DNA from: Asparagopsis taxiformis
Lineage: Eukaryota; Rhodophyta; Florideophyceae; Bonnemaisoniales; Bonnemaisoniaceae
Assembly (NCBI GenBank): GCA_030407315.1
Contig: JALQPE010000224.1
Coordinates: forward strand, 62,001 to 126,000
Reading direction: 5' to 3'
Length of the DNA stretch: 64,000 nt
Shown here one piece after another: positions 1-64,000 of this stretch (position 1 is the first letter of the stretch; each line of letters begins with the position of its first letter). Made by a program: the position numbers and the translations under genes. Below the pieces are notes generated by a model. The model was not told where the DNA came from. It was given only the letters and a program-made list of their open reading frames with translations, and did not search any database.

Positions 1-3000
1 TCGCTCCACGAAGCGTATCCTTCCAAAATCCAGTTTTCCAGAATCGGTACCCCTCTACTTCCTTGCGTGAATCACAGAACGGTACGTAACCGTACGGAGC
101 TCCTTCTAGATCAATATCCATCAGCTCGCCCAAATCCCCTCGGACGACCTGATCAGAGTCTACAAAAATTATGCGGTTAACATCCAAAGGGAACAGCACA
201 TCGAGGAACAGAATCTTATACGCCCATATGATTCTCTGCTTTTCCGTTTGCGCACGTAACCACCCTGGCCATCGGTATGTAACCATGCCAACCTCACATC
301 CCATTTCTTTTGCAAAGTGAGGGAGCATTTTCTTGAAAGAAGGCGATAAATAGTTTTCCAAAAGCCAAAACTTGACCGGACGACCTGCGTGCTTTGTCAC
401 ACTCGATATCATGATTTTCAGGAAGCGTTCATAGAGATGACCAGAGGCAACTGAGAATACGTGAATTGTATCTGAGCGCTGCTGTGTTGTTTCGACTGGT
501 TGAATCTGTGATTTGGTTTTGCTGGTACCACTGACTAGAGATTGAAATTTGGATACCAGTGAGTTCATCACTCCTTTCTTCTGTTCGGAGATCTGGCTCT
601 CCTGTTGAGGTTCCTGGAGAGAGGCGTTTTCCATTCCAGGATTTCTAGCGACGTGCAGTAAAATACCTCCCGCCCCACTTAGAGATTCGACAAGAATGGG
701 TACTCTTCCATATCCGTCCACTCGGTAAGATGTTTTCACACCACCCCTGTACATATCCATACTCTTCAGGGAGAAAATTTTTCTGCTTGGCCCTGCTGCG
801 AGGAAAAGGTTCCATCTTCCCGGTGTCGGGACTTTCAACTGAAAATAGCCAAGATTAGCCATGACAACGGTATCCACACTAACCCCACTGTCATTTTCCA
901 AAATAAGCTTCAGCCCCTGTGGTGGTGCTTCGTTCTGATCGATACAGGAACCTTCGACAATGAGATTGTTAAGTTCATACTCTGCGTGAAGTTCAGTACT
1001 CGTCTCTGGAAGACTTTCCAAAATGACGTTGTCCATATCATAATTCGTCGCGAAGGAGGAAACGAACCAGGCTCGAGGAGGTTTAACACCAACAGTGAGC
1101 ACCCTATGCTGCGGCAACAGATGAAATGGAACTTGGGGAGGACGAATATCTGATAGGCTGTCCAACCCAAAGTCGGGACTCATTAAAAACTTGAAGTATG
1201 TTGATGGTAGGTCGAAATGCTTCATCAAATTCTCAGACGTGGGTGCTATTACCAATCCCATGGCAAGTTCATTTCGATCATAGCCGGTACGGAGTGCTCT
1301 CAAAGCCGCTGATATAATATGTGCATTCGGATGCATGGGATCAACCACCGCCAGAACTGAAATCGGTGAACCCTCATCCCAAGCTAATCCAGACTCCTTG
1401 TTATCCCAGAACGCAATCCCAGACAAGTTCATTGATGTCATGGCATCAACAACATCTGTATAGTCCACGGGGTGTTCCCCCCGAGGTCTTATGGATGCCT
1501 CACAAGATGATGAGACAACATTATTAGCAATTCTTTGCAAAAGTAACAAGTCCTCCAATGTAGATTGTTGACCAGCGGCGTCGCGACCTGAAGTTTCGCT
1601 TCTAGTTACTGGCACTGATGGTTGGAGATCTGATCCAATCTCCACCTTCAGAGCCTCTGAGGTTTGTACTTTGTCAGCAGGTACAATTTTCCCATTTATA
1701 ATGAAGCAAGGGCATCTGGAAAAAGAGCTTTCTTCTCCAATCGTCACAACTGCCTTGTTCAATTTCGAGTTTGGTGGAATTACGGCAAACCGTGCCTTGG
1801 CTCTCTCAGCAAACGATGAATCAGCCACATTCCGCAATATCCGCTCTGCCCATTGAAACTCCTCAGTGTCCCGATCCTTTCCGGCCAACCATACTGTGAT
1901 GGGTCGAGGCTCGCCTTCACTTTCAGACTCAGCGCTGTGGATATACTGTACTGAATTCAGTTCATCATAGAGAGGGAATAAATGTTTCGTTGACAGCCGT
2001 CTAACATCATTAGATTTTGATTTCGAAGATGCGCCGTTACCATATCTCATTTCTTGACTAATGCCATTCACCACAATCAAATCTGAATCCGAAGATACCC
2101 ATTGTTCAAATTGACAACTCTCTTCGTCATGGACAATGCGATTGGAGGAAAGTAATTTGGATATTCGACGCTGCTCAGACATAGCCAATGGAATCACCTC
2201 CGCATTGATATCTTTCACAATAATACCATTCAAGACAATGAGCATGGAGAACTTTTGTGTGACACCACTTTGTCTTTTGACATCGTCAGCTGGGATGTCG
2301 CTCAGTAAATTGTATCGCACCGCAAATTGGTGTGATTCTTCTAACTGCCGTTTCACGTCTTCATCATTGTTGAGTACATCTTTCGCTGAACCATAGTCAC
2401 TATCATGGTTTTTGCTGATTTGATGGAACGCTATGTCCACGATTTGTTCCGTGAGTGGAATCAATTGGTAAGACCCACCCATGTAGTCTACAACTTGTCG
2501 CAGCATACCCAGGAACTGCAATGCAGTCTCCCGGCCCTCATTGTTGAGAAAATAGTAGAAGCATGCAGCTGCCAAAGATGAAACAGGACCATTTGGAATC
2601 AAGACTAATCCAACTTGTATTGGTAGATTGCCATACACAACAGATTCCGGTAACGAGAGATACATGAACTGTTCTGGATCACCTGGATCGATAGCTGCCA
2701 GAAGTGAAAGATGATTCGACTTGACTTTCACAAGCTGGCTAGGATCCATTGAATTTGACGTTGCCTTTCTCGCCGACATTTTCACATATGCCGCTACATG
2801 ATCTTCGTTTCCGATATCAAGCGACGGCCAACGCGCGTAACGCGAATCTTTTCGCAAATCATTAATCCACAGAAGAGAATTCTTGAGAGTGTTTTCGTAG
2901 TCGAGGTTTACGCGCAAATTTGCATTTTGAGTCTGAGCTGATCCGGAGAGGCTGAACGAGGCTTCTTGTTCAATGTCGGCAAATTTCCGACGCAGTGTCA

Positions 3001-4216
3001 TGGAAGAAGTAGAGATAGACGAGAGACATCTGAAAAGGGAGGCAAAATCTTCTCGCAGGGAGTCAATATTAAACGACCTTCCATTGATAAAAAGGAGATT
3101 GGAAGCTTGAACACGCGTACGCAGTTTCTCAGCCGCTGAAGAAACCTTGAGAGTGCTCTTCGTTTTCTTGCTCATCTGCTGGAAGGCTTCAGATCTCACA
3201 ACTGAAGGAGCATCTTCAGTCACGCTTTGTAACGCATTAATTGCCGCATCAAGACGACCATCTGCTCGCACAGAGACGTACTGCAGAACGTCACGCCCTG
3301 TGTACGTCTTGCTGCCATTGTCATCGGATTGTTGCGGCCAAGAAGGCAAATGATTGACAGGAGGCGAGCCGACACAACCGGCGTATCCACATTCATCAAA
3401 TAAGCGTGTGGTAAACACACGATCGTCTACCACCTTGTACTCGGTACTCTTGAGGGCAACTTCGACCTGAAAACCCTGCAGACTGGGCCTGCGTTGTGAA
3501 TTTGCATCCGGCAGTTTCCAGAAACGCAGAAACACATTCTCAGCGCATTCCCGCGCGCGATTCTCGGCAGCTGTCAACCACGGCAAGAGGTGTTGCGAGA
3601 GCACATCTGCGTAGAGAATGAGGCGCGGTATGACAGTTGGACATGAATCGAAAAGGGCAATTTCGCTAACGAGGCTCAGTGCGAACGGAAGACGCTGGGA
3701 AGTTTGAGCTGAAATAGACGGCGCTTGAGTCCAATCTGAAAGCTGGTCGGGATGATTGAGCAACCAAGCTGTGGTACCGGATTCATCGATGCGAATCGCA
3801 AACACGTGCGGCGTGGGACGCATTGAAGGCGAGATAGCGTCTAGTGACTGCTGGGCAAGGCTGTAATGCATGTGGACGTGTGCAGAGTAGATTCGGCTAT
3901 GGAGGACTGCGCGCAGCGTGGTACGCATTGCGGAATCGTGAAAGGTTGAATTGAATGCGCGCAGTGTGATCTGGAGGTCATTTTGATCGAGAGCTGGAAG
4001 ATCGGCAGATTGTTCAAGGAGAGTATGGAGGAATGGTAGAATGGCTTGATCTCCGACGGTGTCTGATAGCCAAGCAATTGACTCTGAAGAAATGCGCGTA
4101 TTCGGCCATGATGCATGGAGACCTACGTATAGAGATTTTGTGTTTGCGTTGCAGACGGAAGAGAATAAGAAAACTGCCAATGCGATAAGACTGTACTTTA
4201 GACGACAGCGGATCAT
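1..4216 (-). CDS. UGGT: UDP-glucose:glycoprotein glucosyltransferase (3' partial)
   Basis: This enzyme is the folding sensor of the ER lumen: it re-glucosylates N-glycans of misfolded glycoproteins so that they re-enter the calnexin/calreticulin cycle. The frame is open from the ATG at 4216 to the window edge (about 1405 codons, no intron), so only the C-terminal end is missing; family members are about 1500-1600 residues. A signal peptide is visible at residues 1-26 (hydrophobic core SLIALAVFLFSS). The long middle part corresponds to the thioredoxin-like folding-sensor repeats. The GT24 catalytic domain starts near residue 1247 (DTIHVFSVASGHLYERF), followed by a region with KFWLLENYLSPSFK and the metal-binding DSDQ in FVDSDQVVRGDL near residue 1351. 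The ATG at 4216 is chosen because the signal peptide follows it directly. It is divergent from PMS2 across a short shared promoter. Confidence 0.95.
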   Translation of the reverse strand, partial: MIRCRLKYSLIALAVFLFSSVCNANTKSLYVGLHASWPNTRISSESIAWLSDTVGDQAILPFLHTLLEQSADLPALDQNDLQITLRAFNSTFHDSAMRTTLRAVLHSRIYSAHVHMHYSLAQQSLDAISPSMRPTPHVFAIRIDESGTTAWLLNHPDQLSDWTQAPSISAQTSQRLPFALSLVSEIALFDSCPTVIPRLILYADVLSQHLLPWLTAAENRARECAENVFLRFWKLPDANSQRRPSLQGFQVEVALKSTEYKVVDDRVFTTRLFDECGYAGCVGSPPVNHLPSWPQQSDDNGSKTYTGRDVLQYVSVRADGRLDAAINALQSVTEDAPSVVRSEAFQQMSKKTKSTLKVSSAAEKLRTRVQASNLLFINGRSFNIDSLREDFASLFRCLSSISTSSMTLRRKFADIEQEASFSLSGSAQTQNANLRVNLDYENTLKNSLLWINDLRKDSRYARWPSLDIGNEDHVAAYVKMSARKATSNSMDPSQLVKVKSNHLSLLAAIDPGDPEQFMYLSLPESVVYGNLPIQVGLVLIPNGPVSSLAAACFYYFLNNEGRETALQFLGMLRQVVDYMGGSYQLIPLTEQIVDIAFHQISKNHDSDYGSAKDVLNNDEDVKRQLEESHQFAVRYNLLSDIPADDVKRQSGVTQKFSMLIVLNGIIVKDINAEVIPLAMSEQRRISKLLSSNRIVHDEESCQFEQWVSSDSDLIVVNGISQEMRYGNGASSKSKSNDVRRLSTKHLFPLYDELNSVQYIHSAESESEGEPRPITVWLAGKDRDTEEFQWAERILRNVADSSFAERAKARFAVIPPNSKLNKAVVTIGEESSFSRCPCFIINGKIVPADKVQTSEALKVEIGSDLQPSVPVTRSETSGRDAAGQQSTLEDLLLLQRIANNVVSSSCEASIRPRGEHPVDYTDVVDAMTSMNLSGIAFWDNKESGLAWDEGSPISVLAVVDPMHPNAHIISAALRALRTGYDRNELAMGLVIAPTSENLMKHFDLPSTYFKFLMSPDFGLDSLSDIRPPQVPFHLLPQHRVLTVGVKPPRAWFVSSFATNYDMDNVILESLPETSTELHAEYELNNLIVEGSCIDQNEAPPQGLKLILENDSGVSVDTVVMANLGYFQLKVPTPGRWNLFLAAGPSRKIFSLKSMDMYRGGVKTSYRVDGYGRVPILVESLSGAGGILLHVARNPGMENASLQEPQQESQISEQKKGVMNSLVSKFQSLVSGTSKTKSQIQPVETTQQRSDTIHVFSVASGHLYERFLKIMISSVTKHAGRPVKFWLLENYLSPSFKKMLPHFAKEMGCEVGMVTYRWPGWLRAQTEKQRIIWAYKILFLDVLFPLDVNRIIFVDSDQVVRGDLGELMDIDLEGAPYGYVPFCDSRKEVEGYRFWKTGFWKDTLRGA

Positions 4217-4477
4217 TGTGCGGCGATCGCGTTACTTGTCGCCGATTGAAAGGATGGGACGATTGCCCAAGTTGACAACGGCACGACAATGTATGTAGTC
4301 ACTACGCCGCGCGAGCAACATGTATGTATGTAGAATACATCTGTACCGTTGTCATAACATTACTACACAACAAACCCTAAATATTTGTCATTCAGGTAAG
4401 CAGCTCTGCAGAAAGCATTACCTCAATTTGATCCTTCTGAATGATCATTACCGTTGCACCGCCACGCAATGCACAAA
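4217..4477. promoter_or_regulatory. Short bidirectional intergenic region between UGGT and PMS2
   Basis: About 260 bp separate two divergent start codons, so both promoters must lie here or overlap the 5' UTRs. I see no convincing TATA box. The assignment rests on gene orientation only. Confidence 0.4.
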
Positions 4478-7096
4478 ATGGCACCCGACGCTTCACCATT
4501 AGATTCCTTCCTCTCGACTCGCAAAACAACAAAGCCATCTGTCCAAGCTCGGCAAGCACGGGCGGCGCCAGCCAGACGAGCGACGCATCGTCCAGCGGCA
4601 TACACGACCGTTCCGACGCACGCATCCAGCAACATATCAAAGCTTTCAACATCTGACGCACGCGCTCTACAAACAGCACACGCGCTTCTAGACGCCTCGA
4701 GCGTGATCAAGGAGCTCGTAGAGAACTCTCTGGATGCCAACGCGCATCGCATTGAAGTTCGCATCCGCGGCAAAGCAGCTCTTGATTCAATTACGGTATC
4801 CGACGACGGAAGCGGCGTCTCCCAAAACGATTATCACACCCTATGTCAGCAATCGTCCACGTCCAAGCTGACCGAATTTTCCGAACTGTCCTCCATTAAC
4901 ACGCTGGGGTTCCGTGGAGAGGCGCTATCGGCTATATGCGCATTTGCGGAATCGGTCACGATAACGACACGGACATCGGTGGATGCGACGGCCACAAAAT
5001 TGTGCTACGACGCAACTGGCGCTCTGGTGTCACGCAATGTAGCCGCTCGTCCGGTAGGTACCACTGTGCATTTGGAGAATATGATGTATGCACTTCCAGT
5101 ACGACGGGCGGCAGCATTGAAGAATGCGCCACGTGAATTGAATAAATGCATCGCAACTATTCAGGCACTGGCGTTGATCTCTGTGGACACTCGCATAGAA
5201 CTTCGTGTAGCAAATGATCTGAAAGTATTATCACAACCGGCGCCATCTCGGCGCGCACATAAAGTGCAGTCAGCAAGTGCCACAGCGATTGAACCGGGTG
5301 TGCTGCGCGAAACAGCGCTTTCCGTGCTCGGTAAACGCGCGGCGAGTCATCTGATCGAGGTTTCATGCGCGCAATTGAAACCAGTCTTGTTACCAGTGGG
5401 TACGGAAGGTTTGCAAGGGGCGCAGGCGTATTTCGGATGTACAGGGCTTGTTTCGACAGCGTCACTGGATGCAGACGGCAAGAATGGACGGGCGATGTCG
5501 GCACATCAATACATTTACGCGAATCGACGGAGCGTGCATCTGCCGCGATTGAACCGATCATTGAACGAGTTGTATCGGCGTGCGACAGGGAGGAAGAATG
5601 CGACACCACTGATCATTCTGAACATTTGCATGCCGGCGTCTACTCTGGATGTCAATGTGACGCCGGACAAGAGGGAGCTGTACGTCCAGGATGAAGTTGG
5701 ACTTGTAAACTGTATTTCGGAACATTTGGAAGGAATATGGTGTCCGAAACGCAGTGTAGAGATGCCGGTACGAAAGCTGGACAAGTCGCTTGTCAGAAGG
5801 GCACCTGCAGTAGAAATACTGGACGGTAACAAGGACGCCGAAGCGGCGCACGTCGAACGGAAATGCGCGCACGTGCAAGCGGGTGGAACAGTTGCGGAAG
5901 CGCAGCAGGACGTCGAGATGGTTGTTGCATCGCGAGGCGATGAGGACGTCGGTTTGAAGAATGGTACAGACGAGCCGGTTGGAAAACGCGGCGCTGGGAG
6001 TGCAGCGGGTGTGGAAGTGGAAGGGAAGGAGGGCGGTGGTACGACTGGGGTTGAATTGCAGCAGTCACGGTTACGACTAGCGTCTTCGGGTGGAAAACGG
6101 AACGTATCGAGTTTCATCGCGAGGCGTGCGGAGACAAGGCAGCCGGTGAAACGGGCACGTGTGGAGCGAGAGGAGATTGGAGGCGAGGAACATACAAGCG
6201 ATAGCGACACGGGGTCGGAGGGGACGACGGAGCGGGAATCAAATCAAGTGGTGGTCGTATTGGATTCGAAGCGTAGCGCAAAGGCAGAGTCGAAGAGCGA
6301 AGCGGTTGTGCATTTTGATTGGGAAAAATTGCTAGCAAAGGGCAGCAACAATGAGGGGAGAGACGGGCGAGACGAGGCTGAGAGCAGGTATATCGAGGAC
6401 GGGAAACTTGCGGAAGCGTCTATGGCGTGGATGGAAGATTGCGAAAGCGGCAATGGACAAGGGTTACTCGCGGCTGAACGAGCGATGAGTCGTGTGTTCC
6501 GACAGGAATGGTTTGCAGAGATGGAAATCATTGGACAATTCAACCGGGGATTTATCATATGTTCACTCGGCAAAGATCTATTCATCATCGACCAGCATGC
6601 ATCGGACGAAAAGTTCAACTATGAACGTCTCGAGGCGCAGCATGTGACATCGACACAGCGTCTGGTGCGGCCGCTAGCGTTGCGACTGTGCGCGCAGGAC
6701 GAGCTACTGGTGCAGCAGCATTTATCGGCGCTGAAAGCGGGCGGGTATGAAATGGAATGGCGTGGGGAGCGGGCGCCGACGGAGCGTGTATATCTCAAGA
6801 CGCAACCAACGAGTCGACGCGGCGCATTTGTGCAGGACGACGTGATGGAAGTGCTCGGACAAATACGAAACGCGAACAGCGAGGGAGAAATCAAGGTGCT
6901 ACGCGCGACGCGTCACACGACGGCGTTAGCGACGCGCGCGTGTCGCATGTCGATCATGATCGGAACGGCGCTGACACGACAGCAAATGACGACTCTAGTC
7001 GGTAATCTACGCCTCTTACAGCATCCATGGACGTGTCCGCACGGACGGCCCACAATGCGACATCTGTGCAGTATGCTCGATTACAGTGATGCATGA
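4478..7096 (+). CDS. PMS2: DNA mismatch repair protein, PMS2-type MutL homologue
   Basis: This is the endonuclease subunit of MutL-alpha (with MLH1), which nicks the new strand in nuclear mismatch repair. It encodes about 872 residues in one exon. The N-terminal GHKL ATPase has ELVENSLDANA, SDDGSGV and TLGFRGEAL, followed by the transducer region. An acidic, low-complexity linker leads into the C-terminal dimerisation domain with the endonuclease motif DQHASDEKFNYE (about residue 704, metal site). The zinc-site features ACRMSIMIG and CPHGRPTMRHL lie near the end. These C-terminal motifs separate PMS2 from MLH1, PMS1 and MLH3-type sequences. An upstream in-frame ATG at 4469 and non-ATG codons before it are possible, but AAAATGG at 4478 has the better start context. 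The 3' end lies only about 160 bp before the next gene on the same strand. Confidence 0.93.
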   Translation: MAPDASPLDSFLSTRKTTKPSVQARQARAAPARRATHRPAAYTTVPTHASSNISKLSTSDARALQTAHALLDASSVIKELVENSLDANAHRIEVRIRGKAALDSITVSDDGSGVSQNDYHTLCQQSSTSKLTEFSELSSINTLGFRGEALSAICAFAESVTITTRTSVDATATKLCYDATGALVSRNVAARPVGTTVHLENMMYALPVRRAAALKNAPRELNKCIATIQALALISVDTRIELRVANDLKVLSQPAPSRRAHKVQSASATAIEPGVLRETALSVLGKRAASHLIEVSCAQLKPVLLPVGTEGLQGAQAYFGCTGLVSTASLDADGKNGRAMSAHQYIYANRRSVHLPRLNRSLNELYRRATGRKNATPLIILNICMPASTLDVNVTPDKRELYVQDEVGLVNCISEHLEGIWCPKRSVEMPVRKLDKSLVRRAPAVEILDGNKDAEAAHVERKCAHVQAGGTVAEAQQDVEMVVASRGDEDVGLKNGTDEPVGKRGAGSAAGVEVEGKEGGGTTGVELQQSRLRLASSGGKRNVSSFIARRAETRQPVKRARVEREEIGGEEHTSDSDTGSEGTTERESNQVVVVLDSKRSAKAESKSEAVVHFDWEKLLAKGSNNEGRDGRDEAESRYIEDGKLAEASMAWMEDCESGNGQGLLAAERAMSRVFRQEWFAEMEIIGQFNRGFIICSLGKDLFIIDQHASDEKFNYERLEAQHVTSTQRLVRPLALRLCAQDELLVQQHLSALKAGGYEMEWRGERAPTERVYLKTQPTSRRGAFVQDDVMEVLGQIRNANSEGEIKVLRATRHTTALATRACRMSIMIGTALTRQQMTTLVGNLRLLQHPWTCPHGRPTMRHLCSMLDYSDA

Positions 7097-7257
7097 CACG
7101 TCAGCGACAATCTCACGCGAGATAGCGCCATCCATCGAATATGCATCGCGCGCCACGCCGTATCCCAACATGCCGTCGTTCTGTTTAGCGACGCGACGCG
7201 CAATCATGCGCCGCGTCGCGTCGCGCTGCGCTGCGCCACGACCTATCGTCCACAAAC

Positions 7258-7644
7258 ATGGGCTGCATCTTCTCCGCTTCCGACACGCCCGCCCCGCTCA
7301 CCGCGCGCTCCGGTCTGCCGCTGCATCGGCGCGCATCGCGCGTCGCGCACCCGGACCGCGCGCTGCCGGACGACACGCTCGCGTTGCGTCTCGTCTCGGA
7401 CGCCGACCCGTTGCTGCAGCAGGAGATTGAGAGGCGACGCAAATCGGCGGTGCGAGCCAAAGTGGTCAAGTATGATCAATTGCACGCCATGTCCAAATGT
7501 ACGCCGCCGTTGGTGGAGGTACGTCATTGTGAGTTGTCGGCCAATAGTGTCATCTATGAGCGTGTTCGAAGTTTTGAAATCGCGCCCGTGCATCACATCC
7601 ATCCGTCGTCGTCGCCCGATTTGTTCCATCTTGACAAAAAGTAA
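7258..7644 (+). CDS. Small hypothetical protein with N-myristoylation-like start
   Basis: The 128-codon frame begins MGCIFSAS, which fits a glycine-2 myristoylation signal with a neighbouring cysteine for palmitoylation. If real, this is probably a peripheral membrane protein. The rest is Arg- and Pro-rich at first, then a helical stretch (DPLLQQEIERRRKSAVRAK) and a hydrophilic C-terminus. I recognise no domain. Codon use is strongly GC-rich at third positions, like the neighbouring PMS2 and REV7-like genes, which favours a real gene. A strong splice-donor-like GAG|GTACGT occurs at 7519/7520, so the last 40 codons could be intronic. The stop lies only 17 nt before the ATG of the next gene on the same strand, which is unusually tight. 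Confidence 0.5.
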   Translation: MGCIFSASDTPAPLTARSGLPLHRRASRVAHPDRALPDDTLALRLVSDADPLLQQEIERRRKSAVRAKVVKYDQLHAMSKCTPPLVEVRHCELSANSVIYERVRSFEIAPVHHIHPSSSPDLFHLDKK

Positions 7645-7661
7645 ACTTTCTATTCGTCGTC

Positions 7662-8207
7662 ATGAGCCCCAACGCCGCCGCAGAGCCGCTGCTACTGCCC
7701 TTTGTCGCCGCTGTTCTCTGCACCGTGCTTCACGCCCGACAGCTCCTCCCCGACCGTGCATTTCGTCGCGTCCCGTTTGGTAGCGCTACCGTGCACGCCC
7801 TCATCATGTCCCCAATGCCCCTCACCTCGATGCTGCATCGCGGTTTGGTCGCTTGGTTGCAGTTTGACGCCCCCACTCTCTTGACGCACAGCTTGCCCTT
7901 TTTTGTGCAGTTTGTCCTGCGCGATGCAACTGCGACTGCGACACACGAGCTTTATGAACTCTCGTGTCGGCCAAGATGCGCAGAGCATTATGAACAGCCG
8001 CCGCGCCTTGCTGACGCTGTGCAATGCGTTTTGAGAACACTCACATTGTATTGTACCACGATGCAAACCGCACCAGTTACCGATGTTGTTGCCAACGTTG
8101 CAGAGAAAAGTGCCATCGATGATGCGATGCATACCGTTTGCATCGGCTCTGTTGTTACAAGTCGCACGGTCATTCAATGCACTGTTTCGTTGCCCAAACA
8201 AAAGTAA
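7662..8207 (+). CDS. REV7/MAD2L2-like HORMA-domain protein (tentative)
   Basis: The 181-residue frame follows the layout of a small HORMA protein. It has an N-terminal helix (FVAAVLCTVLHARQLLPDR), a strand-turn segment, a long helix (LTSMLHRGLVAWLQF), a beta hairpin ending in ATHELYELSC, and a second long helix (DAVQCVLRTLTLYC). This order matches REV7/MAD2L2, the polymerase-zeta and shieldin adaptor, which is a similar length (about 210 residues). I infer the family from pattern, not from a signature motif, so another HORMA protein (MAD2, ATG13/101-like) or a false match is possible. A tandem position behind the mismatch-repair gene is suggestive but weak evidence. The stop is followed by an AATAAA-like sequence near 8230. 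The gene converges on the YqgF-like gene, 57 bp away. Confidence 0.45.
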   Translation: MSPNAAAEPLLLPFVAAVLCTVLHARQLLPDRAFRRVPFGSATVHALIMSPMPLTSMLHRGLVAWLQFDAPTLLTHSLPFFVQFVLRDATATATHELYELSCRPRCAEHYEQPPRLADAVQCVLRTLTLYCTTMQTAPVTDVVANVAEKSAIDDAMHTVCIGSVVTSRTVIQCTVSLPKQK

Positions 8208-8263
8208 ATCTATCGATACCTCACCTGTTTTAATAAACAACATAAATGCAACCGCGCCCTCTA

Positions 8264-8900
8264 TCAACGACTCCACTCCCATTGCTTCAAACTCTCCATC
8301 GCTTGCAGCGTTTCCTGTAATATCAACGCAGCCGCCTCCTAGACCCGCGCCCAACAGTAACCACACCGTTAAAACCCGTCCACCATCGCGCATCACACGT
8401 TTGCAAAATGCACAACTTACCGCATCGACCGCTCGTTTCCGCCCCCAAATATCGTTGCGCTCCGTCTTGCTCGATCTTGCCATCACGTAATCCTTCGCCT
8501 CGGCACTCGTGCAACTCTCGTCCCAAAACGCCACCAGTTGCACACCACACTCCCGCAGCACCGCCTGCGAATACGCCGCGATAAATCTCTGCAAATCTTC
8601 GCACTGCCTTCCGACAGGCGCAAACGGCATTCCGACAACCGCTCCACACACACCCTCGTTTCGCACAATCCGTTCGAATCGTCGCACGTCATCACGAAGC
8701 GTCCCGCGCCGGAAACCAAACCGCGCAAATGCTACGTGACGCCCTTCGTCCGACAGTGCCACCCCGATGTGCTTTGTTCCGACGTCGATGCCGAGAAGCG
8801 CTCCTTTGACGTTTTGTAATGCCGCCGCGAATTGTCGCAGCCCTGATGTGCTTGCGTACTTGTTACTGAGATGGAACACTTGCATCGGTGATTTATGCAT
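8264..8900 (-). CDS. YqgF/RuvX-like putative Holliday junction resolvase, one short intron
   Basis: This is an RNase H-fold nuclease of the YqgF family. In bacteria the family acts in rRNA maturation or junction resolution; in algae and plants it usually acts in organelles. Visible motifs are GIDVGTKHIGVALSD (first catalytic Asp), VVGMPF and FWDESCTSAEAK (second acidic site), then DAVSCAF near the end. The uninterrupted frame would run on to 7692, but that extension is unlike the family and lies antisense to the REV7-like gene. A GT-AG intron at 8315-8366 (52 bp, ending TATTACAG) joins in frame to a short last exon (8264-8314) ending KQWEWSR. That gives about 194 residues, near the family length plus a leader. 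The ATG at 8900 is the first in frame; a later start at residue 6 is possible. Confidence 0.75.
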
Positions 8901-9267
8901 ATCGATCGTACAATCACCAGTGCTTCCAATGGTATCCTATTTTTCGTTTCCACGATTTCATATTTTGTCCGCCCGCCGGTTGCTTTCTGTCATTGACGCA
9001 ATCAATCGTCCCGAGTCGGTGAACTATTGCTTAATACGGTGCAGAGTGTACGTCGGCCTTTCACCCACTGTGAGTCTAGATTTTTACTCGTTCTAATTTG
9101 ACAAATCCCGTTGGCACAGCAAAGGACTCGAACAATTTGGTCAACACCTTCTTCAAATTAAGTCGCTATATATTCTTTCCGACGCTTTCCAAACATACCA
9201 TGTCCGGACTAGTCGAGCAACACTGCAAACCTCCACCTTCTCCAACTCAATCTTTACAAACAACAAT
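8901..9267. promoter_or_regulatory. Divergent promoter region (YqgF-like / GT61)
   Basis: The 367 bp between two divergent start codons hold no supported gene. Short alternative frames here do not look coding. A CTATATATTC element lies at about 9167-9176, roughly 90 bp before the GT61 start, and could act as a TATA-like box. Confidence 0.35.
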
Positions 9268-11850
9268 ATGCGTTTCCACGGCATGGTTGGCGACCGCGTT
9301 CCAATCTCATCATCGGCAACCCACTGGCGACCACCAGAGTATATCACCGTCACAACGACCTCTAAAACCGGCGTAAGGGGACGGCATTCCCATGGTTCGA
9401 ACAACAATTCAATATCTGATCAAAGCGACTTTTATTCCACCAGTACCCGTTCCTCCCGCAATACTCCGGCCAAACTCTATAGCAGTCCATTTCGTCCCAT
9501 TAGCGTGCCGCGTTCTCTCAAACAACTCCTTCCTCTGCCGTGTACAAACCGCAGATATTTCCGCAGAGCGATACAATTCAAACTCATCCAAAAGTTTCTT
9601 GCTATACTCGTGGCCATTATGGTAGCCCTATCCCTCCTCTGTTCGATCACAACCATTTTCAGGAAGAAGTTGGACATTTTAGAGTGGCAACTTGAGAATG
9701 CCTATATTCATCACGATCTGCCGTACGATACACATTTCCCAGCCTTCGATTCCGATTCACATCATTCGAGAAAGCTGGCTTCTGTCGCTTCGCGTGGCGA
9801 CGACAAATCAGAGTTTGACACCATTCAAATCGGATTTTGGTCACAAGTCAAGCAAATTAGTTCTTCATTTGAGAGGATTCTGCAGATCATATCCAATCGT
9901 CATGCACATGGATTAACGTTTTCTGCTCTGCAATCCATAGTAACTTCAGGTGTTACTAGGCATCCCAGATCCCATGAAATCATCGCAAACAAAAGTGAAA
10001 CGCGATTGAAAGATGCTAGCGCTGGTGCGTATCAAAACATCTCTGACGCGGTTCCAACGGTCTACTTATTGAATACTAGTCAACTCTCGTCAGTACATCC
10101 AATTTCCAAACCACACGACACACCAAACGTGACAAGCTCTAGACCAGGTATTCTTACCGGTGGGAATCAGCCCGCATCTTCAATCAGAACAACAATTTTC
10201 CCCTTCCATGAACATTCCTATAATAGCGAGAAACGAAGTCGCACAAATGATTCTGATACTACTTTTCAGATGCATGCACATCATGTTGCAGTTCCGAACG
10301 ATGAGAAAGATTCTGGAAGTAACCGGAAGAATTGGGGTGTGATTGAGGAAGCTGAACCTCCCATAAGCCATGATGAAACACATCTCAGAACAATAGATAT
10401 CTTGGAAGCCCAGGGCCATTTTGTTCAACGCCATCATGACCTGAGCTCAGAAGGCGCTGATCATCATCCAGACGCTATCGAAATCCATGAGATACCAGGA
10501 GGCCAATCTCTCTGTCGAATATACAATGCTGCCAGATTACCTGACGGTACTCTGGTTCTACCGCAATGGATGGCAGCGCATTCTATAACATTACTAAGGA
10601 AATGTGGAATCACCGATGTCATTTTCGCCATGAAGCGGAGGGATGATCAAGACGGAGGTGGCTACATTCTGGACGGACCTAAACTGAAGGGCACGTTGAA
10701 ATCCGATATTCACGTTGACATCGCCAACATGGATAGAGATTTGTTTGGAAACATGACCCCTCGAGATCACATGCCACATTTCGTGACCGATATACTATCA
10801 ACGCTCGTAGCCTCGGAAAGAGCTTTCGGGTCGGATAAAGAGATGCTCAATTCGTCGGTGATATATGCAACCAAAGGTTTTGAACAATCTATGCCTTCCG
10901 CACTGATGTTCAGAGAATTGAAACCGTTGCTGCTGATGTCTGAGCGAACAATGAATAGGTCTTCTTCCGACTGGGTTTCCAAACTAAGTCAGTTCTTCAC
11001 CCATCCAAACGTTGGCTTCGAAATCGTCAAGGCAGAAAATGAAGAATTCGGGAGCATTTATTCAAGTTCTAAGGCAATTGCAGTGACCGTAGTGCGATCA
11101 GTTGTGATAGGCAACACAAACCCATTCTCAACATATGGATTATTTGACAGTGGCGGAAATAACGTTGTCTTTTCGCTGAACGGAGTATCGAGGAAACCAG
11201 TGTGGACCCTCGACAATGTCTCGCAGAATCCATGCAGAATCTCAGTTACTGCTTTGAATCGCAAGGGATCGCGAGAGTTGCTCAACCTCGGTGATCTTGA
11301 ACATCGGATCAGAGAACTGGCGATGACTGCATCGTTGGAAGTAGACTTCCGTGAGGTTGACTTCAGTGATGTGCCGTTCGAAGATCAAGTCAACACAGCA
11401 CAGAACACCAACGTATTAATTGGCGCCCATGGAGCAGGAAATTCGAATATTATATTCATGCGGCCGTCAGCCGCTTTCATCGAAGTTTTCCCGTTTGCAT
11501 ACAAGGCTGGACCGTTCGATGGATTAGCGAGAGCCTTCGGACTTGAATATACTCCAACAATGTCCGCACCGCAAACAACAGTTTTCAAGGAGTGCATGAT
11601 GAAGTTTGAGCAAGACTCATCAGTCCGAGAGAATATATTTCATCGCTGGGACCAAGCGGTGGCTGCAGAAACCATCCATCCATGGGTCCATCGACTTAGA
11701 TTAGAAAAAGAGCTCCATATTCCCGGCAGTCTATATGATGGAGGAGCTACACGCAGGTGTGTGAGATTCCAAAAACTTCAATTCGATATCAATGCAGTCG
11801 CAATAAGGGCAGTCGAAGCTGGAAAGCGTCAATGTATGGCAGCTATATAG
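9268..11850 (+). CDS. GT61 (DUF563) family glycosyltransferase, type II membrane protein
   Basis: The 860-residue single-exon protein has a cytosolic basic N-terminus and one transmembrane anchor at about residues 110-132 (FLAILVAIMVALSLLCSIT). A long, Ser/His-rich luminal stem follows. The C-terminal catalytic domain carries the family hallmark HGAGNSNIIFM (about residue 720), then FIEVFPF. GT61 enzymes act in the Golgi; known members add xylose or other pentoses to N-glycans or cell-wall polysaccharides. In a seaweed the acceptor could be a matrix galactan or a glycoprotein, but the sequence does not say. The stem (about 300 residues) is long compared with plant GT61 proteins. The ATG at 9268 is the first in frame. 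Confidence 0.85.
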   Translation: MRFHGMVGDRVPISSSATHWRPPEYITVTTTSKTGVRGRHSHGSNNNSISDQSDFYSTSTRSSRNTPAKLYSSPFRPISVPRSLKQLLPLPCTNRRYFRRAIQFKLIQKFLAILVAIMVALSLLCSITTIFRKKLDILEWQLENAYIHHDLPYDTHFPAFDSDSHHSRKLASVASRGDDKSEFDTIQIGFWSQVKQISSSFERILQIISNRHAHGLTFSALQSIVTSGVTRHPRSHEIIANKSETRLKDASAGAYQNISDAVPTVYLLNTSQLSSVHPISKPHDTPNVTSSRPGILTGGNQPASSIRTTIFPFHEHSYNSEKRSRTNDSDTTFQMHAHHVAVPNDEKDSGSNRKNWGVIEEAEPPISHDETHLRTIDILEAQGHFVQRHHDLSSEGADHHPDAIEIHEIPGGQSLCRIYNAARLPDGTLVLPQWMAAHSITLLRKCGITDVIFAMKRRDDQDGGGYILDGPKLKGTLKSDIHVDIANMDRDLFGNMTPRDHMPHFVTDILSTLVASERAFGSDKEMLNSSVIYATKGFEQSMPSALMFRELKPLLLMSERTMNRSSSDWVSKLSQFFTHPNVGFEIVKAENEEFGSIYSSSKAIAVTVVRSVVIGNTNPFSTYGLFDSGGNNVVFSLNGVSRKPVWTLDNVSQNPCRISVTALNRKGSRELLNLGDLEHRIRELAMTASLEVDFREVDFSDVPFEDQVNTAQNTNVLIGAHGAGNSNIIFMRPSAAFIEVFPFAYKAGPFDGLARAFGLEYTPTMSAPQTTVFKECMMKFEQDSSVRENIFHRWDQAVAAETIHPWVHRLRLEKELHIPGSLYDGGATRRCVRFQKLQFDINAVAIRAVEAGKRQCMAAI

Positions 11851-11969
11851 CAATCACATCACAAGTTCTGGAAACCAAACCCGTCGAACGGCGGTTTAGT
11901 CAGTGTTTAGTTGCAGAGTGGGGAATTAAATAATCACTGCCTGCTACTGTATCTTGCCTGCATCGCTGT

Positions 11970-14795
11970 TCATACAAGCTTGAAACTTGCTGCCATGCGA
12001 CGAATGTATTTCACTCTCAGAGCAGCTTCCCAAAGGCACATTTGTGCCAATACCAACCGCGTCTCTTCGGGTTCGAGCTTTTCAACAGCCAAACTATTGT
12101 AGACACGCTCAATCACTTCATACACGTCAAGTGCAGCCTCTTCATTGTTCATGAAAGATACACCCTGCAGCTCAAAGCCGCTTTTCTCAGCTGACGACAC
12201 GATTTCACGTGTTTGCCACAACCAGAAGCCCTCATCACCGGAAAACATGGGGTCTGTGCCTTGGCGCCCTTTTCGTGATTGATTCAATGGTCGAGCGCCG
12301 TAAACAGTCGCTCCGACCTCAATGCGACCGCCTTGCATGACCAGCGATTTTAAAAAGGCCAGTGCGTTTTCCAAAGATCGAAATCCAGTTCCTTTGCAAA
12401 TATTGATCAGCGCGGGAGATACTACAAGGTCATAGCACCTAATGTTCTGCTCTTCGGTGCTGGATGCTCCTTGATGGATACCGTTTTTGCCATTGACGAA
12501 AGAATCAAATAGCTGGATTGCCACTTGATCCATCACTGAAAGTAATTCAGCTTTCTTCCTTACAAACGTGCCTCTTTCTGGAGTACTGACAACGATGGTT
12601 GCGTACGCTTCTTTGTTCTTCTGCAGAGTAGAGACTGTGGTTTCAGAGAGATCACCTAACAATTCGAGAATTTTAGTACTTCCATTTCGATCTGATGAGG
12701 CAACCAAAGAATGGTACTCCAAACTTTCTGACTTCTCTCCCACCATGTCGTCTGCTCTATCCAACTCCAACCACCAAGAAGGGTAAATAACATTCGATAA
12801 GCAAGTAGTTAGCTCTGGTAGTCTTGTATGAGTTGTTAGCGACTTGGTCTTCTTGACTCCTCCGACAATTAGAGAAAGGAGGTTCTCCGCAAATTTCGCC
12901 CTTCCCTTCCTAGCTTTCGACGGATCGGAATCTAATCCATCTGCAATGAACAACGCTCGTAGCGTAACTGTGAGATCGAGAGGCGTAGGACAATCATACT
13001 CGGCGGCAGCAAATGCAGCAGCTGCAATAGGTGCAAGTTCATGACCTTCACGCAATGCTTCGGCAGCTCGTGCTAGCAATTTTGGACTTTTCATCGTAAC
13101 TCTTGCGAGTGGACGTGATGCCTCCACCAGGTTTGCTAATTCACCGCTGCGAGAAAGAGCTGTACTGTGCCCTCTCGTCCTATTACGACTGTGTTTTCTT
13201 CCAAATTTATACAAACGCCCATCACCTCGCGATAGAATGACGACAGGGTCGTCGTCTCTCATTCGAGCAGCCAGATCTCCAAGACCTGCTTGGAGACGGG
13301 ATATAACAACATTGATGACAAAGAGGGCACCGAGGTAGAGGAGGAGGGGGGCTCGAAAGGAATTACGTGGGAAATCGTATAGACGCGAATTGTCGTTAAT
13401 TGCCAATGTCTGCTTTGCTCGCCAGGGTCTAATGTTGGTGTAGCCTGACAGGCGTTCCGCGACATCGAAGCCTGTCATCATGGCATCTTCATGGAAGCCA
13501 TATCGAGCGTATGCGCCACAGAACCACGAGCGATTTTTGCCTTGAATTACAGACTGCAATTTTGGTTGGGCGCTGACGGCATCCTCTGTGAACTGCGGGT
13601 GGTCAAACGTGAACTCAGCAATTATTCTGTCAGATGGTATTGGCGTTACAGGGTTGAGTGTGAGGAATAGATCTGGAACTGGAATGTGATGCTTGTGATA
13701 GTTCTGCAGGCGATTGAGCCAGTAAGATACACACACAGGATCATCATCGGTGCCTAGCGAAGTCTGCCGAGCTTGAAACCTTTTGTTGATAAAATTCCAG
13801 GAACTCCAGACGGCTTTATTAATAGGCATGAGATTGGCATCATCGTGCAAGTAGGCTTTATTCTGCGAGTATTGAAAGGCACCAAGAATGAGCTTTTCAT
13901 CATCCGTGGCACAATCGGCAAGGAGCTTGAGTGTGGTCGGAGCATGCGTAGCAAAGATAACGTGATCGAAGCGGGCTGGCTCGCAGTCTTTAGCGAAAAC
14001 GGTGACGAAATCGGGCGATCGAACAACGCGAGTGACCGGAGTTGACGTCGAAATGACGGCGCCATTGTCGCGCAATTGGGCGGCAACTTTGTTAACGTAA
14101 TCACGCGAACGGGCTGAAGGGGTGCGCCATTGCGGTCTGGCAAACACCTGGGCGAGACCATGATTGACGAAGAAGTGAAAGAGGGTACGTGCGGGGAAGG
14201 CAAGAGCGGAATGGAAGGAGGCGGACCAGACAGCGGCAATCATCGGAACGAGATAGCAGCGAATGAAGACGGTTGAATATGCGCCATTATCGAGGAATTC
14301 TGCGAGAGTGATGTTAGCATCTGCAAAGTTTGGTTGATTATCGAGTTTCTGCACGAAATCGTACACGGACTTGTTAAATCTGGTCATGTCATATAACATA
14401 GTGTACATGGAGGGTTTGTAAAGATTTGCGCGGTCAGCGAAAAGAGCGGCGAGATTATCGGAACCCCATTCAAAAGGGGGTTGTTGCGGGTTTAGTTGGA
14501 TGCTGCTGGAGAAGGACATGGAGGTGTTTTGCTCGTCAACGCCGAGCATCTGAAAGAGGGAAATGAGATCAGGGTATGTGGTGGTGTTGTAAACGATGAA
14601 ACCGACATCGACGGGGAGTGTTGAGGGCGCGGAAGTGCCTGGAATTGGGATATCAACGGTGTGGGCATGTCCGCCAAGAGTTGGCGCGGCTTCAAAGAGA
14701 TGGACATGATAGTCTGCACGTGACAAGAGCCAAGCAGCGGCGAGGCCGGCTGCACCTGCGCCAATTACTGCAACGGATTGCACAGAGGTGGTCAT
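11970..14795 (-). CDS. FAD-dependent oxidoreductase fused to degenerate cyclopropane-fatty-acid-synthase-like domain
   Basis: The 941-residue protein has the layout of plant cyclopropane fatty acid synthases. The N-terminal amine-oxidase-type FAD domain (residues 1-470) opens with the Rossmann motif VAVIGAGAAGLAAAWLLSRA and GGHAHTV. It contains family blocks such as VGFIVYNTTTYPDL, CYLVPMIAAVWS and GRPQW-like ARPQWRT. The middle matches the start of CFA synthase (DGRLYKFG near 518; VTMKSPKLL). In the C-terminal third the SAM-binding glycine motif is replaced by ILELLGDLSE (about residue 705), and the later YD block reads CYDLVVSPALINICKG (about 786). The methyltransferase is therefore probably inactive for SAM binding, while the FAD domain looks intact. 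It could still act in lipid metabolism as a desaturase or oxidase-like flavoprotein. It is divergent from the membrane-protein gene. Confidence 0.8.
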   Translation of the reverse strand: MTTSVQSVAVIGAGAAGLAAAWLLSRADYHVHLFEAAPTLGGHAHTVDIPIPGTSAPSTLPVDVGFIVYNTTTYPDLISLFQMLGVDEQNTSMSFSSSIQLNPQQPPFEWGSDNLAALFADRANLYKPSMYTMLYDMTRFNKSVYDFVQKLDNQPNFADANITLAEFLDNGAYSTVFIRCYLVPMIAAVWSASFHSALAFPARTLFHFFVNHGLAQVFARPQWRTPSARSRDYVNKVAAQLRDNGAVISTSTPVTRVVRSPDFVTVFAKDCEPARFDHVIFATHAPTTLKLLADCATDDEKLILGAFQYSQNKAYLHDDANLMPINKAVWSSWNFINKRFQARQTSLGTDDDPVCVSYWLNRLQNYHKHHIPVPDLFLTLNPVTPIPSDRIIAEFTFDHPQFTEDAVSAQPKLQSVIQGKNRSWFCGAYARYGFHEDAMMTGFDVAERLSGYTNIRPWRAKQTLAINDNSRLYDFPRNSFRAPLLLYLGALFVINVVISRLQAGLGDLAARMRDDDPVVILSRGDGRLYKFGRKHSRNRTRGHSTALSRSGELANLVEASRPLARVTMKSPKLLARAAEALREGHELAPIAAAAFAAAEYDCPTPLDLTVTLRALFIADGLDSDPSKARKGRAKFAENLLSLIVGGVKKTKSLTTHTRLPELTTCLSNVIYPSWWLELDRADDMVGEKSESLEYHSLVASSDRNGSTKILELLGDLSETTVSTLQKNKEAYATIVVSTPERGTFVRKKAELLSVMDQVAIQLFDSFVNGKNGIHQGASSTEEQNIRCYDLVVSPALINICKGTGFRSLENALAFLKSLVMQGGRIEVGATVYGARPLNQSRKGRQGTDPMFSGDEGFWLWQTREIVSSAEKSGFELQGVSFMNNEEAALDVYEVIERVYNSLAVEKLEPEETRLVLAQMCLWEAALRVKYIRRMAASFKLV

Positions 14796-15221
14796 GGGGC
14801 GTTAGTTGCGTTGTAACGAGGAAACGATCATCTCAAGCACGCGAGGATGGAACCGGAAAGCGATCGGTCGTTTGTGAGAAGACTCTGCTTGTGTGTCATT
14901 GTTTTGCATCGCACGTACCCACGTGGCGGCCATCCTTTCAAGAAACTAATTAATTACAATCTGCGTACTATAATTGGGTTCAAGTATTGCAAAGGGAATG
15001 AAACTGCTGACGTCCACGACACGTGGATATTATTCTACAACATTTATATCACCAAAGCATTCATCTCATACCGCATTTCGGATATTTCCAACGCTGAAGC
15101 AGTTATTCCACATACATCAGCAACCTCAACTCCGAATATACAAGTCACGTTACCGAGCCTACCCTTACCCGCATACATCATCACATGGCTTCTATCGCTC
15201 ATCCCACAGTCGCCTATCACC
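14796..15221. promoter_or_regulatory. Divergent promoter / 5' leader region
   Basis: This is the 426 bp between the FAD-fusion start and the preferred start of the membrane protein. An open frame runs in from 14847 without good coding character, so I treat it as 5' UTR or promoter. It is AT-richer than the flanking genes. Confidence 0.35.
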
Positions 15222-16604
15222 ATGGTTCTTATCGACCCTTTGGACTACACCCCGCGAGCAAGCTTTAATGACATTCAGTTCAGTAGCGAATCCGTCAATG
15301 TCATAGTTTCTTCTCTTCTTCTCGGAATGATTCTCGCCAACCTTGATGGTATCGTTTCGCGAATTATGAACGTTACCCCAGCTTCCCAACTAAACTTTAG
15401 AGATGTTTCGCGTGCATACATCTTTGCAAATAGCACTGATCTCATCAAGTTATTCGAATGGATCAGAGGCAAATATCCATTCCGTCATGCTTCATGGAAC
15501 CGACTGCCAAACACCATTCGGCTTCGACGCCTAACCTATCCTCTTTTGGCACGCACCGCTCTTTCCATTGCCTCGCTCTTTGCTATCGCCGTGACGCTCC
15601 CGACAACGACATCGCGCGTGGATTGTTCCCATGTCGACTACCAACTCATCATTGAGAATGATGCTATCGACAAGAATGTTAGCAGATTCGTTGGGCTCTG
15701 TCAAGGAATTCCTCTCGTTTCAGACAGGGGAGATGTGGTCTCCTCTCTCTCCTTTTGTTATTCCCCTACTAATATATCTGACCCTCGTCCCGTCGACCGC
15801 CAAACCCCGCCGCCACCACAACACAGGGTCTTAACAGTTATGTATGATCGTGAACAGGCACTAGTCAACACAGGATTTATTACCAATGGCATTTTTGTGG
15901 GTTTGACGTCATTTGCTCAATGGGTCAATCCAGAAGGTAAAAATTTTCGAAGTGACCTGCGCACGACTATTCAACCAGATCAATTGCGTCGCCTTGTCAC
16001 AGATGCTATCACATTCGAACTAGGCAATGAATGCACCGTTCAAACCGACCCGTCACCAGTTGAAGATGCTCAAGATTCTCACTTCCCAATGGAAGTTCAT
16101 AATTTTTTTCTTGACTGCGGAGGTGAATTTGATGATTTCAGAGTTCTGGCCATCGGAGGCGCATTCTTTGTTAGCGCAGCCTCTTGGGAACCCACTCCGG
16201 GTGTACAAGAAAGGTATCTTGTAACTCTCAACGGTACATTTACGGAGGTAACAGAGCGGACTAAAGACTGCCCAGTAACGGTTGTCTTTGTTCGCCCAAT
16301 CGTAAACATACTTCCGTTAACCATACTGTGGCTTATTGCGCTGGGTGTGAACGTGTTTATTGGGTATCTATTTCGAAAACACGATGACGTAACAGATGTC
16401 GCTTTTCATGTAATGAAAGAGGCGGTTTCTGGTGATTGTACATCGAATGTGCTCGAGAAATCTGAACAACATGAACATAAAAGAAGCATCCCCTTACGCA
16501 AGTCTATGAGAGGGCGCTATGGACATGTGGGATATTTATCGCAGCATGGTGAAGTTGTAGTCGAAGAGTTCGACCCTCATATTGTGGTTTGTAACAAAGT
16601 GTAG
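15222..16604 (+). CDS. Hypothetical membrane protein, three predicted helices
   Basis: From the ATG at 15222 (CACCATGG context) the protein has 460 residues. Hydrophobic segments are VNVIVSSLLLGMILANLDG near the N-terminus, LLARTALSIASLFAIAVTL about 110 residues on, and VNILPLTILWLIALGVNVFI near the C-terminus. The about 260 residues between the second and third helices hold four cysteines in the DCSHVDY, LCQGIP, FCYSP and NECTVQ segments and probably form an extracytosolic domain. The C-terminal tail has KEAVSGDCTSNVLEKS. I do not recognise the family. A decayed relative lies at 22503-23830 on the other strand, so this is a local gene family. The frame is open further upstream to 14847, but that part is low-quality and would overlap the promoter of the divergent gene. 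Confidence 0.65.
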   Translation: MVLIDPLDYTPRASFNDIQFSSESVNVIVSSLLLGMILANLDGIVSRIMNVTPASQLNFRDVSRAYIFANSTDLIKLFEWIRGKYPFRHASWNRLPNTIRLRRLTYPLLARTALSIASLFAIAVTLPTTTSRVDCSHVDYQLIIENDAIDKNVSRFVGLCQGIPLVSDRGDVVSSLSFCYSPTNISDPRPVDRQTPPPPQHRVLTVMYDREQALVNTGFITNGIFVGLTSFAQWVNPEGKNFRSDLRTTIQPDQLRRLVTDAITFELGNECTVQTDPSPVEDAQDSHFPMEVHNFFLDCGGEFDDFRVLAIGGAFFVSAASWEPTPGVQERYLVTLNGTFTEVTERTKDCPVTVVFVRPIVNILPLTILWLIALGVNVFIGYLFRKHDDVTDVAFHVMKEAVSGDCTSNVLEKSEQHEHKRSIPLRKSMRGRYGHVGYLSQHGEVVVEEFDPHIVVCNKV

Positions 16605-16937
16605 AAAAGACGCGCTCGAAATGATTTCATACCCAAGACTTTGTACTGGCGCTTTAATTATGACCCTAACGTGATGAGCGATACCACGAGAAGCGATAGT
16701 GCCGTACGTAGTATGTTCGATTTCACGCTGTATATGGATAGGGATCAGAGGCATTATAAATAGTTCGAACAGTGCTCTATTTCGCTCACATCTGCCGAAC
16801 AACTTCATTGCTCGTGAAAACTATTTGCGTCGAAGACTCAAGCCTGGTATATAATTTGTTTCAAGATACTGTACATAGAGGCAAGCTCTAATATCGCAGC
16901 CCATATCGACAATCAACGCCTTACCACATTTCACCCG
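16605..16937. other. Intergenic space between convergent genes
   Basis: This 333-bp stretch lies between the stops of the membrane-protein and TrpE genes. It should hold both 3' UTRs. I see no gene or repeat in it. Confidence 0.5.
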
Positions 16938-18728
16938 TTATGAATCATAAGCACTTTCCGCCAAGTCTATAGCCCGACTCAACGCCATGGCTTTGTTCAC
17001 AGTTTCGTTATATTCCGCCTCAGGATCCGACTCGAATACGATTCCAGCACCGGCTTGCATGTAGTACAACCACTGCTTCCTACCTTCTTCATCGATTTTT
17101 GGCTCATTGGGAACTACCATTGTTCTTAGTGCCAACGCCATATTCATAGTATCATAGAAGGAGATGTAGCCAATTCCACCACCATATGGTCCTCTTTTAG
17201 TGGGTTCCAGATCGTCAATAATTTGCATTGCACGGATTTTTGGAGCACCACTGATTGTTCCTGCTGGAAGTGTAGCGCGAAGCGCATCCCAAGATGTGAG
17301 GCCCTCTCGAACTTTTCCTGTAATAGTGCTGCTGATGTGCATCACATGGGAGAACTTCTCCACTACCATGACTTTCTCGGGGTTGACTGATCCGTATTCT
17401 GAAACTTTGCCAACATCATTTCGTCCGAGGTCCACAAGCATCATATGCTCTGAACGATCTTTACCGTCTTCCAACAGCTCCTCCTCGAGTTGCTTATCTT
17501 CCTCTTCAGTTATACCTCTTCGCCTTGTACCCGCCAAAGGCCTGTTGGTTAAGACGCCCTGTTCTACTCTAGTCAAAATTTCAGGCGAGGATGCCACAAG
17601 AGTGGAGCCCTTGCATTGCATATAGATCATATATGGAGAAGGATTGATTATTCTTAGAGCGCGATAAACTGAGAAGGGATCAGCTTCGCTCCAGCGCTCA
17701 AACCGTTGTGAAAACACTGTCTGAAACGTATCACCAACGCGGATGTGATGATTAATCTTCTCTAGACTTTCCATGAATTGTTCCTTTGTCATATTGCTCT
17801 TATTCGCGGTACTTGCAGCAGCATCTGTGTTAATGTTTACAGTGCCTGGCGACATAGGACTCAAAGGAACACCTTTGACTATTGTTGACGTCAGCTTATT
17901 CAAATGAGAGATGCCATCTTCATAAGCTTCCGAAATAGAAGCATCAGTAGCGCCATTGGCATACTTTTGCAAGTCAACCCAGTGCATGACATAGATAAGT
18001 TTGGCCACATGATCGAATACAATGACATCTTCGTACAAGCCAACGTGCAAATCAGGCAAACCGCGGTCATCAACTGGTGCTGCCGAAAAGGGCAATGACT
18101 TTAGCTCTGCATACCGCATGGTGTCATAGCCTCCGTAACCAACCCAGCCGCCGCTGAATACGGCGGCACCGCCTGGTAAGCAATCTGGACTGACAGGCTT
18201 CATTGCGGAATTCAGTTGGGCAATAAGATTCCATGGATCATCCGAATGGACATGTTTCTCAACGCGCCGACCGGCTTGATGGGTAATAATGGTAACGTCA
18301 TGAGCGTACGCAATAACCTCCTGAATGGGACGGGCGCCTATGAGGCTGTAGCGACCGACACGCTCACCAGTGTGAACACTCTCGAGAAGGAATGACGGGA
18401 GCTGTATGTCATCCTCCGGAACGAGACAACGGTAAGTCACGACGGGTGTAAGCTGATCCGAGAAGACCTTACGCCAGAGAGGAAGCATACGCACTTGAGG
18501 ATCTGCTGCAAGACGAGCGAATTGTTCAGGACTTTGTCCATCATACTGAGTGAAATGATCTGCGGATTTAGCGACGCCACCGCCTGAGACACGTGACGGC
18601 TGCTCAGTTATGCGGGCGGTCGGCGTGAGACGAGCGGGAGCATGAAACGGACGAATCGAGATAGGCGTGCATGATGAGCGTCGACAAGGTATGAGGATTG
18701 GAGAAGATACAAAGGCTGGTGAAGTCAT
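16938..18728 (-). CDS. trpE: Anthranilate synthase alpha subunit with transit peptide
   Basis: This is the first committed enzyme of tryptophan synthesis, converting chorismate and glutamine-derived ammonia to anthranilate. From the ATG at 18728 it has 596 residues. The N-terminus (MTSPAFVSSPILIPCRR) is Ser/Arg/Pro-rich and poor in acids, consistent with plastid import. An upstream in-frame ATG at 18941 would add 71 residues of less typical sequence. Family blocks are LLESVHTGERVGRYSLIGAR (feedback-inhibition region), PLAGTRRRG, HMMLVDLGRNDVG, HISSTITG, PAGTISGAPKIRAM and GGGIGYISF. All catalytic regions look intact. The partner glutaminase TrpG is plastid-encoded in many red algae (established for the group, not shown here). 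The gene is divergent from the tyrosine phosphatase. Confidence 0.93.
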   Translation of the reverse strand: MTSPAFVSSPILIPCRRSSCTPISIRPFHAPARLTPTARITEQPSRVSGGGVAKSADHFTQYDGQSPEQFARLAADPQVRMLPLWRKVFSDQLTPVVTYRCLVPEDDIQLPSFLLESVHTGERVGRYSLIGARPIQEVIAYAHDVTIITHQAGRRVEKHVHSDDPWNLIAQLNSAMKPVSPDCLPGGAAVFSGGWVGYGGYDTMRYAELKSLPFSAAPVDDRGLPDLHVGLYEDVIVFDHVAKLIYVMHWVDLQKYANGATDASISEAYEDGISHLNKLTSTIVKGVPLSPMSPGTVNINTDAAASTANKSNMTKEQFMESLEKINHHIRVGDTFQTVFSQRFERWSEADPFSVYRALRIINPSPYMIYMQCKGSTLVASSPEILTRVEQGVLTNRPLAGTRRRGITEEEDKQLEEELLEDGKDRSEHMMLVDLGRNDVGKVSEYGSVNPEKVMVVEKFSHVMHISSTITGKVREGLTSWDALRATLPAGTISGAPKIRAMQIIDDLEPTKRGPYGGGIGYISFYDTMNMALALRTMVVPNEPKIDEEGRKQWLYYMQAGAGIVFESDPEAEYNETVNKAMALSRAIDLAESAYDS

Positions 18729-19398
18729 GGCTGGAGTGGTGAATTGGTGGCGTCTACGAAGGACGGTGGTGGAAAGCGGTGACGAACGGGAGACCACGAC
18801 AACAGAGCTGAGCTGTGCGGTGCAGCAGATCGTGAGCGATGTTCGAAGGGAGAGTGAATCTACTGAAATTTGAGGGCAAGGCCAATGGCATTGCGACATG
18901 TGGCACACAGTCATGGGAGTTGTTTCGTTGTGATTTTGCATTGCTGTGGATTGGTCGTTTAACTGTAATTTGAAAGGGCATGAGCCTCCTATGAAAGTTT
19001 TCAGCCAATGGGGTGGTCACATGTGTCGAGGGAGCTCACGCACATTGTGTTGAACAGCAATGCAGAGTAGAAATGCAAGTCAGTCCACACGCGCAATGCA
19101 TGGCTGTTGGATATATATAAAACTTTCGGAAAACTTTTGAAAAACTTGCAGTGTTTTTGGTGAATTTATGTAAGCTTGTCATACACCCCACGTCATACGG
19201 GTAACAACTTTCTTTCACAATCTATCGACTCCTCCTGCGCCGCTTCTCAATGTCAAGACGCTGAACCACCCACGCGCGCTACCGGTCGCCTTCCAACTCT
19301 ACCCCCAACCCCACTCACTCTAGTCTTCGTGGCGCGCTCTCCATAGCGCTCATCTCAACAATATCTCTTCCATCTATTGTCTTCCCTGCTGCTCCATC
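18729..19398. promoter_or_regulatory. Divergent promoter region of trpE and the tyrosine phosphatase
   Basis: The 670-bp region contains a clear TATATATAA at about 19112-19120, positioned about 280 bp before the phosphatase start and about 380 bp from the trpE start. It could serve either gene because the core is nearly symmetric. If trpE starts at 18941, the promoter shrinks accordingly. Confidence 0.4.
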
Positions 19399-20813
19399 AT
19401 GCGTTTGGAGAGATTCCTACGCCGTTCCTCGCCGACCACACCCGTTACCCCAACCAGTCACTGCGACGCCCGTTCCGCCGACAATACCGTTTCCCTTTCC
19501 CCGAACAACTCTGCCCCGCCGCCGATGACGCCCCGCGCTTATATTTGTGCCCTCGAAGCTCGAATGAATCAGATGGAGCGCGTCCCGACCGACTCCTTTT
19601 TCCATTCCTATGCCGGCGAATTTGATGTAAGTTTCAACCTGCTCCAACCTGTAGGCGCTCAAAATCGACATGCTCTAACCGCTTCCTCTCTCAGATGCTG
19701 CAAGGCGAAGATAGAAAAGCTGCGCGCCGTATGCACGAATTCGAAACCAGCACCAAGGTCGAAAACTCTTCTCGTAACAGATATGCAAATATTCATTCTA
19801 ATGAGCCAACACGAGTCAAACTACAAGATATAGCACCCGGCGAAAACGATTATATTAACGCCAATCAAGTAGCAGGCTACTCAACTCATCCAGGTTACAT
19901 CGCGACGCAAGCGCCGCTACCCGAGACCATGCCCCATTTTTGGCAGATGGCCTATGAAACGGTCACTCCAGTCATTCTCATGCTCACTCGCGAAGTTGAA
20001 GATCATTGTGCTCTGCCCAAAAGTGAACGCTACTGGCCCAACGTTGGCGAAGATCTATTATTCAAAAACTATTTGGTACACGGCATCAGTGAGGAAAAGT
20101 GTGAAACGCACGGTATTATAGAGAGAAGGTTCCAAGTTGCTAGGGTCGTCGACTCGCGGAAGAAGCATGCAAAGGATTTGGTCGATGCCGATTCGTGGCT
20201 CCCGCCAACATCCGATGGCACCGTCTGGCAAACGCCCGCTCGAGGTCGCAGTCACAGCCTCTGCGATGATGACGACTACGATTGCGAGGATGATGAAGAG
20301 CTGATGAAGCACTTGGAAGCGATAGGAACAGTGTTGGAAGTGGTGCAATTGCAATATGTTGATTGGCCGGACCAGTGTGTGCCCTCCAGTGCCGATTCGC
20401 TTCTCCATTTGTGTTCGCGAATCGACACGCTATCCAAGCTGCACAGGACTAAAAATGGTGTTTCCTCTCCGCCCATTGTACATTGTTCGGCCGGAGTAGG
20501 AAGAACGGGGACTTTTATTGCTGTCGATAAGATGTTGCGACGACTGTGGGATGCATTTTCTTCGCCAATGGACCAAAGCAAGCTACCGGTACGAGTGGAG
20601 GAGATCCGTGAAATCGTGCAAGAGATGAGAAATGAGCGCAGCAAGATGGTGCAGACGCCAGAGCAATATCGATTCATCTACAATGCGGTACTGGCTGGGA
20701 TGAAGAAATGGGAAAAGGGGGAACCGATGTTTTCAGCGTGTAGTGATAATGAGACACAGGGCAACCCAGCGGATCAAGATGGAGAGAGGTTCCCACCGCG
20801 CCAGGCAGGTTAA
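19399..20813 (+). CDS. Protein tyrosine phosphatase, classical PTP domain, one intron
   Basis: Exon 1 (19399-19626) and exon 2 (19695-20813) are joined across a 68-bp intron with a perfect GTAAGT donor and a CTCTCTCAG acceptor, phase 0, giving 448 residues. The PTP domain starts with NRYANI and YINANQVAGY (pTyr-recognition loop). It continues with YIATQAPLPET, the WPD loop in YVDWPDQCVP (about residue 299) and the catalytic loop HCSAGVGRTGTF (about residue 339), and ends with the Q-loop TPEQYRFIY. All catalytic residues are present, so it should be active on phosphotyrosine. An acidic insertion (DDDDYDCEDDEE) before the WPD loop is unusual. The first 75 residues are Ser/Pro-rich and not recognised. 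Classical PTPs are uncommon in plants and algae. Confidence 0.9.
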
Positions 20814-20955
20814 CTGTGCGTAATAGCAAACGCTGTGTTGTGAAATGGGGCTGTTGACCTCAATTTTCTGTACAGGTGAAAGTAAGCTGTGTATTAAAGT
20901 TATGTGAAGGCTGTCTCCCGCTGAGATGTCAGCATTGATCGGCACATGCATTAAG

Positions 20956-22258
20956 TCAAGGCTGTTGCTGATCATTGTCTTCATCTAGACTATCACGCAT
21001 GTGTGTGAAGAAGCGTGCAAATTCACGCTGAAAGTAGAACGGTTTCTTCATCCTCAAACTGTCAAGGTCCATGAATCCGCAGTGCCCACCGTGTTCCACT
21101 ACGTTGAGAAGGATAGGCGCTTCGCCGACTTGCTGCGAAGTTGGCAGACTTTTCCCCGACTCATGATCAAAAAACGGATCATCTCGCGAGTTGAGAAGAA
21201 ACGTGGGAACGGTAATGTGTCGCAAATGCTGACGCACATCAACCTGTGAATAGTTGGGCAAGAAGTCGATGTGTCAGTGGGTTGAGAAGAGATAGACGGG
21301 GGGATAAATTGAAGAATGGTTGCATGCTGCTAACCTGTTGATAATAGTCATAGCGATCCTTGAAGCCGAAAACTGGTGAGATAAACTCTTCATCAATGCT
21401 TCCAATACGATCGGCGCGCATCACCTTATCCACATCCAAAACACTGGTGTCCACTCCAGCGGCCTCGGCAGCGCGAAGCTTCCTACGCATAGTGCTGACA
21501 AGATAACTGCTGTAAACCGCTCCACTCCAGCCCGAATCGATTTTTGCCTGACATGCCGTAACGTCAAAAGGAACACAGGCTCCTGCCGCTGCTACAACAT
21601 TGAATTCAGTTTCAGCACGCCGGCCCAATCGTCCCAAAAAGTTACAGAGGATGTTAGAGCCGAGTGAAAAGCCACAAAGATAGATTGGTGGCGGCTTCAA
21701 GTTGTTCTTTTCAGCACTTTGACGAATACTGCGTAACAAGGTGGTAAGATCCTCAGTGAAGCCGGCATGGTACAAACGCAACGTTTTGGGAAATTGTTCA
21801 TTCTCCGCACAAGAACGATAGTTCAGAACCACAACCTTACAATCCAGCGGACGCAAAGCGTCTACTAATCGCAATGTGACGACTCCAGTCGAGCTCGATT
21901 CCAATCCGTGCAAAATCACAAACACTGGTTTGGTCAATGCATCTGGCAGGATTTCATGCGACTGCGGCTCGAGAGATGTTCCATTGGCAATGTCAATTTG
22001 CAGGACGGCTTGGTCGTCATCGCTCGGCAATGTGACCCTCGTATAATGCACGGTCGGCGGTTTGGGGAAAAATGTGGAAAGAATAGTTTGTAGATGAGGA
22101 TTTGGAAGGAATGGACGAAACGGTTCTGGTTTGAAGGTACGAATTGCGAGTGATACTCGCAGGCTCTTCTTCTTTGTCACGGCTCCGCGATCGTTTCGCC
22201 ATTTATTTGGCTTTGGTAGAGTTGTCGTAGGCATGAAGGCGGTGTTGTATTGCATCAT
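20956..22258 (-). CDS. Alpha/beta hydrolase of the YheT/EMB8 (ABHD1/3) family, one intron
   Basis: Exon 1 (22258-21335) and exon 2 (21243-20956) are joined by a 91-bp intron (donor CAG|GTTAGC, acceptor TTCACAG), phase 0, giving about 403 residues. Family features are FLPNPHLQTI near the N-terminus, FVILHGLESSS (oxyanion region), the nucleophile elbow GFSLGSN, the acid in NSRDDPFF and the base in HGGHCGFMD. The catalytic triad is therefore complete. Relatives act as esterases or lipases on acyl lipids in membranes or plastids; the substrate here is unknown. The frame is open upstream to 22339 with a non-ATG codon; ATGs at 22258, 22255 and 22234 are all possible. The gene converges on the phosphatase with 142 bp between stops. 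Confidence 0.88.
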
Positions 22259-22502
22259 TGACGTGCAGTGCGTGGAGGGATGTGTCAGGCATCCGCAAGG
22301 GAGACATCTCTTATCAATTGATGGCTGCCGTTGTGCCACCGCGTGATTCAGAATGTGCGGTACGCAGTTTTGGAATGCACCATTCGAGATTGATTTTTCC
22401 CATCCACTTGGCTGTCGTTGATTTGCAGTTTCTGTAATAGTGAAGAGCAGTTGTCGCCACGCATAATTATATCCAGCAATGCTAGGTCATCTACTCTCAG
22501 GT

Positions 22503-23830
22503 TTAATGTAATCGTCGATAGCCCAGTTGTACATCATTTGGAACGTCTGCAACTTTGTCCAATGATTCCCGAACGAATTCCACAAGACTAGAATGTCCAC
22601 ACATAAAACGATACAACCGTAACTGGTCGTGTTTTGGCACACTTTCCAGTGACTGGTCCAACGGATTGGACACACAGTCATGGCCAAGTGCCTCCTTGAT
22701 AACGAGATAATTGTCATCACCAATGCTACTGTGCTTGGATACGACCCTCAATATAAAAATAATGAATGAGAACAGCTTCGGCAGGACCATTGAGAAAGGT
22801 AAGAGGTTTATCATCTGTCGATTCCGAGCAACCAGGATCGCATAATCCTTGCTCTATCGTCTGTGATTGATATCTCAGAGCGACTTCCCGTACCGCAGAA
22901 CCATTCTGAATTACTCACAAAAGAAATCATTAATGCATGAAGTCTTGTTCAGATTGCCGACCGCACATCCCAGTCAATTTGTCGCACTGCTTTTTCATGC
23001 ACTTCCCTCGTCGACATGGATTTTCCAAGTCGTTACCTACCCAAACGATATACCCTGCTCGGCCAAAAATACTTTTTTGGCTTGTTCAAGTGACACCGTA
23101 AGTTGAAAGAAACGCTGGGAAAAATTGCCGCTAGTATCTACAAATTCAAACAAGGATACAAATCCCTCACTACAGATTGCAGACGACAAAGTCCACATTA
23201 TCGGTCCTAACGTTTTGTATGCAATAAGAAGCATCGGATTTTCCGGAGTAGAATCATATATATTATCGTTATTACTAAACGAGAGAGAAGTAATCGGTGT
23301 GCCATTACGTCTTGGGATAGGGTAATTGGACCTCTCAATCTTCTCCTGCAACATCTTCGTGGGGGATTGTATCTAAAATAGCTTTGGAATACTCTTTATC
23401 ACAATTGGAGATGACTACACGGACTGGAATGGTGACTGCAGTAAACAATATATGTGGCGATTGAACTCAACAGAGTTGCGATCTACACAATTTCACTGTT
23501 CTCTTCGATTTCCTGCTCGTGACGTGACCATCCCTTCTTTCAAAACTGATACCTACCAAAACACCGTGATAATAGTCGAAGTGGGTCATCAGTGCTTCTG
23601 AAAATAACGTGGCGGCGAAACGATTTGAGTAGAAAGCGTTAACCTGACGTGACTGGGACTAATCTGCACGTGGTGGAGCCGATGTTGACTACAATCAACG
23701 AAATTAGCAAAGATATCAATCCGTTCACGGTTTCAATTTTCAAATACTGCACCGAGCTGAACTTGAAAGACGGTGAGGTGCCGAAATGTAGAGACATCCC
23801 CGATTTTCCAAGGGAGGCCGTGACGCACAA
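22503..23830 (-). pseudogene. Decayed or intron-split paralogue of the 15.2-kb membrane protein
   Basis: Segments of the minus strand align in order with the membrane protein at 15222-16604, but lie in different frames with stops between them. The last segment (22853-22503) has SKDYAILVAR then INLLPFSMVLPKLF and KEALGHDCVSNPLDQS, matching TKDCPVTVVFVR, VNILPLTILWL and KEAVSGDCTSNVLEKS of the intact gene. A segment ending at 23073 (TSGNFSQRFFQLTV) fits a 219-bp GT-AG gap to it (22854-23072). Another has HGVLVGISF (intact gene: NGIFVGLTSF). The upstream part near 23640-23830 has a hydrophobic stretch but changes frame. It may be a real gene with several introns, but the frame breaks without clear splice sites favour a pseudogene. 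Confidence 0.5.
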
Positions 23831-24074
23831 GAGGGAGGAATGACACAGTTCTTGTCGAACTGCACGTCTTCGCTGCTTTTCACTGAAAATCCGTTACGTT
23901 GCTATCAATAAACTTTACTGCTTAACGAAGTTGAGATTGTGCTACACACCTTGTTTAATGCGAAATTCCCACCACTTGAGCTTCAAGTCAGAGCCTCCTA
24001 TACAAAGCATAAATGGTTTACATCGCTCATGTGACCCCTCTCGCTGTGCTCTGTCATACTTTTTAATGTTCCTG

Positions 24075-27000
24075 CTATTGAGTTAGTGGTGATATCATTT
24101 TCTCCAAAGAGTCGAAGCGTTGAATCAAATCAACACATGCTGCACTACTCATGCTACACAGTCGGCTCTTGCAGAGTGAAATGGCTCTCAGCACTTTCTC
24201 TGCTTCGGATAAAAACGAACGTCTTCCAAAATCGTGTCGAGCTACTACGACTCCCTGCCCATCATCATCTCGACTATTCTGTTGAGTCCACAGTCCAACA
24301 GCGCATTCGGTTGCTTTCATAATGTGCAGCTGTGCCATTTCATCAGACCACGACCACGATTCTTCTCCCGAATAACTTTGTTGTGGGTTCTCAATAACCA
24401 TTCGATATGCATCGACGATCTCACCGAGTGGAACTCCTATTTCCATCATAGTTTTGCTTACCCAACCGATTGCATCTTTCCACACTGCCATTGCACTGTT
24501 AACGTATGCATGCTTCTCCAACAACTGTACTATGAAAGAAACTGGGAATGCGACGTCGCTGGGATAGAATTCCTGCCCCAAAGCCAACATCCGCTTCCGT
24601 AGCAAGGCTGGGGTTTTTGCTTCTTTTTCCACGATGTGTGACCACAATACGCGAACGTAAGCATCGTCGCGGTAGGAACCACATCTGAATATATCCAAGC
24701 ACGCCTCGTGTAATTCAAATCGACGTGCATGTCTGAAAAGAACAGATAAGCTCAGTATAGATGAATCCAACTCCTTCAACGTTTCTTCTGTTGCTCCGAC
24801 ATCTTCGACATGTTGCAGCTCGTCGCGAACGCGCAGTTGCACTTTGGCCACGTCCATAAAATCAGATATCTCCGTCAGCATCGATTCAGCTCGTGCATCG
24901 CCCTTGGACACAGCTGTCTTTGCATTATGCAGAGCACATGATAAGTAGTTCAATCGATCAACGAGCGGCGTGCACTCTTCTCTTTCCGCAAGATTCAGCA
25001 AAATCATCGCAGCTTCCAAGTGACGCAAGTGTCGAGCACAATATCTCCACAGTAAGTCCAACGCCTTGACTTGCTCCAGATAGACCTCAACACTAGGAGA
25101 CGCATGTTGTAGAAGGTGCTCTTCACCATGCTTCGACTCCAATAAGAACTCATACAGGGCTTTCAGAAACACTTCGGACTTGGCACTGAAAGCAACTCGC
25201 AATGATACATGTGCCAGTTGTTCGGGCTTATCATGCTGACCATGTTCTGCCATACTTGCTTCCGAGCCGAAATCTCCGGATTCATGTATCAATGGGCGCA
25301 GTGCCTCGAAGATACAATCATAGGCAACTTTTGCACGACTTTGGTTCCCAGCAGCCTCTGAGACACGACCAATCGTCAAGGCCACGTCCACAAGGGCTGG
25401 AATCGCTCGTAACATTCTGAAATCATTACATATGGTAGGAATATCGAATATCCTTTCCGGAACCGTCTTCAGGACCGTCGCTGCTTCTTCGGCTAGATTC
25501 TGCGCAGAAGCCCACGCTGAAGCTACTGCTGGGTCCTGTTCTATTAGCCCGTGGCGTACATTGTAATCCCTACCCGTAACCGAATATTCGGCTACACCGG
25601 TGTTTCCATATTTCGTTACAGAACTCATTGCTTCTCTAAGCAGAGCAAGACCTCGGTGCAATGTAACATCGGAATCTCCAAAGTAACTTGGGCATCGTTC
25701 TTGCAAAATCCGCCCAACATTACCAACTGCACTTGTACTGTCACTGTAACTGCCAAAAATTGCTTCAATGAGGGAGGCTGAAACAACACTGCCTACTTCG
25801 GCGGCTACCAAGTCGCACAACCGCATCTTCACAAATAATTCCTGAATATCCTGCGGAATGGATGGGACTAAGCGATGCAATTGATGATCTGACAGTATCA
25901 TGAGCAAAGCAAGTCCTTCCACAATACGAATACCCAAGTCTTTCAATGCTATAATTGAAGCAGCTTCTGCCCGTCGGGCTTCGCTCAACGGCTTCACATC
26001 AAATGAGCCTCTATGAACATCATCATGCATAGGTCTTTGGTCGTCGTGGTGTCCCCCATTCTGTAGAGCAGGCAAACGAATACTTCCATGGCGGTTTCTC
26101 ATGCTACCAACCCGATTCGTCTCATGATCTCTGTGAAGACCATTCACGACTTGATTGTCAGCAGCCCGGGCTGGCAGCATTTCATCTGGGGTGTAGGTTT
26201 CGAGGAAAGATACAAATGCGAAGACCTTATCTCTGATTTGAGAAATGTATTCCTTCGAAACAGCTAGGCACTGATATTGTCGGGGATCGCGATTGGACGT
26301 GATAAATCGGTTCCAAAGCGGATGCACAACCTTGGCAAGGTACAAACTTGCACCATCATGGGCCCCGGAGAACTGTGCCATAGGAGCAGAGGGTAACGTA
26401 GGGCGTCCAACATCAAAAGAATGGTTACTCATACTGTTGCGATTACCCGCCACATCATCTCTGAAAGAGCGACGGAAGGATTGACTTCGACGCTTTGTCC
26501 CACCTACAAGGGCACCTCCTCCATCGCTGTGCATTTGACTGTCCATGTTCGCCTGGCGGGAATCAAATCTCTGATCGCTGCCACGCGTATAAAAAACTCT
26601 TGACGCTACGTTGAGCAGGGCAGGATGGGAAACAGCAATTTCCAGGCACATTGCGCATGACTCCGCAATCCCATGTTGAGCGAAAAATTGTTGCACACTA
26701 GGGCCAGAACTTCCACCGGCGGCGAGGATATCTCTTAGGTGATCAACAGGCCGTACAAGCTCGTAAAGATTCACTGCTGATGATGTCAAGACCCAAAATT
26801 GAGCCGGTGGATCCAGAGGCCATTCAGAAAGCTCCGACTCTGGAACGGGATTCTCCTCGGCTATCGATGCAATTGCAAACGTTCGGTTCCCTTCAAAGGA
26901 TGACGAATTGGATACAAAGCCGCCACCGTTTCCTGTAGGTGTACCCTGACCAGAAACTCCACGTCGCTGGCGCTGGTAGTCACTTCCATCATCTTGACTT

Positions 27001-28391
27001 CCCAAAGAGGTTTCAAACACAATTTCGACAGGATGGGGACCCACTTGTGTTCCTGTTTGACCATGCGTCGACATACCATCCCGCATACTTGCATCTGGAT
27101 AAAGTGTTATCAGTCGATCTGGGTCATTCTCGCGAAGATCGGCAAAGATAGCAGCACCCTGGGCACACCAGGCGATATGAACGCATGGGCGTGACGTCCT
27201 TGTGTTGCTCCTATCTGGGCTTGGCCGATAGCCTACACAACGCAATGACTTTGTCTTGTAAGAGTGCGTGTTCTTTTGCTCTCCGCTCTTGCTCACTGGC
27301 AGAGCTCCTAGGCCTGTAGCAGTCAAGGAAGAGGCAGATTTTAGCAACGTAGTGAAATAGATCCTCTCTCCAAACGATGTAACTACAATAAGATGTACTG
27401 TTTTCGAAGTTCTTGGAGGGACAGCGTGGATGGAAACGTATTCACGCGATCCAGAAGGGAATGAGAATGAAACCAAATTGCGAGATTCATGTGAAATATC
27501 TACACTTCGAATCAATCTGGTTGATGATTCTTCGGTGATATCGTATAGGGTAAGGGAACCGTTCTGTGATAAGGTGTATAGAGAGCTGCGATGGGAATCG
27601 ACGGCGAGATCGACAAGCTCGTCGCCTCGAGAGAAAAATGACTTGATCGCAGCGGGTACGACGTAATGAACCAATGGGGTGGCGTTGTGAACAAGTTTTC
27701 TCGCACGCTTTGCTGGTCGGCCGCTCAATAAGTCCATCAAGCCTGAAGTTGGACGAGATTCATACGCAAACTCGTGTAAGGAACCGTCAGCACCAGCCAT
27801 GAAAATGCGACCAGTCGACGTACTGACGATTTTGAGCATAAGCACATTATCAGTTGCTACGGAAATCTGCGTCGGGACGAGACTTAGCTCACCATTGGGA
27901 GAAAACGTGACACCCAAAAGGGTGACATCAACTGGTGTCGCAACGGCTACCAGATATTTGACATGATCAACGAAAACGCCGGGTCGAGCACGCACGAGAG
28001 CTACTGATACAATAATTTGTTGAAAGCCTTCGTAGACGTAGAAATCGTTCGCACGACTGATGGTTGCGATGTTGTTGTTGGACGCGGAGGTTGAAGGGAC
28101 AGTGGGAGGGGAGTAGCCCCAGAGACAAAGCTTGGAATCAACAGTAAGCCATGCTCTATTGATTTCAGGGAAAAGACCCATGAAACTCTTGTAGCGAACT
28201 TCATTGTACTGGGAGGTGAACGCGGGCGGGAGCGGTTGAACATTTTGAAGAGATACGCCGTGCGCTTTGGTTGATGGCGCAGCAGATCCATAGACGTATT
28301 CGGCAGCTGACTCCCATCCGGCAGAGGAACCACAATACTTGTACAGAGCATCATCAATGGATGCAGCGGGCTGGGCTAAAGCTGCAAGCAT
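24075..28391 (-). CDS. NUP155: Nucleoporin NUP155/NUP170 homologue
   Basis: This is a structural subunit of the inner ring of the nuclear pore complex. It has 1438 residues from the ATG at 28391, close to vertebrate Nup155 (about 1390), in one exon. The N-terminal beta-propeller carries family blocks such as MGLFPEINRAWLTVDSKLCL, then VALVRARPGVFVDHVKYLV, and ATPVDVTLLGVTF. A Ser/Arg-rich disordered loop follows around residues 480-700. The C-terminal half is a long alpha-solenoid ending in the segment with FDSLEKMISPLTQ. Leucine-rich helices predominate and no stop or splice site is needed. The reading frame is open 14 codons further upstream with a GTG, which I do not take as the start. Confidence 0.92.
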   Translation of the reverse strand: MLAALAQPAASIDDALYKYCGSSAGWESAAEYVYGSAAPSTKAHGVSLQNVQPLPPAFTSQYNEVRYKSFMGLFPEINRAWLTVDSKLCLWGYSPPTVPSTSASNNNIATISRANDFYVYEGFQQIIVSVALVRARPGVFVDHVKYLVAVATPVDVTLLGVTFSPNGELSLVPTQISVATDNVLMLKIVSTSTGRIFMAGADGSLHEFAYESRPTSGLMDLLSGRPAKRARKLVHNATPLVHYVVPAAIKSFFSRGDELVDLAVDSHRSSLYTLSQNGSLTLYDITEESSTRLIRSVDISHESRNLVSFSFPSGSREYVSIHAVPPRTSKTVHLIVVTSFGERIYFTTLLKSASSLTATGLGALPVSKSGEQKNTHSYKTKSLRCVGYRPSPDRSNTRTSRPCVHIAWCAQGAAIFADLRENDPDRLITLYPDASMRDGMSTHGQTGTQVGPHPVEIVFETSLGSQDDGSDYQRQRRGVSGQGTPTGNGGGFVSNSSSFEGNRTFAIASIAEENPVPESELSEWPLDPPAQFWVLTSSAVNLYELVRPVDHLRDILAAGGSSGPSVQQFFAQHGIAESCAMCLEIAVSHPALLNVASRVFYTRGSDQRFDSRQANMDSQMHSDGGGALVGGTKRRSQSFRRSFRDDVAGNRNSMSNHSFDVGRPTLPSAPMAQFSGAHDGASLYLAKVVHPLWNRFITSNRDPRQYQCLAVSKEYISQIRDKVFAFVSFLETYTPDEMLPARAADNQVVNGLHRDHETNRVGSMRNRHGSIRLPALQNGGHHDDQRPMHDDVHRGSFDVKPLSEARRAEAASIIALKDLGIRIVEGLALLMILSDHQLHRLVPSIPQDIQELFVKMRLCDLVAAEVGSVVSASLIEAIFGSYSDSTSAVGNVGRILQERCPSYFGDSDVTLHRGLALLREAMSSVTKYGNTGVAEYSVTGRDYNVRHGLIEQDPAVASAWASAQNLAEEAATVLKTVPERIFDIPTICNDFRMLRAIPALVDVALTIGRVSEAAGNQSRAKVAYDCIFEALRPLIHESGDFGSEASMAEHGQHDKPEQLAHVSLRVAFSAKSEVFLKALYEFLLESKHGEEHLLQHASPSVEVYLEQVKALDLLWRYCARHLRHLEAAMILLNLAEREECTPLVDRLNYLSCALHNAKTAVSKGDARAESMLTEISDFMDVAKVQLRVRDELQHVEDVGATEETLKELDSSILSLSVLFRHARRFELHEACLDIFRCGSYRDDAYVRVLWSHIVEKEAKTPALLRKRMLALGQEFYPSDVAFPVSFIVQLLEKHAYVNSAMAVWKDAIGWVSKTMMEIGVPLGEIVDAYRMVIENPQQSYSGEESWSWSDEMAQLHIMKATECAVGLWTQQNSRDDDGQGVVVARHDFGRRSFLSEAEKVLRAISLCKSRLCSMSSAACVDLIQRFDSLEKMISPLTQ

Positions 28392-28800
28392 GGTAACGGC
28401 GGGGTGAGAGACGGAGCTGAGAGACGGAATCACCGTTACGCCATTGTAAAAGGATTAACGGCGGGCGATGAGTAGCGTCCAGATTTGGTAGGTTGTGATT
28501 TTCGCGCGAATTCTGAAGATCAGAAAATTCGAAATGTGTAAATCCGAATCGGATCACAACGGGACATTGCTGTGCATGCAGCGTAGCGGCTCTTCCATGA
28601 GAGCAACTGACTATGCAAAGTGGAACAAATGTGCTGTCTCGAGAGGGGAGAGTAGAAAGTTGTGAGAGAGACAGCGGCAACAACCAAGTCATTCGCAACC
28701 CAAGGGTAACGACGCCTTGCGAGTGTAATATTTAATGTTGAAGTAGCCACTCTGCAGCGCAAACTGTACAAAACGGCAGCAGCTGGCGATATAAACTCGA
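28392..28800. promoter_or_regulatory. NUP155 promoter region
   Basis: These 409 bp lie between the NUP155 start and the stop of the upstream minus-strand gene. They must hold the NUP155 promoter and the 3' UTR of the Cys-rich gene. Short frames in it do not look coding. I see no clear promoter motif. Confidence 0.4.
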
Positions 28801-29781
28801 TTACGATGTAATTGCAATACAACCAAGGTCGACTTCACAAGCTTCAAAATTTCTATTGATCGCTGTACAAGCTTGTGCGACCTGACTATGTGAAAGCGCC
28901 GAATCATCCTCTGGAAACTGTCCAGTAGCGAGCATAGCTCTTTGTAGTACTCGTGCAACCGACATACCTACAGCAGGATTATCACGCGCTAAATGCGGAC
29001 ATGCTTGCAGTACCATGCGGTCTGCATCAAAATAGGGCACGACTGCGGCGGGACGCGTCGGCACAGCTGATTTAGCCATCATCACCGACAAATGAGCGGC
29101 GATACACTCTGACAGCATTCTTGACAATGCGGACACATCGAGAGAATCGTCGTGCAACACGGGCGAATCATGGGTTGACCGCAGCGCAACGGCGAGTGAT
29201 TCCGGAGCTGAAAAGGACACTGCGTGTCCGAAATGGCCAAAGCGTAGCACGGGGGGTTGCTGTTGACTCTGGGGCGGAGCGTCATCATGATGTTTAGACG
29301 AGAGAACACGCCAGTTGGATCTTAGGAGTAACTGTCCGGGTTGATCGGCCCAAAAGGCGGGACGTTCGGAACAGAAGAGTGCATCGCGGGGCATGTAGGA
29401 CTGCAAGCGATGGACGTGACCGAAGGGTCGAAGCGGGATGAGAGCGGTTGTGGAAACGCCTGCTTGACCGGACAAACGGCGACGTTCACATTGGCAGTGA
29501 CCGGTGGCTGCGACGGGGGTTAAACAATGGAGGGTGGTTCGAATGGGAGCGGTGCGACAGACGGTGTCACCGGAGCAATCACAAACGTAGCGAGCCGGAC
29601 AAGCGCGTTGACGACATTGGGTCGGATGGGAGGCGGTGGAGAGGCAGAATTCGAGGGCGGGGGATAGTCGGCGAGAACACGGACACTCATTATCGGAGGG
29701 GTTGCTGCAGCGCGAGGCGAGGTCGAGAGCAGCGGCGAGAGCGGCAAAGAGGAGGAGGAGGAGTGGGTGTGGTTTGGTCAT
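28801..29781 (-). CDS. Secreted Cys-rich protein, unknown function
   Basis: From the ATG at 29781 the protein has 326 residues and starts with a textbook signal peptide (MTKPHPLLLLLFAALAAALD). The first about 110 mature residues are Cys-rich (for example CSNPSDNECPCS, CRQRACPARYVCDCSGDTVC), which suggests a disulfide-bonded extracellular module. The rest has few cysteines, with FGHVHRLQSYMPRDALFC, then a C-terminal helical part (VARVLQRAMLATGQF) and two late cysteines. I do not recognise the family. The frame is open to 29934 upstream, but that part is His-rich with no signal peptide and starts with a non-ATG codon. The likely location is the cell wall or apoplast. Confidence 0.65.
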   Translation of the reverse strand: MTKPHPLLLLLFAALAAALDLASRCSNPSDNECPCSRRLSPALEFCLSTASHPTQCRQRACPARYVCDCSGDTVCRTAPIRTTLHCLTPVAATGHCQCERRRLSGQAGVSTTALIPLRPFGHVHRLQSYMPRDALFCSERPAFWADQPGQLLLRSNWRVLSSKHHDDAPPQSQQQPPVLRFGHFGHAVSFSAPESLAVALRSTHDSPVLHDDSLDVSALSRMLSECIAAHLSVMMAKSAVPTRPAAVVPYFDADRMVLQACPHLARDNPAVGMSVARVLQRAMLATGQFPEDDSALSHSQVAQACTAINRNFEACEVDLGCIAITS

Positions 29782-30265
29782 GTTGCACGCACGGTAATGG
29801 TGATGGTGATTGTGTGGTAGTCGGTGTAGATGAATGGATTGATAAAGCATTGGATTAACGATGAGATGGGAACGTAAGTTATGGGGAGCGGCAACTGGGG
29901 ACGACGGCTGGAAGCGTTTGAATTGGAGTGACACGACGCGCTAGTGACGGATGTGATGCAGGAGCAGCTATGAAGATGATTGGGAGAGCGCAGCTCGCCA
30001 ATCTGCCGATAATCTCGATCACTGTAATCTGTACAGTACAGTCACGTCATGACATAAATTACAGCGCTCGTCAGGCCCGGTATCTCCGTGACGACCCCTC
30101 GTTCATTGATTGGCGGCATTGAAACTACCTGAAATCGACTCTTACGTGTCATCATTTACAGTTGACGACAGAAATCAGCATTCGCCTGACACTTGAAATA
30201 CAAACATCTTTCGCGCAACTCGTATAAACTCCTTCTCATCAACCCTTCCACCTCCTGATCCCTTT
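29782..30265. other. Intergenic region upstream of the secreted Cys-rich gene
   Basis: The 484-bp region holds the promoter of the Cys-rich gene and the 3' end of the WD40 pseudogene. I see no supported gene; a 64-codon plus-strand frame at 29928 is not convincing. Confidence 0.4.
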
Positions 30266-31974
30266 TCAAACGCCACACTCTTCACCATCATTCCTTTCCG
30301 CTTTCGTATTTCTCCCTCCACCTTGCTTCTCCTCCATCAACTGTTTTAATAACCTGTTCAACAATATTTTCGTTTCTTCAATGCTCAACTCCCTCTCCGA
30401 TTTCTCTTGCACCCAGTACCAAAAGTATCCTCGCACCATCATATCTAATGAGTTTTCCCCTTCTTTTCCTTCTAGCATCTGTGCACTCTTCCATAGCGAA
30501 GACCCAATATCCAATAACCCAAGTGACTGTTTGCTCCCCTCACAACTGCCTATCTCTGCCTTCAGTTTGACTGCCACCTCATTCACGTTCTCAAATCCAC
30601 TGTTTATCATAGCGTGCCACATCATGTTCCCCGCATCCGGTTTCAAATTGGCCAGCATTTTCTCGGACAGCGCAAATTGAGCCACTTGCAAGTTGCTCAG
30701 ATCTACTGCTATCCCGTCGCCCACCATCGCTCTCAGTTTTGGTGCACAAGCTGCTACCAAGTCTTTTTTCTTCATATCACATAACATCGTCGTTGCTGTA
30801 TGTGCCGCCTCACCAACTGCATCCCCAACCAGGGTAATGAAATTCAGTAGCAACCCCATGACATTTACCGCCTTTCCGCATGTATATCCTTTGTCTATGC
30901 ACTCATTTAACACTTGTAAAGACCATACCATGCGCAAATACGATTCCCATACTTCTTCTTGATCTGGCAAAAATCACTGGTCATTGGATGCACTTCTACT
31001 GCCTTCTCCTCTAGTGCGGCAGTATATTCTTCCATATTACAAATCCGTTTAGCCAGATCAGCTGCAACCTCTCCCAAGATCTCGTTACGCTGCAAGTCGT
31101 CGCACTCCATTTCACATGCAATCTTGACATTGTGTCCACATTCCATAATTTCAACGCTCTCAGCATGCCTCAAGATTGCATCGCCCACAACTTGGTTCTT
31201 CTCTACCAATTCCAATTTTGTTGCAGGCCAGTACAAGTTGTCGCGTAAACATGATCTAAAGCCACCAAATTGATGGATGTTTTTCGCCGTAATGACCCCG
31301 GCTCGGATTGCGAACAACACAAAGTTGTGACCAGCAAACAAGTCAACGGCAGAGGTGATGTTTTTGGCACAGATGTTATTTGTAAGAAATTGCTCTGTCA
31401 ACAAACTCGGTTCGATGATGACTAGCCCTAATACTTCGCTCATCATAGAAACATCTTTTGGTTCACCTGCTATGTCCCACTGGCAAACTCTAGTGTCGTA
31501 TGCAACGGTGAAAACTGAAGAATTATCTGCAGAGATTGTACAGGTGAGTGGGACTGTGGTATTTCCAGTAAGTGTGGCAATTTATACCTTTCTTCGGGTA
31601 TCCCACAGTCCGACGACATTTCCAAGCATGGTAGCTACAGCGAGGGGGCCGTCATTAGAGATTGCACATGATTTGGAAGTTAGGCCGCAAGCAGGTCCTG
31701 TGTACGATGGGAGGGTTTTGACGGGCACATCTGGGTTATTCACATTCCATACACGAAGGGATGTGTCATCCTTGATGAGGACATGATCACCATTATCGTC
31801 AGAGCACAAATCAGGTGGGAACTTAGAGCTGTCGGATTTGGGCGTGATGGAAGCTTGTTCGATACCTGTTTCTACTTTCACGGCAACGAAACTTTGCCCG
31901 GACTCTTTGCCAGCGGCGAATAGAAATATGTAGCGACCGTTTGGCGAAAAGCTGATAGAAGATATGGTTGTAAA
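30266..31974 (-). pseudogene. WD40-repeat protein with one nonsense codon and one frameshift
   Basis: The 5' part in one frame reads as WD40 blades (ISSISFSPNGRYIFLF; SLRVWNVNNPDV; NVVGLWDTRRK). A TAA at 31582-31584 interrupts it, and the same frame continues directly with another good blade (LTCTISADNSSVFTVAYD, then TRVCQWDI). Downstream is a long helical region of no known family. At the T5 run (30969-30973 on the plus strand) the frame shifts: the upstream frame ends shortly after at 30907, while coding character continues in the neighbouring frame (QEEVWESYLRMVWSLQVLNE) to the stop at 30266. Adding one T would join them. Two independent breaks suggest a recent pseudogene; sequence errors are the alternative. 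The 5' end is uncertain because an in-frame TAG precedes 31974. Confidence 0.65.
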
Positions 31975-32413
31975 CTACCAACTATCAACAGATGGAAATT
32001 TTGTTTTGGAGGCAAAGCCTTACCAGCGTGTGCCATGTCGACGTAGTATCTTTCCGATGATCGGTCCAGTGTGAGAGCTGTCTACAGATCAAGAGGGTAG
32101 AGTTTCGGAAGCTGTTCGGAATTCTTCCCAACGTGCCTACTTGGAACATGTGTTTGATCGACCGACTGTTTGCCACCCAGCCATTGGCTGTTGCTTGATA
32201 CGTACCGTACCTAACGTACCGAGATACGCGTGAAAAACGCCGCGTTTTCTGGTTTTGCGTACTGTAAAATTGCACTGCTTACAGTGTGACCCGCGATACT
32301 ACACGCTGAAAACGGTCGCTACTTTACAATCGCTATTGACAAATGCAATGAAGCACAGACTTCTAAATCTACAAACGTATGCAATACTTCAAGCACTTCA
32401 GTTAAGTTATCGA
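31975..32413. other. Intergenic / possible lost 5' exon of the WD40 pseudogene
   Basis: The 439-bp region has a GTAAGG donor-like site at about 32018-32023 and a 91-codon minus frame (31985-32275) with no recognisable domain. It may contain an earlier exon of the WD40 pseudogene, but I could not find a splice pair that keeps the frame. Confidence 0.3.
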
Positions 32414-35400
32414 TCACTTCAATGATGTTACAAGCTCAAACGAGGAAAGCTGCCCGTCAGAATATGAGACGGCAACGAAAATGCGCTGACTCGCTGGGTG
32501 CCACACCTCCAACCAAGTGGATATGGCCTGCTCAGTTGTAATCGTCGTCAGCGTATCCCCTTCTCCTCCAGCTGCTATCACCTGCAGCTCGCGCGGCCCT
32601 TTCCCTCTTGTCACAACGTAAGGGGATCCAATTTTCAACATATTCATCCCCTCCACACTGTCCGTCATTTCCGATGCAAAATGTTCTATTCCGTAAGCCT
32701 GTAACGACAAACTTCGACTGAATTCAAATCCACATCGCTGTGTCCACAAGCAATCCCCGTTCGTTGCATCCCATGCACTCACTGCTCCTCCGCGACATGC
32801 AGACAAAAGCCGCTTTCCTGCCGAAATGGATGCAAAGTTGGTGATGTAATTCTCCTTATGTCCCACATCCGGTTTGTGTCCATTCAGTGAAATTCGTCGA
32901 TACCCATTCGAACTCAAGTGCCAGATCGCCGCAAATCCATCATAACTACTGCTTGCAATACGCCGTCCATCTGGGAAAATGTACAAGCTCGTCACCTCAT
33001 CACAATGGCCTTCCAAGTCAAACTTAAGAACTGAAGATCCCTGTTGCAGAACTTTCCTCAACACATACAGACATCCCTTTTGTGATCCCACTGCTACTGT
33101 TCCATTTTCCAAAGCAGATATTGACGTAATATTGTCACTTCGATCTCGAGAGTTCTGAAGAGCTTCTGTCTCTCCAGATCGGATCGACCTCAAGAATACC
33201 ATTCCCCCAAAATGGCCGGAGATGACATAATCTTGCACTGTGGCAAGCGCGCCTACGCCCCTGCTGTTGCGATTGCCTCCAGTTTCCGATGCAGTCCATG
33301 AAACAATCGTTTTCCCGGTAGACGGGTCGTAAACGTTGATATTCCCAAGTCTGTCGCCGCAGACAACTTTTCCGGACGCGCTCGCAGCAAGGCAGCTGAA
33401 GTACGCACTTGGAGCACTACTATCGAGGGAGTCGGTGGATATTGCTTCTATGAATGAGGGCGGAATACGGGAATTTACCGCAGGGATTGGCCTAAGCCAT
33501 GGGCGCCTGGCTTTTTCATAGATGGAAGACATGAACTCTGCACAGCATACACTCTTGGACTCAAATTCGAGCAACCTAGAGACAAGAAAAGTAGGCATTG
33601 CAGTTTCCTCAAGGCCCTCATACTTTCTCAGCTTGGCTGCTTCTAAAATAGCTGTCAAGATGTGTTGCAAACCTTCCGCTTCGGTGTTGTTCCCTCGACC
33701 TTCTTTAGCAGAAACCGCCAAGTTAAATTCCGTAACTACTCCAAGTAAGCCATCCCTCTGAAGCCGTTGTGTGATCCACTGAAAGTCGCAAATTAAGCTA
33801 TTGAGTTTCGTAATTGCATCTCCGTTTGATATGTGCCAATGCAGCCGCCGACAGATATACTTATCACTCACGCATGCCCCCCACCACGGTAGAAAATCTG
33901 TTTTCAAACGAGGCTTTCCAATGCCAGCCCGCCTTCTCGAAATGTTGGTAAGCATTTTGCGATTTGCTGCCTTCACCTCTGATGGGGAAGTGATCCTGCG
34001 ACAATAGCGCAAAATCTGCCAGTGGAACCGTACTCTGCTTTCATCACTCGAGTCACTTAATCGATATTCACCGAATGCCATTCGGCCCAGTCGACGTGCA
34101 CTGATCTTGACTGTACGATAATCCATATTCCACAGGTCAGCCAACGTGGAAAGAGATACCCAAACACCATGCGGAAGAGTTGCGATTGCACGAAGTTGAG
34201 ACAAGAACCTGCTGCCTCCACGCGATTGCAAAATACGCATTATTCTTTCGATCGTCTCTTCACCAGATGGTGAATCTTCTATGGCCCCCGCAAGTGCTTC
34301 CCATGTTCCTTGAAACTTGGACAGAAAGCCTGCAGTCATCGCTAGAGTCAGAGGCATCCCGTGACAAGCTGCAACGATAACTGCCTGTTCTCGAACAAAT
34401 GTTCCCATACTCTCCCGATTTCCGTCTGACTTGGTGGGGCGTAGCCAACTCTGAAAGATAAGGTGGGACTCTTGGCTATTAGGATCCAGAGGTTGAACAA
34501 ATAGCTTGGCAACACATGTGACATGAGACAGGGATAGAGAATCACCAGTGGCTTCATCAGCATCTACTGGAGCCGTATACAACGCGACGCTGGAGCAGCC
34601 TAGAGCTGAAATGACTATATCAAAAGCATGCTGTGCGCGGGGGCCTGAGACATCATCAATTACAATGAGGGCAGATACATATCGCAACAAGCGAGAAGCT
34701 TTAGAAACAACAGACTGAAGGGAGCTGCAACTTCGAACCGAGCTTCGAAAGTCCCCAGCGATGATCGTTTCTACGCATTGAATAATCTGGTCTGCAAGCT
34801 CCTCATCGTTGATATCTGGACCGAGTTGTATCCAAGCAACACCATCTGCGAAGCTATGACAAAGCTCGACATCTTGTACCAAAGCAGTCGCCAGGGTAGT
34901 TTTCCCGACACCATGCGGCCCTACCAGTGCGACAGTCGTCGTTCGAACTGGTTCATTGACAGCAGGCGGAACAGCCACGGCGGCTTTCATGAGGGCTTCT
35001 CGTGCGCATTGATAGAGGTTGTCTCGGCAAGGTGCATATTGTTGGGGGAGGGGCGGCAAAGCATCGGAGAGGGAGATCCAAGAGTCTGGATCATCCAAGG
35101 TGACTTCATCTTTTGCGGCACGGATCGCGGCGACCCATTCATTGACTGTGCGTGTTGCAAACTCGATAGTATGGGAAGGACTTGGCGGTGGGGGAGGACG
35201 AGATTGGGGGAGAAGTTTGGCAACGGAGGAGCGTACTTTGTCGGAAAATGAAGAATGTCTGGCGGACAATGTGGAGGAGATGCGCTGGGAGGAGCGAGCA
35301 GGACGGGAGAAGAGGAGAGAAAGGGAGGGTCGGCGTGAATCGGCGATGGAGGCTGTGGATTGGGAGTAGGGATGGTATGCGGATTGGGAGCTTTCTCTGT

Positions 35401-35724
35401 CTAGACGTCTGAGATATCGGAGAGCGGATTCGAGAGCGGGTCCGACATCATCTATCCAGAGGAGGGTTGAAACGGGAGCATATGTTTTTCCCAAATCGAC
35501 GAGACAACGGTCGAGACGAAATATGGAGGTGGAGAGGGCTTGAGAGTGTGGGTCATTGCGATTACATAGTGCACGGGCAAGTCGACGAGTTAGTTTGAGG
35601 AGCTGAAAAACGAAAGATTGAGATAGTGTCAGTGAGTTGCATCGGAGAGCAGAATGATGGCGGGAGGCTGGGGGCGGGGCGGGGTGCAGACACTTACTCT
35701 TTCGACGGACCAAGAGTCGGCCAT
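32414..35724 (-). CDS. NB-ARC NTPase with C-terminal WD40 repeats (STAND protein), one intron
   Basis: Exon 1 is nine codons (35724-35698, MADSWSVER). A 95-bp intron (35603-35697) with GTAAGT donor and TTTTTCAG acceptor leads in phase 0 to exon 2 (35602-32414), giving 1071 residues. The N-terminal 200 residues are helical and Ser-rich. The NB-ARC domain has the P-loop VGPHGVGKTTLA (about residue 235), Walker B ALIVIDDV and the GLPL-like motif CHGMPLTLAMTAGFL, followed by a winged-helix segment. WD40 repeats run from about residue 740 to 1000 (for example GKVVCGDRLGNINVYD, GRRIASSSYDGFAAIW, RLLSACRGGAVSAWD). This layout resembles APAF1 and many algal and fungal STAND proteins, which are switch-like sensors of immunity, self-recognition or cell death. 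The ligand is unknown. The ATP-binding residues look intact. Confidence 0.88.
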
Positions 35725-36682
35725 GGTCGGAGTGTGGGTGGTGGAAGTTGCATAGACGCGAAAAGGGGTTGCAGATAGAGGAAGGGGAGAGGCGGTGATG
35801 GGAGGCAAGTTAGGGGAGAGCTAGTGCGGATGGAGGGGCTGAGGAGTGCAGGTGCGGTTGGGAAGGAGTGAAGGCGGTATTGGAAGCGAAAAGGGGCGTG
35901 TGGAGTATGTTTGTTTGATTGGCAGAGATCGGGGCATATTTGAATGCTTTGCTTGGAGTCACTGGGCCTCGAAGCTCTGGCGCAGTGGCACGGCGGATCG
36001 AGAGTGCGCGTCAAATGGACGAGAGGCCATTGCGTACAGAGGAGCCAACGGCAGCAGAGCTGATGAGTTTTTCTATATTGGAGGCTCAACGGTACATTTG
36101 TACTGTATGCTCCGGACATGGCGCAGTTGCTTTGCAAATTTTTTCATTAAACATGCATGACGCCTAATCAAATGGGGCGCGTAGCTTGTCTGCCGACAGT
36201 AAGTCTAGTGTAGTGCAGTGCACTGCACAGCTCGACTTGCGTGCATGGCGCATATGGCCCTGTACACACTATATCGCTCAGCCGACCTTTGCTTCCCGCC
36301 TTTCACTACGGTACCTTGATTTCCGCACACATCACTTCGTCATGCTCCAATGGCATCATTGTCCTTAATTCATTGGTCATTCTTTCTTCTGTAATTCCAC
36401 TGTAAGTCCCGTCACGTGGACCAATCGAAATGGTTTGGATGCTGTTGCCCAAAATGTCAAAATATCAACATTTTTCCAAAACATTTGGTCCCTTTGCCAC
36501 CAATCACGAGATTGTGTAGTCCCATCAGATATATATGATACTTCAGTGCCGCAATGAATATACCATTCTGTTTATTTTGCACACCCTATTAGGACTACCG
36601 TAATTCACTAATGAGTAGGCATCCCCTACAGGCTACGCCGCAGTGCTGTCCAAACTTAACAGAATTTCTACTTGGCTCTCGC
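35725..36682. promoter_or_regulatory. Intergenic region upstream of the NB-ARC/WD40 gene
   Basis: The 958-bp region should contain the promoter of the NB-ARC gene and the 3' UTR of the next Cys-rich gene. Frames here (up to 147 codons) lack domain or codon support. A GATATATATGATAC element lies at about 36527-36540. I see no repeat. Confidence 0.4.
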
Positions 36683-38098
36683 TTAGGCACCAATCGCACA
36701 GTCGGCAGCTGCGGCACCTGCAGCTCCACCAGGCTGTGCTGTCGTACAGCATGTGCTCACTGCAGCAGTTCCAGCTGTGGCAAAGTTCGCGAATCCAGAC
36801 GACGTACACAAAGCACTCAGGCTATTCTGTAAACAAGTGTTGTAATCGTCCGCATTGTCTCCCTGAGTGGCAGTGAGAACCGTAATTGCCGTACCAGCAG
36901 TTGCAACGAGAGGAAGAACTGGAGCGTTAGCGGTCATGCCGGAGCAAGTACAAGTAATCATCTGACCAGCCATCACCAGTTGAGTTGTCCCAATCGTGCT
37001 GATCGGGCCACACCCGTCCCCGATTCGACACTGATTTGTGGCTGTATTGAGACCCATCCCATCAACAACAGAGCCGGCACAGCAGTTTGTCACAGCAGTA
37101 GCACCAGCTGTTTGGAACGTATCAATTCCATTCGGGTTGCACAGCGCTCCCAAGTCCCTCACAACACAAGTTGTGTATGCAGTTAGTCCGCTCATTTCGT
37201 TAGCCTGCGTGAGTGCCATTCCAGCATCGTCCACAGCTGCAGGAACAGAAACCATTCGAGTAGTTGTTCCACACCTGCAAAACGCAGTAGCCGGGGCCGT
37301 GCCGATTGCACCGATGGAGAATTCACAATTCGGCGAAGGAGTGGCGCTCACCGTAACTGTAGGAGACGGGCTAGGAGAAGAAGTTACTGAGGGCGTGGCC
37401 GCAGGGCTTGGCGTGACCGAAGCTGTCACTGATGCGCTCGCTCCAGGACTCATTGAGGGAGAAGCAGACGGAGTGGCCATAGACGCCGTAACAGTTGACA
37501 CTGTGACTCCTGTCGGAGTAGTGCATGATGACCCAATTCCACCAGTAGGGAGAGTACAAGGTTGAACGAAGCAGCGAACAGAAGCAGCACAATCCATTGC
37601 AGCAACAGCTGGAGAAGCTCTGCATACATTAGGACATGGTTGGGAGCAGCTAAATCCATTTTGAGGTGACGCAGAGCATGCCCTCACGACACATGTCGGG
37701 CCGCGGTTGAGACAGTCGGCTTGTGCAGCACTAACTGCCGCCTGCATAGTACCCATAGATGGCATACCCGGGGCGAAGCACCTATTAGGGCAAGTGCCAA
37801 TTGGCGGCCTAGGTGGTAACGGTGAGGGCGGAGCAGGGCCAACAAAAATGCACTGGAAGCCAGGGTTACGACGGCCTCTGTTGCAGCGTTGTACACGACA
37901 TACGCTTCCAGCACGAATGCCAATGCGGCAGTCTCGGTTTGCATTTCTGACCCTGCCGAAGCATCTTCCAGAGCACCCAGTAACCTGGCGATCAGAGAAA
38001 TTTGCAACGGCTTCTGCAGAGGCAGTTGCACCGTTGATAACTTCCGGAACAACTGCTGCGACAATGAGAAAGAAAACGATGCAGTAGATGGAATTCAT
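36683..38098 (-). CDS. Secreted modular Cys-rich protein with Ser/Thr/Pro stalk
   Basis: From the ATG at 38098 the protein has 471 residues and a signal peptide (MNSIYCIVFFLIVAAVVPEV). Three Cys-rich modules follow, each opening with a C-x3-C or similar pair (CSGRCFGRV, CPNRCFAPG, CPNVCRASP). Then comes a low-complexity stalk rich in Ser, Thr, Pro and Ala (ASMATPSASPSMSPGASASV), which is likely O-glycosylated. The C-terminus holds two related domains: one has FCRCG, a CVVRDLGALCNPNGIDTF block and VTNCC; the other has CTCSG, CLQNSLSALCTSSGFANF and VSTCC. The tandem origin of these is clear by eye. I do not recognise the family; cell-wall structure or extracellular recognition is likely. An upstream non-ATG start at 38122 is ignored. 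Confidence 0.75.
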   Translation of the reverse strand: MNSIYCIVFFLIVAAVVPEVINGATASAEAVANFSDRQVTGCSGRCFGRVRNANRDCRIGIRAGSVCRVQRCNRGRRNPGFQCIFVGPAPPSPLPPRPPIGTCPNRCFAPGMPSMGTMQAAVSAAQADCLNRGPTCVVRACSASPQNGFSCSQPCPNVCRASPAVAAMDCAASVRCFVQPCTLPTGGIGSSCTTPTGVTVSTVTASMATPSASPSMSPGASASVTASVTPSPAATPSVTSSPSPSPTVTVSATPSPNCEFSIGAIGTAPATAFCRCGTTTRMVSVPAAVDDAGMALTQANEMSGLTAYTTCVVRDLGALCNPNGIDTFQTAGATAVTNCCAGSVVDGMGLNTATNQCRIGDGCGPISTIGTTQLVMAGQMITCTCSGMTANAPVLPLVATAGTAITVLTATQGDNADDYNTCLQNSLSALCTSSGFANFATAGTAAVSTCCTTAQPGGAAGAAAADCAIGA

Positions 38099-41000
38099 GG
38101 TTTCTGTGCTGGCTGAAACCAATGGATTGGTAGTGCAGGTAATGAAGCTGCTACATGGTTAGACGGAAATGGAATGGTAGAGATCTTAAATAGCGAAATC
38201 ACAAGATCGAAGAAAGAAGTAGGAAACTGTTTCCGCGTCATTAGTCATGACGTGACGATATTCCATTTTCTGTATCCGCTCACGAAAGCGTTACATGCCT
38301 TCTCTACAATTCTTGAGCAAAGGAAGATTTTGGTTTGAAACCAGTTAGCTCACATTGTCGTACGATTGCAGTGCGCATTTCCCAATAGACAAATGGGCCA
38401 ACTCAACATCTTACCTGTAACATTCTATTCGGATCGAAATAATTCATAATAGAAGTGTCCCTTCAAAAACGTTTCTATGACTCATCGTGAACGGCAGGTC
38501 ACTCTTCCATATTGGTATGGAATAACGGCCAGGTCTCCACAGAATGACAAGAAGACAAGAGACATTAACTATCATCGACATTTGACATATTCAATTCTAG
38601 TTCTTTACACACGAAAAGAGCGCGATGGATACCGATGACCACAAACAAATAAGAGAGGAAATCTCGTCTTCCCTCTTCGTGGCTTTCAAAATTCCGTGTA
38701 AGTTCAGTACTCGTGGAATTAAATTAGAGCAGAGAGCGTGCACATCTCTTCTTCGAAGCATTGAGGTATCTGCGCCTGTTATGACATCGTTGTTCATTGG
38801 ATTTGATAACAAGTTTCATTCGACGGCGCGTAAAAGAACTAGAATATGCCGTCTAGTGTAATGTTTGACCAGTCTTCGTTATTGGCCGACTGTAACGTTT
38901 CAGTTTGTACTTGGTCAGAAGTCAAATCCGCTCCAACAATTCGCACAACGTGGCATCCGTCCCTTTACCCAATATTCTGGTGAACTCATAAGCCTGGGGC
39001 TTGGAATCAGTAATGTATGGGTATACTGCAGGACTCAAGCGCGTGGTGTGATCTACAACCAGCCTGGTTGAGCCAGACAAAATTAGACGTTTGACAAAGT
39101 AGACCTGCTGAAATGAAGTTCATATAAGGTGCAGAACCTCTCGCAGGATTCCATATGTCTTTTTCCGAAGAACCATGTTTATAGCGCTGGACGAAGAGTA
39201 TATTTTGATTCATAACAACCTAATATGACAGCCGCATCGAATGACATACACTTGAAATGTCAAACGATTGATTCTCCATTGTGGTAACTCGTGACGTCCA
39301 TGAAAAGAAGTAAATGGTGGTTGTGTAATATAACGCGGGTAAATTTATACTCACGAGGGATGAAGTAATGGAACAGTCTCATGTGTTCCATCTTGTATGC
39401 TATATACCCATTTCCAGGGCTCCTGGGGAGGTATTCCGAGACTGTGCGTGACTAAAACGAAATATCATACTTCTTTTTGGAAGGTGTATGCGTGAACAAA
39501 CCTTTCCTAGCTCTGTATTTAAATGCACAAAAACCTTTACTTGTATTGCGTGCATAAACCCTTTCAGGTAAAAAGGAGTTGAAACATAGCATAGATCTGC
39601 ACTCTATTTCACATCCAACGCTGCATTGGTGTCATATGAGGGCGATTGATTGAATTTAGGGACACACTTAGCGTAAGTGGCGTATCAATGTGGCCAAGAG
39701 GGTCAATGTAAGTGGGGTATACAGCTTTGGAGCACGGTAAGTATGAAAAATGTATGATGAGTAGAAGATACTTAGAAAAACGGACCCCATAGGTTTCCTG
39801 GAGGCGAAACTCGATCTCTTCCAGTAAGACGACGTATGCAGGCGTAAGCTCGGCTTTCAATATGGCCTTCCTTACCATGGGGATGATGAGAAGTCATTTT
39901 TTCCTCTGATGTGATGGACGGCGCCAGAGTAATCAGTTTAGTCCAGTACAGGAGTCATCAATACATTTAAAACCTCTCATCAATGTCCATATACAATGTG
40001 ATGAGTTGTAGGTTATGATATTTCCTCTACATGTATTCTATTCGTGGGGATCCATCCATGTTGAAAAGAAATTACAGTCATTCATCCATTGAGCACGAAG
40101 CTCATCACGTATTCTTGGTCTCCTAGTAACAAAAGCCCATATAGCACAGGGTGTTTTGATGAAAACGTATCATTTCAATTTGCGTGACATATTTCACGGA
40201 AGAGCAGCTCGTCTACAGGACCAGTCATATTTCAGCAATGATTCTGATACTTGCGTCAGTATAGCAAATGTCCGTTGACGCAATACCTCGTGATGAGCGT
40301 GTGATCATAGAATGCTTCAATTGGAAAGTTCCGAGGGTTTTCTCGAACCTTCTAAGTTCGAAATTTTGACAAGGAACGATTGGAGACTATCCATGATCGT
40401 ATGGAATGCGCTGAATATCAACGTTGGGGCTTTGAAATGATAGAAGGTCAAGGGAAAAAGTTAGCTTTATGGTACTTTGCTAAAACAAGAAATCCCAGTA
40501 AGAGCTCTTTTGATGCAGTCATTCAATACAGTAAGTATCAAACAGTCAGAAAGCAGGATAGAATATGATCACAGTAAACTACAAAATAAGTAAACTTATT
40601 CAAACAAGGAGATGGGTGTAACCACGCCCATAATCGTACAAACAGTGATTGAATGACCTCGTTTTGGGAGACTTCTCTCTTTTGTTACGTGATGTTCACC
40701 ACGACTCTGGGGTTTCCCCGCATGACACAAAGAATAGCAGAAATACGGAGATGGTAGCCCGGATACATGATAGCCCAGACGGTATGAATTCAGATCATGA
40801 GAAGGAGCGTAAAAAAGGTCACGTCGGAAGAAAGAACAGTTGATAGGTTAAACAGCATAGTTCGTTCCGATTTCCATGCAATCGCATTATCTGTAGTTTC
40901 TTTCTCCCTTGAAACATATCAAATAGGTGCAAGCACCTTTTCACACGTTCGGAGAACAATCATCTATTCCTGTCCCGTGCCTCTCTTGGCGAGAGGATTT

Positions 41001-44000
41001 GACGTGTCTGTTTTCTGGTCGTTATTCATCTCCCAAATACTGCTCTGACAAACTTGCATCAGACTTTGTGTTTTGCTAACTTCGAGTTTTGCGCCCGTTG
41101 AGCAGGGGGTTTGTGACTTTTGACCCATACAGATACCATCCACATAAGAATTTGCTCTTTTTCCACGTAGCCGCTAGAAACGAACTGAAAGGGGAAGCAG
41201 TTATCTTAGACATGACACTCTCTCGCTACTGTTTATGTACGCACAAATGTTCAAGAGAGACATTCAAAGCCTGAAACATCGACATTTGACATGTATCTTA
41301 CAGAGGTATCGATTGAAATGAACTTACCGGCAAAAGTACATCGTACATATACGGATACGTGACACATGATCAATGACGTGACATGATATTTCCGTTTACA
41401 ACCGTTTGAACCACGATTTTGATTCATCGATGAATGTGATTCCATACGAAAAGGTATTGGTGTAATCAGGACAACGTGTGCTCTAATCTGCAATCCATTT
41501 TGTCACCCTCTTTCGATATATACAGTGAACACCGCTAAAAAAGTACTCTGTCTGAGAGAACGGTCTATAGTTCGGCTTGTACTCGTGATTAGTTGACTAG
41601 GTTTCACTGCTGCCATGCAGCAGTGAAGCAAGCTGAGCGAAAATTTCTAGTCGAGAGAATATATTGATGCAACAGCGGGCATAACGTGGCACCAAAGTCA
41701 CACTGTTATGTCAACGTCTATTCTAGAGCCTGAGGCATGAAATGCAAAATATTGACAACCTAACCTTCAATAAAGAACCCTCCATCTTAGAAACGCTACA
41801 AAAAATTCCCTAATCATGTCACTTTTTGTGCAACTGTAATGTACTTTGACAATGTGTGATGAACAAGGCATATAGATGATACCATGAGCTCCAGAACGAA
41901 CAGCTGGGAAGCGCACTGAATCGTTGTAGTGGAAGATTTACAGTTTTGAGAAAGGCCTCTGCGGACGAAATCGGTCCATACCACTAAACGCTGAATCACC
42001 ATTGTTCTCGGCCCAACACATACTAAATGGAGGCGGTTTGCACAATTGACAAACAAGAAGTCGTGATAGACGGGACTCGTTGAAAATGCACTTGGAGCAA
42101 GTGATTGCTCTAAAGTTGCGTTGATGAGAAGCATCAGTGGGTAAGGCCCGATATAATGGGCGTGTTTTGGATTAGAAAATGGGCCAGTGATATGAGATTA
42201 GACACTTTCATGAGGAATGGCAAAAAACTAAGGACGAAAAAGGGTACACGCCAACTTTTCCATTCTGGCCCTTGGACGGCATTGCTCACTGCAGGTTACA
42301 TTGAGGCCGATGGCGTCACAATGGCGAACTGGATTGGATACTATGTCGGCCTCTAATGGGGAAACGTGACGACGAAATATTGAACGATGGAATGCAACTG
42401 TGGAGTCTGACAAGTGTACCTGGCCTCGTCGCTTCACACGTGGAGACATTTTGAGGAAAATAGGTTTATTGTAATCAACGGAGGATACCTACGGAAAGTC
42501 GCGTTGCAAAACGATAAGCGTTAATATAGGGCTAACGTCAGCGTTCCTTCTGTACACGAGAATATGTTCTAACTAGAATGAAACTCCTCGTATGTTGATA
42601 TATAAGATGCCTCTACAGGAATCACAACTGAAAGATGAAATGGAAGATGTGGCCAACTGACTAATTGTATTGAAAAGTAATGGCAGGGGGGTTGCGAGTC
42701 GATGAAAGGAATAGAAAAAGGCTTGTCTGTCTGTTCTGGAAGAACGACAATCGTATCGGATCACCACAGTACTTTACACCCTATCGAGGAGACAAATTTC
42801 TAGATAATTTGCACTTGAGTACGTGTTCAGTATTGGTTTGTATGACCAGGTGCTTTCAACAATTTGCCCACTTGGCACCAGCCCATCGCCATGATGTGCC
42901 GACGTGGCTGACGGCGGCACCGGAACACGACTGACGTCAATACAGATAAGGCCAAGTCTCAGATAATAACACAAATCATGGTAACGCAGAAAATGCCTCA
43001 TGACGTGTGCTCCGTTGTGCGAGGGATAGCAAACTGATTGCTAGGCCCAGTCCAACCATCCACATTAGAGCTTCCAGTCAAGTATGATTTTCTTCCGCTG
43101 AAACTCGCCCCAATCGTTTCCATGTAACTTTAAGCCTCATCATAGCTTTCTCAACTCCTACTATTCAAGCTCATAATCTTGCATGTGCTGCGCCAAGTGA
43201 CGTGCTGCACGTCTGGACTTTGTTATGACGCCATATCTCACTTCGGGTCCAGCCACACTAGGCCGACAATTTCGGCCCGTTCTTCTGTCACATGACAGCA
43301 TTCCAAATGATTGTTTCCGCACCAATTCGCTTGCAGCATGGCATCGTATCACTGTCGTCATCGTGACAGCGACCCTCATAAAGAGATTACTCAATCAACA
43401 GTATGAGAGCATACTCATTTGTAATATGACTAGGTAGGTAGCGATACACATTTCACTTGTTTCGTGAGGGATGATACCATTCAAGCTGGTCGACCCATCA
43501 ATTCAAGTATGTTGACGGGAATGAACATACGAAAATGAGACCAGCGTGACTTGTTACACAGCTAATCCATTACTGCCATTGCCAACACATGAAAATAGTC
43601 TCAGCTTGTAGAGGAACAGTAAGTTCAGCCCAGAGCCCATGTCCTGAACGACAAGTCTAGACATACACGAACTCCAAATATACGGTTCCCACACTTGCTG
43701 GAAGTTCCTTTCGCAAATCCCTCGTAGAATACAGTACAAATACTCACAAAAGTTTGCTCCGGATTGAGGATATAAATGTTGAGGGCAAATAATCTCAGAT
43801 AGGGTAGGTGTGATGATTAGTGAATCAGAACCCATTGAGAAGCCAGCTGTCTGTCTTTTCCTTTCTTATGCGCCGCTGCTAATATTATCAAAAACCTACA
43901 TCCCGACCCCAACTGCTTCCATATCAGCAACTCCTTCCCCATTGGGTAGGAGTGACTGAAATGGAAGGAGTTGGAGTTGGCGTGGAAACGTTCTCGGATT

Positions 44001-44771
44001 TTTCGAATTTGGTGTAGACGAAAATGCATCATCTGAAGGACTATTGGCGAAAGAAACCACCAGGGCATATGACTACTTTTCTGAATTAGAAGAGGCTGAT
44101 GCCTCGATTTCGAAGTTATTACACACGTGATATTTCTCCAGAATACATCGCCCACCACATGCACCACTACTGTGTATTGGTTGTTCAACAAGATTGAGAA
44201 AGATAATGGAAATAAGTATTCAAGTCTAATGGGATAGGTCGGATAAACTAAGCAGGTATAACGAATACGAGTTGCAACGGAGAGATACTGCTGCTTCACT
44301 GCTGACCTGTAGAGATTGTTCGGGCTCCTGACACGAAATAATAAGCGCAACGAAAATGAAACAATTCAAGAAGTTTATAATGAGGAGAGTGACACACAAT
44401 AATTACATCACTATTGTTGGCATTCATTTCCGGAGAGTATACAAACATTAGATTTTGTTAGTGGTATAAATGGCTGTACCGCATTGCCCTCTACTGGGAG
44501 CAGGCACTGGTGAATTGAGTTATGAGTTGTGTGCTAACTTCGATTTACTTACAGTCTACAGACCTGTTCATTTATCATTTGCGATGCACGCACTCCATGG
44601 CATATGTAATAGTCTATATGATAGATGTCTTCAAATCTTGTTACATCTGCCTCCATTTTTTTTCTTCCATGGAAGCTAGAGTGACTGCTCTATTTGGAAA
44701 CGTTCACATTTTGTGCAATACTCAGAGTATATCCAGAGGATATTTTTCAGCGAAGAATGCTTCAAGGTAGG
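38099..44771. other. Gene-poor 6.7-kb region
   Basis: This long stretch is AT-richer than the left part. Open frames are all short (the longest, 43817-44350 on the minus strand, has 177 codons) and have no recognisable domain or sustained codon bias. One minus frame at 39609-39878 starts with a plausible amphipathic helix (LLEEIEFRLQETYGVRF) but cannot be extended. I see no transposon ends or long repeats apart from a small hairpin at 41603-41627. It may be degraded transposon sequence or an island boundary. Confidence 0.5.
41603..41627. repeat. Perfect 11-bp hairpin with 3-nt loop
   Basis: TTCACTGCTGC and its exact complement GCAGCAGTGAA are separated by CAT. It is an isolated structure in the gene-poor region with no associated gene. 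Its function is unknown; it could form by chance. Confidence 0.5.
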
Positions 44772-45011
44772 TGTCGGATGATCATAATGCATTACAGATA
44801 CAAATTACACCAAAACTAGTAGACAGTATTTAAACCAACACGACGACGCATAGAATCTGTCAGGACGCTAACTCATCAAACGAAACTAACACTAACAAGT
44901 ACACTGAAAAGCGTTACACTGACAATGCGACAAGCATAAAGAATAGCATTTAAGACCACTTACGTTAGGATCAATAAACAGACGACGGTGACGGTGATCA
45001 TCCTTCTAACA
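44772..45011 (+). repeat. Putative 5' LTR of the copia element
   Basis: It would begin TGTCGG and end CTAACA (TG...CA) and is followed by GGTTATCGGCCC at 45012, resembling the copia primer-binding site for initiator tRNA-Met. The length (240 bp) is typical for copia. A GTATTTAAACC sequence near 44827 could be its TATA region. No second copy exists in the window to confirm the boundaries. Confidence 0.4.
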
Positions 45012-45059
45012 GGTTATCGGCCCTTATCGCTTCCACTGCCAGCTTCATCACCAACCAAC

Positions 45060-45755
45060 ATGACAACGCCAACCATCCCACCGCTGAAGATGACGAACGC
45101 CAAACTCTGGCTCCGCATGCTCCAAGCCGTCGCATACGACCTACACCTCGACACCCTCCTCGACGCATCGCACACAGCACCACAGGAACCCGAACAATAC
45201 GCCGAATACAAACACCAACAAGAACGCCTAACAGTACTCATTCTCACCAGTCTACCTGAGGAAATCACATCGACTCTCACCGACGACCAACTAAAACTAT
45301 CTCCATATCTCCTCACACAACATGTCATCAACACCGTCACTGAGAATACAGCAGTCGACTACAGCCTCCTTGAGTCGAAAGCTCGCAATACCCGCCTCTC
45401 CTCCCTGGATGACGCGGAAGACTACATACTGCGCCACAGGAAGATCCGCATCTCCATGTGCAATGCCAACTACCCCCAGATCAGCGATGAAAGCACCACA
45501 GTCAACTTTCTCATCCACGGCATACAAGACGTCGCAGCACACCACCACACTCACGACACGATGATAAAAATCCCTCCCCCGACCATCTCCGCCTTTGCAT
45601 CACGTATCCACCGTATCATCAACAGCATACAGGAGCGCCAAATACGCGCACCACACTACGCCCACACAAGAATTCCCCGCTCAATCCATACCAAATGCCA
45701 ACCACACCGCTGGCACCGCAACAAAACACACAAGAATGAGCCTAACCGCCAATAG
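45060..45755 (+). pseudogene. copia gag
   Basis: From the ATG at 45060 the frame gives about 231 residues of copia-type capsid: KLWLRMLQAVAYDLHLDTLL, then TSLPEEITSTL and SLLESKARNTRLSSLDDAED. It ends at a TAG (45753-45755). The same frame goes on directly with CSYHNSSTHSNRDC, spaced like a retroviral zinc knuckle (C-x2-H-x4-H-x4-C), so the gag protein originally extended further. The TAG is either a decay mutation or a readthrough site. Confidence 0.7.
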
Positions 45756-46949
45756 TGCTCCTACCACAATTCATCTACACATAGTAACCGCGACTGTCGT
45801 GCACAAAAGCATAAACGACAGCCCAGCCACAACGCCCACTCTGCATCCGTATTACCGATGATTGACACTAGGGATCCACAATACAACGCCACTGTGGCTC
45901 CCAATCCCACACATGCCCAACCGAGGCTTGACCTACCTGACCCCGAACCCCAGCGTAAGTTCTACATCCTGGACTCTGGGGCTCACCCCACACATCTTAC
46001 ACGGCCACGTCCTTACACCAGACCACTAACGACCCCCGTTACACAAGAACCGCTGACAATCGTCGACACACAATCACGCACTCCGGGCCCGTGCAGATCC
46101 CTACGAAGACCATGAAGATAAATATATCTGACGCCATCGTCACCCCAACTATCAAAAACAACCTGGTATCGGTCCACTCACTCGCCCGCAACCATGGACC
46201 CGTCACATTCACTCCATCCAAGGCCTACATCAACACCAACGATCGCCACAGTACCCAACCAATAGCATCCTTCCGAGATGGATTATACGTCATCGACAAT
46301 AAACCCCCAGGATTCCCAGACATACCACCCCGCTGCAACAATACCAACTCCTCATCTACGAAACCACCTCGCACAGACAGCAAACGAGTACCACCGCACC
46401 CGATGACGACACGATCACGCACACAACAACAGACTCGCCAAAACAGCAAGTCGAAATCCACACACACATTGATACCGGACACCCCGTCAAAACACACTCG
46501 TTCCAAAACAAAGACTCGGAACTGGGACAGACCGTGGCACACCAGCCCAACCACCAAACCTATACATCGCCCCCAAATCACAACTCCGCCCAAGCCGCAC
46601 ACTTCTCAAACCCAAAATCGCCAGGAACAACCACCCAAAATGACCACACGAACGAATCCATCTAAACCACACAAATCAAACACAGCCCCGCAGACGAGTG
46701 TCAAACATATCGCCAAGACAGACGAGCATCAAACCCAACCCACCAAACTGTCAACAGCACCACTGCTTCTTAAAAACACACCTATCACCGCTCCGACCCG
46801 CACATACCAGATCGTTAACCCCACCTCTGCTAAACCCAGGACGTTCCACCCACTATATGCACCAGATACGGATGACAGACCACACCCCGCACATGACCTG
46901 CACCTAAAACTCGGTCATCCCAACCCTCAAACCATGCGACAGATGTGCT
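45756..46949 (+). pseudogene. copia protease and pre-integrase region
   Basis: The frame after the gag stop carries the aspartic protease motif FYILDSGAHPTHL (about 45957-45995). Near 46085-46091 the reading shifts by one base into the frame with NNLVSVHSLARNHG and, further on, DLHLKLGHPNPQTMRQM, the GAG-pre-integrase hallmark. A long Thr/Pro/Lys-rich stretch lies between these. The frame ends at the solo LTR inserted after 46954. Confidence 0.65.
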
Positions 46950-46954
46950 GGCAC

Positions 46955-47611
46955 TGTAGTATACGTGGCAATTCCGAAATTGCAAATATTTACGTTTTCC
47001 GCGGAATTCGAATTTCGGCGGACACGACCGGCGACAGCAATGCACGAACATTGCTGGCGCATGCGCGCGCGCAACCGGCACACGTGTGCAACGAACGTAC
47101 TGGCAACGGCCACGGACCAACGGGTCCCTACGTGTGACCCACAAGGTCCTTCCCAATTCGGGGACGTTACGAACAGTGTTTACACTGTAAAGCGATGCCA
47201 TCGTGGCCATATAGGTATTGGCATCGTGCCGGGAGGGAAAGGGGACAAGACAACGATCGAGCAACGGCTCTAGTCTACGACTGACTTCTACGTTTTACGT
47301 TTACGTTCTGCCTAACGAGGCTTCGTCTCCGTCGAGCTGCGTACTCCCTACCCATCGCCGCACGTAAGGCTGATTGCGTGTAGTGCCTCCGGGCTTGGTT
47401 GAGAGCGCCTCCGGTGACGTACCACCTCGTTTGCTAACGTAATCCTCGCGTGGATTGTTGCGTCGTGACGCTCGTGTCTACTCGCTAACCACTCTACCTT
47501 CTACCGTTCTAACAATACAGTCAAACACAGCGGGTGGACTGCTCGTTTCGTTTCGTAAGGACAGCGTGTCCGTAGCTCGTACCAGCTATCTAGAACTAAC
47601 GTGGTTCCACA
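46955..47611 (+). mobile_element. Solo LTR, family A, with 5-bp target duplication GGCAC
   Basis: The 657-bp insert starts TGTAGTATACGTGG and ends TTCCACA, with GGCAC on both sides (46950-46954 and 47612-47616). A second, diverged copy of the same sequence forms the LTR at 49522-50196, which shows what it is. Removing the insert and one duplication rejoins the copia frame (MCWH to KRIPALAP). Recombination between the two LTRs of a full element probably left it. Confidence 0.88.
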
Positions 47612-47616
47612 GGCAC

Positions 47617-47828
47617 AAACGAATCCCGGCACTCGCCCCATATGAACACATGACAATCCCAGACATGACCTGCAGCGCGTGCGCCATAGCAAAAATCAAA
47701 GCCGCCCCTCATAAACCGTCCAAACACGACGACCAAATCGGTGAGTACATTTCCTCTGACGTCTGCGGGCCTCTACCCATCACATCCAAGCAGGGCAACA
47801 AATATTTCGTCACGTTCATAGACACCAA
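47617..47828 (+). pseudogene. copia integrase, N-terminal part
   Basis: The frame resumes after the solo LTR with the integrase zinc region (MTCSACAIAKIKAAPHKPSK) and the core start SSDVCGPLPITS, then NKYFVTFID with the first catalytic aspartates. It is cut by the second solo LTR directly after FIDT. Confidence 0.75.
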
Positions 47829-48620
47829 TGTAGGACCAGCCGGGATGGCGATCGCTAAGGGAGTTCTAGAATTGCAGCCATGTCAGGGCGAGGTGAACCG
47901 TAACGCGCTGGGTGAACTTGCGTTTCGCGCGTCGCTCGGTCGCGCTAGCGATCGGGTGGTACAACGGCGGAACGCGTAGGGAACGATCGCAACACGGGAT
48001 TCGCAGGCCGGCGCAAGCCGTGATCTCAGGGTGAGATCACCGAGTAAACTCGAGCACAACGCGATCCACACAGGGGTCGTAAATCCCTGGCCTAGTGGCG
48101 TGCGACGCAACGCGCGCTATCGCGGTGCGGCGCGGTTCGACGATCGGTTTATGCGCAGCGCGCAAGCGAACGTCGGCGATCGTGAGCAACCCGCACGCAA
48201 CGTTTCAACGCAATCGGTCCTCGCGATTCGCTAAACGCTTAACTCGTAGCTGCGAAGATGCTGGCTGTTTATTGGTAAGGTGCGAAGCCGAACGACCATT
48301 AATAGCTAACTACTAAAGGACAGACTGTCCTTACGTGGCCGGCCGGCGGCCGCTCGCTCGCACGCAAAAAGGGAAATATTTGGGAAAAAGACTTTCGTCA
48401 TAAAAAACCCAAAAAAGGGGAAATAAAGGGAAATTCGTAGAAGGCGCTACACGTGGCACCGGGCTCGCAATCGCACGCGTTCGCGCAGGCGCGCCGTGAC
48501 ACGTAATTGTATCGCCACGCGTACGCTCGCTTACTAACTAACTAAACGCGGATGCATGCGGACTCAACGCGACGCATCGCTCCGACCCGCGCGCGCACTC
48601 GCAACATAAATTGCATCACA
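47829..48620 (+). mobile_element. Solo LTR, family B, with 5-bp target duplication ACCAA
   Basis: The 792-bp GC-rich insert starts TGTAGGACC and ends GCATCACA, flanked by ACCAA at 47824-47828 and 48621-48625. The interior is unlike family A. Removing it restores the integrase frame (FIDT to RYITEYFI). The TG...CA ends and 5-bp duplication identify an LTR, although no second copy of this family is present in the window. Confidence 0.8.
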
Positions 48621-48625
48621 ACCAA

Positions 48626-49393
48626 AACGCGATACATCACGGAATACTTCATCAACAACCGCACCAACATCCCTGACATCACAGTCCAGCATATGGAATA
48701 CATACACACCATGCAAGGCAAATACCATCGCTTTTTTCGCTCGGACAACGCCCGCGAATACACCTCCTCCACTCTAAAACAACAACTCTCCCTACGTGGC
48801 AGAACACATATCACAACCGCCCCTTATACGCCACAAAATATAGCATAGCGGAACGTATCAACCACACACTGATGGACACAGTGCGTGTCACCCTCACTCA
48901 CAGCCACCTGGATGACAGCAACTGGCAATATGCTATGATGAACGCTGTATTCAAGCGAAACTTGACACTGCACGCATCCACACAGAAAATCCCCGCACAC
49001 TGAGTGGCACCAGACAACCCCCCCCCCCCCCCCCACATGGCCATGGCCAAATGTTCGCCTTCGGCCAAATCGGACACATACCAGTAGCGCAACCAAAAAC
49101 CAAGTTAGACAACCGCGGCACATTCGTACGCTACCTCGCCGCCCTCGACCAAGACAATATACTGGTCTCAAACGCCACCACTGCCCAAACCACCACAATC
49201 CCGGCCCTTGACTTCCATCCATACATCAAAACGACCGACCCAACCTCCATGAAGACCATGGCATTCTAGGCCACCAAACATCAGTCTCCCCGCCAACTAA
49301 TACCGCAACAGATCACCGCCCACACCCCCGCACCCACCAATCACCGCACCGCGCGCAAATACCCAGACTCAAAACTCTGGGCTGTCGCCCACA
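48626..49393 (+). pseudogene. copia integrase C-terminal part and start of reverse transcriptase
   Basis: The integrase core continues (HRFFRSDNAREYTSSTL; ITTAPYTPQNIA). The frame shifts near 48842 into AERINHTLMDTVRVTL, meets a stop, then crosses a C16 run and continues with FGQIGHIPVAQPKTKLDNRG, the post-integrase domain. After a TAG at 49267 comes DSKLWAVAHNDKLAKID, the usual opening of copia RT. The sequence then enters a palindrome and RT does not continue. Confidence 0.7.
49019..49034 (+). repeat. C16 homopolymer
   Basis: A run of 16 C lies inside the copia polyprotein region between PDNPP-coding sequence and the FGQIGHIP block. It is a likely site of length variation and of sequencing error. 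Confidence 0.8.
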
Positions 49394-49448
49394 ACGACAA
49401 ATTAGCCAAAATAGACCATAGTATGGTCTATTTTGGCTAATTTGTCGT
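49394..49448. repeat. 55-bp perfect palindrome (27-1-27)
   Basis: The left arm (49394-49420) is copia RT-coding sequence; the right arm (49422-49448) is its exact complement, around a single G at 49421. It overlaps the next palindrome by three bases. It marks the point where the copia element stops. Confidence 0.9.
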
Positions 49449-49478
49449 GATGGCGCGCATAGTATGCGCGCCATCACG
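49446..49478. repeat. 33-bp perfect palindrome (16-1-16)
   Basis: CGTGATGGCGCGCATA and its complement flank a single G at 49462. It shares the centre CATAGTATG with the preceding palindrome although the arms differ. Confidence 0.9.
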
Positions 49479-49521
49479 TGGATTCCCCGACACAAGACGC
49501 TGCCAAAAATACACCCGTTAC

Positions 49522-50196
49522 TGTAGTATACGTGGCCAATTCGAAAATGGCAAATATTTACGATTTCCGCGGAATTCGAATTTCGGCGGACCCGAGCGAT
49601 AACAGCAATGCACGAACATCGCTGGCGCGTACGCGCGCGCAACCGGCACACGTGTGCAACGAACGTACTGGCACGCGGCCAACGGACCAACGGGTCCCCA
49701 CGTACGACCCATAAGGTCCTTTCCCATTCGGGGACGTTACGAGCAGTGTTTACACTGTAAAGCGATGCCATCGTGGCTAAATAGGTATTGGCATCGTGCC
49801 GGGAGGGAAAGGGGACAATTATCGATCGGGCAACGTGCTCTAGTCTACGACTGACTTCTACGTTACGTTTACGTTTACGCCTAACGAGGCTTCGTCTCCG
49901 TCGAGCTGCGTACTCCCTGCCCATTGCCACATGTGAGGCTGATCGCGTGTTGTGCCTACGGGTTTGGTTGAGAGCGCCTCCGGTGACGTGCCACCTCGTC
50001 CGTTGACGTAATCCTCGCATGGATCGTTCGTCGTGACGCCCGTTTCTACCTGCTAACCTATTCTCTACCCTATCCTTTCTACTTCGCTACCAATACAGTC
50101 AAACACAAGCGGGTGGCACTGTTTCGTCGTCTCGTTCGAAGGAAAGCGTGTCCTCTGGTTCGTACCAGCTACTCTAGAACTACCCATCGTACCACA
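49522..50196 (+). repeat. 5' LTR, family A
   Basis: It starts TGTAGTATACGTGG and ends TACCACA, like the solo copy at 46955, and is followed at 50198 by TGGTCTTCCGACC, which has the TGG expected of a primer-binding site. The copies differ by scattered substitutions and small indels, so they are not recent twins. Confidence 0.82.
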
Positions 50197-50304
50197 CTGG
50201 TCTTCCGACCTAGAAGTTGCTACGAGCAAAACGACAACCAACGAGATTGAGCTCTTTTACGTTACGAAAGCTACGTGCTAAAGACTACGGTCTATGACTA
50301 CGCT

Positions 50305-51639
50305 ATGTCTAATTCTCGTACGTCGCCCAGGCAACCGTTGCCAACGTCAGCGGACGCCGAAGCCGACGTGGCCTTGTCAGCAGAAGCGATCTTCGCGACT
50401 GATCGATCTATCCCGCCGGATATCGAGGCGATCGGCCAGCTACCACGTACGGTAAGCCTGTTTGAGTCCTTGGGTATGGACCCCGCAACGCGCGGTCAGC
50501 TCAATGAAGGGAACGTGACTCCCACGGCACTACGTGTAGTGTACGAAGACCTTCGAGGTCACATCGAAAGGGCGAGCGACGCGGCTGTCGACGAAGCCGT
50601 AAGGCAGAGACTCGGAGTCTCGGAGCGCGAGGCTTCTGCGTTACGTGAACGCTCAGCGACCCTCGAACGGGAAAACGAAAACTTACGAAACCGCCTCTCC
50701 GCCGTGGAGGGAAGACTCGACTCGTTTGTCGTATTATTTAACGAAATTGTCGCCGGACGTACCGCTCCGCCGAGCGGAAGCGATCCGAGTTACGAAGAAG
50801 GCTCGCGCGCCTATAACTCGCAATCCTCCCCGGCCGTCCCGGGGGGATACCTTTCAACACCCGGACCTACAACCCCAATGACGGTTGGAAGGGGGCGACA
50901 GTGCAACGAGCCATCGCCAACCCCGACGAGACGCCACGAAGGCAATTAATTACGTTTCCACGATACGGCAGACCACGTGCGGTCGGCGGATGCAGCACGA
51001 GCTGCACAATTCGATACGAGAGCTCCCACGCCACGTGAGGCGTACATTCCGTGGTTGGGTGTGTTCGGCACGACGGACACGCGAGTCCACGAAAACGAAC
51101 GTGCCGACGCGGTACGCTTACCAGGGAACGCCCTTGGTCCACCTTGCCACGCGTTGGCAGAGCATGCGACGATCCTAGACGCATTTGCGAACGTGGTGTC
51201 GTACCGCATGTACCGACTGAAAGATGTACGCGAGCATCTCTACGGTAACGAGAGTCAAAGCGTACACAAGCTCAAACCTGAGCTCGAGAGACTTTTCCCT
51301 ACGTTCAAGCCGTTCTCCGGCCGGAATCCGATTACGTTGCTCGGATTCCTCGCCCAAATACGTGATGGGTTCAGCACACTCGGAGTGTGCGAGGGAGTGG
51401 CAGTACGTGCACAGCACTTCTTCCTCGACGGGGACGCCCGACGGTTCTACGATTCCCAGTGTACGACTGGCGTGATCACGACTGATCCAACGAAGAGGTT
51501 CTCGTGGCCTCACGTAATCAACGCGTTGATTAAACGATACCTGCAAGACGACGTGCTGCAGGAGGCCTACGAAAAGGTCACGATGATTACGCAGAATCCT
51601 AACGAGGACGAGAATCAGTACGCTGATAGGCTCGATACC
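50305..51639 (+). pseudogene. gag of the family-A element
   Basis: The ATG at 50305 opens a frame with a coiled-coil segment (SALRERSATLERENENLRNR) typical of gag N-termini. A TAA at 50947-50949 interrupts it; the same frame continues with the capsid part: NPITLLGFLAQIRDGF, FFLDGDARRFYDSQC, WPHVINALIKRYLQDD and NPNEDENQYADRLD. The frame then runs into the 43-bp repeat region and ends at 51714 in unrelated sequence. It is a pseudogene by the stop and by truncation. Confidence 0.75.
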
Positions 51640-51658
51640 GTCTGTGTTTTCGGAAGTG

Positions 51659-51734
51659 GACGCGGACGTCCAGTCTCTCTAGTACGGGTCCTAGTCGGCC
51701 CCAAGATTTACTAGAACAAATGAACGTCCGCGTC
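51659..51734. repeat. 15-bp inverted repeat flanking a 46-bp segment
   Basis: GGACGCGGACGTCCA-type sequence at 51659 pairs with TGAACGTCCGCGTCC at 51720-51734 (one mismatch). A third, direct-orientation copy (GGATGCGGACGTCCAC) at about 51757 leads into the 43-bp array. It could be a small terminal inverted repeat or a breakpoint product. Confidence 0.55.
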
Positions 51735-51795
51735 CAAAACAAATAAAATTTTTTTGGATGCGGACGTCCACTTTCTCTAGTACGTTCGGCGGAAT

Positions 51796-51988
51796 ACTAG
51801 GACCCGACATCCACTTTCTGTAGTACATATGGCAGAATACTAGGACCCGACATCCACTTTCTCTAGTACGTTTGGCGGAATACTAGGACCCGACATCCAC
51901 TTTCTCTAGTACATATGGCGGAATACTAGGACCCGACATCCACTTTCTCTAGTACATACAGCGGGATCCTAGGACCCGACATACAGTA
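51796..51988. repeat. 43-bp tandem repeat array
   Basis: Units beginning ACTAGGACCCGACATCCACT start at 51796, 51839, 51882, 51925 and 51968 (the last one partial and diverged). Each unit contains both CTAGTAC and ACTAGG, giving short complementary segments. A degenerate unit precedes the array. No coding function. Confidence 0.85.
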
Positions 51989-52109
51989 TACAATATATCA
52001 GCGAAAACCGGGAGGGAAGAAATTACAGCGGATGGTAAATTCAGGGCCCATATCGGACCGTATTTTATTCTCTCATTTACGAAACTGCTGGTATGCAATA
52101 CGTCTCTCT

Positions 52110-52229
52110 AGAATAGGAAATACATATCTGGTCAGAATAGGAAATAAATACTCGGTTAGAATAGGAAATACGTATCCAGCCAGAATACGGAATATGTATC
52201 CAGCCAGAATACAAAATACCTGTCAGCAT
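52110..52229. repeat. 24-bp tandem repeat, five units
   Basis: Units beginning AGAATA start at 52110, 52134, 52158, 52182 and 52206. The third to fifth units share TCCAGCC-type ends; the last is more diverged. In one plus frame it would encode an 8-residue repeat (ARIRNMYP), but the frame has no other support. Confidence 0.8.
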
Positions 52230-53159
52230 ATCGTCGATCACCCATCTCCCTCACTATCGCGTTCTTCCTACCATCCGAACGCCATGCACCACCATTCGCA
52301 CATACTTCAAGAACCCTCACGACCTAGATTACAAAAATCCGCTCCTTCCCAATACCATCCCCGCTTTCCTCGACACCACCCAGCCCATTAAATCATCAAG
52401 ACATCAAACACGAACATGGTCAGCAAAATCTTACACCACTTGAAACCCACTCTCACTTCTATCGTATGCCTGAAAATATACACCTACCAGAAACAAATCA
52501 GAGATTCATTCCCCATCTTCCTAGATCCCTTCTTCACTCTCCTGGAGTTCTGCCGTTCCTGTTTCACCACTCCTGCATCACATACACAACATCAGAATCA
52601 ACCACAACAGTCAGATTCAAAAGCAACGCTTACCACGACAGATATCCTAGAAACTCCCTTACTTACCTCTCATCCATCCTACACACAATACAAACCATGG
52701 TCCAAAAACCTTGCAATGAATAATCATAGTCAGCAGTCCATATCTTCGCAAAACACATCTTGGCGCTCAATGAAACTTACCTTCCGTCATCAAAATTCCT
52801 GCATCATCTACGCAACATCGGAATCAAACACAGTAGTCGGACTCAAAGCCAACCTTCCCTCGCAGCATACTTTCAAAACTTCACGTACCTCTCTTCCATC
52901 CTCCGCTCAGTACACACCATGAGTCAACAGGCTTCCAATGAAAAATATCGCATCAACGGAAATAGTCAGACTCAAAACCCACGCTTCCCTCAATGCATAC
53001 CCTCGAGGGTAGAGGATGGAACGAAGGTACGTGCGCGAATCTTGATCAAGATTCCCGCACGTACAAAGAAAAGGCGGTCAAAGGATCTCAGTCGGTGATG
53101 AGGGCGGAGTGGAGCCTGCGGCGTCGGCCGGAAACACTACGGTGTTGAAAAGGGGGCCT
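52230..53159. other. Low-complexity region with an imperfect about 230-bp duplication
   Basis: The plus strand is poor in G and rich in C and A. Segments around 52567-52625 and 52797-52855 are recognisably similar (CTGCATCA, ACAACATC and GAATCAA blocks in the same order), as are those near 52674-52740 and 52897-52970. Frames up to 168 codons arise from the base bias. I see no protein domain. It is probably non-coding mobile-element interior. Confidence 0.45.
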
Positions 53160-53515
53160 CAGACAGTACTGCGAGACAGTGATTTTTACTGTCTGAGACA
53201 GTAAAAATCACTATGCGGCAAATGAAAATTAATGCCACACTTGGAGACAGTGATTTGCACTGTCTGGCAGACAGTACGGAACACTGTCTGCAGACAGTAA
53301 AAAACACTGTCTCACAGTACTGTCTGAGGCAGTGAATGGAGACAGTAAAAATTAATGATTTATTCAATAGTTGGATATGATGTAATTTACTGTACTGGGC
53401 AGTGTTGGCGGATAGTGTTGTGTATTGGCCTAGGCAACATGGCCGGATAGTGAAATACGCTGCCTGGGACAATAGATGGAACCAACACGGTGCACTGTCC
53501 TGGGCAGTACCTGGA
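53160..53515. repeat. Degenerate GACAGT/ACTGTC inverted-repeat field
   Basis: Many copies of GACAGT and its complement ACTGTC alternate at irregular spacing, for example TACTGTCTGAGACAGTA near 53189. It appears to be an older, diverged version of the regular array that follows. Confidence 0.7.
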
Positions 53516-53900
53516 GACAGTGATTTTCACTGTCCTGGGCAGTACCTGGAGACAGTGATTTTCACTGTCCTGGGCAATACCTGGAGACAGTGATTTTCAC
53601 TGTCCTGGGCAATACCTGTAGACAGTATTTCGTGCTGCCCTGGGCAGTACCTGTAGACAGTATTTCGTGCTGCCCTGGGCAGTACCTGTAGACAGTACTT
53701 TGTGCTGCCCTGGGCAGCACCTGTAGACAGTACTTTGTGCTGCCCTGGGCAGCACCTGTAGACAGTACTTTGTGCTGCCCTGGGCAGCACCTGTAGACAG
53801 TATTTCGTGCTGCCCTGGGCAGCACCTGGAGACAGTATTTCGTGCTGCCCTGGGCAGCACCTGGAGACAGTATTTCGTGCTGCCCTGGGCAGCACCTGGA
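53516..53900. repeat. 35-bp minisatellite, 11 units, each with an internal palindrome
   Basis: Units starting GACAGT lie exactly 35 bp apart from 53516 to 53866, ending at 53900. Most contain GTGCTGCCC-T-GGGCAGCAC, a perfect 19-bp palindrome; the first three carry a CACTGTCC/GGGCAGT variant. Neighbouring units are nearly identical, which implies recent unequal exchange or slippage. No stop occurs in some minus frames for 147 codons, but this is a product of the 35-bp period, not of coding. Confidence 0.92.
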
Positions 53901-55708
53901 GACAGTAAAAGTAGTGTCCTGATATAGTAAAATTCGGTGTCTGGGAGTGGTGGATGAGATGGAGCGTCACGCTGTCGTGGGCATCTTTCTGGGGTAGAGG
54001 AAGGCAGTTCTAGCGCTATGAGGATGGGGCATGGACGGTATTCATATGGGAATGGACAGAATAGTACGGCTAGGAATTTTTATTTCGTAGTGACTATGAG
54101 CTAGCGAGAGGTATACGCGGTAGGATAGGTAGCAATCTAAGAGGGTGCGATATGGGAAGCTTCACTTTGGATTTGTTTATTTGCGCAGGCTACATTGCGA
54201 ATAAACAATCCCTATGTTAAAAATGCTACTACAACTAACACTATTCCGACGAGTAAAACTAAAACTACTAGAAAAGTCTAGAAATCTATCAACTGATTGA
54301 GCTGCATGAATAAGCTAGGAAATGAAGAGAAGAAGAAAAAATGATGTAGAGAAAGGAAACAAGTTAGTGACGTTGAATTGGAGAGGGAAATTGATGGTGA
54401 TTAGGAGACTAACGTACCTTAACAAATACCATTGCATCCCAAATTGAGATATGTACTCACAGGCAGAAAAGAAAAGTAGTGGAGAAGTGGTAAGAGAGAA
54501 AGATAAATGAAAGTAGAAGTGGAACACTCACCGACTGGAAACCTGAGAAAGAGAAAACGAATAGAAAACTGGGTTAGTGGCGTGAGTTGTGGAAACGTAC
54601 CATCATGGTTCATATCCGTCGGAGACAAAGCAACAACTTTGGCCTTGGGAGCAGTATTGATGATCTAAAACTTACGCTTTGGAAGCAGTATAGATGATCT
54701 ATACTGCTTCCACGGCCAGAGTTGTTGCTTTGTTTCCGACGGATATGAAGATGGAAACAGGGATCTCCAGAATCTGTTGTTTAAGTAGCACTCTGCGGGC
54801 GGAAATGACGTGTACTCTAACAATAGAGGGATGAATTTGAAACGGAGCGGTGCGATGGGAGGCCCAGAAAAACGATACCTAGGGTGCGAATTACGCTTTG
54901 AAGCACATGACCTGGCAGAACAGGCGCAAAATTATTGTATCTTCTACCGCCTTCTCTAGTCTATAATGACGTCATCACTACAGAAATATAGGAAAAACAC
55001 TAGCATATGGGGCCTACTGGAAAGGGGGAGGTGAAGAGTAGGAAAAATGGCGCACTTTCCTGGACGAGGAGTCCGCGCTTCCAGTGATGATTTGGACGGT
55101 ATATATCGATGACGTCATTGCATGCTCTGAGCACACTTGGCAGGCAGTCAAAGCGGGCCACGTGGATGTGGGCGGCTAGGAAACAGCAGTGTGGGAGAAA
55201 TTTTATAATTTTCATGTTGCAAGCGAGCAGTGAATCTGCATTGCAATATATAAATTTATGCTAATTTAAGATATCACACCGAGTACGATTCAACGAGAGA
55301 TTGTGCTTTCAACTTGTAAATAGGGCCGAAAATGGTAGAGTATACGAGTAGGAAGTACGTGTATGAGAAAATCAGATTCAGTATTAGTGCCTAGAGCATC
55401 ACTGCGAAATAAACGGCCGTTTTCCGGAAATGGATACATCTTGGCTGGGTTTGTGGTTAGGGGATGCGATACAAGATAGCAAAACGATGTTGAGTCCGGA
55501 TGAAATAGCAATCAATGTGCATAAAGCAATGAGCATAGGGCAAAGCATTGTGGTGAACCAGTTCATTGGATCGAATGAAAGCCTGGAAAGGTTTCGTAAC
55601 GGTTAAAAGTAGTAGTACTGTATTGAGATAGTAGTCATGTCATAGAAGTTTAGAGTTGTATTCTATGCAACAAAACTGAGCGAAGAAGAAAAGAACAAAA
55701 ACATCAAG
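53901..55708. other. Intergenic region upstream of the transposase-like gene
   Basis: After a short degenerate tail of the minisatellite this is AT-rich DNA without a supported gene. It contains the long foldback at 54611-54747 and, at its right end, the 5' region of the gene at 55709. Short frames (up to 73 codons) are not convincing. Confidence 0.5.
54611..54747. repeat. Long imperfect foldback with a 31-bp perfect inner palindrome
   Basis: The left arm (54611-54666) and right arm (54692-54747) are complementary with few mismatches over about 56 bp. In between, GGAAGCAGTATAGAT-G-ATCTATACTGCTTCC (54681-54711) is a perfect 15-1-15 palindrome, so the right arm can pair with either of two left partners. 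Transcribed RNA would form a hairpin of precursor-miRNA size. It may equally be a small foldback transposon. Confidence 0.8.
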
Positions 55709-58597
55709 ATGGCTCCGAGACGGACTCCTATTCGAAAGAAAACCACAAGTCGTAGGACAAAGGCGAGATTCGATTCACTCAATGTGGCCAGTCCCAGTAA
55801 ACAGCTTCCTGGGAAACTGCAGGGAGAAATCCGCAGCAGTGATGCAGCCTGCATGAACAAAGAAATCCCGAGAGGTAATGAGCTACGACGTGAGTGTACC
55901 ACAGATGACCTATTGGAGTCCCCAATCCCTATGGGTGACACAATAGAAGGTTGTATTGATGTGTACAGCAACAACGATGAAGCTGGAAGTGACATCTACG
56001 TAGCATCGAGCACGCTAATGGAATCGGAAGAAGCAACCGGACGAGGTTCTGATTCCATTTCAACTGGAGGCCCGATAGACCGAAATGCTGGGGATGAAGC
56101 ATGTGGTGATTTCAAGGCATTACTACAATGGCCTGCGATGTATGGGGCTCTTCAGCTGAGTGGAACTCAAAGAATGACAAGAGCCCACTATGAAGGTACC
56201 CTGTTCGGAATGAATTTCCGCAGAGATCCAAGTGAGCACGTCCCGTCGGACTCTGTGATGCGACAGAAGATACTACCATTCTTGAGGAAACACTGCTATG
56301 CAAAGAGCTGTGACATCGAGTTTCCGATGGACCTTCGAAAGAGCGGAGCAAGAGCTGCACAGCATCGAGATGGAGTAGGAACCCGTGGAACAACAGATGA
56401 CAGAGACAATTGTGGAGGAATGGCGAAAGTTCGTATTGTACTCCCAAGCACATGGGCTCTGAAAGATGTCCAGACTCGACCAATCTTTGAAGCATTCCGC
56501 AGTGATGCGAACAATCGAAGCTCGGAAGGAGAAAAATCAACCGCAGAGTGCAGCATTGAAGATTCGTTCATTGCAAAGTGCAGGAGGGGTGTTTTGAGCG
56601 ACCCATTCGTTCGCACAGCAGTTGTTCCCATTGACAGCGATGGGAAAAAGGGTTTGAAGCACATTTATGTACCTGATGGAACAGCAATTCGAATCCGATG
56701 TCATCCAGGAGCTCGTCAGGTTGCCGTCATCGAAAGAGCAAAAGGGTTCAGGAAGAATGACAGAGATGGTGGGAAACCGAAGAGGAGAAGAGTGGCGGTT
56801 ACGTCGTTGTGGGAACTTCATGCTAGGACCATAGTTACCTATGAGGCTCGACACGACGGTGAGCATGATGTGCATGTCGAAAAATATCTGCAGCCGCGAA
56901 TGTCACATCTATTGGAATGGGAGAGGCAGCATGCTCTGCGAGCGATATCGCAATGTGTAATCGGAGCAGGAGCCAAGGGAAAAGTAACACGAGCTGGGGA
57001 CGTGATAACCGTTCTATTACCAATTGGAATGGAAGAGGGTGATATTGTTCCACACGTCGTATTGGTGAACAGGTATTTGAAAGAGCAGGTCGGAGAAGCA
57101 TCCACCATGTTACTTTGCTTTTCACCGGGCGCGAGCTTTGCTGAAGCCAGAAACCCGCCCGATAGACTAGGAAGCCCCAACTATGAAGAAATTCGTGTTT
57201 CAGGGGTGTTCTCGGATGGTTTCGGAGACCACAGGTCGCAATGGCACCCAGCGTCTCCGCGAGAAGATGCACCATGTTGGGGAAAGCTGGAGGATGGTCG
57301 AAACTACTTTGTTTACCGATTTCTCCTTTACACGGATGACTTTGAACCATTCACAAGCAGGAAGGGAAGTTTTGGTGGATGCTATATGTTACCTCTCAAT
57401 CTACCGCCTCGGAAAAGGGGAAGCTACCAAGCGGTTCGAGTGATTGGTTTGCCACCTCCGGGAGTGTCCACAAATTGTGTATTGCGATATATCGTTCAAG
57501 ATATAGTGCGAGGAAGCACAGAGGGTTTCCCAACGAAAAATGCAGAGGGAGAAGATATTGTGGTATTTCTAGACCCAGTGGGGAGCATTGGAGACTATCC
57601 TGCAGTTTCACATACCCTGGATGTTCTTGGACACACATCAAACTCTCCGTGCCACATCTGCAGTTTCCGCAAATATGACCTGAGCAGTACTGGTGGCACG
57701 AAGAATGCATACACTTCGGTAGTGAACGGGCAAACATCGACGCATGCCAGGAGCAAGTATCGGAATGCATCGACACGTAAGGATGCCACAGAAACCCAGC
57801 TTCGCACTCTCGGACTGGCTGCAGAAGAAGGGGAAGATTTACCATTTCATGTCCTGAGCACTTCCTTGGAAGCAGTGCAGGAGTTATTCACACAGATGGC
57901 CAGCACATTCCAAGGTACTACAAGTGGCTCAAGTGCAAGTCAGAAGAACCCGTGGAAACCACTTCGACCGAAAGACAGCACTGGTGTATTCAAGACGGAC
58001 CGGAAAAGCATCTGCGATGACCTTGAGCAAGAAAGCGCGCGGCAGTACAGGAACAAGCTGATTCTGGAGCTAGGTAAGGCGATTTGTGCGGAGAACCTGA
58101 AGCTCGGGTTTGGAAGAGAAGAAGCGGTGGTCTTTCCAGAAACGGGTCTTCGTCTGATTTTGACCGCAGAAGGTAGTCAGGAGCAACTTATGCATACCGA
58201 TGTTCCCGTCCGTGAGGGAACTGGAACTGGTCCTCTCAACTCGCCATCATATTTCATGATGGCTGCTGGTGCGGATGGGTTCATCATTCGTATCGCCAAG
58301 TTCAGCCATGTGTGCCTAAGTCATCCAGCGAAAGACAAGTACCGCGTGCCAGTGACGAACGTGCGCATCCCACCGTATTCCCTGCTTGTATGCCGAACGG
58401 ACGTGTATCACGGAGGGTCGTTCTTCGGTGAGGTACCAGCATCCTATCCGGTCCCATCTATCACTGCGAACTTCCAGGGAGAAGTTGCTACAGCCTCCCT
58501 TCAATGTCAACTACTGGGAGCGTTTAGATATCTGATGAAATTAGTTCTTAATAGCATTCTATGGCAGGCATCAAGGCCGCCTTCAAGTAAACGATGA
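55709..58597 (+). CDS. TNP2/Plavaka-like transposase region fused to a putative 2OG-Fe(II) dioxygenase
   Basis: The 962-residue single-exon protein starts with a basic segment (MAPRRTPIRKKTTSRRTKAR). Residues about 530-655 look like the core of TNP2/Plavaka-type transposases: FLLYTDDFEPF (first Asp), SFGGCYMLPLNLPPRKR, VRVIGLPPPGV, then IGDYPAVSHTLDVLGHT and CHIC (GD.PA block with zinc cysteines). The usual downstream transposase region is replaced by a linker and a module at about residues 755-940. That module has TGLRLILTAEG, H829-T-D831, SPSYFMMAAGADGF, a basic-hydrophobic strand and H901 in DVYHGGSFF, the HxD...H layout of 2OG-Fe(II) oxygenases. The gene at 60109 ends in the same module. 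The frame is intact. The transposase and oxygenase assignments are by pattern only; the residues 140-520 are unrecognised. Confidence 0.65.
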   Translation: MAPRRTPIRKKTTSRRTKARFDSLNVASPSKQLPGKLQGEIRSSDAACMNKEIPRGNELRRECTTDDLLESPIPMGDTIEGCIDVYSNNDEAGSDIYVASSTLMESEEATGRGSDSISTGGPIDRNAGDEACGDFKALLQWPAMYGALQLSGTQRMTRAHYEGTLFGMNFRRDPSEHVPSDSVMRQKILPFLRKHCYAKSCDIEFPMDLRKSGARAAQHRDGVGTRGTTDDRDNCGGMAKVRIVLPSTWALKDVQTRPIFEAFRSDANNRSSEGEKSTAECSIEDSFIAKCRRGVLSDPFVRTAVVPIDSDGKKGLKHIYVPDGTAIRIRCHPGARQVAVIERAKGFRKNDRDGGKPKRRRVAVTSLWELHARTIVTYEARHDGEHDVHVEKYLQPRMSHLLEWERQHALRAISQCVIGAGAKGKVTRAGDVITVLLPIGMEEGDIVPHVVLVNRYLKEQVGEASTMLLCFSPGASFAEARNPPDRLGSPNYEEIRVSGVFSDGFGDHRSQWHPASPREDAPCWGKLEDGRNYFVYRFLLYTDDFEPFTSRKGSFGGCYMLPLNLPPRKRGSYQAVRVIGLPPPGVSTNCVLRYIVQDIVRGSTEGFPTKNAEGEDIVVFLDPVGSIGDYPAVSHTLDVLGHTSNSPCHICSFRKYDLSSTGGTKNAYTSVVNGQTSTHARSKYRNASTRKDATETQLRTLGLAAEEGEDLPFHVLSTSLEAVQELFTQMASTFQGTTSGSSASQKNPWKPLRPKDSTGVFKTDRKSICDDLEQESARQYRNKLILELGKAICAENLKLGFGREEAVVFPETGLRLILTAEGSQEQLMHTDVPVREGTGTGPLNSPSYFMMAAGADGFIIRIAKFSHVCLSHPAKDKYRVPVTNVRIPPYSLLVCRTDVYHGGSFFGEVPASYPVPSITANFQGEVATASLQCQLLGAFRYLMKLVLNSILWQASRPPSSKR

Positions 58598-58755
58598 AAG
58601 TTAGGCTAGTACATGACGTTTGCGTATGTAGACGGGTCGGGAGATATACAATACTCAATTTAATATGAGAAGGGGAGGAAACTATGGTGGGCACTACTAG
58701 AATAGAACAAGGTAATATCGCAGTCGTCTTTGGTTACAACATTGAGGTGAGGAAG
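58598..58755. other. 3' flank of the transposase-like gene
   Basis: Short AT-rich spacer between the stop codon and the first foldback cluster. No feature is seen. Confidence 0.5.
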
Positions 58756-59043
58756 GCTTACAGATGATGCAGTTTCGCTGGGGTGCTGACAGCAAAGTCA
58801 TCGTTACGATGACTTTGCTGTAATGATTTGATTTCTTACAGCAAAGTCATCGTAACGATGACTTTGCTGTAAGAAATCAAATCATTACAGCGGCCACAAT
58901 TTTTTACCGGGTAAAAAATTCTTGCTGATTTTTTTACCCGGTAAAATTTTCTCACCACTGTAATCAAACCTTTCCTTACAGCAAAGTCATCGTAACGATG
59001 ACTTTGCTGTAAGCATCCCGGGTAAACGGCTTCGGCTGTAAGC
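58756..59043. repeat. Foldback cluster 1 with three palindrome copies
   Basis: Three copies of CAGCAAAGTCATCG-TAA/TTA-CGATGACTTTGCTG (58789-58821, 58835-58873, 58975-59013) are present. The second lies in a 75-bp palindrome (58817-58891; arms of 36 bp, 3-nt centre). Between the second and third lies ATTACAG...CTGTAAT with inner palindromes around ACCGGGT and ACCCGGT (58898-58920 is perfect). The outer edges GCTTACAG (58756) and CTGTAAGC (59043) are also complementary, with about three quarters of the following 38 positions matching. The whole cluster is therefore one nested inverted repeat. Confidence 0.9.
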
Positions 59044-59579
59044 GGTTGGGAGTTTCGTCCGTCTCCCACCCTGGGAAGGGTGAGAAGGGAAGTGTGGAGC
59101 CGGGAACATCGTACAACGATGGTTTGGACGACTGTTGACGGCTCTGGGGAGCACTCTGCGTCGTGCAAGCCTGGTTTGCGCTGGCTGCACTACCTGGTAT
59201 TGAACGGTTCTGTGCGCAAAGTTTACTCATGAAGGAGGTAGGGTGTTGTGTACCACACCAACCATAGTTACTAACATTTGCAGTGTACTCTAGTGATGTA
59301 ATTATTATTCTAGTTTCTAACTATACAATGATATTAAGTAAGTCAGATGTGCACAGAGCATGGTCTAAGCCTAGCACGGTAGAGAAAGATGGAAGAAAGA
59401 TTGAAGGGTAGGCATGCAGAAGTATGAAGGCAGCAGTATGTGTAGACTATGGCAGTGGTAAGAAAATATTTCATGCACCAAAGGGTGGGCAGAGTGACAT
59501 TAGAGAGGTGGTGTGTAGGGGGAAGGTAGGTGGAGATGATGGAGGACAACAGAAACGAGAGCGAGGGTTGAGACCAACG
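59044..59579. other. Spacer between the two foldback clusters
   Basis: The 536-bp spacer has no supported gene. Short minus frames (up to 84 codons) have no domain. The left 190 bp are GC-richer, the rest AT-rich. Confidence 0.45.
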
Positions 59580-59903
59580 GCTTACAGATGAAGCAGTTTA
59601 CCAGGGATGCTTACAGCAAAGTCATCGTTACGATGACTTTGCTGTAAGGAAAGGTTTCATTACAGTGGCCATGATTTCTTTACCCGGTAAAAAAATTCCT
59701 GGTCGCTGTAATGAAAACGTTTTCTTACAGCAAAGTCATCGTAACGATGACTTTGCTGTCAGGAAACAAAACATTACAGTGGCCATGATTTCTTTACCCG
59801 GTAAAAAAATTCCTGGCCTCTGTAATGAAACGTTTCCTTACAGCAAAGTCATCGTAACGATGGCTTTGCTGTAAGGATCCTTGGTAAACTGCCTGAGCTG
59901 TAA
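59580..59903. repeat. Foldback cluster 2 with three palindrome copies
   Basis: The same 39-bp palindrome as in cluster 1 occurs at 59610-59648, 59724-59762 (one mismatch) and 59837-59875 (one mismatch), about 113 bp apart. The two spacers are near-identical and contain ATTACAGTGGCCATGA, TTTACCCGGTAAA and CTGTAATG. The left edge GGCTTACAGATGAAGCAGTT (59579) matches the reverse complement of the right edge of cluster 1. The right edge (GGTAAACTGCCTGAGCTGTAA) is its imperfect complement. Confidence 0.9.
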
Positions 59904-60108
59904 TTGTCGTACAACGAAAAGTGATGTGGAAGGTTCGGATTGGTCAACCGCTGAATATCATTACCAGGGTGTATACTAATAGGAATATGTCAGATCTCTA
60001 AGTTTCGCCTATCTTACTCAGCTTACGCAGCAAAACAGCTTGTCGTTCAGATCTTCTTCTCTATTTCTCAATCTTTCACTCTTCTTTCCTCATTTCTTCA
60101 CCAAAGCA

Positions 60109-63100
60109 ATGGCTCAACAATCCCCCAACGCTTTCGACCGCCAGGTGCGCTCTGCCAGCCGCCGTGACAACGATTCTCCCACTCCTTCTCCCTCTCCTTC
60201 TCCCTCTCATTCTCCTTCTCTGGCCCCCCCTGTCCCCATGGACGTTTGCGAAGCTGCTGCAGCGCTGACCCAGCTCAGCCCAGCACCTAAGCCCGTCCCC
60301 TCCCCCCCTTCCGCTTCCGATCCCGCGGTTGTCCCGACAATCGACGCTGGCGTTCCCGCAACTCCGCTTCCGGCTCAATCTGCCGAAGCGGCGCCAGCCG
60401 TCGAGGGATCTGGTGCTCCTCTGCCTAGTTCGCCTGCTCCGGACATGATCATCGCGTCCGGCAGCGACTTGGCAGAGGATGCGGAGAAGGTCGATGATCA
60501 CAACGCTCGTGACATCGTACCGAACAAGCCTCTCCGCAGCACCAGGCTGGCCTACCCTGGCACAGTGCCCATCCCGGTGGATGTGGACTACGACATAAGT
60601 CCGGAGAGCTGCCGAAACATTCCAGTCTTCATTTCCCCTCTGGATGTTTCTCCTCCGGCAGTCGTGTCCAGGGTGGTCAGGCCGCATCGCGTTGATGAGT
60701 TGAAGAAAACGTTTCTCACTCAGGGATTTTCCGTGATTGCTTCACGCGTGTCCGTCTGCGAGGTGATTGATTCCAATGCAAAAGTCCGACTGCAATACGT
60801 CGATGGATCTCACCGAGTGACCGCGTTGAAGGCCATTCTCGAGTCGGCTGGACCTGCTCCTGCGAAGGACAGTCCAGAGTGGGAGGAGTTTGTCAAGTCT
60901 GACATCTACCGTCGCTTTGGAACTATTCCAGTCGACTTTCTCCTCCCACCGACTCGGCTTGGCCGGGATGTCTTCTGCTCCGAAGAAGTACTCCCGCTTT
61001 CACGGCTGATGAACTTCCACACCCACAATGTCAGCGAGGTAACAGTTGCTGACAATGTGTGCTCTGTGATGGAGTTCATCAATATCCACCGCCTGGGAAA
61101 GAAGAAGATCGAGCCGACCGTTCAATACATCAAAGAACGGAAAGCGCTGAGCTGGATTCGTCCGAGACAGCTCATGCGCTACGTCTCGATCGCGCGAGGG
61201 TTCAAGACCATTGAAAGCCCTGCTTTCAAGTACTGGTCGAGTATTCCGAACAGGCCGGAGTTCGTGCAGTTCTCTTCGACCGAGGATCTGGCTGGTTGTA
61301 CGGTGAACTTGTTGTTCAATGGGTCGTTCAGGAGTGCTCCGGATGTGCAGAAGTGTTTCATCCTGGAGATGACGGCGCGCTACACTTGTAGCCGTCGGTC
61401 GGCCGGGCTGAAACCGTACTCGGTTGGCACCATTGGGCAGGAATGGATTGCTGGTTTGTTGGAAATCTTCGGGTACGTGAAGGAGGTGGCCGAGTACTGG
61501 AACGTGTCGGATGTGTTGCGGATGCTGGATGGCTCAATTCCCAGCGTGGGTGACCCGAGCAAGAGCTTCGACATTCGCTCGCGCGTTGTCGAAGTTCTTG
61601 CTCAGATGGTCCCCAAGAAGGGGTGTTGGGCAGACTTCCGTCCCAAGGAAGGCCCCCCCGATGGTTACAAGTCGGAGAACATTTTTCCCCGTAAGAAGTC
61701 TGTCTTCGGGAAGGACGCCAGGAAAATGCTCCTGCGCGTCACTGGGTACCGCGACATGATTATGCGGAAACGCTTTCACGCGATGTACCCAGACATCCCA
61801 CATGCTGCGCTCCCAGCCACATGTGGTGATGATGCCCCCATCCCTTCCTCTTCCAATTCCTTGCCCATCCCTTCATCCTCCATCCCTTTGCCCCCACCAC
61901 CTCAACTGGAATCTTCCAGTAATTCCGAGGTTGCCCCTGTTCCTCTCACTACCCCTGCCGTGTCTGCATCCTCCCCTGCGGTGACCCCGGTCAAGCCGAC
62001 TGCGCGTGGTCCCCAGGCTGGCAGTGAACAGTCTGGTCCAGTTTCCCACGCCGGGACTGGTACCCCCAACCGTCCTGTCCAAGCCGCGCAGGAGCAGGTC
62101 TCACCGGCTTCGCAGCCTGAGCCTGCGACTCCGGCTGCCGAGCAGCACCCTGCTGCTCCGGCCCCCGCTGTCGAAGCTTCCCGTTCTGCATCTGCTAGCA
62201 GTTCGGGAAGCTCCAGCGATGACAGTTTCGTCCCTTCACCATCCGGTGGGGTTGGACAGAAGACGGTTGCGAGGATTTCGACGGAGGGCCCTACTCCCGA
62301 GAATGTGGTCGAGGGCAGCAGTGCGAAGGGCGGTGCAGATCCTGACGGGGATGTCATTGAAGTCAGTGATTCTGCACCGCCCGGAGTGGAAACTTCTGGG
62401 AGGAAAGTGATGCCCAGAAGGAGTACCCGCCTGCAAGCGAGTCGTTCCGGTCGTGGTGGAACGGCGGGTGGTGCTGTGGAGGTCGTCGAGCTGGAGAGCG
62501 CCCCCGAGGATGCGGGTGAAAACTCCATCCTCGGGAAGCGTAACTTGGATGCGCCTTCTGCGACGCCCGAGCCTTCTACCAAAAAGAGAATGCTCGGTGA
62601 GACTTCATCAAAGTCGTCGTCAAAGAAATCCAAGTCGGCTTCCCGAGGTCGCTCTCGGGAGCCGGTTCTCCAGTTCGACGACGCCCAGGAGAATCCCATT
62701 CCCGACAGTATCGTCGATGAGAATGTGGCCGCCGTTCTCCCCAGCGCAATTGCGTCTGGCAGCCGGATGAAGTACTATATGGAAAGTACGACGGTGGAGA
62801 CGGTTCGGGCGGAAATGAGGGCGGCAGCATTCCAGGTAGCTGCATCGCCGGGTGCTGAGGATACGGTGGTGGAACAGTACTTTGCGGTGAAGCGGGCGTT
62901 GCTGGAAAACTTGGGGGTTATTGTTTTGGAACGCTTGTTGGAATCGTCCACGGCTGGGAGTGCGACGCATGAGCTGTTCGGTCACTTCGCTAGGCAGTTC
63001 CCGCTGGTTGAGGAGGTTGAAAAACCCTCCCAGCAGTCTGATTCTAACGATGACGACAGGGAGCCACAGGACGAGCCGCCAGCTTTCGCAAAGCCCAGCT

Positions 63101-63755
63101 TCGATCCTTCGCCGTGGCAGTTCATCCACAACGTGGGTGATGCGAAGGACCGCATAGATGGTGGTCGTGGGCGCCTCACTCTGCCGCGGCGTGAGTTGTG
63201 CGACAAGTTGGAGGAGGAAAATTTGGATATGTATAAGAACAAGTTGGTGGCAGAGCTTGCTCTTGGTGTTTGTGCGGAGTTCTCAAGCTGGGAATGGAGG
63301 GTGAGGATCCTGTCTTCTTCCCGAAGACAGGATTGCGGCTGCTTCTTACAGCAGATGGGGCTGCGGACCAGGATGGGCACACGGACTTCAAGGTAACGAC
63401 GAATAGTGTTGGAAGTCCTACCAAGTCTCCATCATATTTCATGATGTCGAGCGGAGCCGATGGGTTCTCTATAGTAGTTGCCCCTTATAGTCATGTATGC
63501 CTGGCCAATCCGGACGCCGATATGTGGAAGGTTCCCATTCATAGGCTGTATGTGCCACCCTATTCGGTATTGGTTGGTCGCGGTGACCTTTACCATTACG
63601 GGGTCGGCTTCAAGCGCGGAGATATTCCTGCGGGCGAAAAGCTAGTCTATGGCCTGCCCACGCGCGGCCACATTCACTTGAAGACGGAGAAGGACGTCCT
63701 CACGGACCACATCCACACCGTCGAATATTACAAGTACGATAGGAGCAATAGATAG
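60109..63755 (+). CDS. ParB/Srx-like protein with frameshifted C-terminal 2OG-dioxygenase-like module
   Basis: From the ATG at 60109 (AGCAATGG) the first frame gives 1095 residues to 63396. After a Pro/Ser-rich N-terminus, a ParB/sulfiredoxin-like domain is visible: VVRPHRVDELKKTFLTQGF, then QYVDGSHRVTAL (residues 229-240) with the DGxHR motif. A helical region follows, then a long Pro/Ser/Ala-rich linker with basic patches (KSSSKKSKSASRGRSR). Near the end the CDxLEEE...YKNKLVAEL segment matches the module of the gene at 55709. At 63279/63280 the coding continues in another frame (LKLGMEG, TGLRLLLTADG, H-T-D at 63378-63386, SPSYFMMSSGADGF, distal His at 63594-63596) to 63755. One missing base explains this. 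It could be a pseudogene, a sequence error or programmed shifting. A frame upstream of 60109 starts with a non-ATG codon. Confidence 0.6.
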
Positions 63756-64000
63756 CATATCAGAAGTATTAAAACCTATACTACTGTTCCCTGCTATAAA
63801 GTTCTGTCTTTCTCATCTCAACATTGTTACCTTAGCCCATTTTTCAGTTCTCATCTATACATCTGTCCTTCATCTCATAGTTTAGTGCTACTCAGCAGAT
63901 TGCTTGCTACTTTTTAATATTAGTCTACAACGTTATATGATTTTACTAGCTAGGCCGTAGGGGGAGACTAGTTTCAACCCTTGACAACGCGCAGATTTCG
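63756..64000. other. 3' flank to window end
   Basis: AT-rich sequence after the last stop. I see no gene, TIR or repeat that closes the mobile region. Confidence 0.4.

Follow-up and report, generated by a model that had tools for sequence, protein, structure and literature searches.

An open reading frame joining transposase-like and HxD parts in Asparagopsis taxiformis very probably marks an internal deletion within a giant transposon of the CACTA (EnSpm) superfamily

Several described transposons share single features with the locus analysed here. The EnSpm elements of Chondrus crispus are given as 16-20 kb long with 4-5 ORFs (Kojima et al. 2013, cited in PMC6431247), and giant EnSpm elements with several accessory genes are described from Bostrychia (Petroll et al. 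2025, cited in PMC12477816). In Ectocarpus, the element Sola1-1_Ec32 encodes an accessory protein that combines a ParB-like part with a DNA methyltransferase (PMC12477816). TET/JBP genes are recorded in eleven lineages of fungal DNA transposons, including EnSpm and Plavaka (Kojima 2025, PMC12730594). The available portions of the literature searched already describe EnSpm elements of giant size in red algae and transposon proteins that combine ParB-like and methylase parts, but yielded neither HxD genes nor a SET fusion of the kind described below, nor any mention of SET domains or HxD modules on transposon proteins of this type; those of PMC13297926 and PMC12695648 added nothing on such elements.

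The window, a stretch of 64,000 nucleotides lying in contig C224 of the 141.5-Mb assembly, includes a shortened copy of an element whose complete form is about 25 kb long. The latter carries a transposase, gene A and gene B, with gene C and a gene for a 536-aa protein on the opposite strand, between inverted ends beginning with CACTACGGTGTTG. The copy in contig C1830, read without gaps, extends from 75535 to 100826 (25,292 bp) and contains an intact transposase of 1,267 aa at 78141, gene A, gene B in broken frames, gene C at 92778-96251, a 453-aa frame, part of which lies in sequence that C224 lacks, and the 536-aa gene on the minus strand. This copy shares with the giant red-algal EnSpm/CACTA elements the red-algal host, the CACTA superfamily, the above-usual size and the presence of several accessory genes, but differs from them in its length of 25,292 bp, as well as in its ParB-like-HxD genes and the SET domain on its methylase protein, which are not mentioned in the portions of those reports available here. 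Similarly, gene C and the accessory protein of Sola1-1_Ec32, as far as the latter is described in the available text, both join a ParB-like part to an N4/N6 DNA methylase, are of comparable length (1,158 and 1,104 aa, respectively) and are encoded on the strand opposite the transposase, whereas only gene C lies in a CACTA element, ends with a SET domain and is accompanied by two more ParB-like proteins with an HxD module. The likeness to the fungal TET/JBP transposons, taken from part of that account, consists in an oxygenase gene, probably epigenetic in role, that lies next to the transposase as a gene of its own; in contrast to them, the element described here has no detectable TET/JBP similarity, a ParB-like N terminus on the HxD module, and an added methylase-SET gene.

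The shortened copy in the window is marked by an intact open frame of 962 codons that starts with ATG on the plus strand (Table 1). The sequence-only reading had taken this frame for a transposase fused to a 2OG-Fe(II) oxygenase, particularly of the TET/JBP type. Its description of the frame itself proved accurate, with GDYPA at residues 628-632, the C-x2-C pair at C648/C651, and H829, D831 and H901 all confirmed in position. No Pfam family matched the 962 codons at E up to 1. The same frame was sought in the whole assembly (1,221 first-look candidates, 40 scored). Twenty-seven of the 40 scored matches, the window's own copy included, extend over the full 2,889 bases with 99-100% identity, and the frame is therefore real and not a product of chance. 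Twenty of these 27 have exactly this length, three have 2,906 bases (C1577, C1674 and C436), and the others 2,888, 2,887, 2,887 and 2,895. The remaining 13 matches cover only bases 1-2174. All six of the shorter matches that were examined are collinear with the window up to 57882 and then diverge. In the unfused copy with its frames listed (L010), the same N terminus runs on to a different, longer C terminus, giving 1,267 aa in total.

Table 1. Features of the fused frame and of the surrounding element, in window coordinates
Feature	Position	Strand	Basis
Fused frame, 962 aa	55709..58597	+	Full span in 27/40 scored genome matches
Codons 1-725: N-terminal, TNP2-like transposase part; D543, G-D629-YPA and C648-x2-C651 present, without E940	55709..57883	+	Collinear with L010 transposase to 57882; residues aligned against same-genome Transposase_21
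Codons 726-962: truncated gene A tail with H829-x-D831 and H901; frameshift after the distal His	57884..58597	+	96.9% DNA identity to L027 from 57877
Deletion junction: transposase ...GCAGGA / gene A ...GAGTTATT; common 2 bp, GA	57880..57884	+	Sequence alignment
Site of 17-bp deletion between CGGAGG direct repeats; frame shifted directly after the distal histidine	58410..58411	+	Alignment; three fused copies 17 bp longer
Left terminal repeat CACTACGGTGTTGA; inverted right end agrees in 14 bases for C1830, C1561 and C1856, in 13 for C436	53135..53148	+	Exact start in window and 5 other copies, unrelated flanks
Left subterminal repeats: an inverted pair of 40 nt (53156-53195/53291-53330), followed by 35-bp repeats in tandem that start near 53354	53156..53948	.	
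Inverted-repeat-rich spacer from gene A tail to gene B; similar repeats precede gene A in L027	58756..59903	.	
Gene B, the second gene with ParB-like and HxD parts; broken here, with 60040-63396 overlapping 63237-63755 in another frame	60040..63755	+	First part collinear with L027/L028

A search with the C-terminal part as a protein query (3,446 first-look candidates, 150 scored) gave at least 153 matches. Among the matches listed, 23 fused copies have long open frames, of 983 codons in 20 rows, 985 in one and 968 in two, and many other rows, L027 (gene A) among them, show 97% identity over residues 1-187 within frames of 1,087 or 1,078 codons. The two frames of 968 codons belong to C1577 and C1674, in which the match to the window's tail ends at residue 187. 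The third of the fused copies that are 17 bp longer, C436, is absent among the C-terminal matches listed.

The ends of the element are terminal inverted repeats initiated by CACTA. Six copies, including that of the window, start exactly at CACTACGGTG with unrelated flanks, and C1830, C1561, C436 and C1856, as well as C1805 and others, show the inverted right end. Four fused elements possess both ends, with lengths of 19,463 bp (C1561), 19,410 bp (C436), 19,428 bp (C1856) and 18,542 bp (C1805). The right terminus of the window's copy lies beyond the end of the C224 contig.

The transposase-like character of the N-terminal part was borne out, with the relationship pointing to the TNP2/EnSpm type. 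In comparisons with a set of 8 frames, the complete transposase matched two proteins of the same genome (L062/L063) with a blastp E value of 5e-8 over residues 540-764, and four others (L058-L061) with E values of 0.015-0.017. All six comparison proteins match PF02992 (Transposase_21), a family with 36 matches in this genome, of which 34 exceed the cut-off; Pfam gave no direct match to the full-length transposase. A three-protein alignment places D543, D629, C648/C651 and E940 in the complete transposase, with E940 located beyond the fusion point and aligned with an E-R pair common to two Transposase_21 proteins. These residues are presumed to be catalytic. Judged by its CACTA termini, TNP2-like transposase and D/D/C(2)C/E residues, the host element of the fusion is a member of the CACTA (EnSpm) superfamily. 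The KDZ assignment was set aside once the CACTA termini and the TNP2 similarity appeared, both pointing elsewhere.

The origin of the fused frame is apparent from the complete copy in C1830, read from end to end, in which the transposase and gene A are separate and the two stretches that are fused in the window lie approximately 5.4 kb apart. In C44, C856, C1547 and C2484, too, the gene A module stands on one strand with the transposase match, at a distance of 5.4-5.5 kb. The missing piece, computed on C1830, amounts to 5,444 bp and codes for residues 726-1267 of the transposase and 1-864 of gene A. Window positions 53135-57882 are collinear with L010 at 98.0%, and positions 57877-60654 are collinear with the gene A-gene B stretch of C1830 (L027) at 96.9%, continuing into gene B; the frame in the window is therefore a join of two adjoining genes. 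At the junction itself, the fused sequence tracks the transposase up to and including GCAGGA, and gene A from GAGTTATT onwards, with GA common to both. The proposal that two functions are united in one protein is thus not supported, since the join is an internal deletion between neighbouring genes, with loss of the presumed catalytic E of the transposase and of the opening part of the HxD module. That the transposon had captured a host gene was considered first, because the adjoining gene B ends in the same module; this was ruled out, as gene A is part of the same element in C1830.

Very probably, then, the fused frame marks the place where a giant CACTA (EnSpm) transposon lost an internal piece, and the element that carries it is a non-autonomous derivative. 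As comparison with the complete copy shows, a deletion of about 5.4 kb removed the last 542 residues of the transposase together with the first 864 of gene A, with one open frame left across the junction by chance. A 17-bp deletion in the lineage of the window's copy, visible in the alignment, scrambled the tail, where R1059 and H1061 of gene A are replaced by other residues. Because the fused product has lost the E presumed to be catalytic in the DDE transposase, and with it part of the HxD module, neither activity would be expected of it. The fused element retains its termini and is probably mobilised in trans by complete copies, which would account for the many near-identical fused copies; the window's copy would thus belong to a recently amplified set that moves in trans.

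Internally deleted En/Spm and Ds elements of maize have a short overlap at the junction, are non-autonomous, and are moved in trans. The fusion is an ordinary deletion derivative, like those of maize in its internal deletion, short junction overlap, non-autonomy and presumed mobility in trans, but unlike them in that two genes are fused in frame and that its size is still 18.5-19.5 kb. An open frame with two enzyme-like halves can therefore be a much-copied deletion scar, which corrects an attractive but wrong reading. 

Three observations stand against this account. A functional fusion would likewise show 20 of 27 fused copies of one exact length and 23 listed copies with a long open frame. 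The relation of the transposase, itself without a Pfam match, to Transposase_21 comes from two families of the same genome, of which one alone gave E below 0.01. In addition, a 3-bp target-site duplication was found in none of the five elements with both flanks read (C1830 ctg/cac, C1561 cca/tgg, C436 gga/gag, C1856 caa/aac and C1805 cta/tgc), with 2-bp identity in two of the five, although assembler misjoins at long near-identical repeats are possible. Whole-unit transposition of the elements is therefore deduced from their termini and dispersal. In four other elements, one end alone was found. The right end of C2260 is located inside the left repeats of another copy, and the left partner of this nested insertion was sought for a target-site duplication and not found.

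Gene A (L027) encodes 1,086 aa, with a ParB-like N terminus and the HxD module at the C terminus, whereas gene B, of the same build, is broken in both copies read (the window and C1830). The term ParB-like denotes a resemblance only, namely the pattern V..L......G...DG.HR...A in four aligned proteins. The ParB_N profile matches none of genes A, B and C, and its sole match in the genome is elsewhere; a PHROG ParB-like family matches gene A weakly (E 0.024), and the GmrSD and DndB matches are weaker. In the HxD module, the H, the D and the distal H are invariant in all five aligned sequences, as the sequence-only reading had expected of homologues, and R1059 and H1061 (gene A numbering) are invariant in addition in the three paralogues, of which the other two have 43% and 29% identity to gene A. 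The window's fused copy retains H, D and H and has lost the downstream R.

These features make it likely that the HxD module is a 2OG-Fe(II) oxygenase, and the most likely role of genes A and B in a complete element would be that of oxygenases targeted to the element. That the module has some other fold, with an HxD...H pattern arising by coincidence, is a rather unlikely alternative, although one with several observations on its side. The module found no significant match in Pfam, PDB, NCBIfam or PHROG (the best PDB match, E 0.61, being to unrelated molecules), and no Pfam match was obtained in a scan of three HxD modules. AlphaFold models built from two-sequence alignments of the window's sequences only reached pLDDT values of 32.6 and 31.1, too low to show a double-stranded beta-helix. 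The start of the module, which is deleted in the fusion, resembles the PhyH opening by eye, while the comparison with the genome's PhyH proteins was not significant. Such a coincidence is opposed by the five residues kept in three of three paralogues at this level of divergence, and by the order of the HxD, SH and distal-H motifs, which resembles, by eye, that of PhyH-type enzymes. With the oxygenase assignment retained as likely, its more specific attribution to TET/JBP found no support. There were no matches to PF12851 (Tet_JBP) in the genome, which says little because 14 control genomes were equally silent. A viral or bacterial origin of the HxD genes was rejected: no relatives were found in viral contigs, phages or species genomes, and none of the transposase in viral contigs, where the searches of viral contigs and species genomes start from short shared patterns and so favour close relatives.

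In gene C, residues 655-878 match the N6/N4 methylase family PF01555 (60.9 bits against a cut-off of 26.7, E 2e-16), and residues 1004-1151 match the SET family PF00856 (27.5 bits against 22.4, E 5e-6). The methylase part has 24-28% identity to methylases of bacterial plasmids and phages, with a PDB match to DpnA at E 0.0016. Among the best 40 of 3,826 first-look candidates, which were scored, all 40 cover the 1,158 residues without a stop. Gene C of a complete element would most likely write both DNA and histone marks. We can tentatively extend this to an element equipped with its own chromatin kit, in which gene C would write DNA methylation (on adenine or N4 of cytosine) and histone methylation, the two ParB-like oxygenases would remove or convert marks, and the ParB-like part would steer these proteins to the element's own hairpin-rich spacers and subterminal repeats; this is less likely than not. 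If it were true, the chromatin state of each copy would be of its own making, and deletion derivatives like the one in the window would ride on this service. The surrounding element, with its DNA methylase and SET domain and its two oxygenase-like proteins, all sharing a ParB-like front, matters more than the fusion. It would be a self-contained system in which to test the control of a transposon over its own epigenetic marks in red algae, with the near-identical complete and deleted copies in one genome as a natural comparison.

In a single pair of gene C copies, 7 changes are nonsynonymous and 8 synonymous (ratio 0.26); for gene A, also in a single pair, the corresponding counts are 12 and 8 (ratio 0.44). 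These few pairs hint that gene C, and perhaps gene A, may be kept by selection. The two complete transposases differ by 2 nonsynonymous and no synonymous changes, and the fused N terminus differs from L010 by 4 and none. The fused frame of the window differs from each of seven other copies by 1-3 substitutions in 2,889 bases. All five of its variable sites are nonsynonymous, against 71% expected without selection, a number of sites too small to decide, as this would happen by chance alone in about 0.18 of cases.

The latter result bears on whether the fused protein is a regulator, in which the N-terminal, presumably DNA-binding part of the transposase, devoid of catalysis, would sit on the ends of the element and repress transposition. 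Truncated transposases of other families do repress transposition, the fusion keeps transposase residues 1-725, and the open frames are kept in the fused copies among the matches listed; the five variable sites show no signal of conservation, a weak objection given their number, and we regard such a role as improbable. Least credible by far is a working transposase-oxygenase that edits the methylation of its own copies, as first proposed, since its single open frame with HxD and distal H retained and its high copy number are set against the missing catalytic E presumed for the transposase, the missing start of the module, the frameshifted sequence that replaces the conserved R and H beyond the distal His in the window's copy, and the separation of the two genes in C1830.

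The deletion derivative and its complete relatives reside in an alga, as the sequence-only reading had supposed, and a match to a phycobilisome-type protein in the same genome agrees with this. The protein adjoining one of the PhyH genes matched the phycobilisome linker LR_gamma5 with E 5e-76, and R-phycoerythrin gamma chains with E 9e-43 or weaker, proteins of types that we take to mark red algae.

The family of genes combining a ParB-like region (in resemblance only) with an HxD module extends beyond the C1830 element, the complete giant CACTA copy on contig C1830. The HxD module of the additional gene, which lies beside this copy, aligns with that of gene A, carried by the element itself, at 29-30% identity. 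The sole ParB_N match found by profile search in the A. taxiformis genome is on contig C1526, and the frames adjoining a PhyH gene on contig C1317 look bacterial by eye; both the match and the gene may represent contamination.

Ends of the element are also found at other sites. At one of them, in L012, its terminal-repeat bases close a copy of a different repeat. Of the 40 matches to that repeat scored across the genome, the other 39 end immediately before these bases, which may therefore be a remnant or footprint. The arrangement on contig C2260 is, as judged from the order of the sequences, a nested insertion.

Features in the window and in other stretches of the assembly
Feature	Location	Strand	Remarks
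Additional ParB-like + HxD gene	L038:5277-9370	(-)	two overlapping frames, immediately beyond right end of C1830 element
Stretch of ~1.3 kb in C1830 copy	L038:219-1515		missing from C224 (window contig); copy comparison
Terminal-repeat bases (~16)	L012:9756-9771		close a copy of a different repeat
Right end of one element, then directly left subterminal sequence of another copy	L053:729-738 (C2260:45028-45037)
Broken Ty1/copia-like frames	window 45000-48000		integrase-like residues recognised by eye
Ordinary host genes	window 4454-28433		long intron-poor frames

Within the Ty1/copia-like region, positions 46955-47619 are repeated at 49522-50197 and in L009, another stretch of the assembly. The host genes include MutL-like, amine oxidase, anthranilate synthase and nucleoporin genes.
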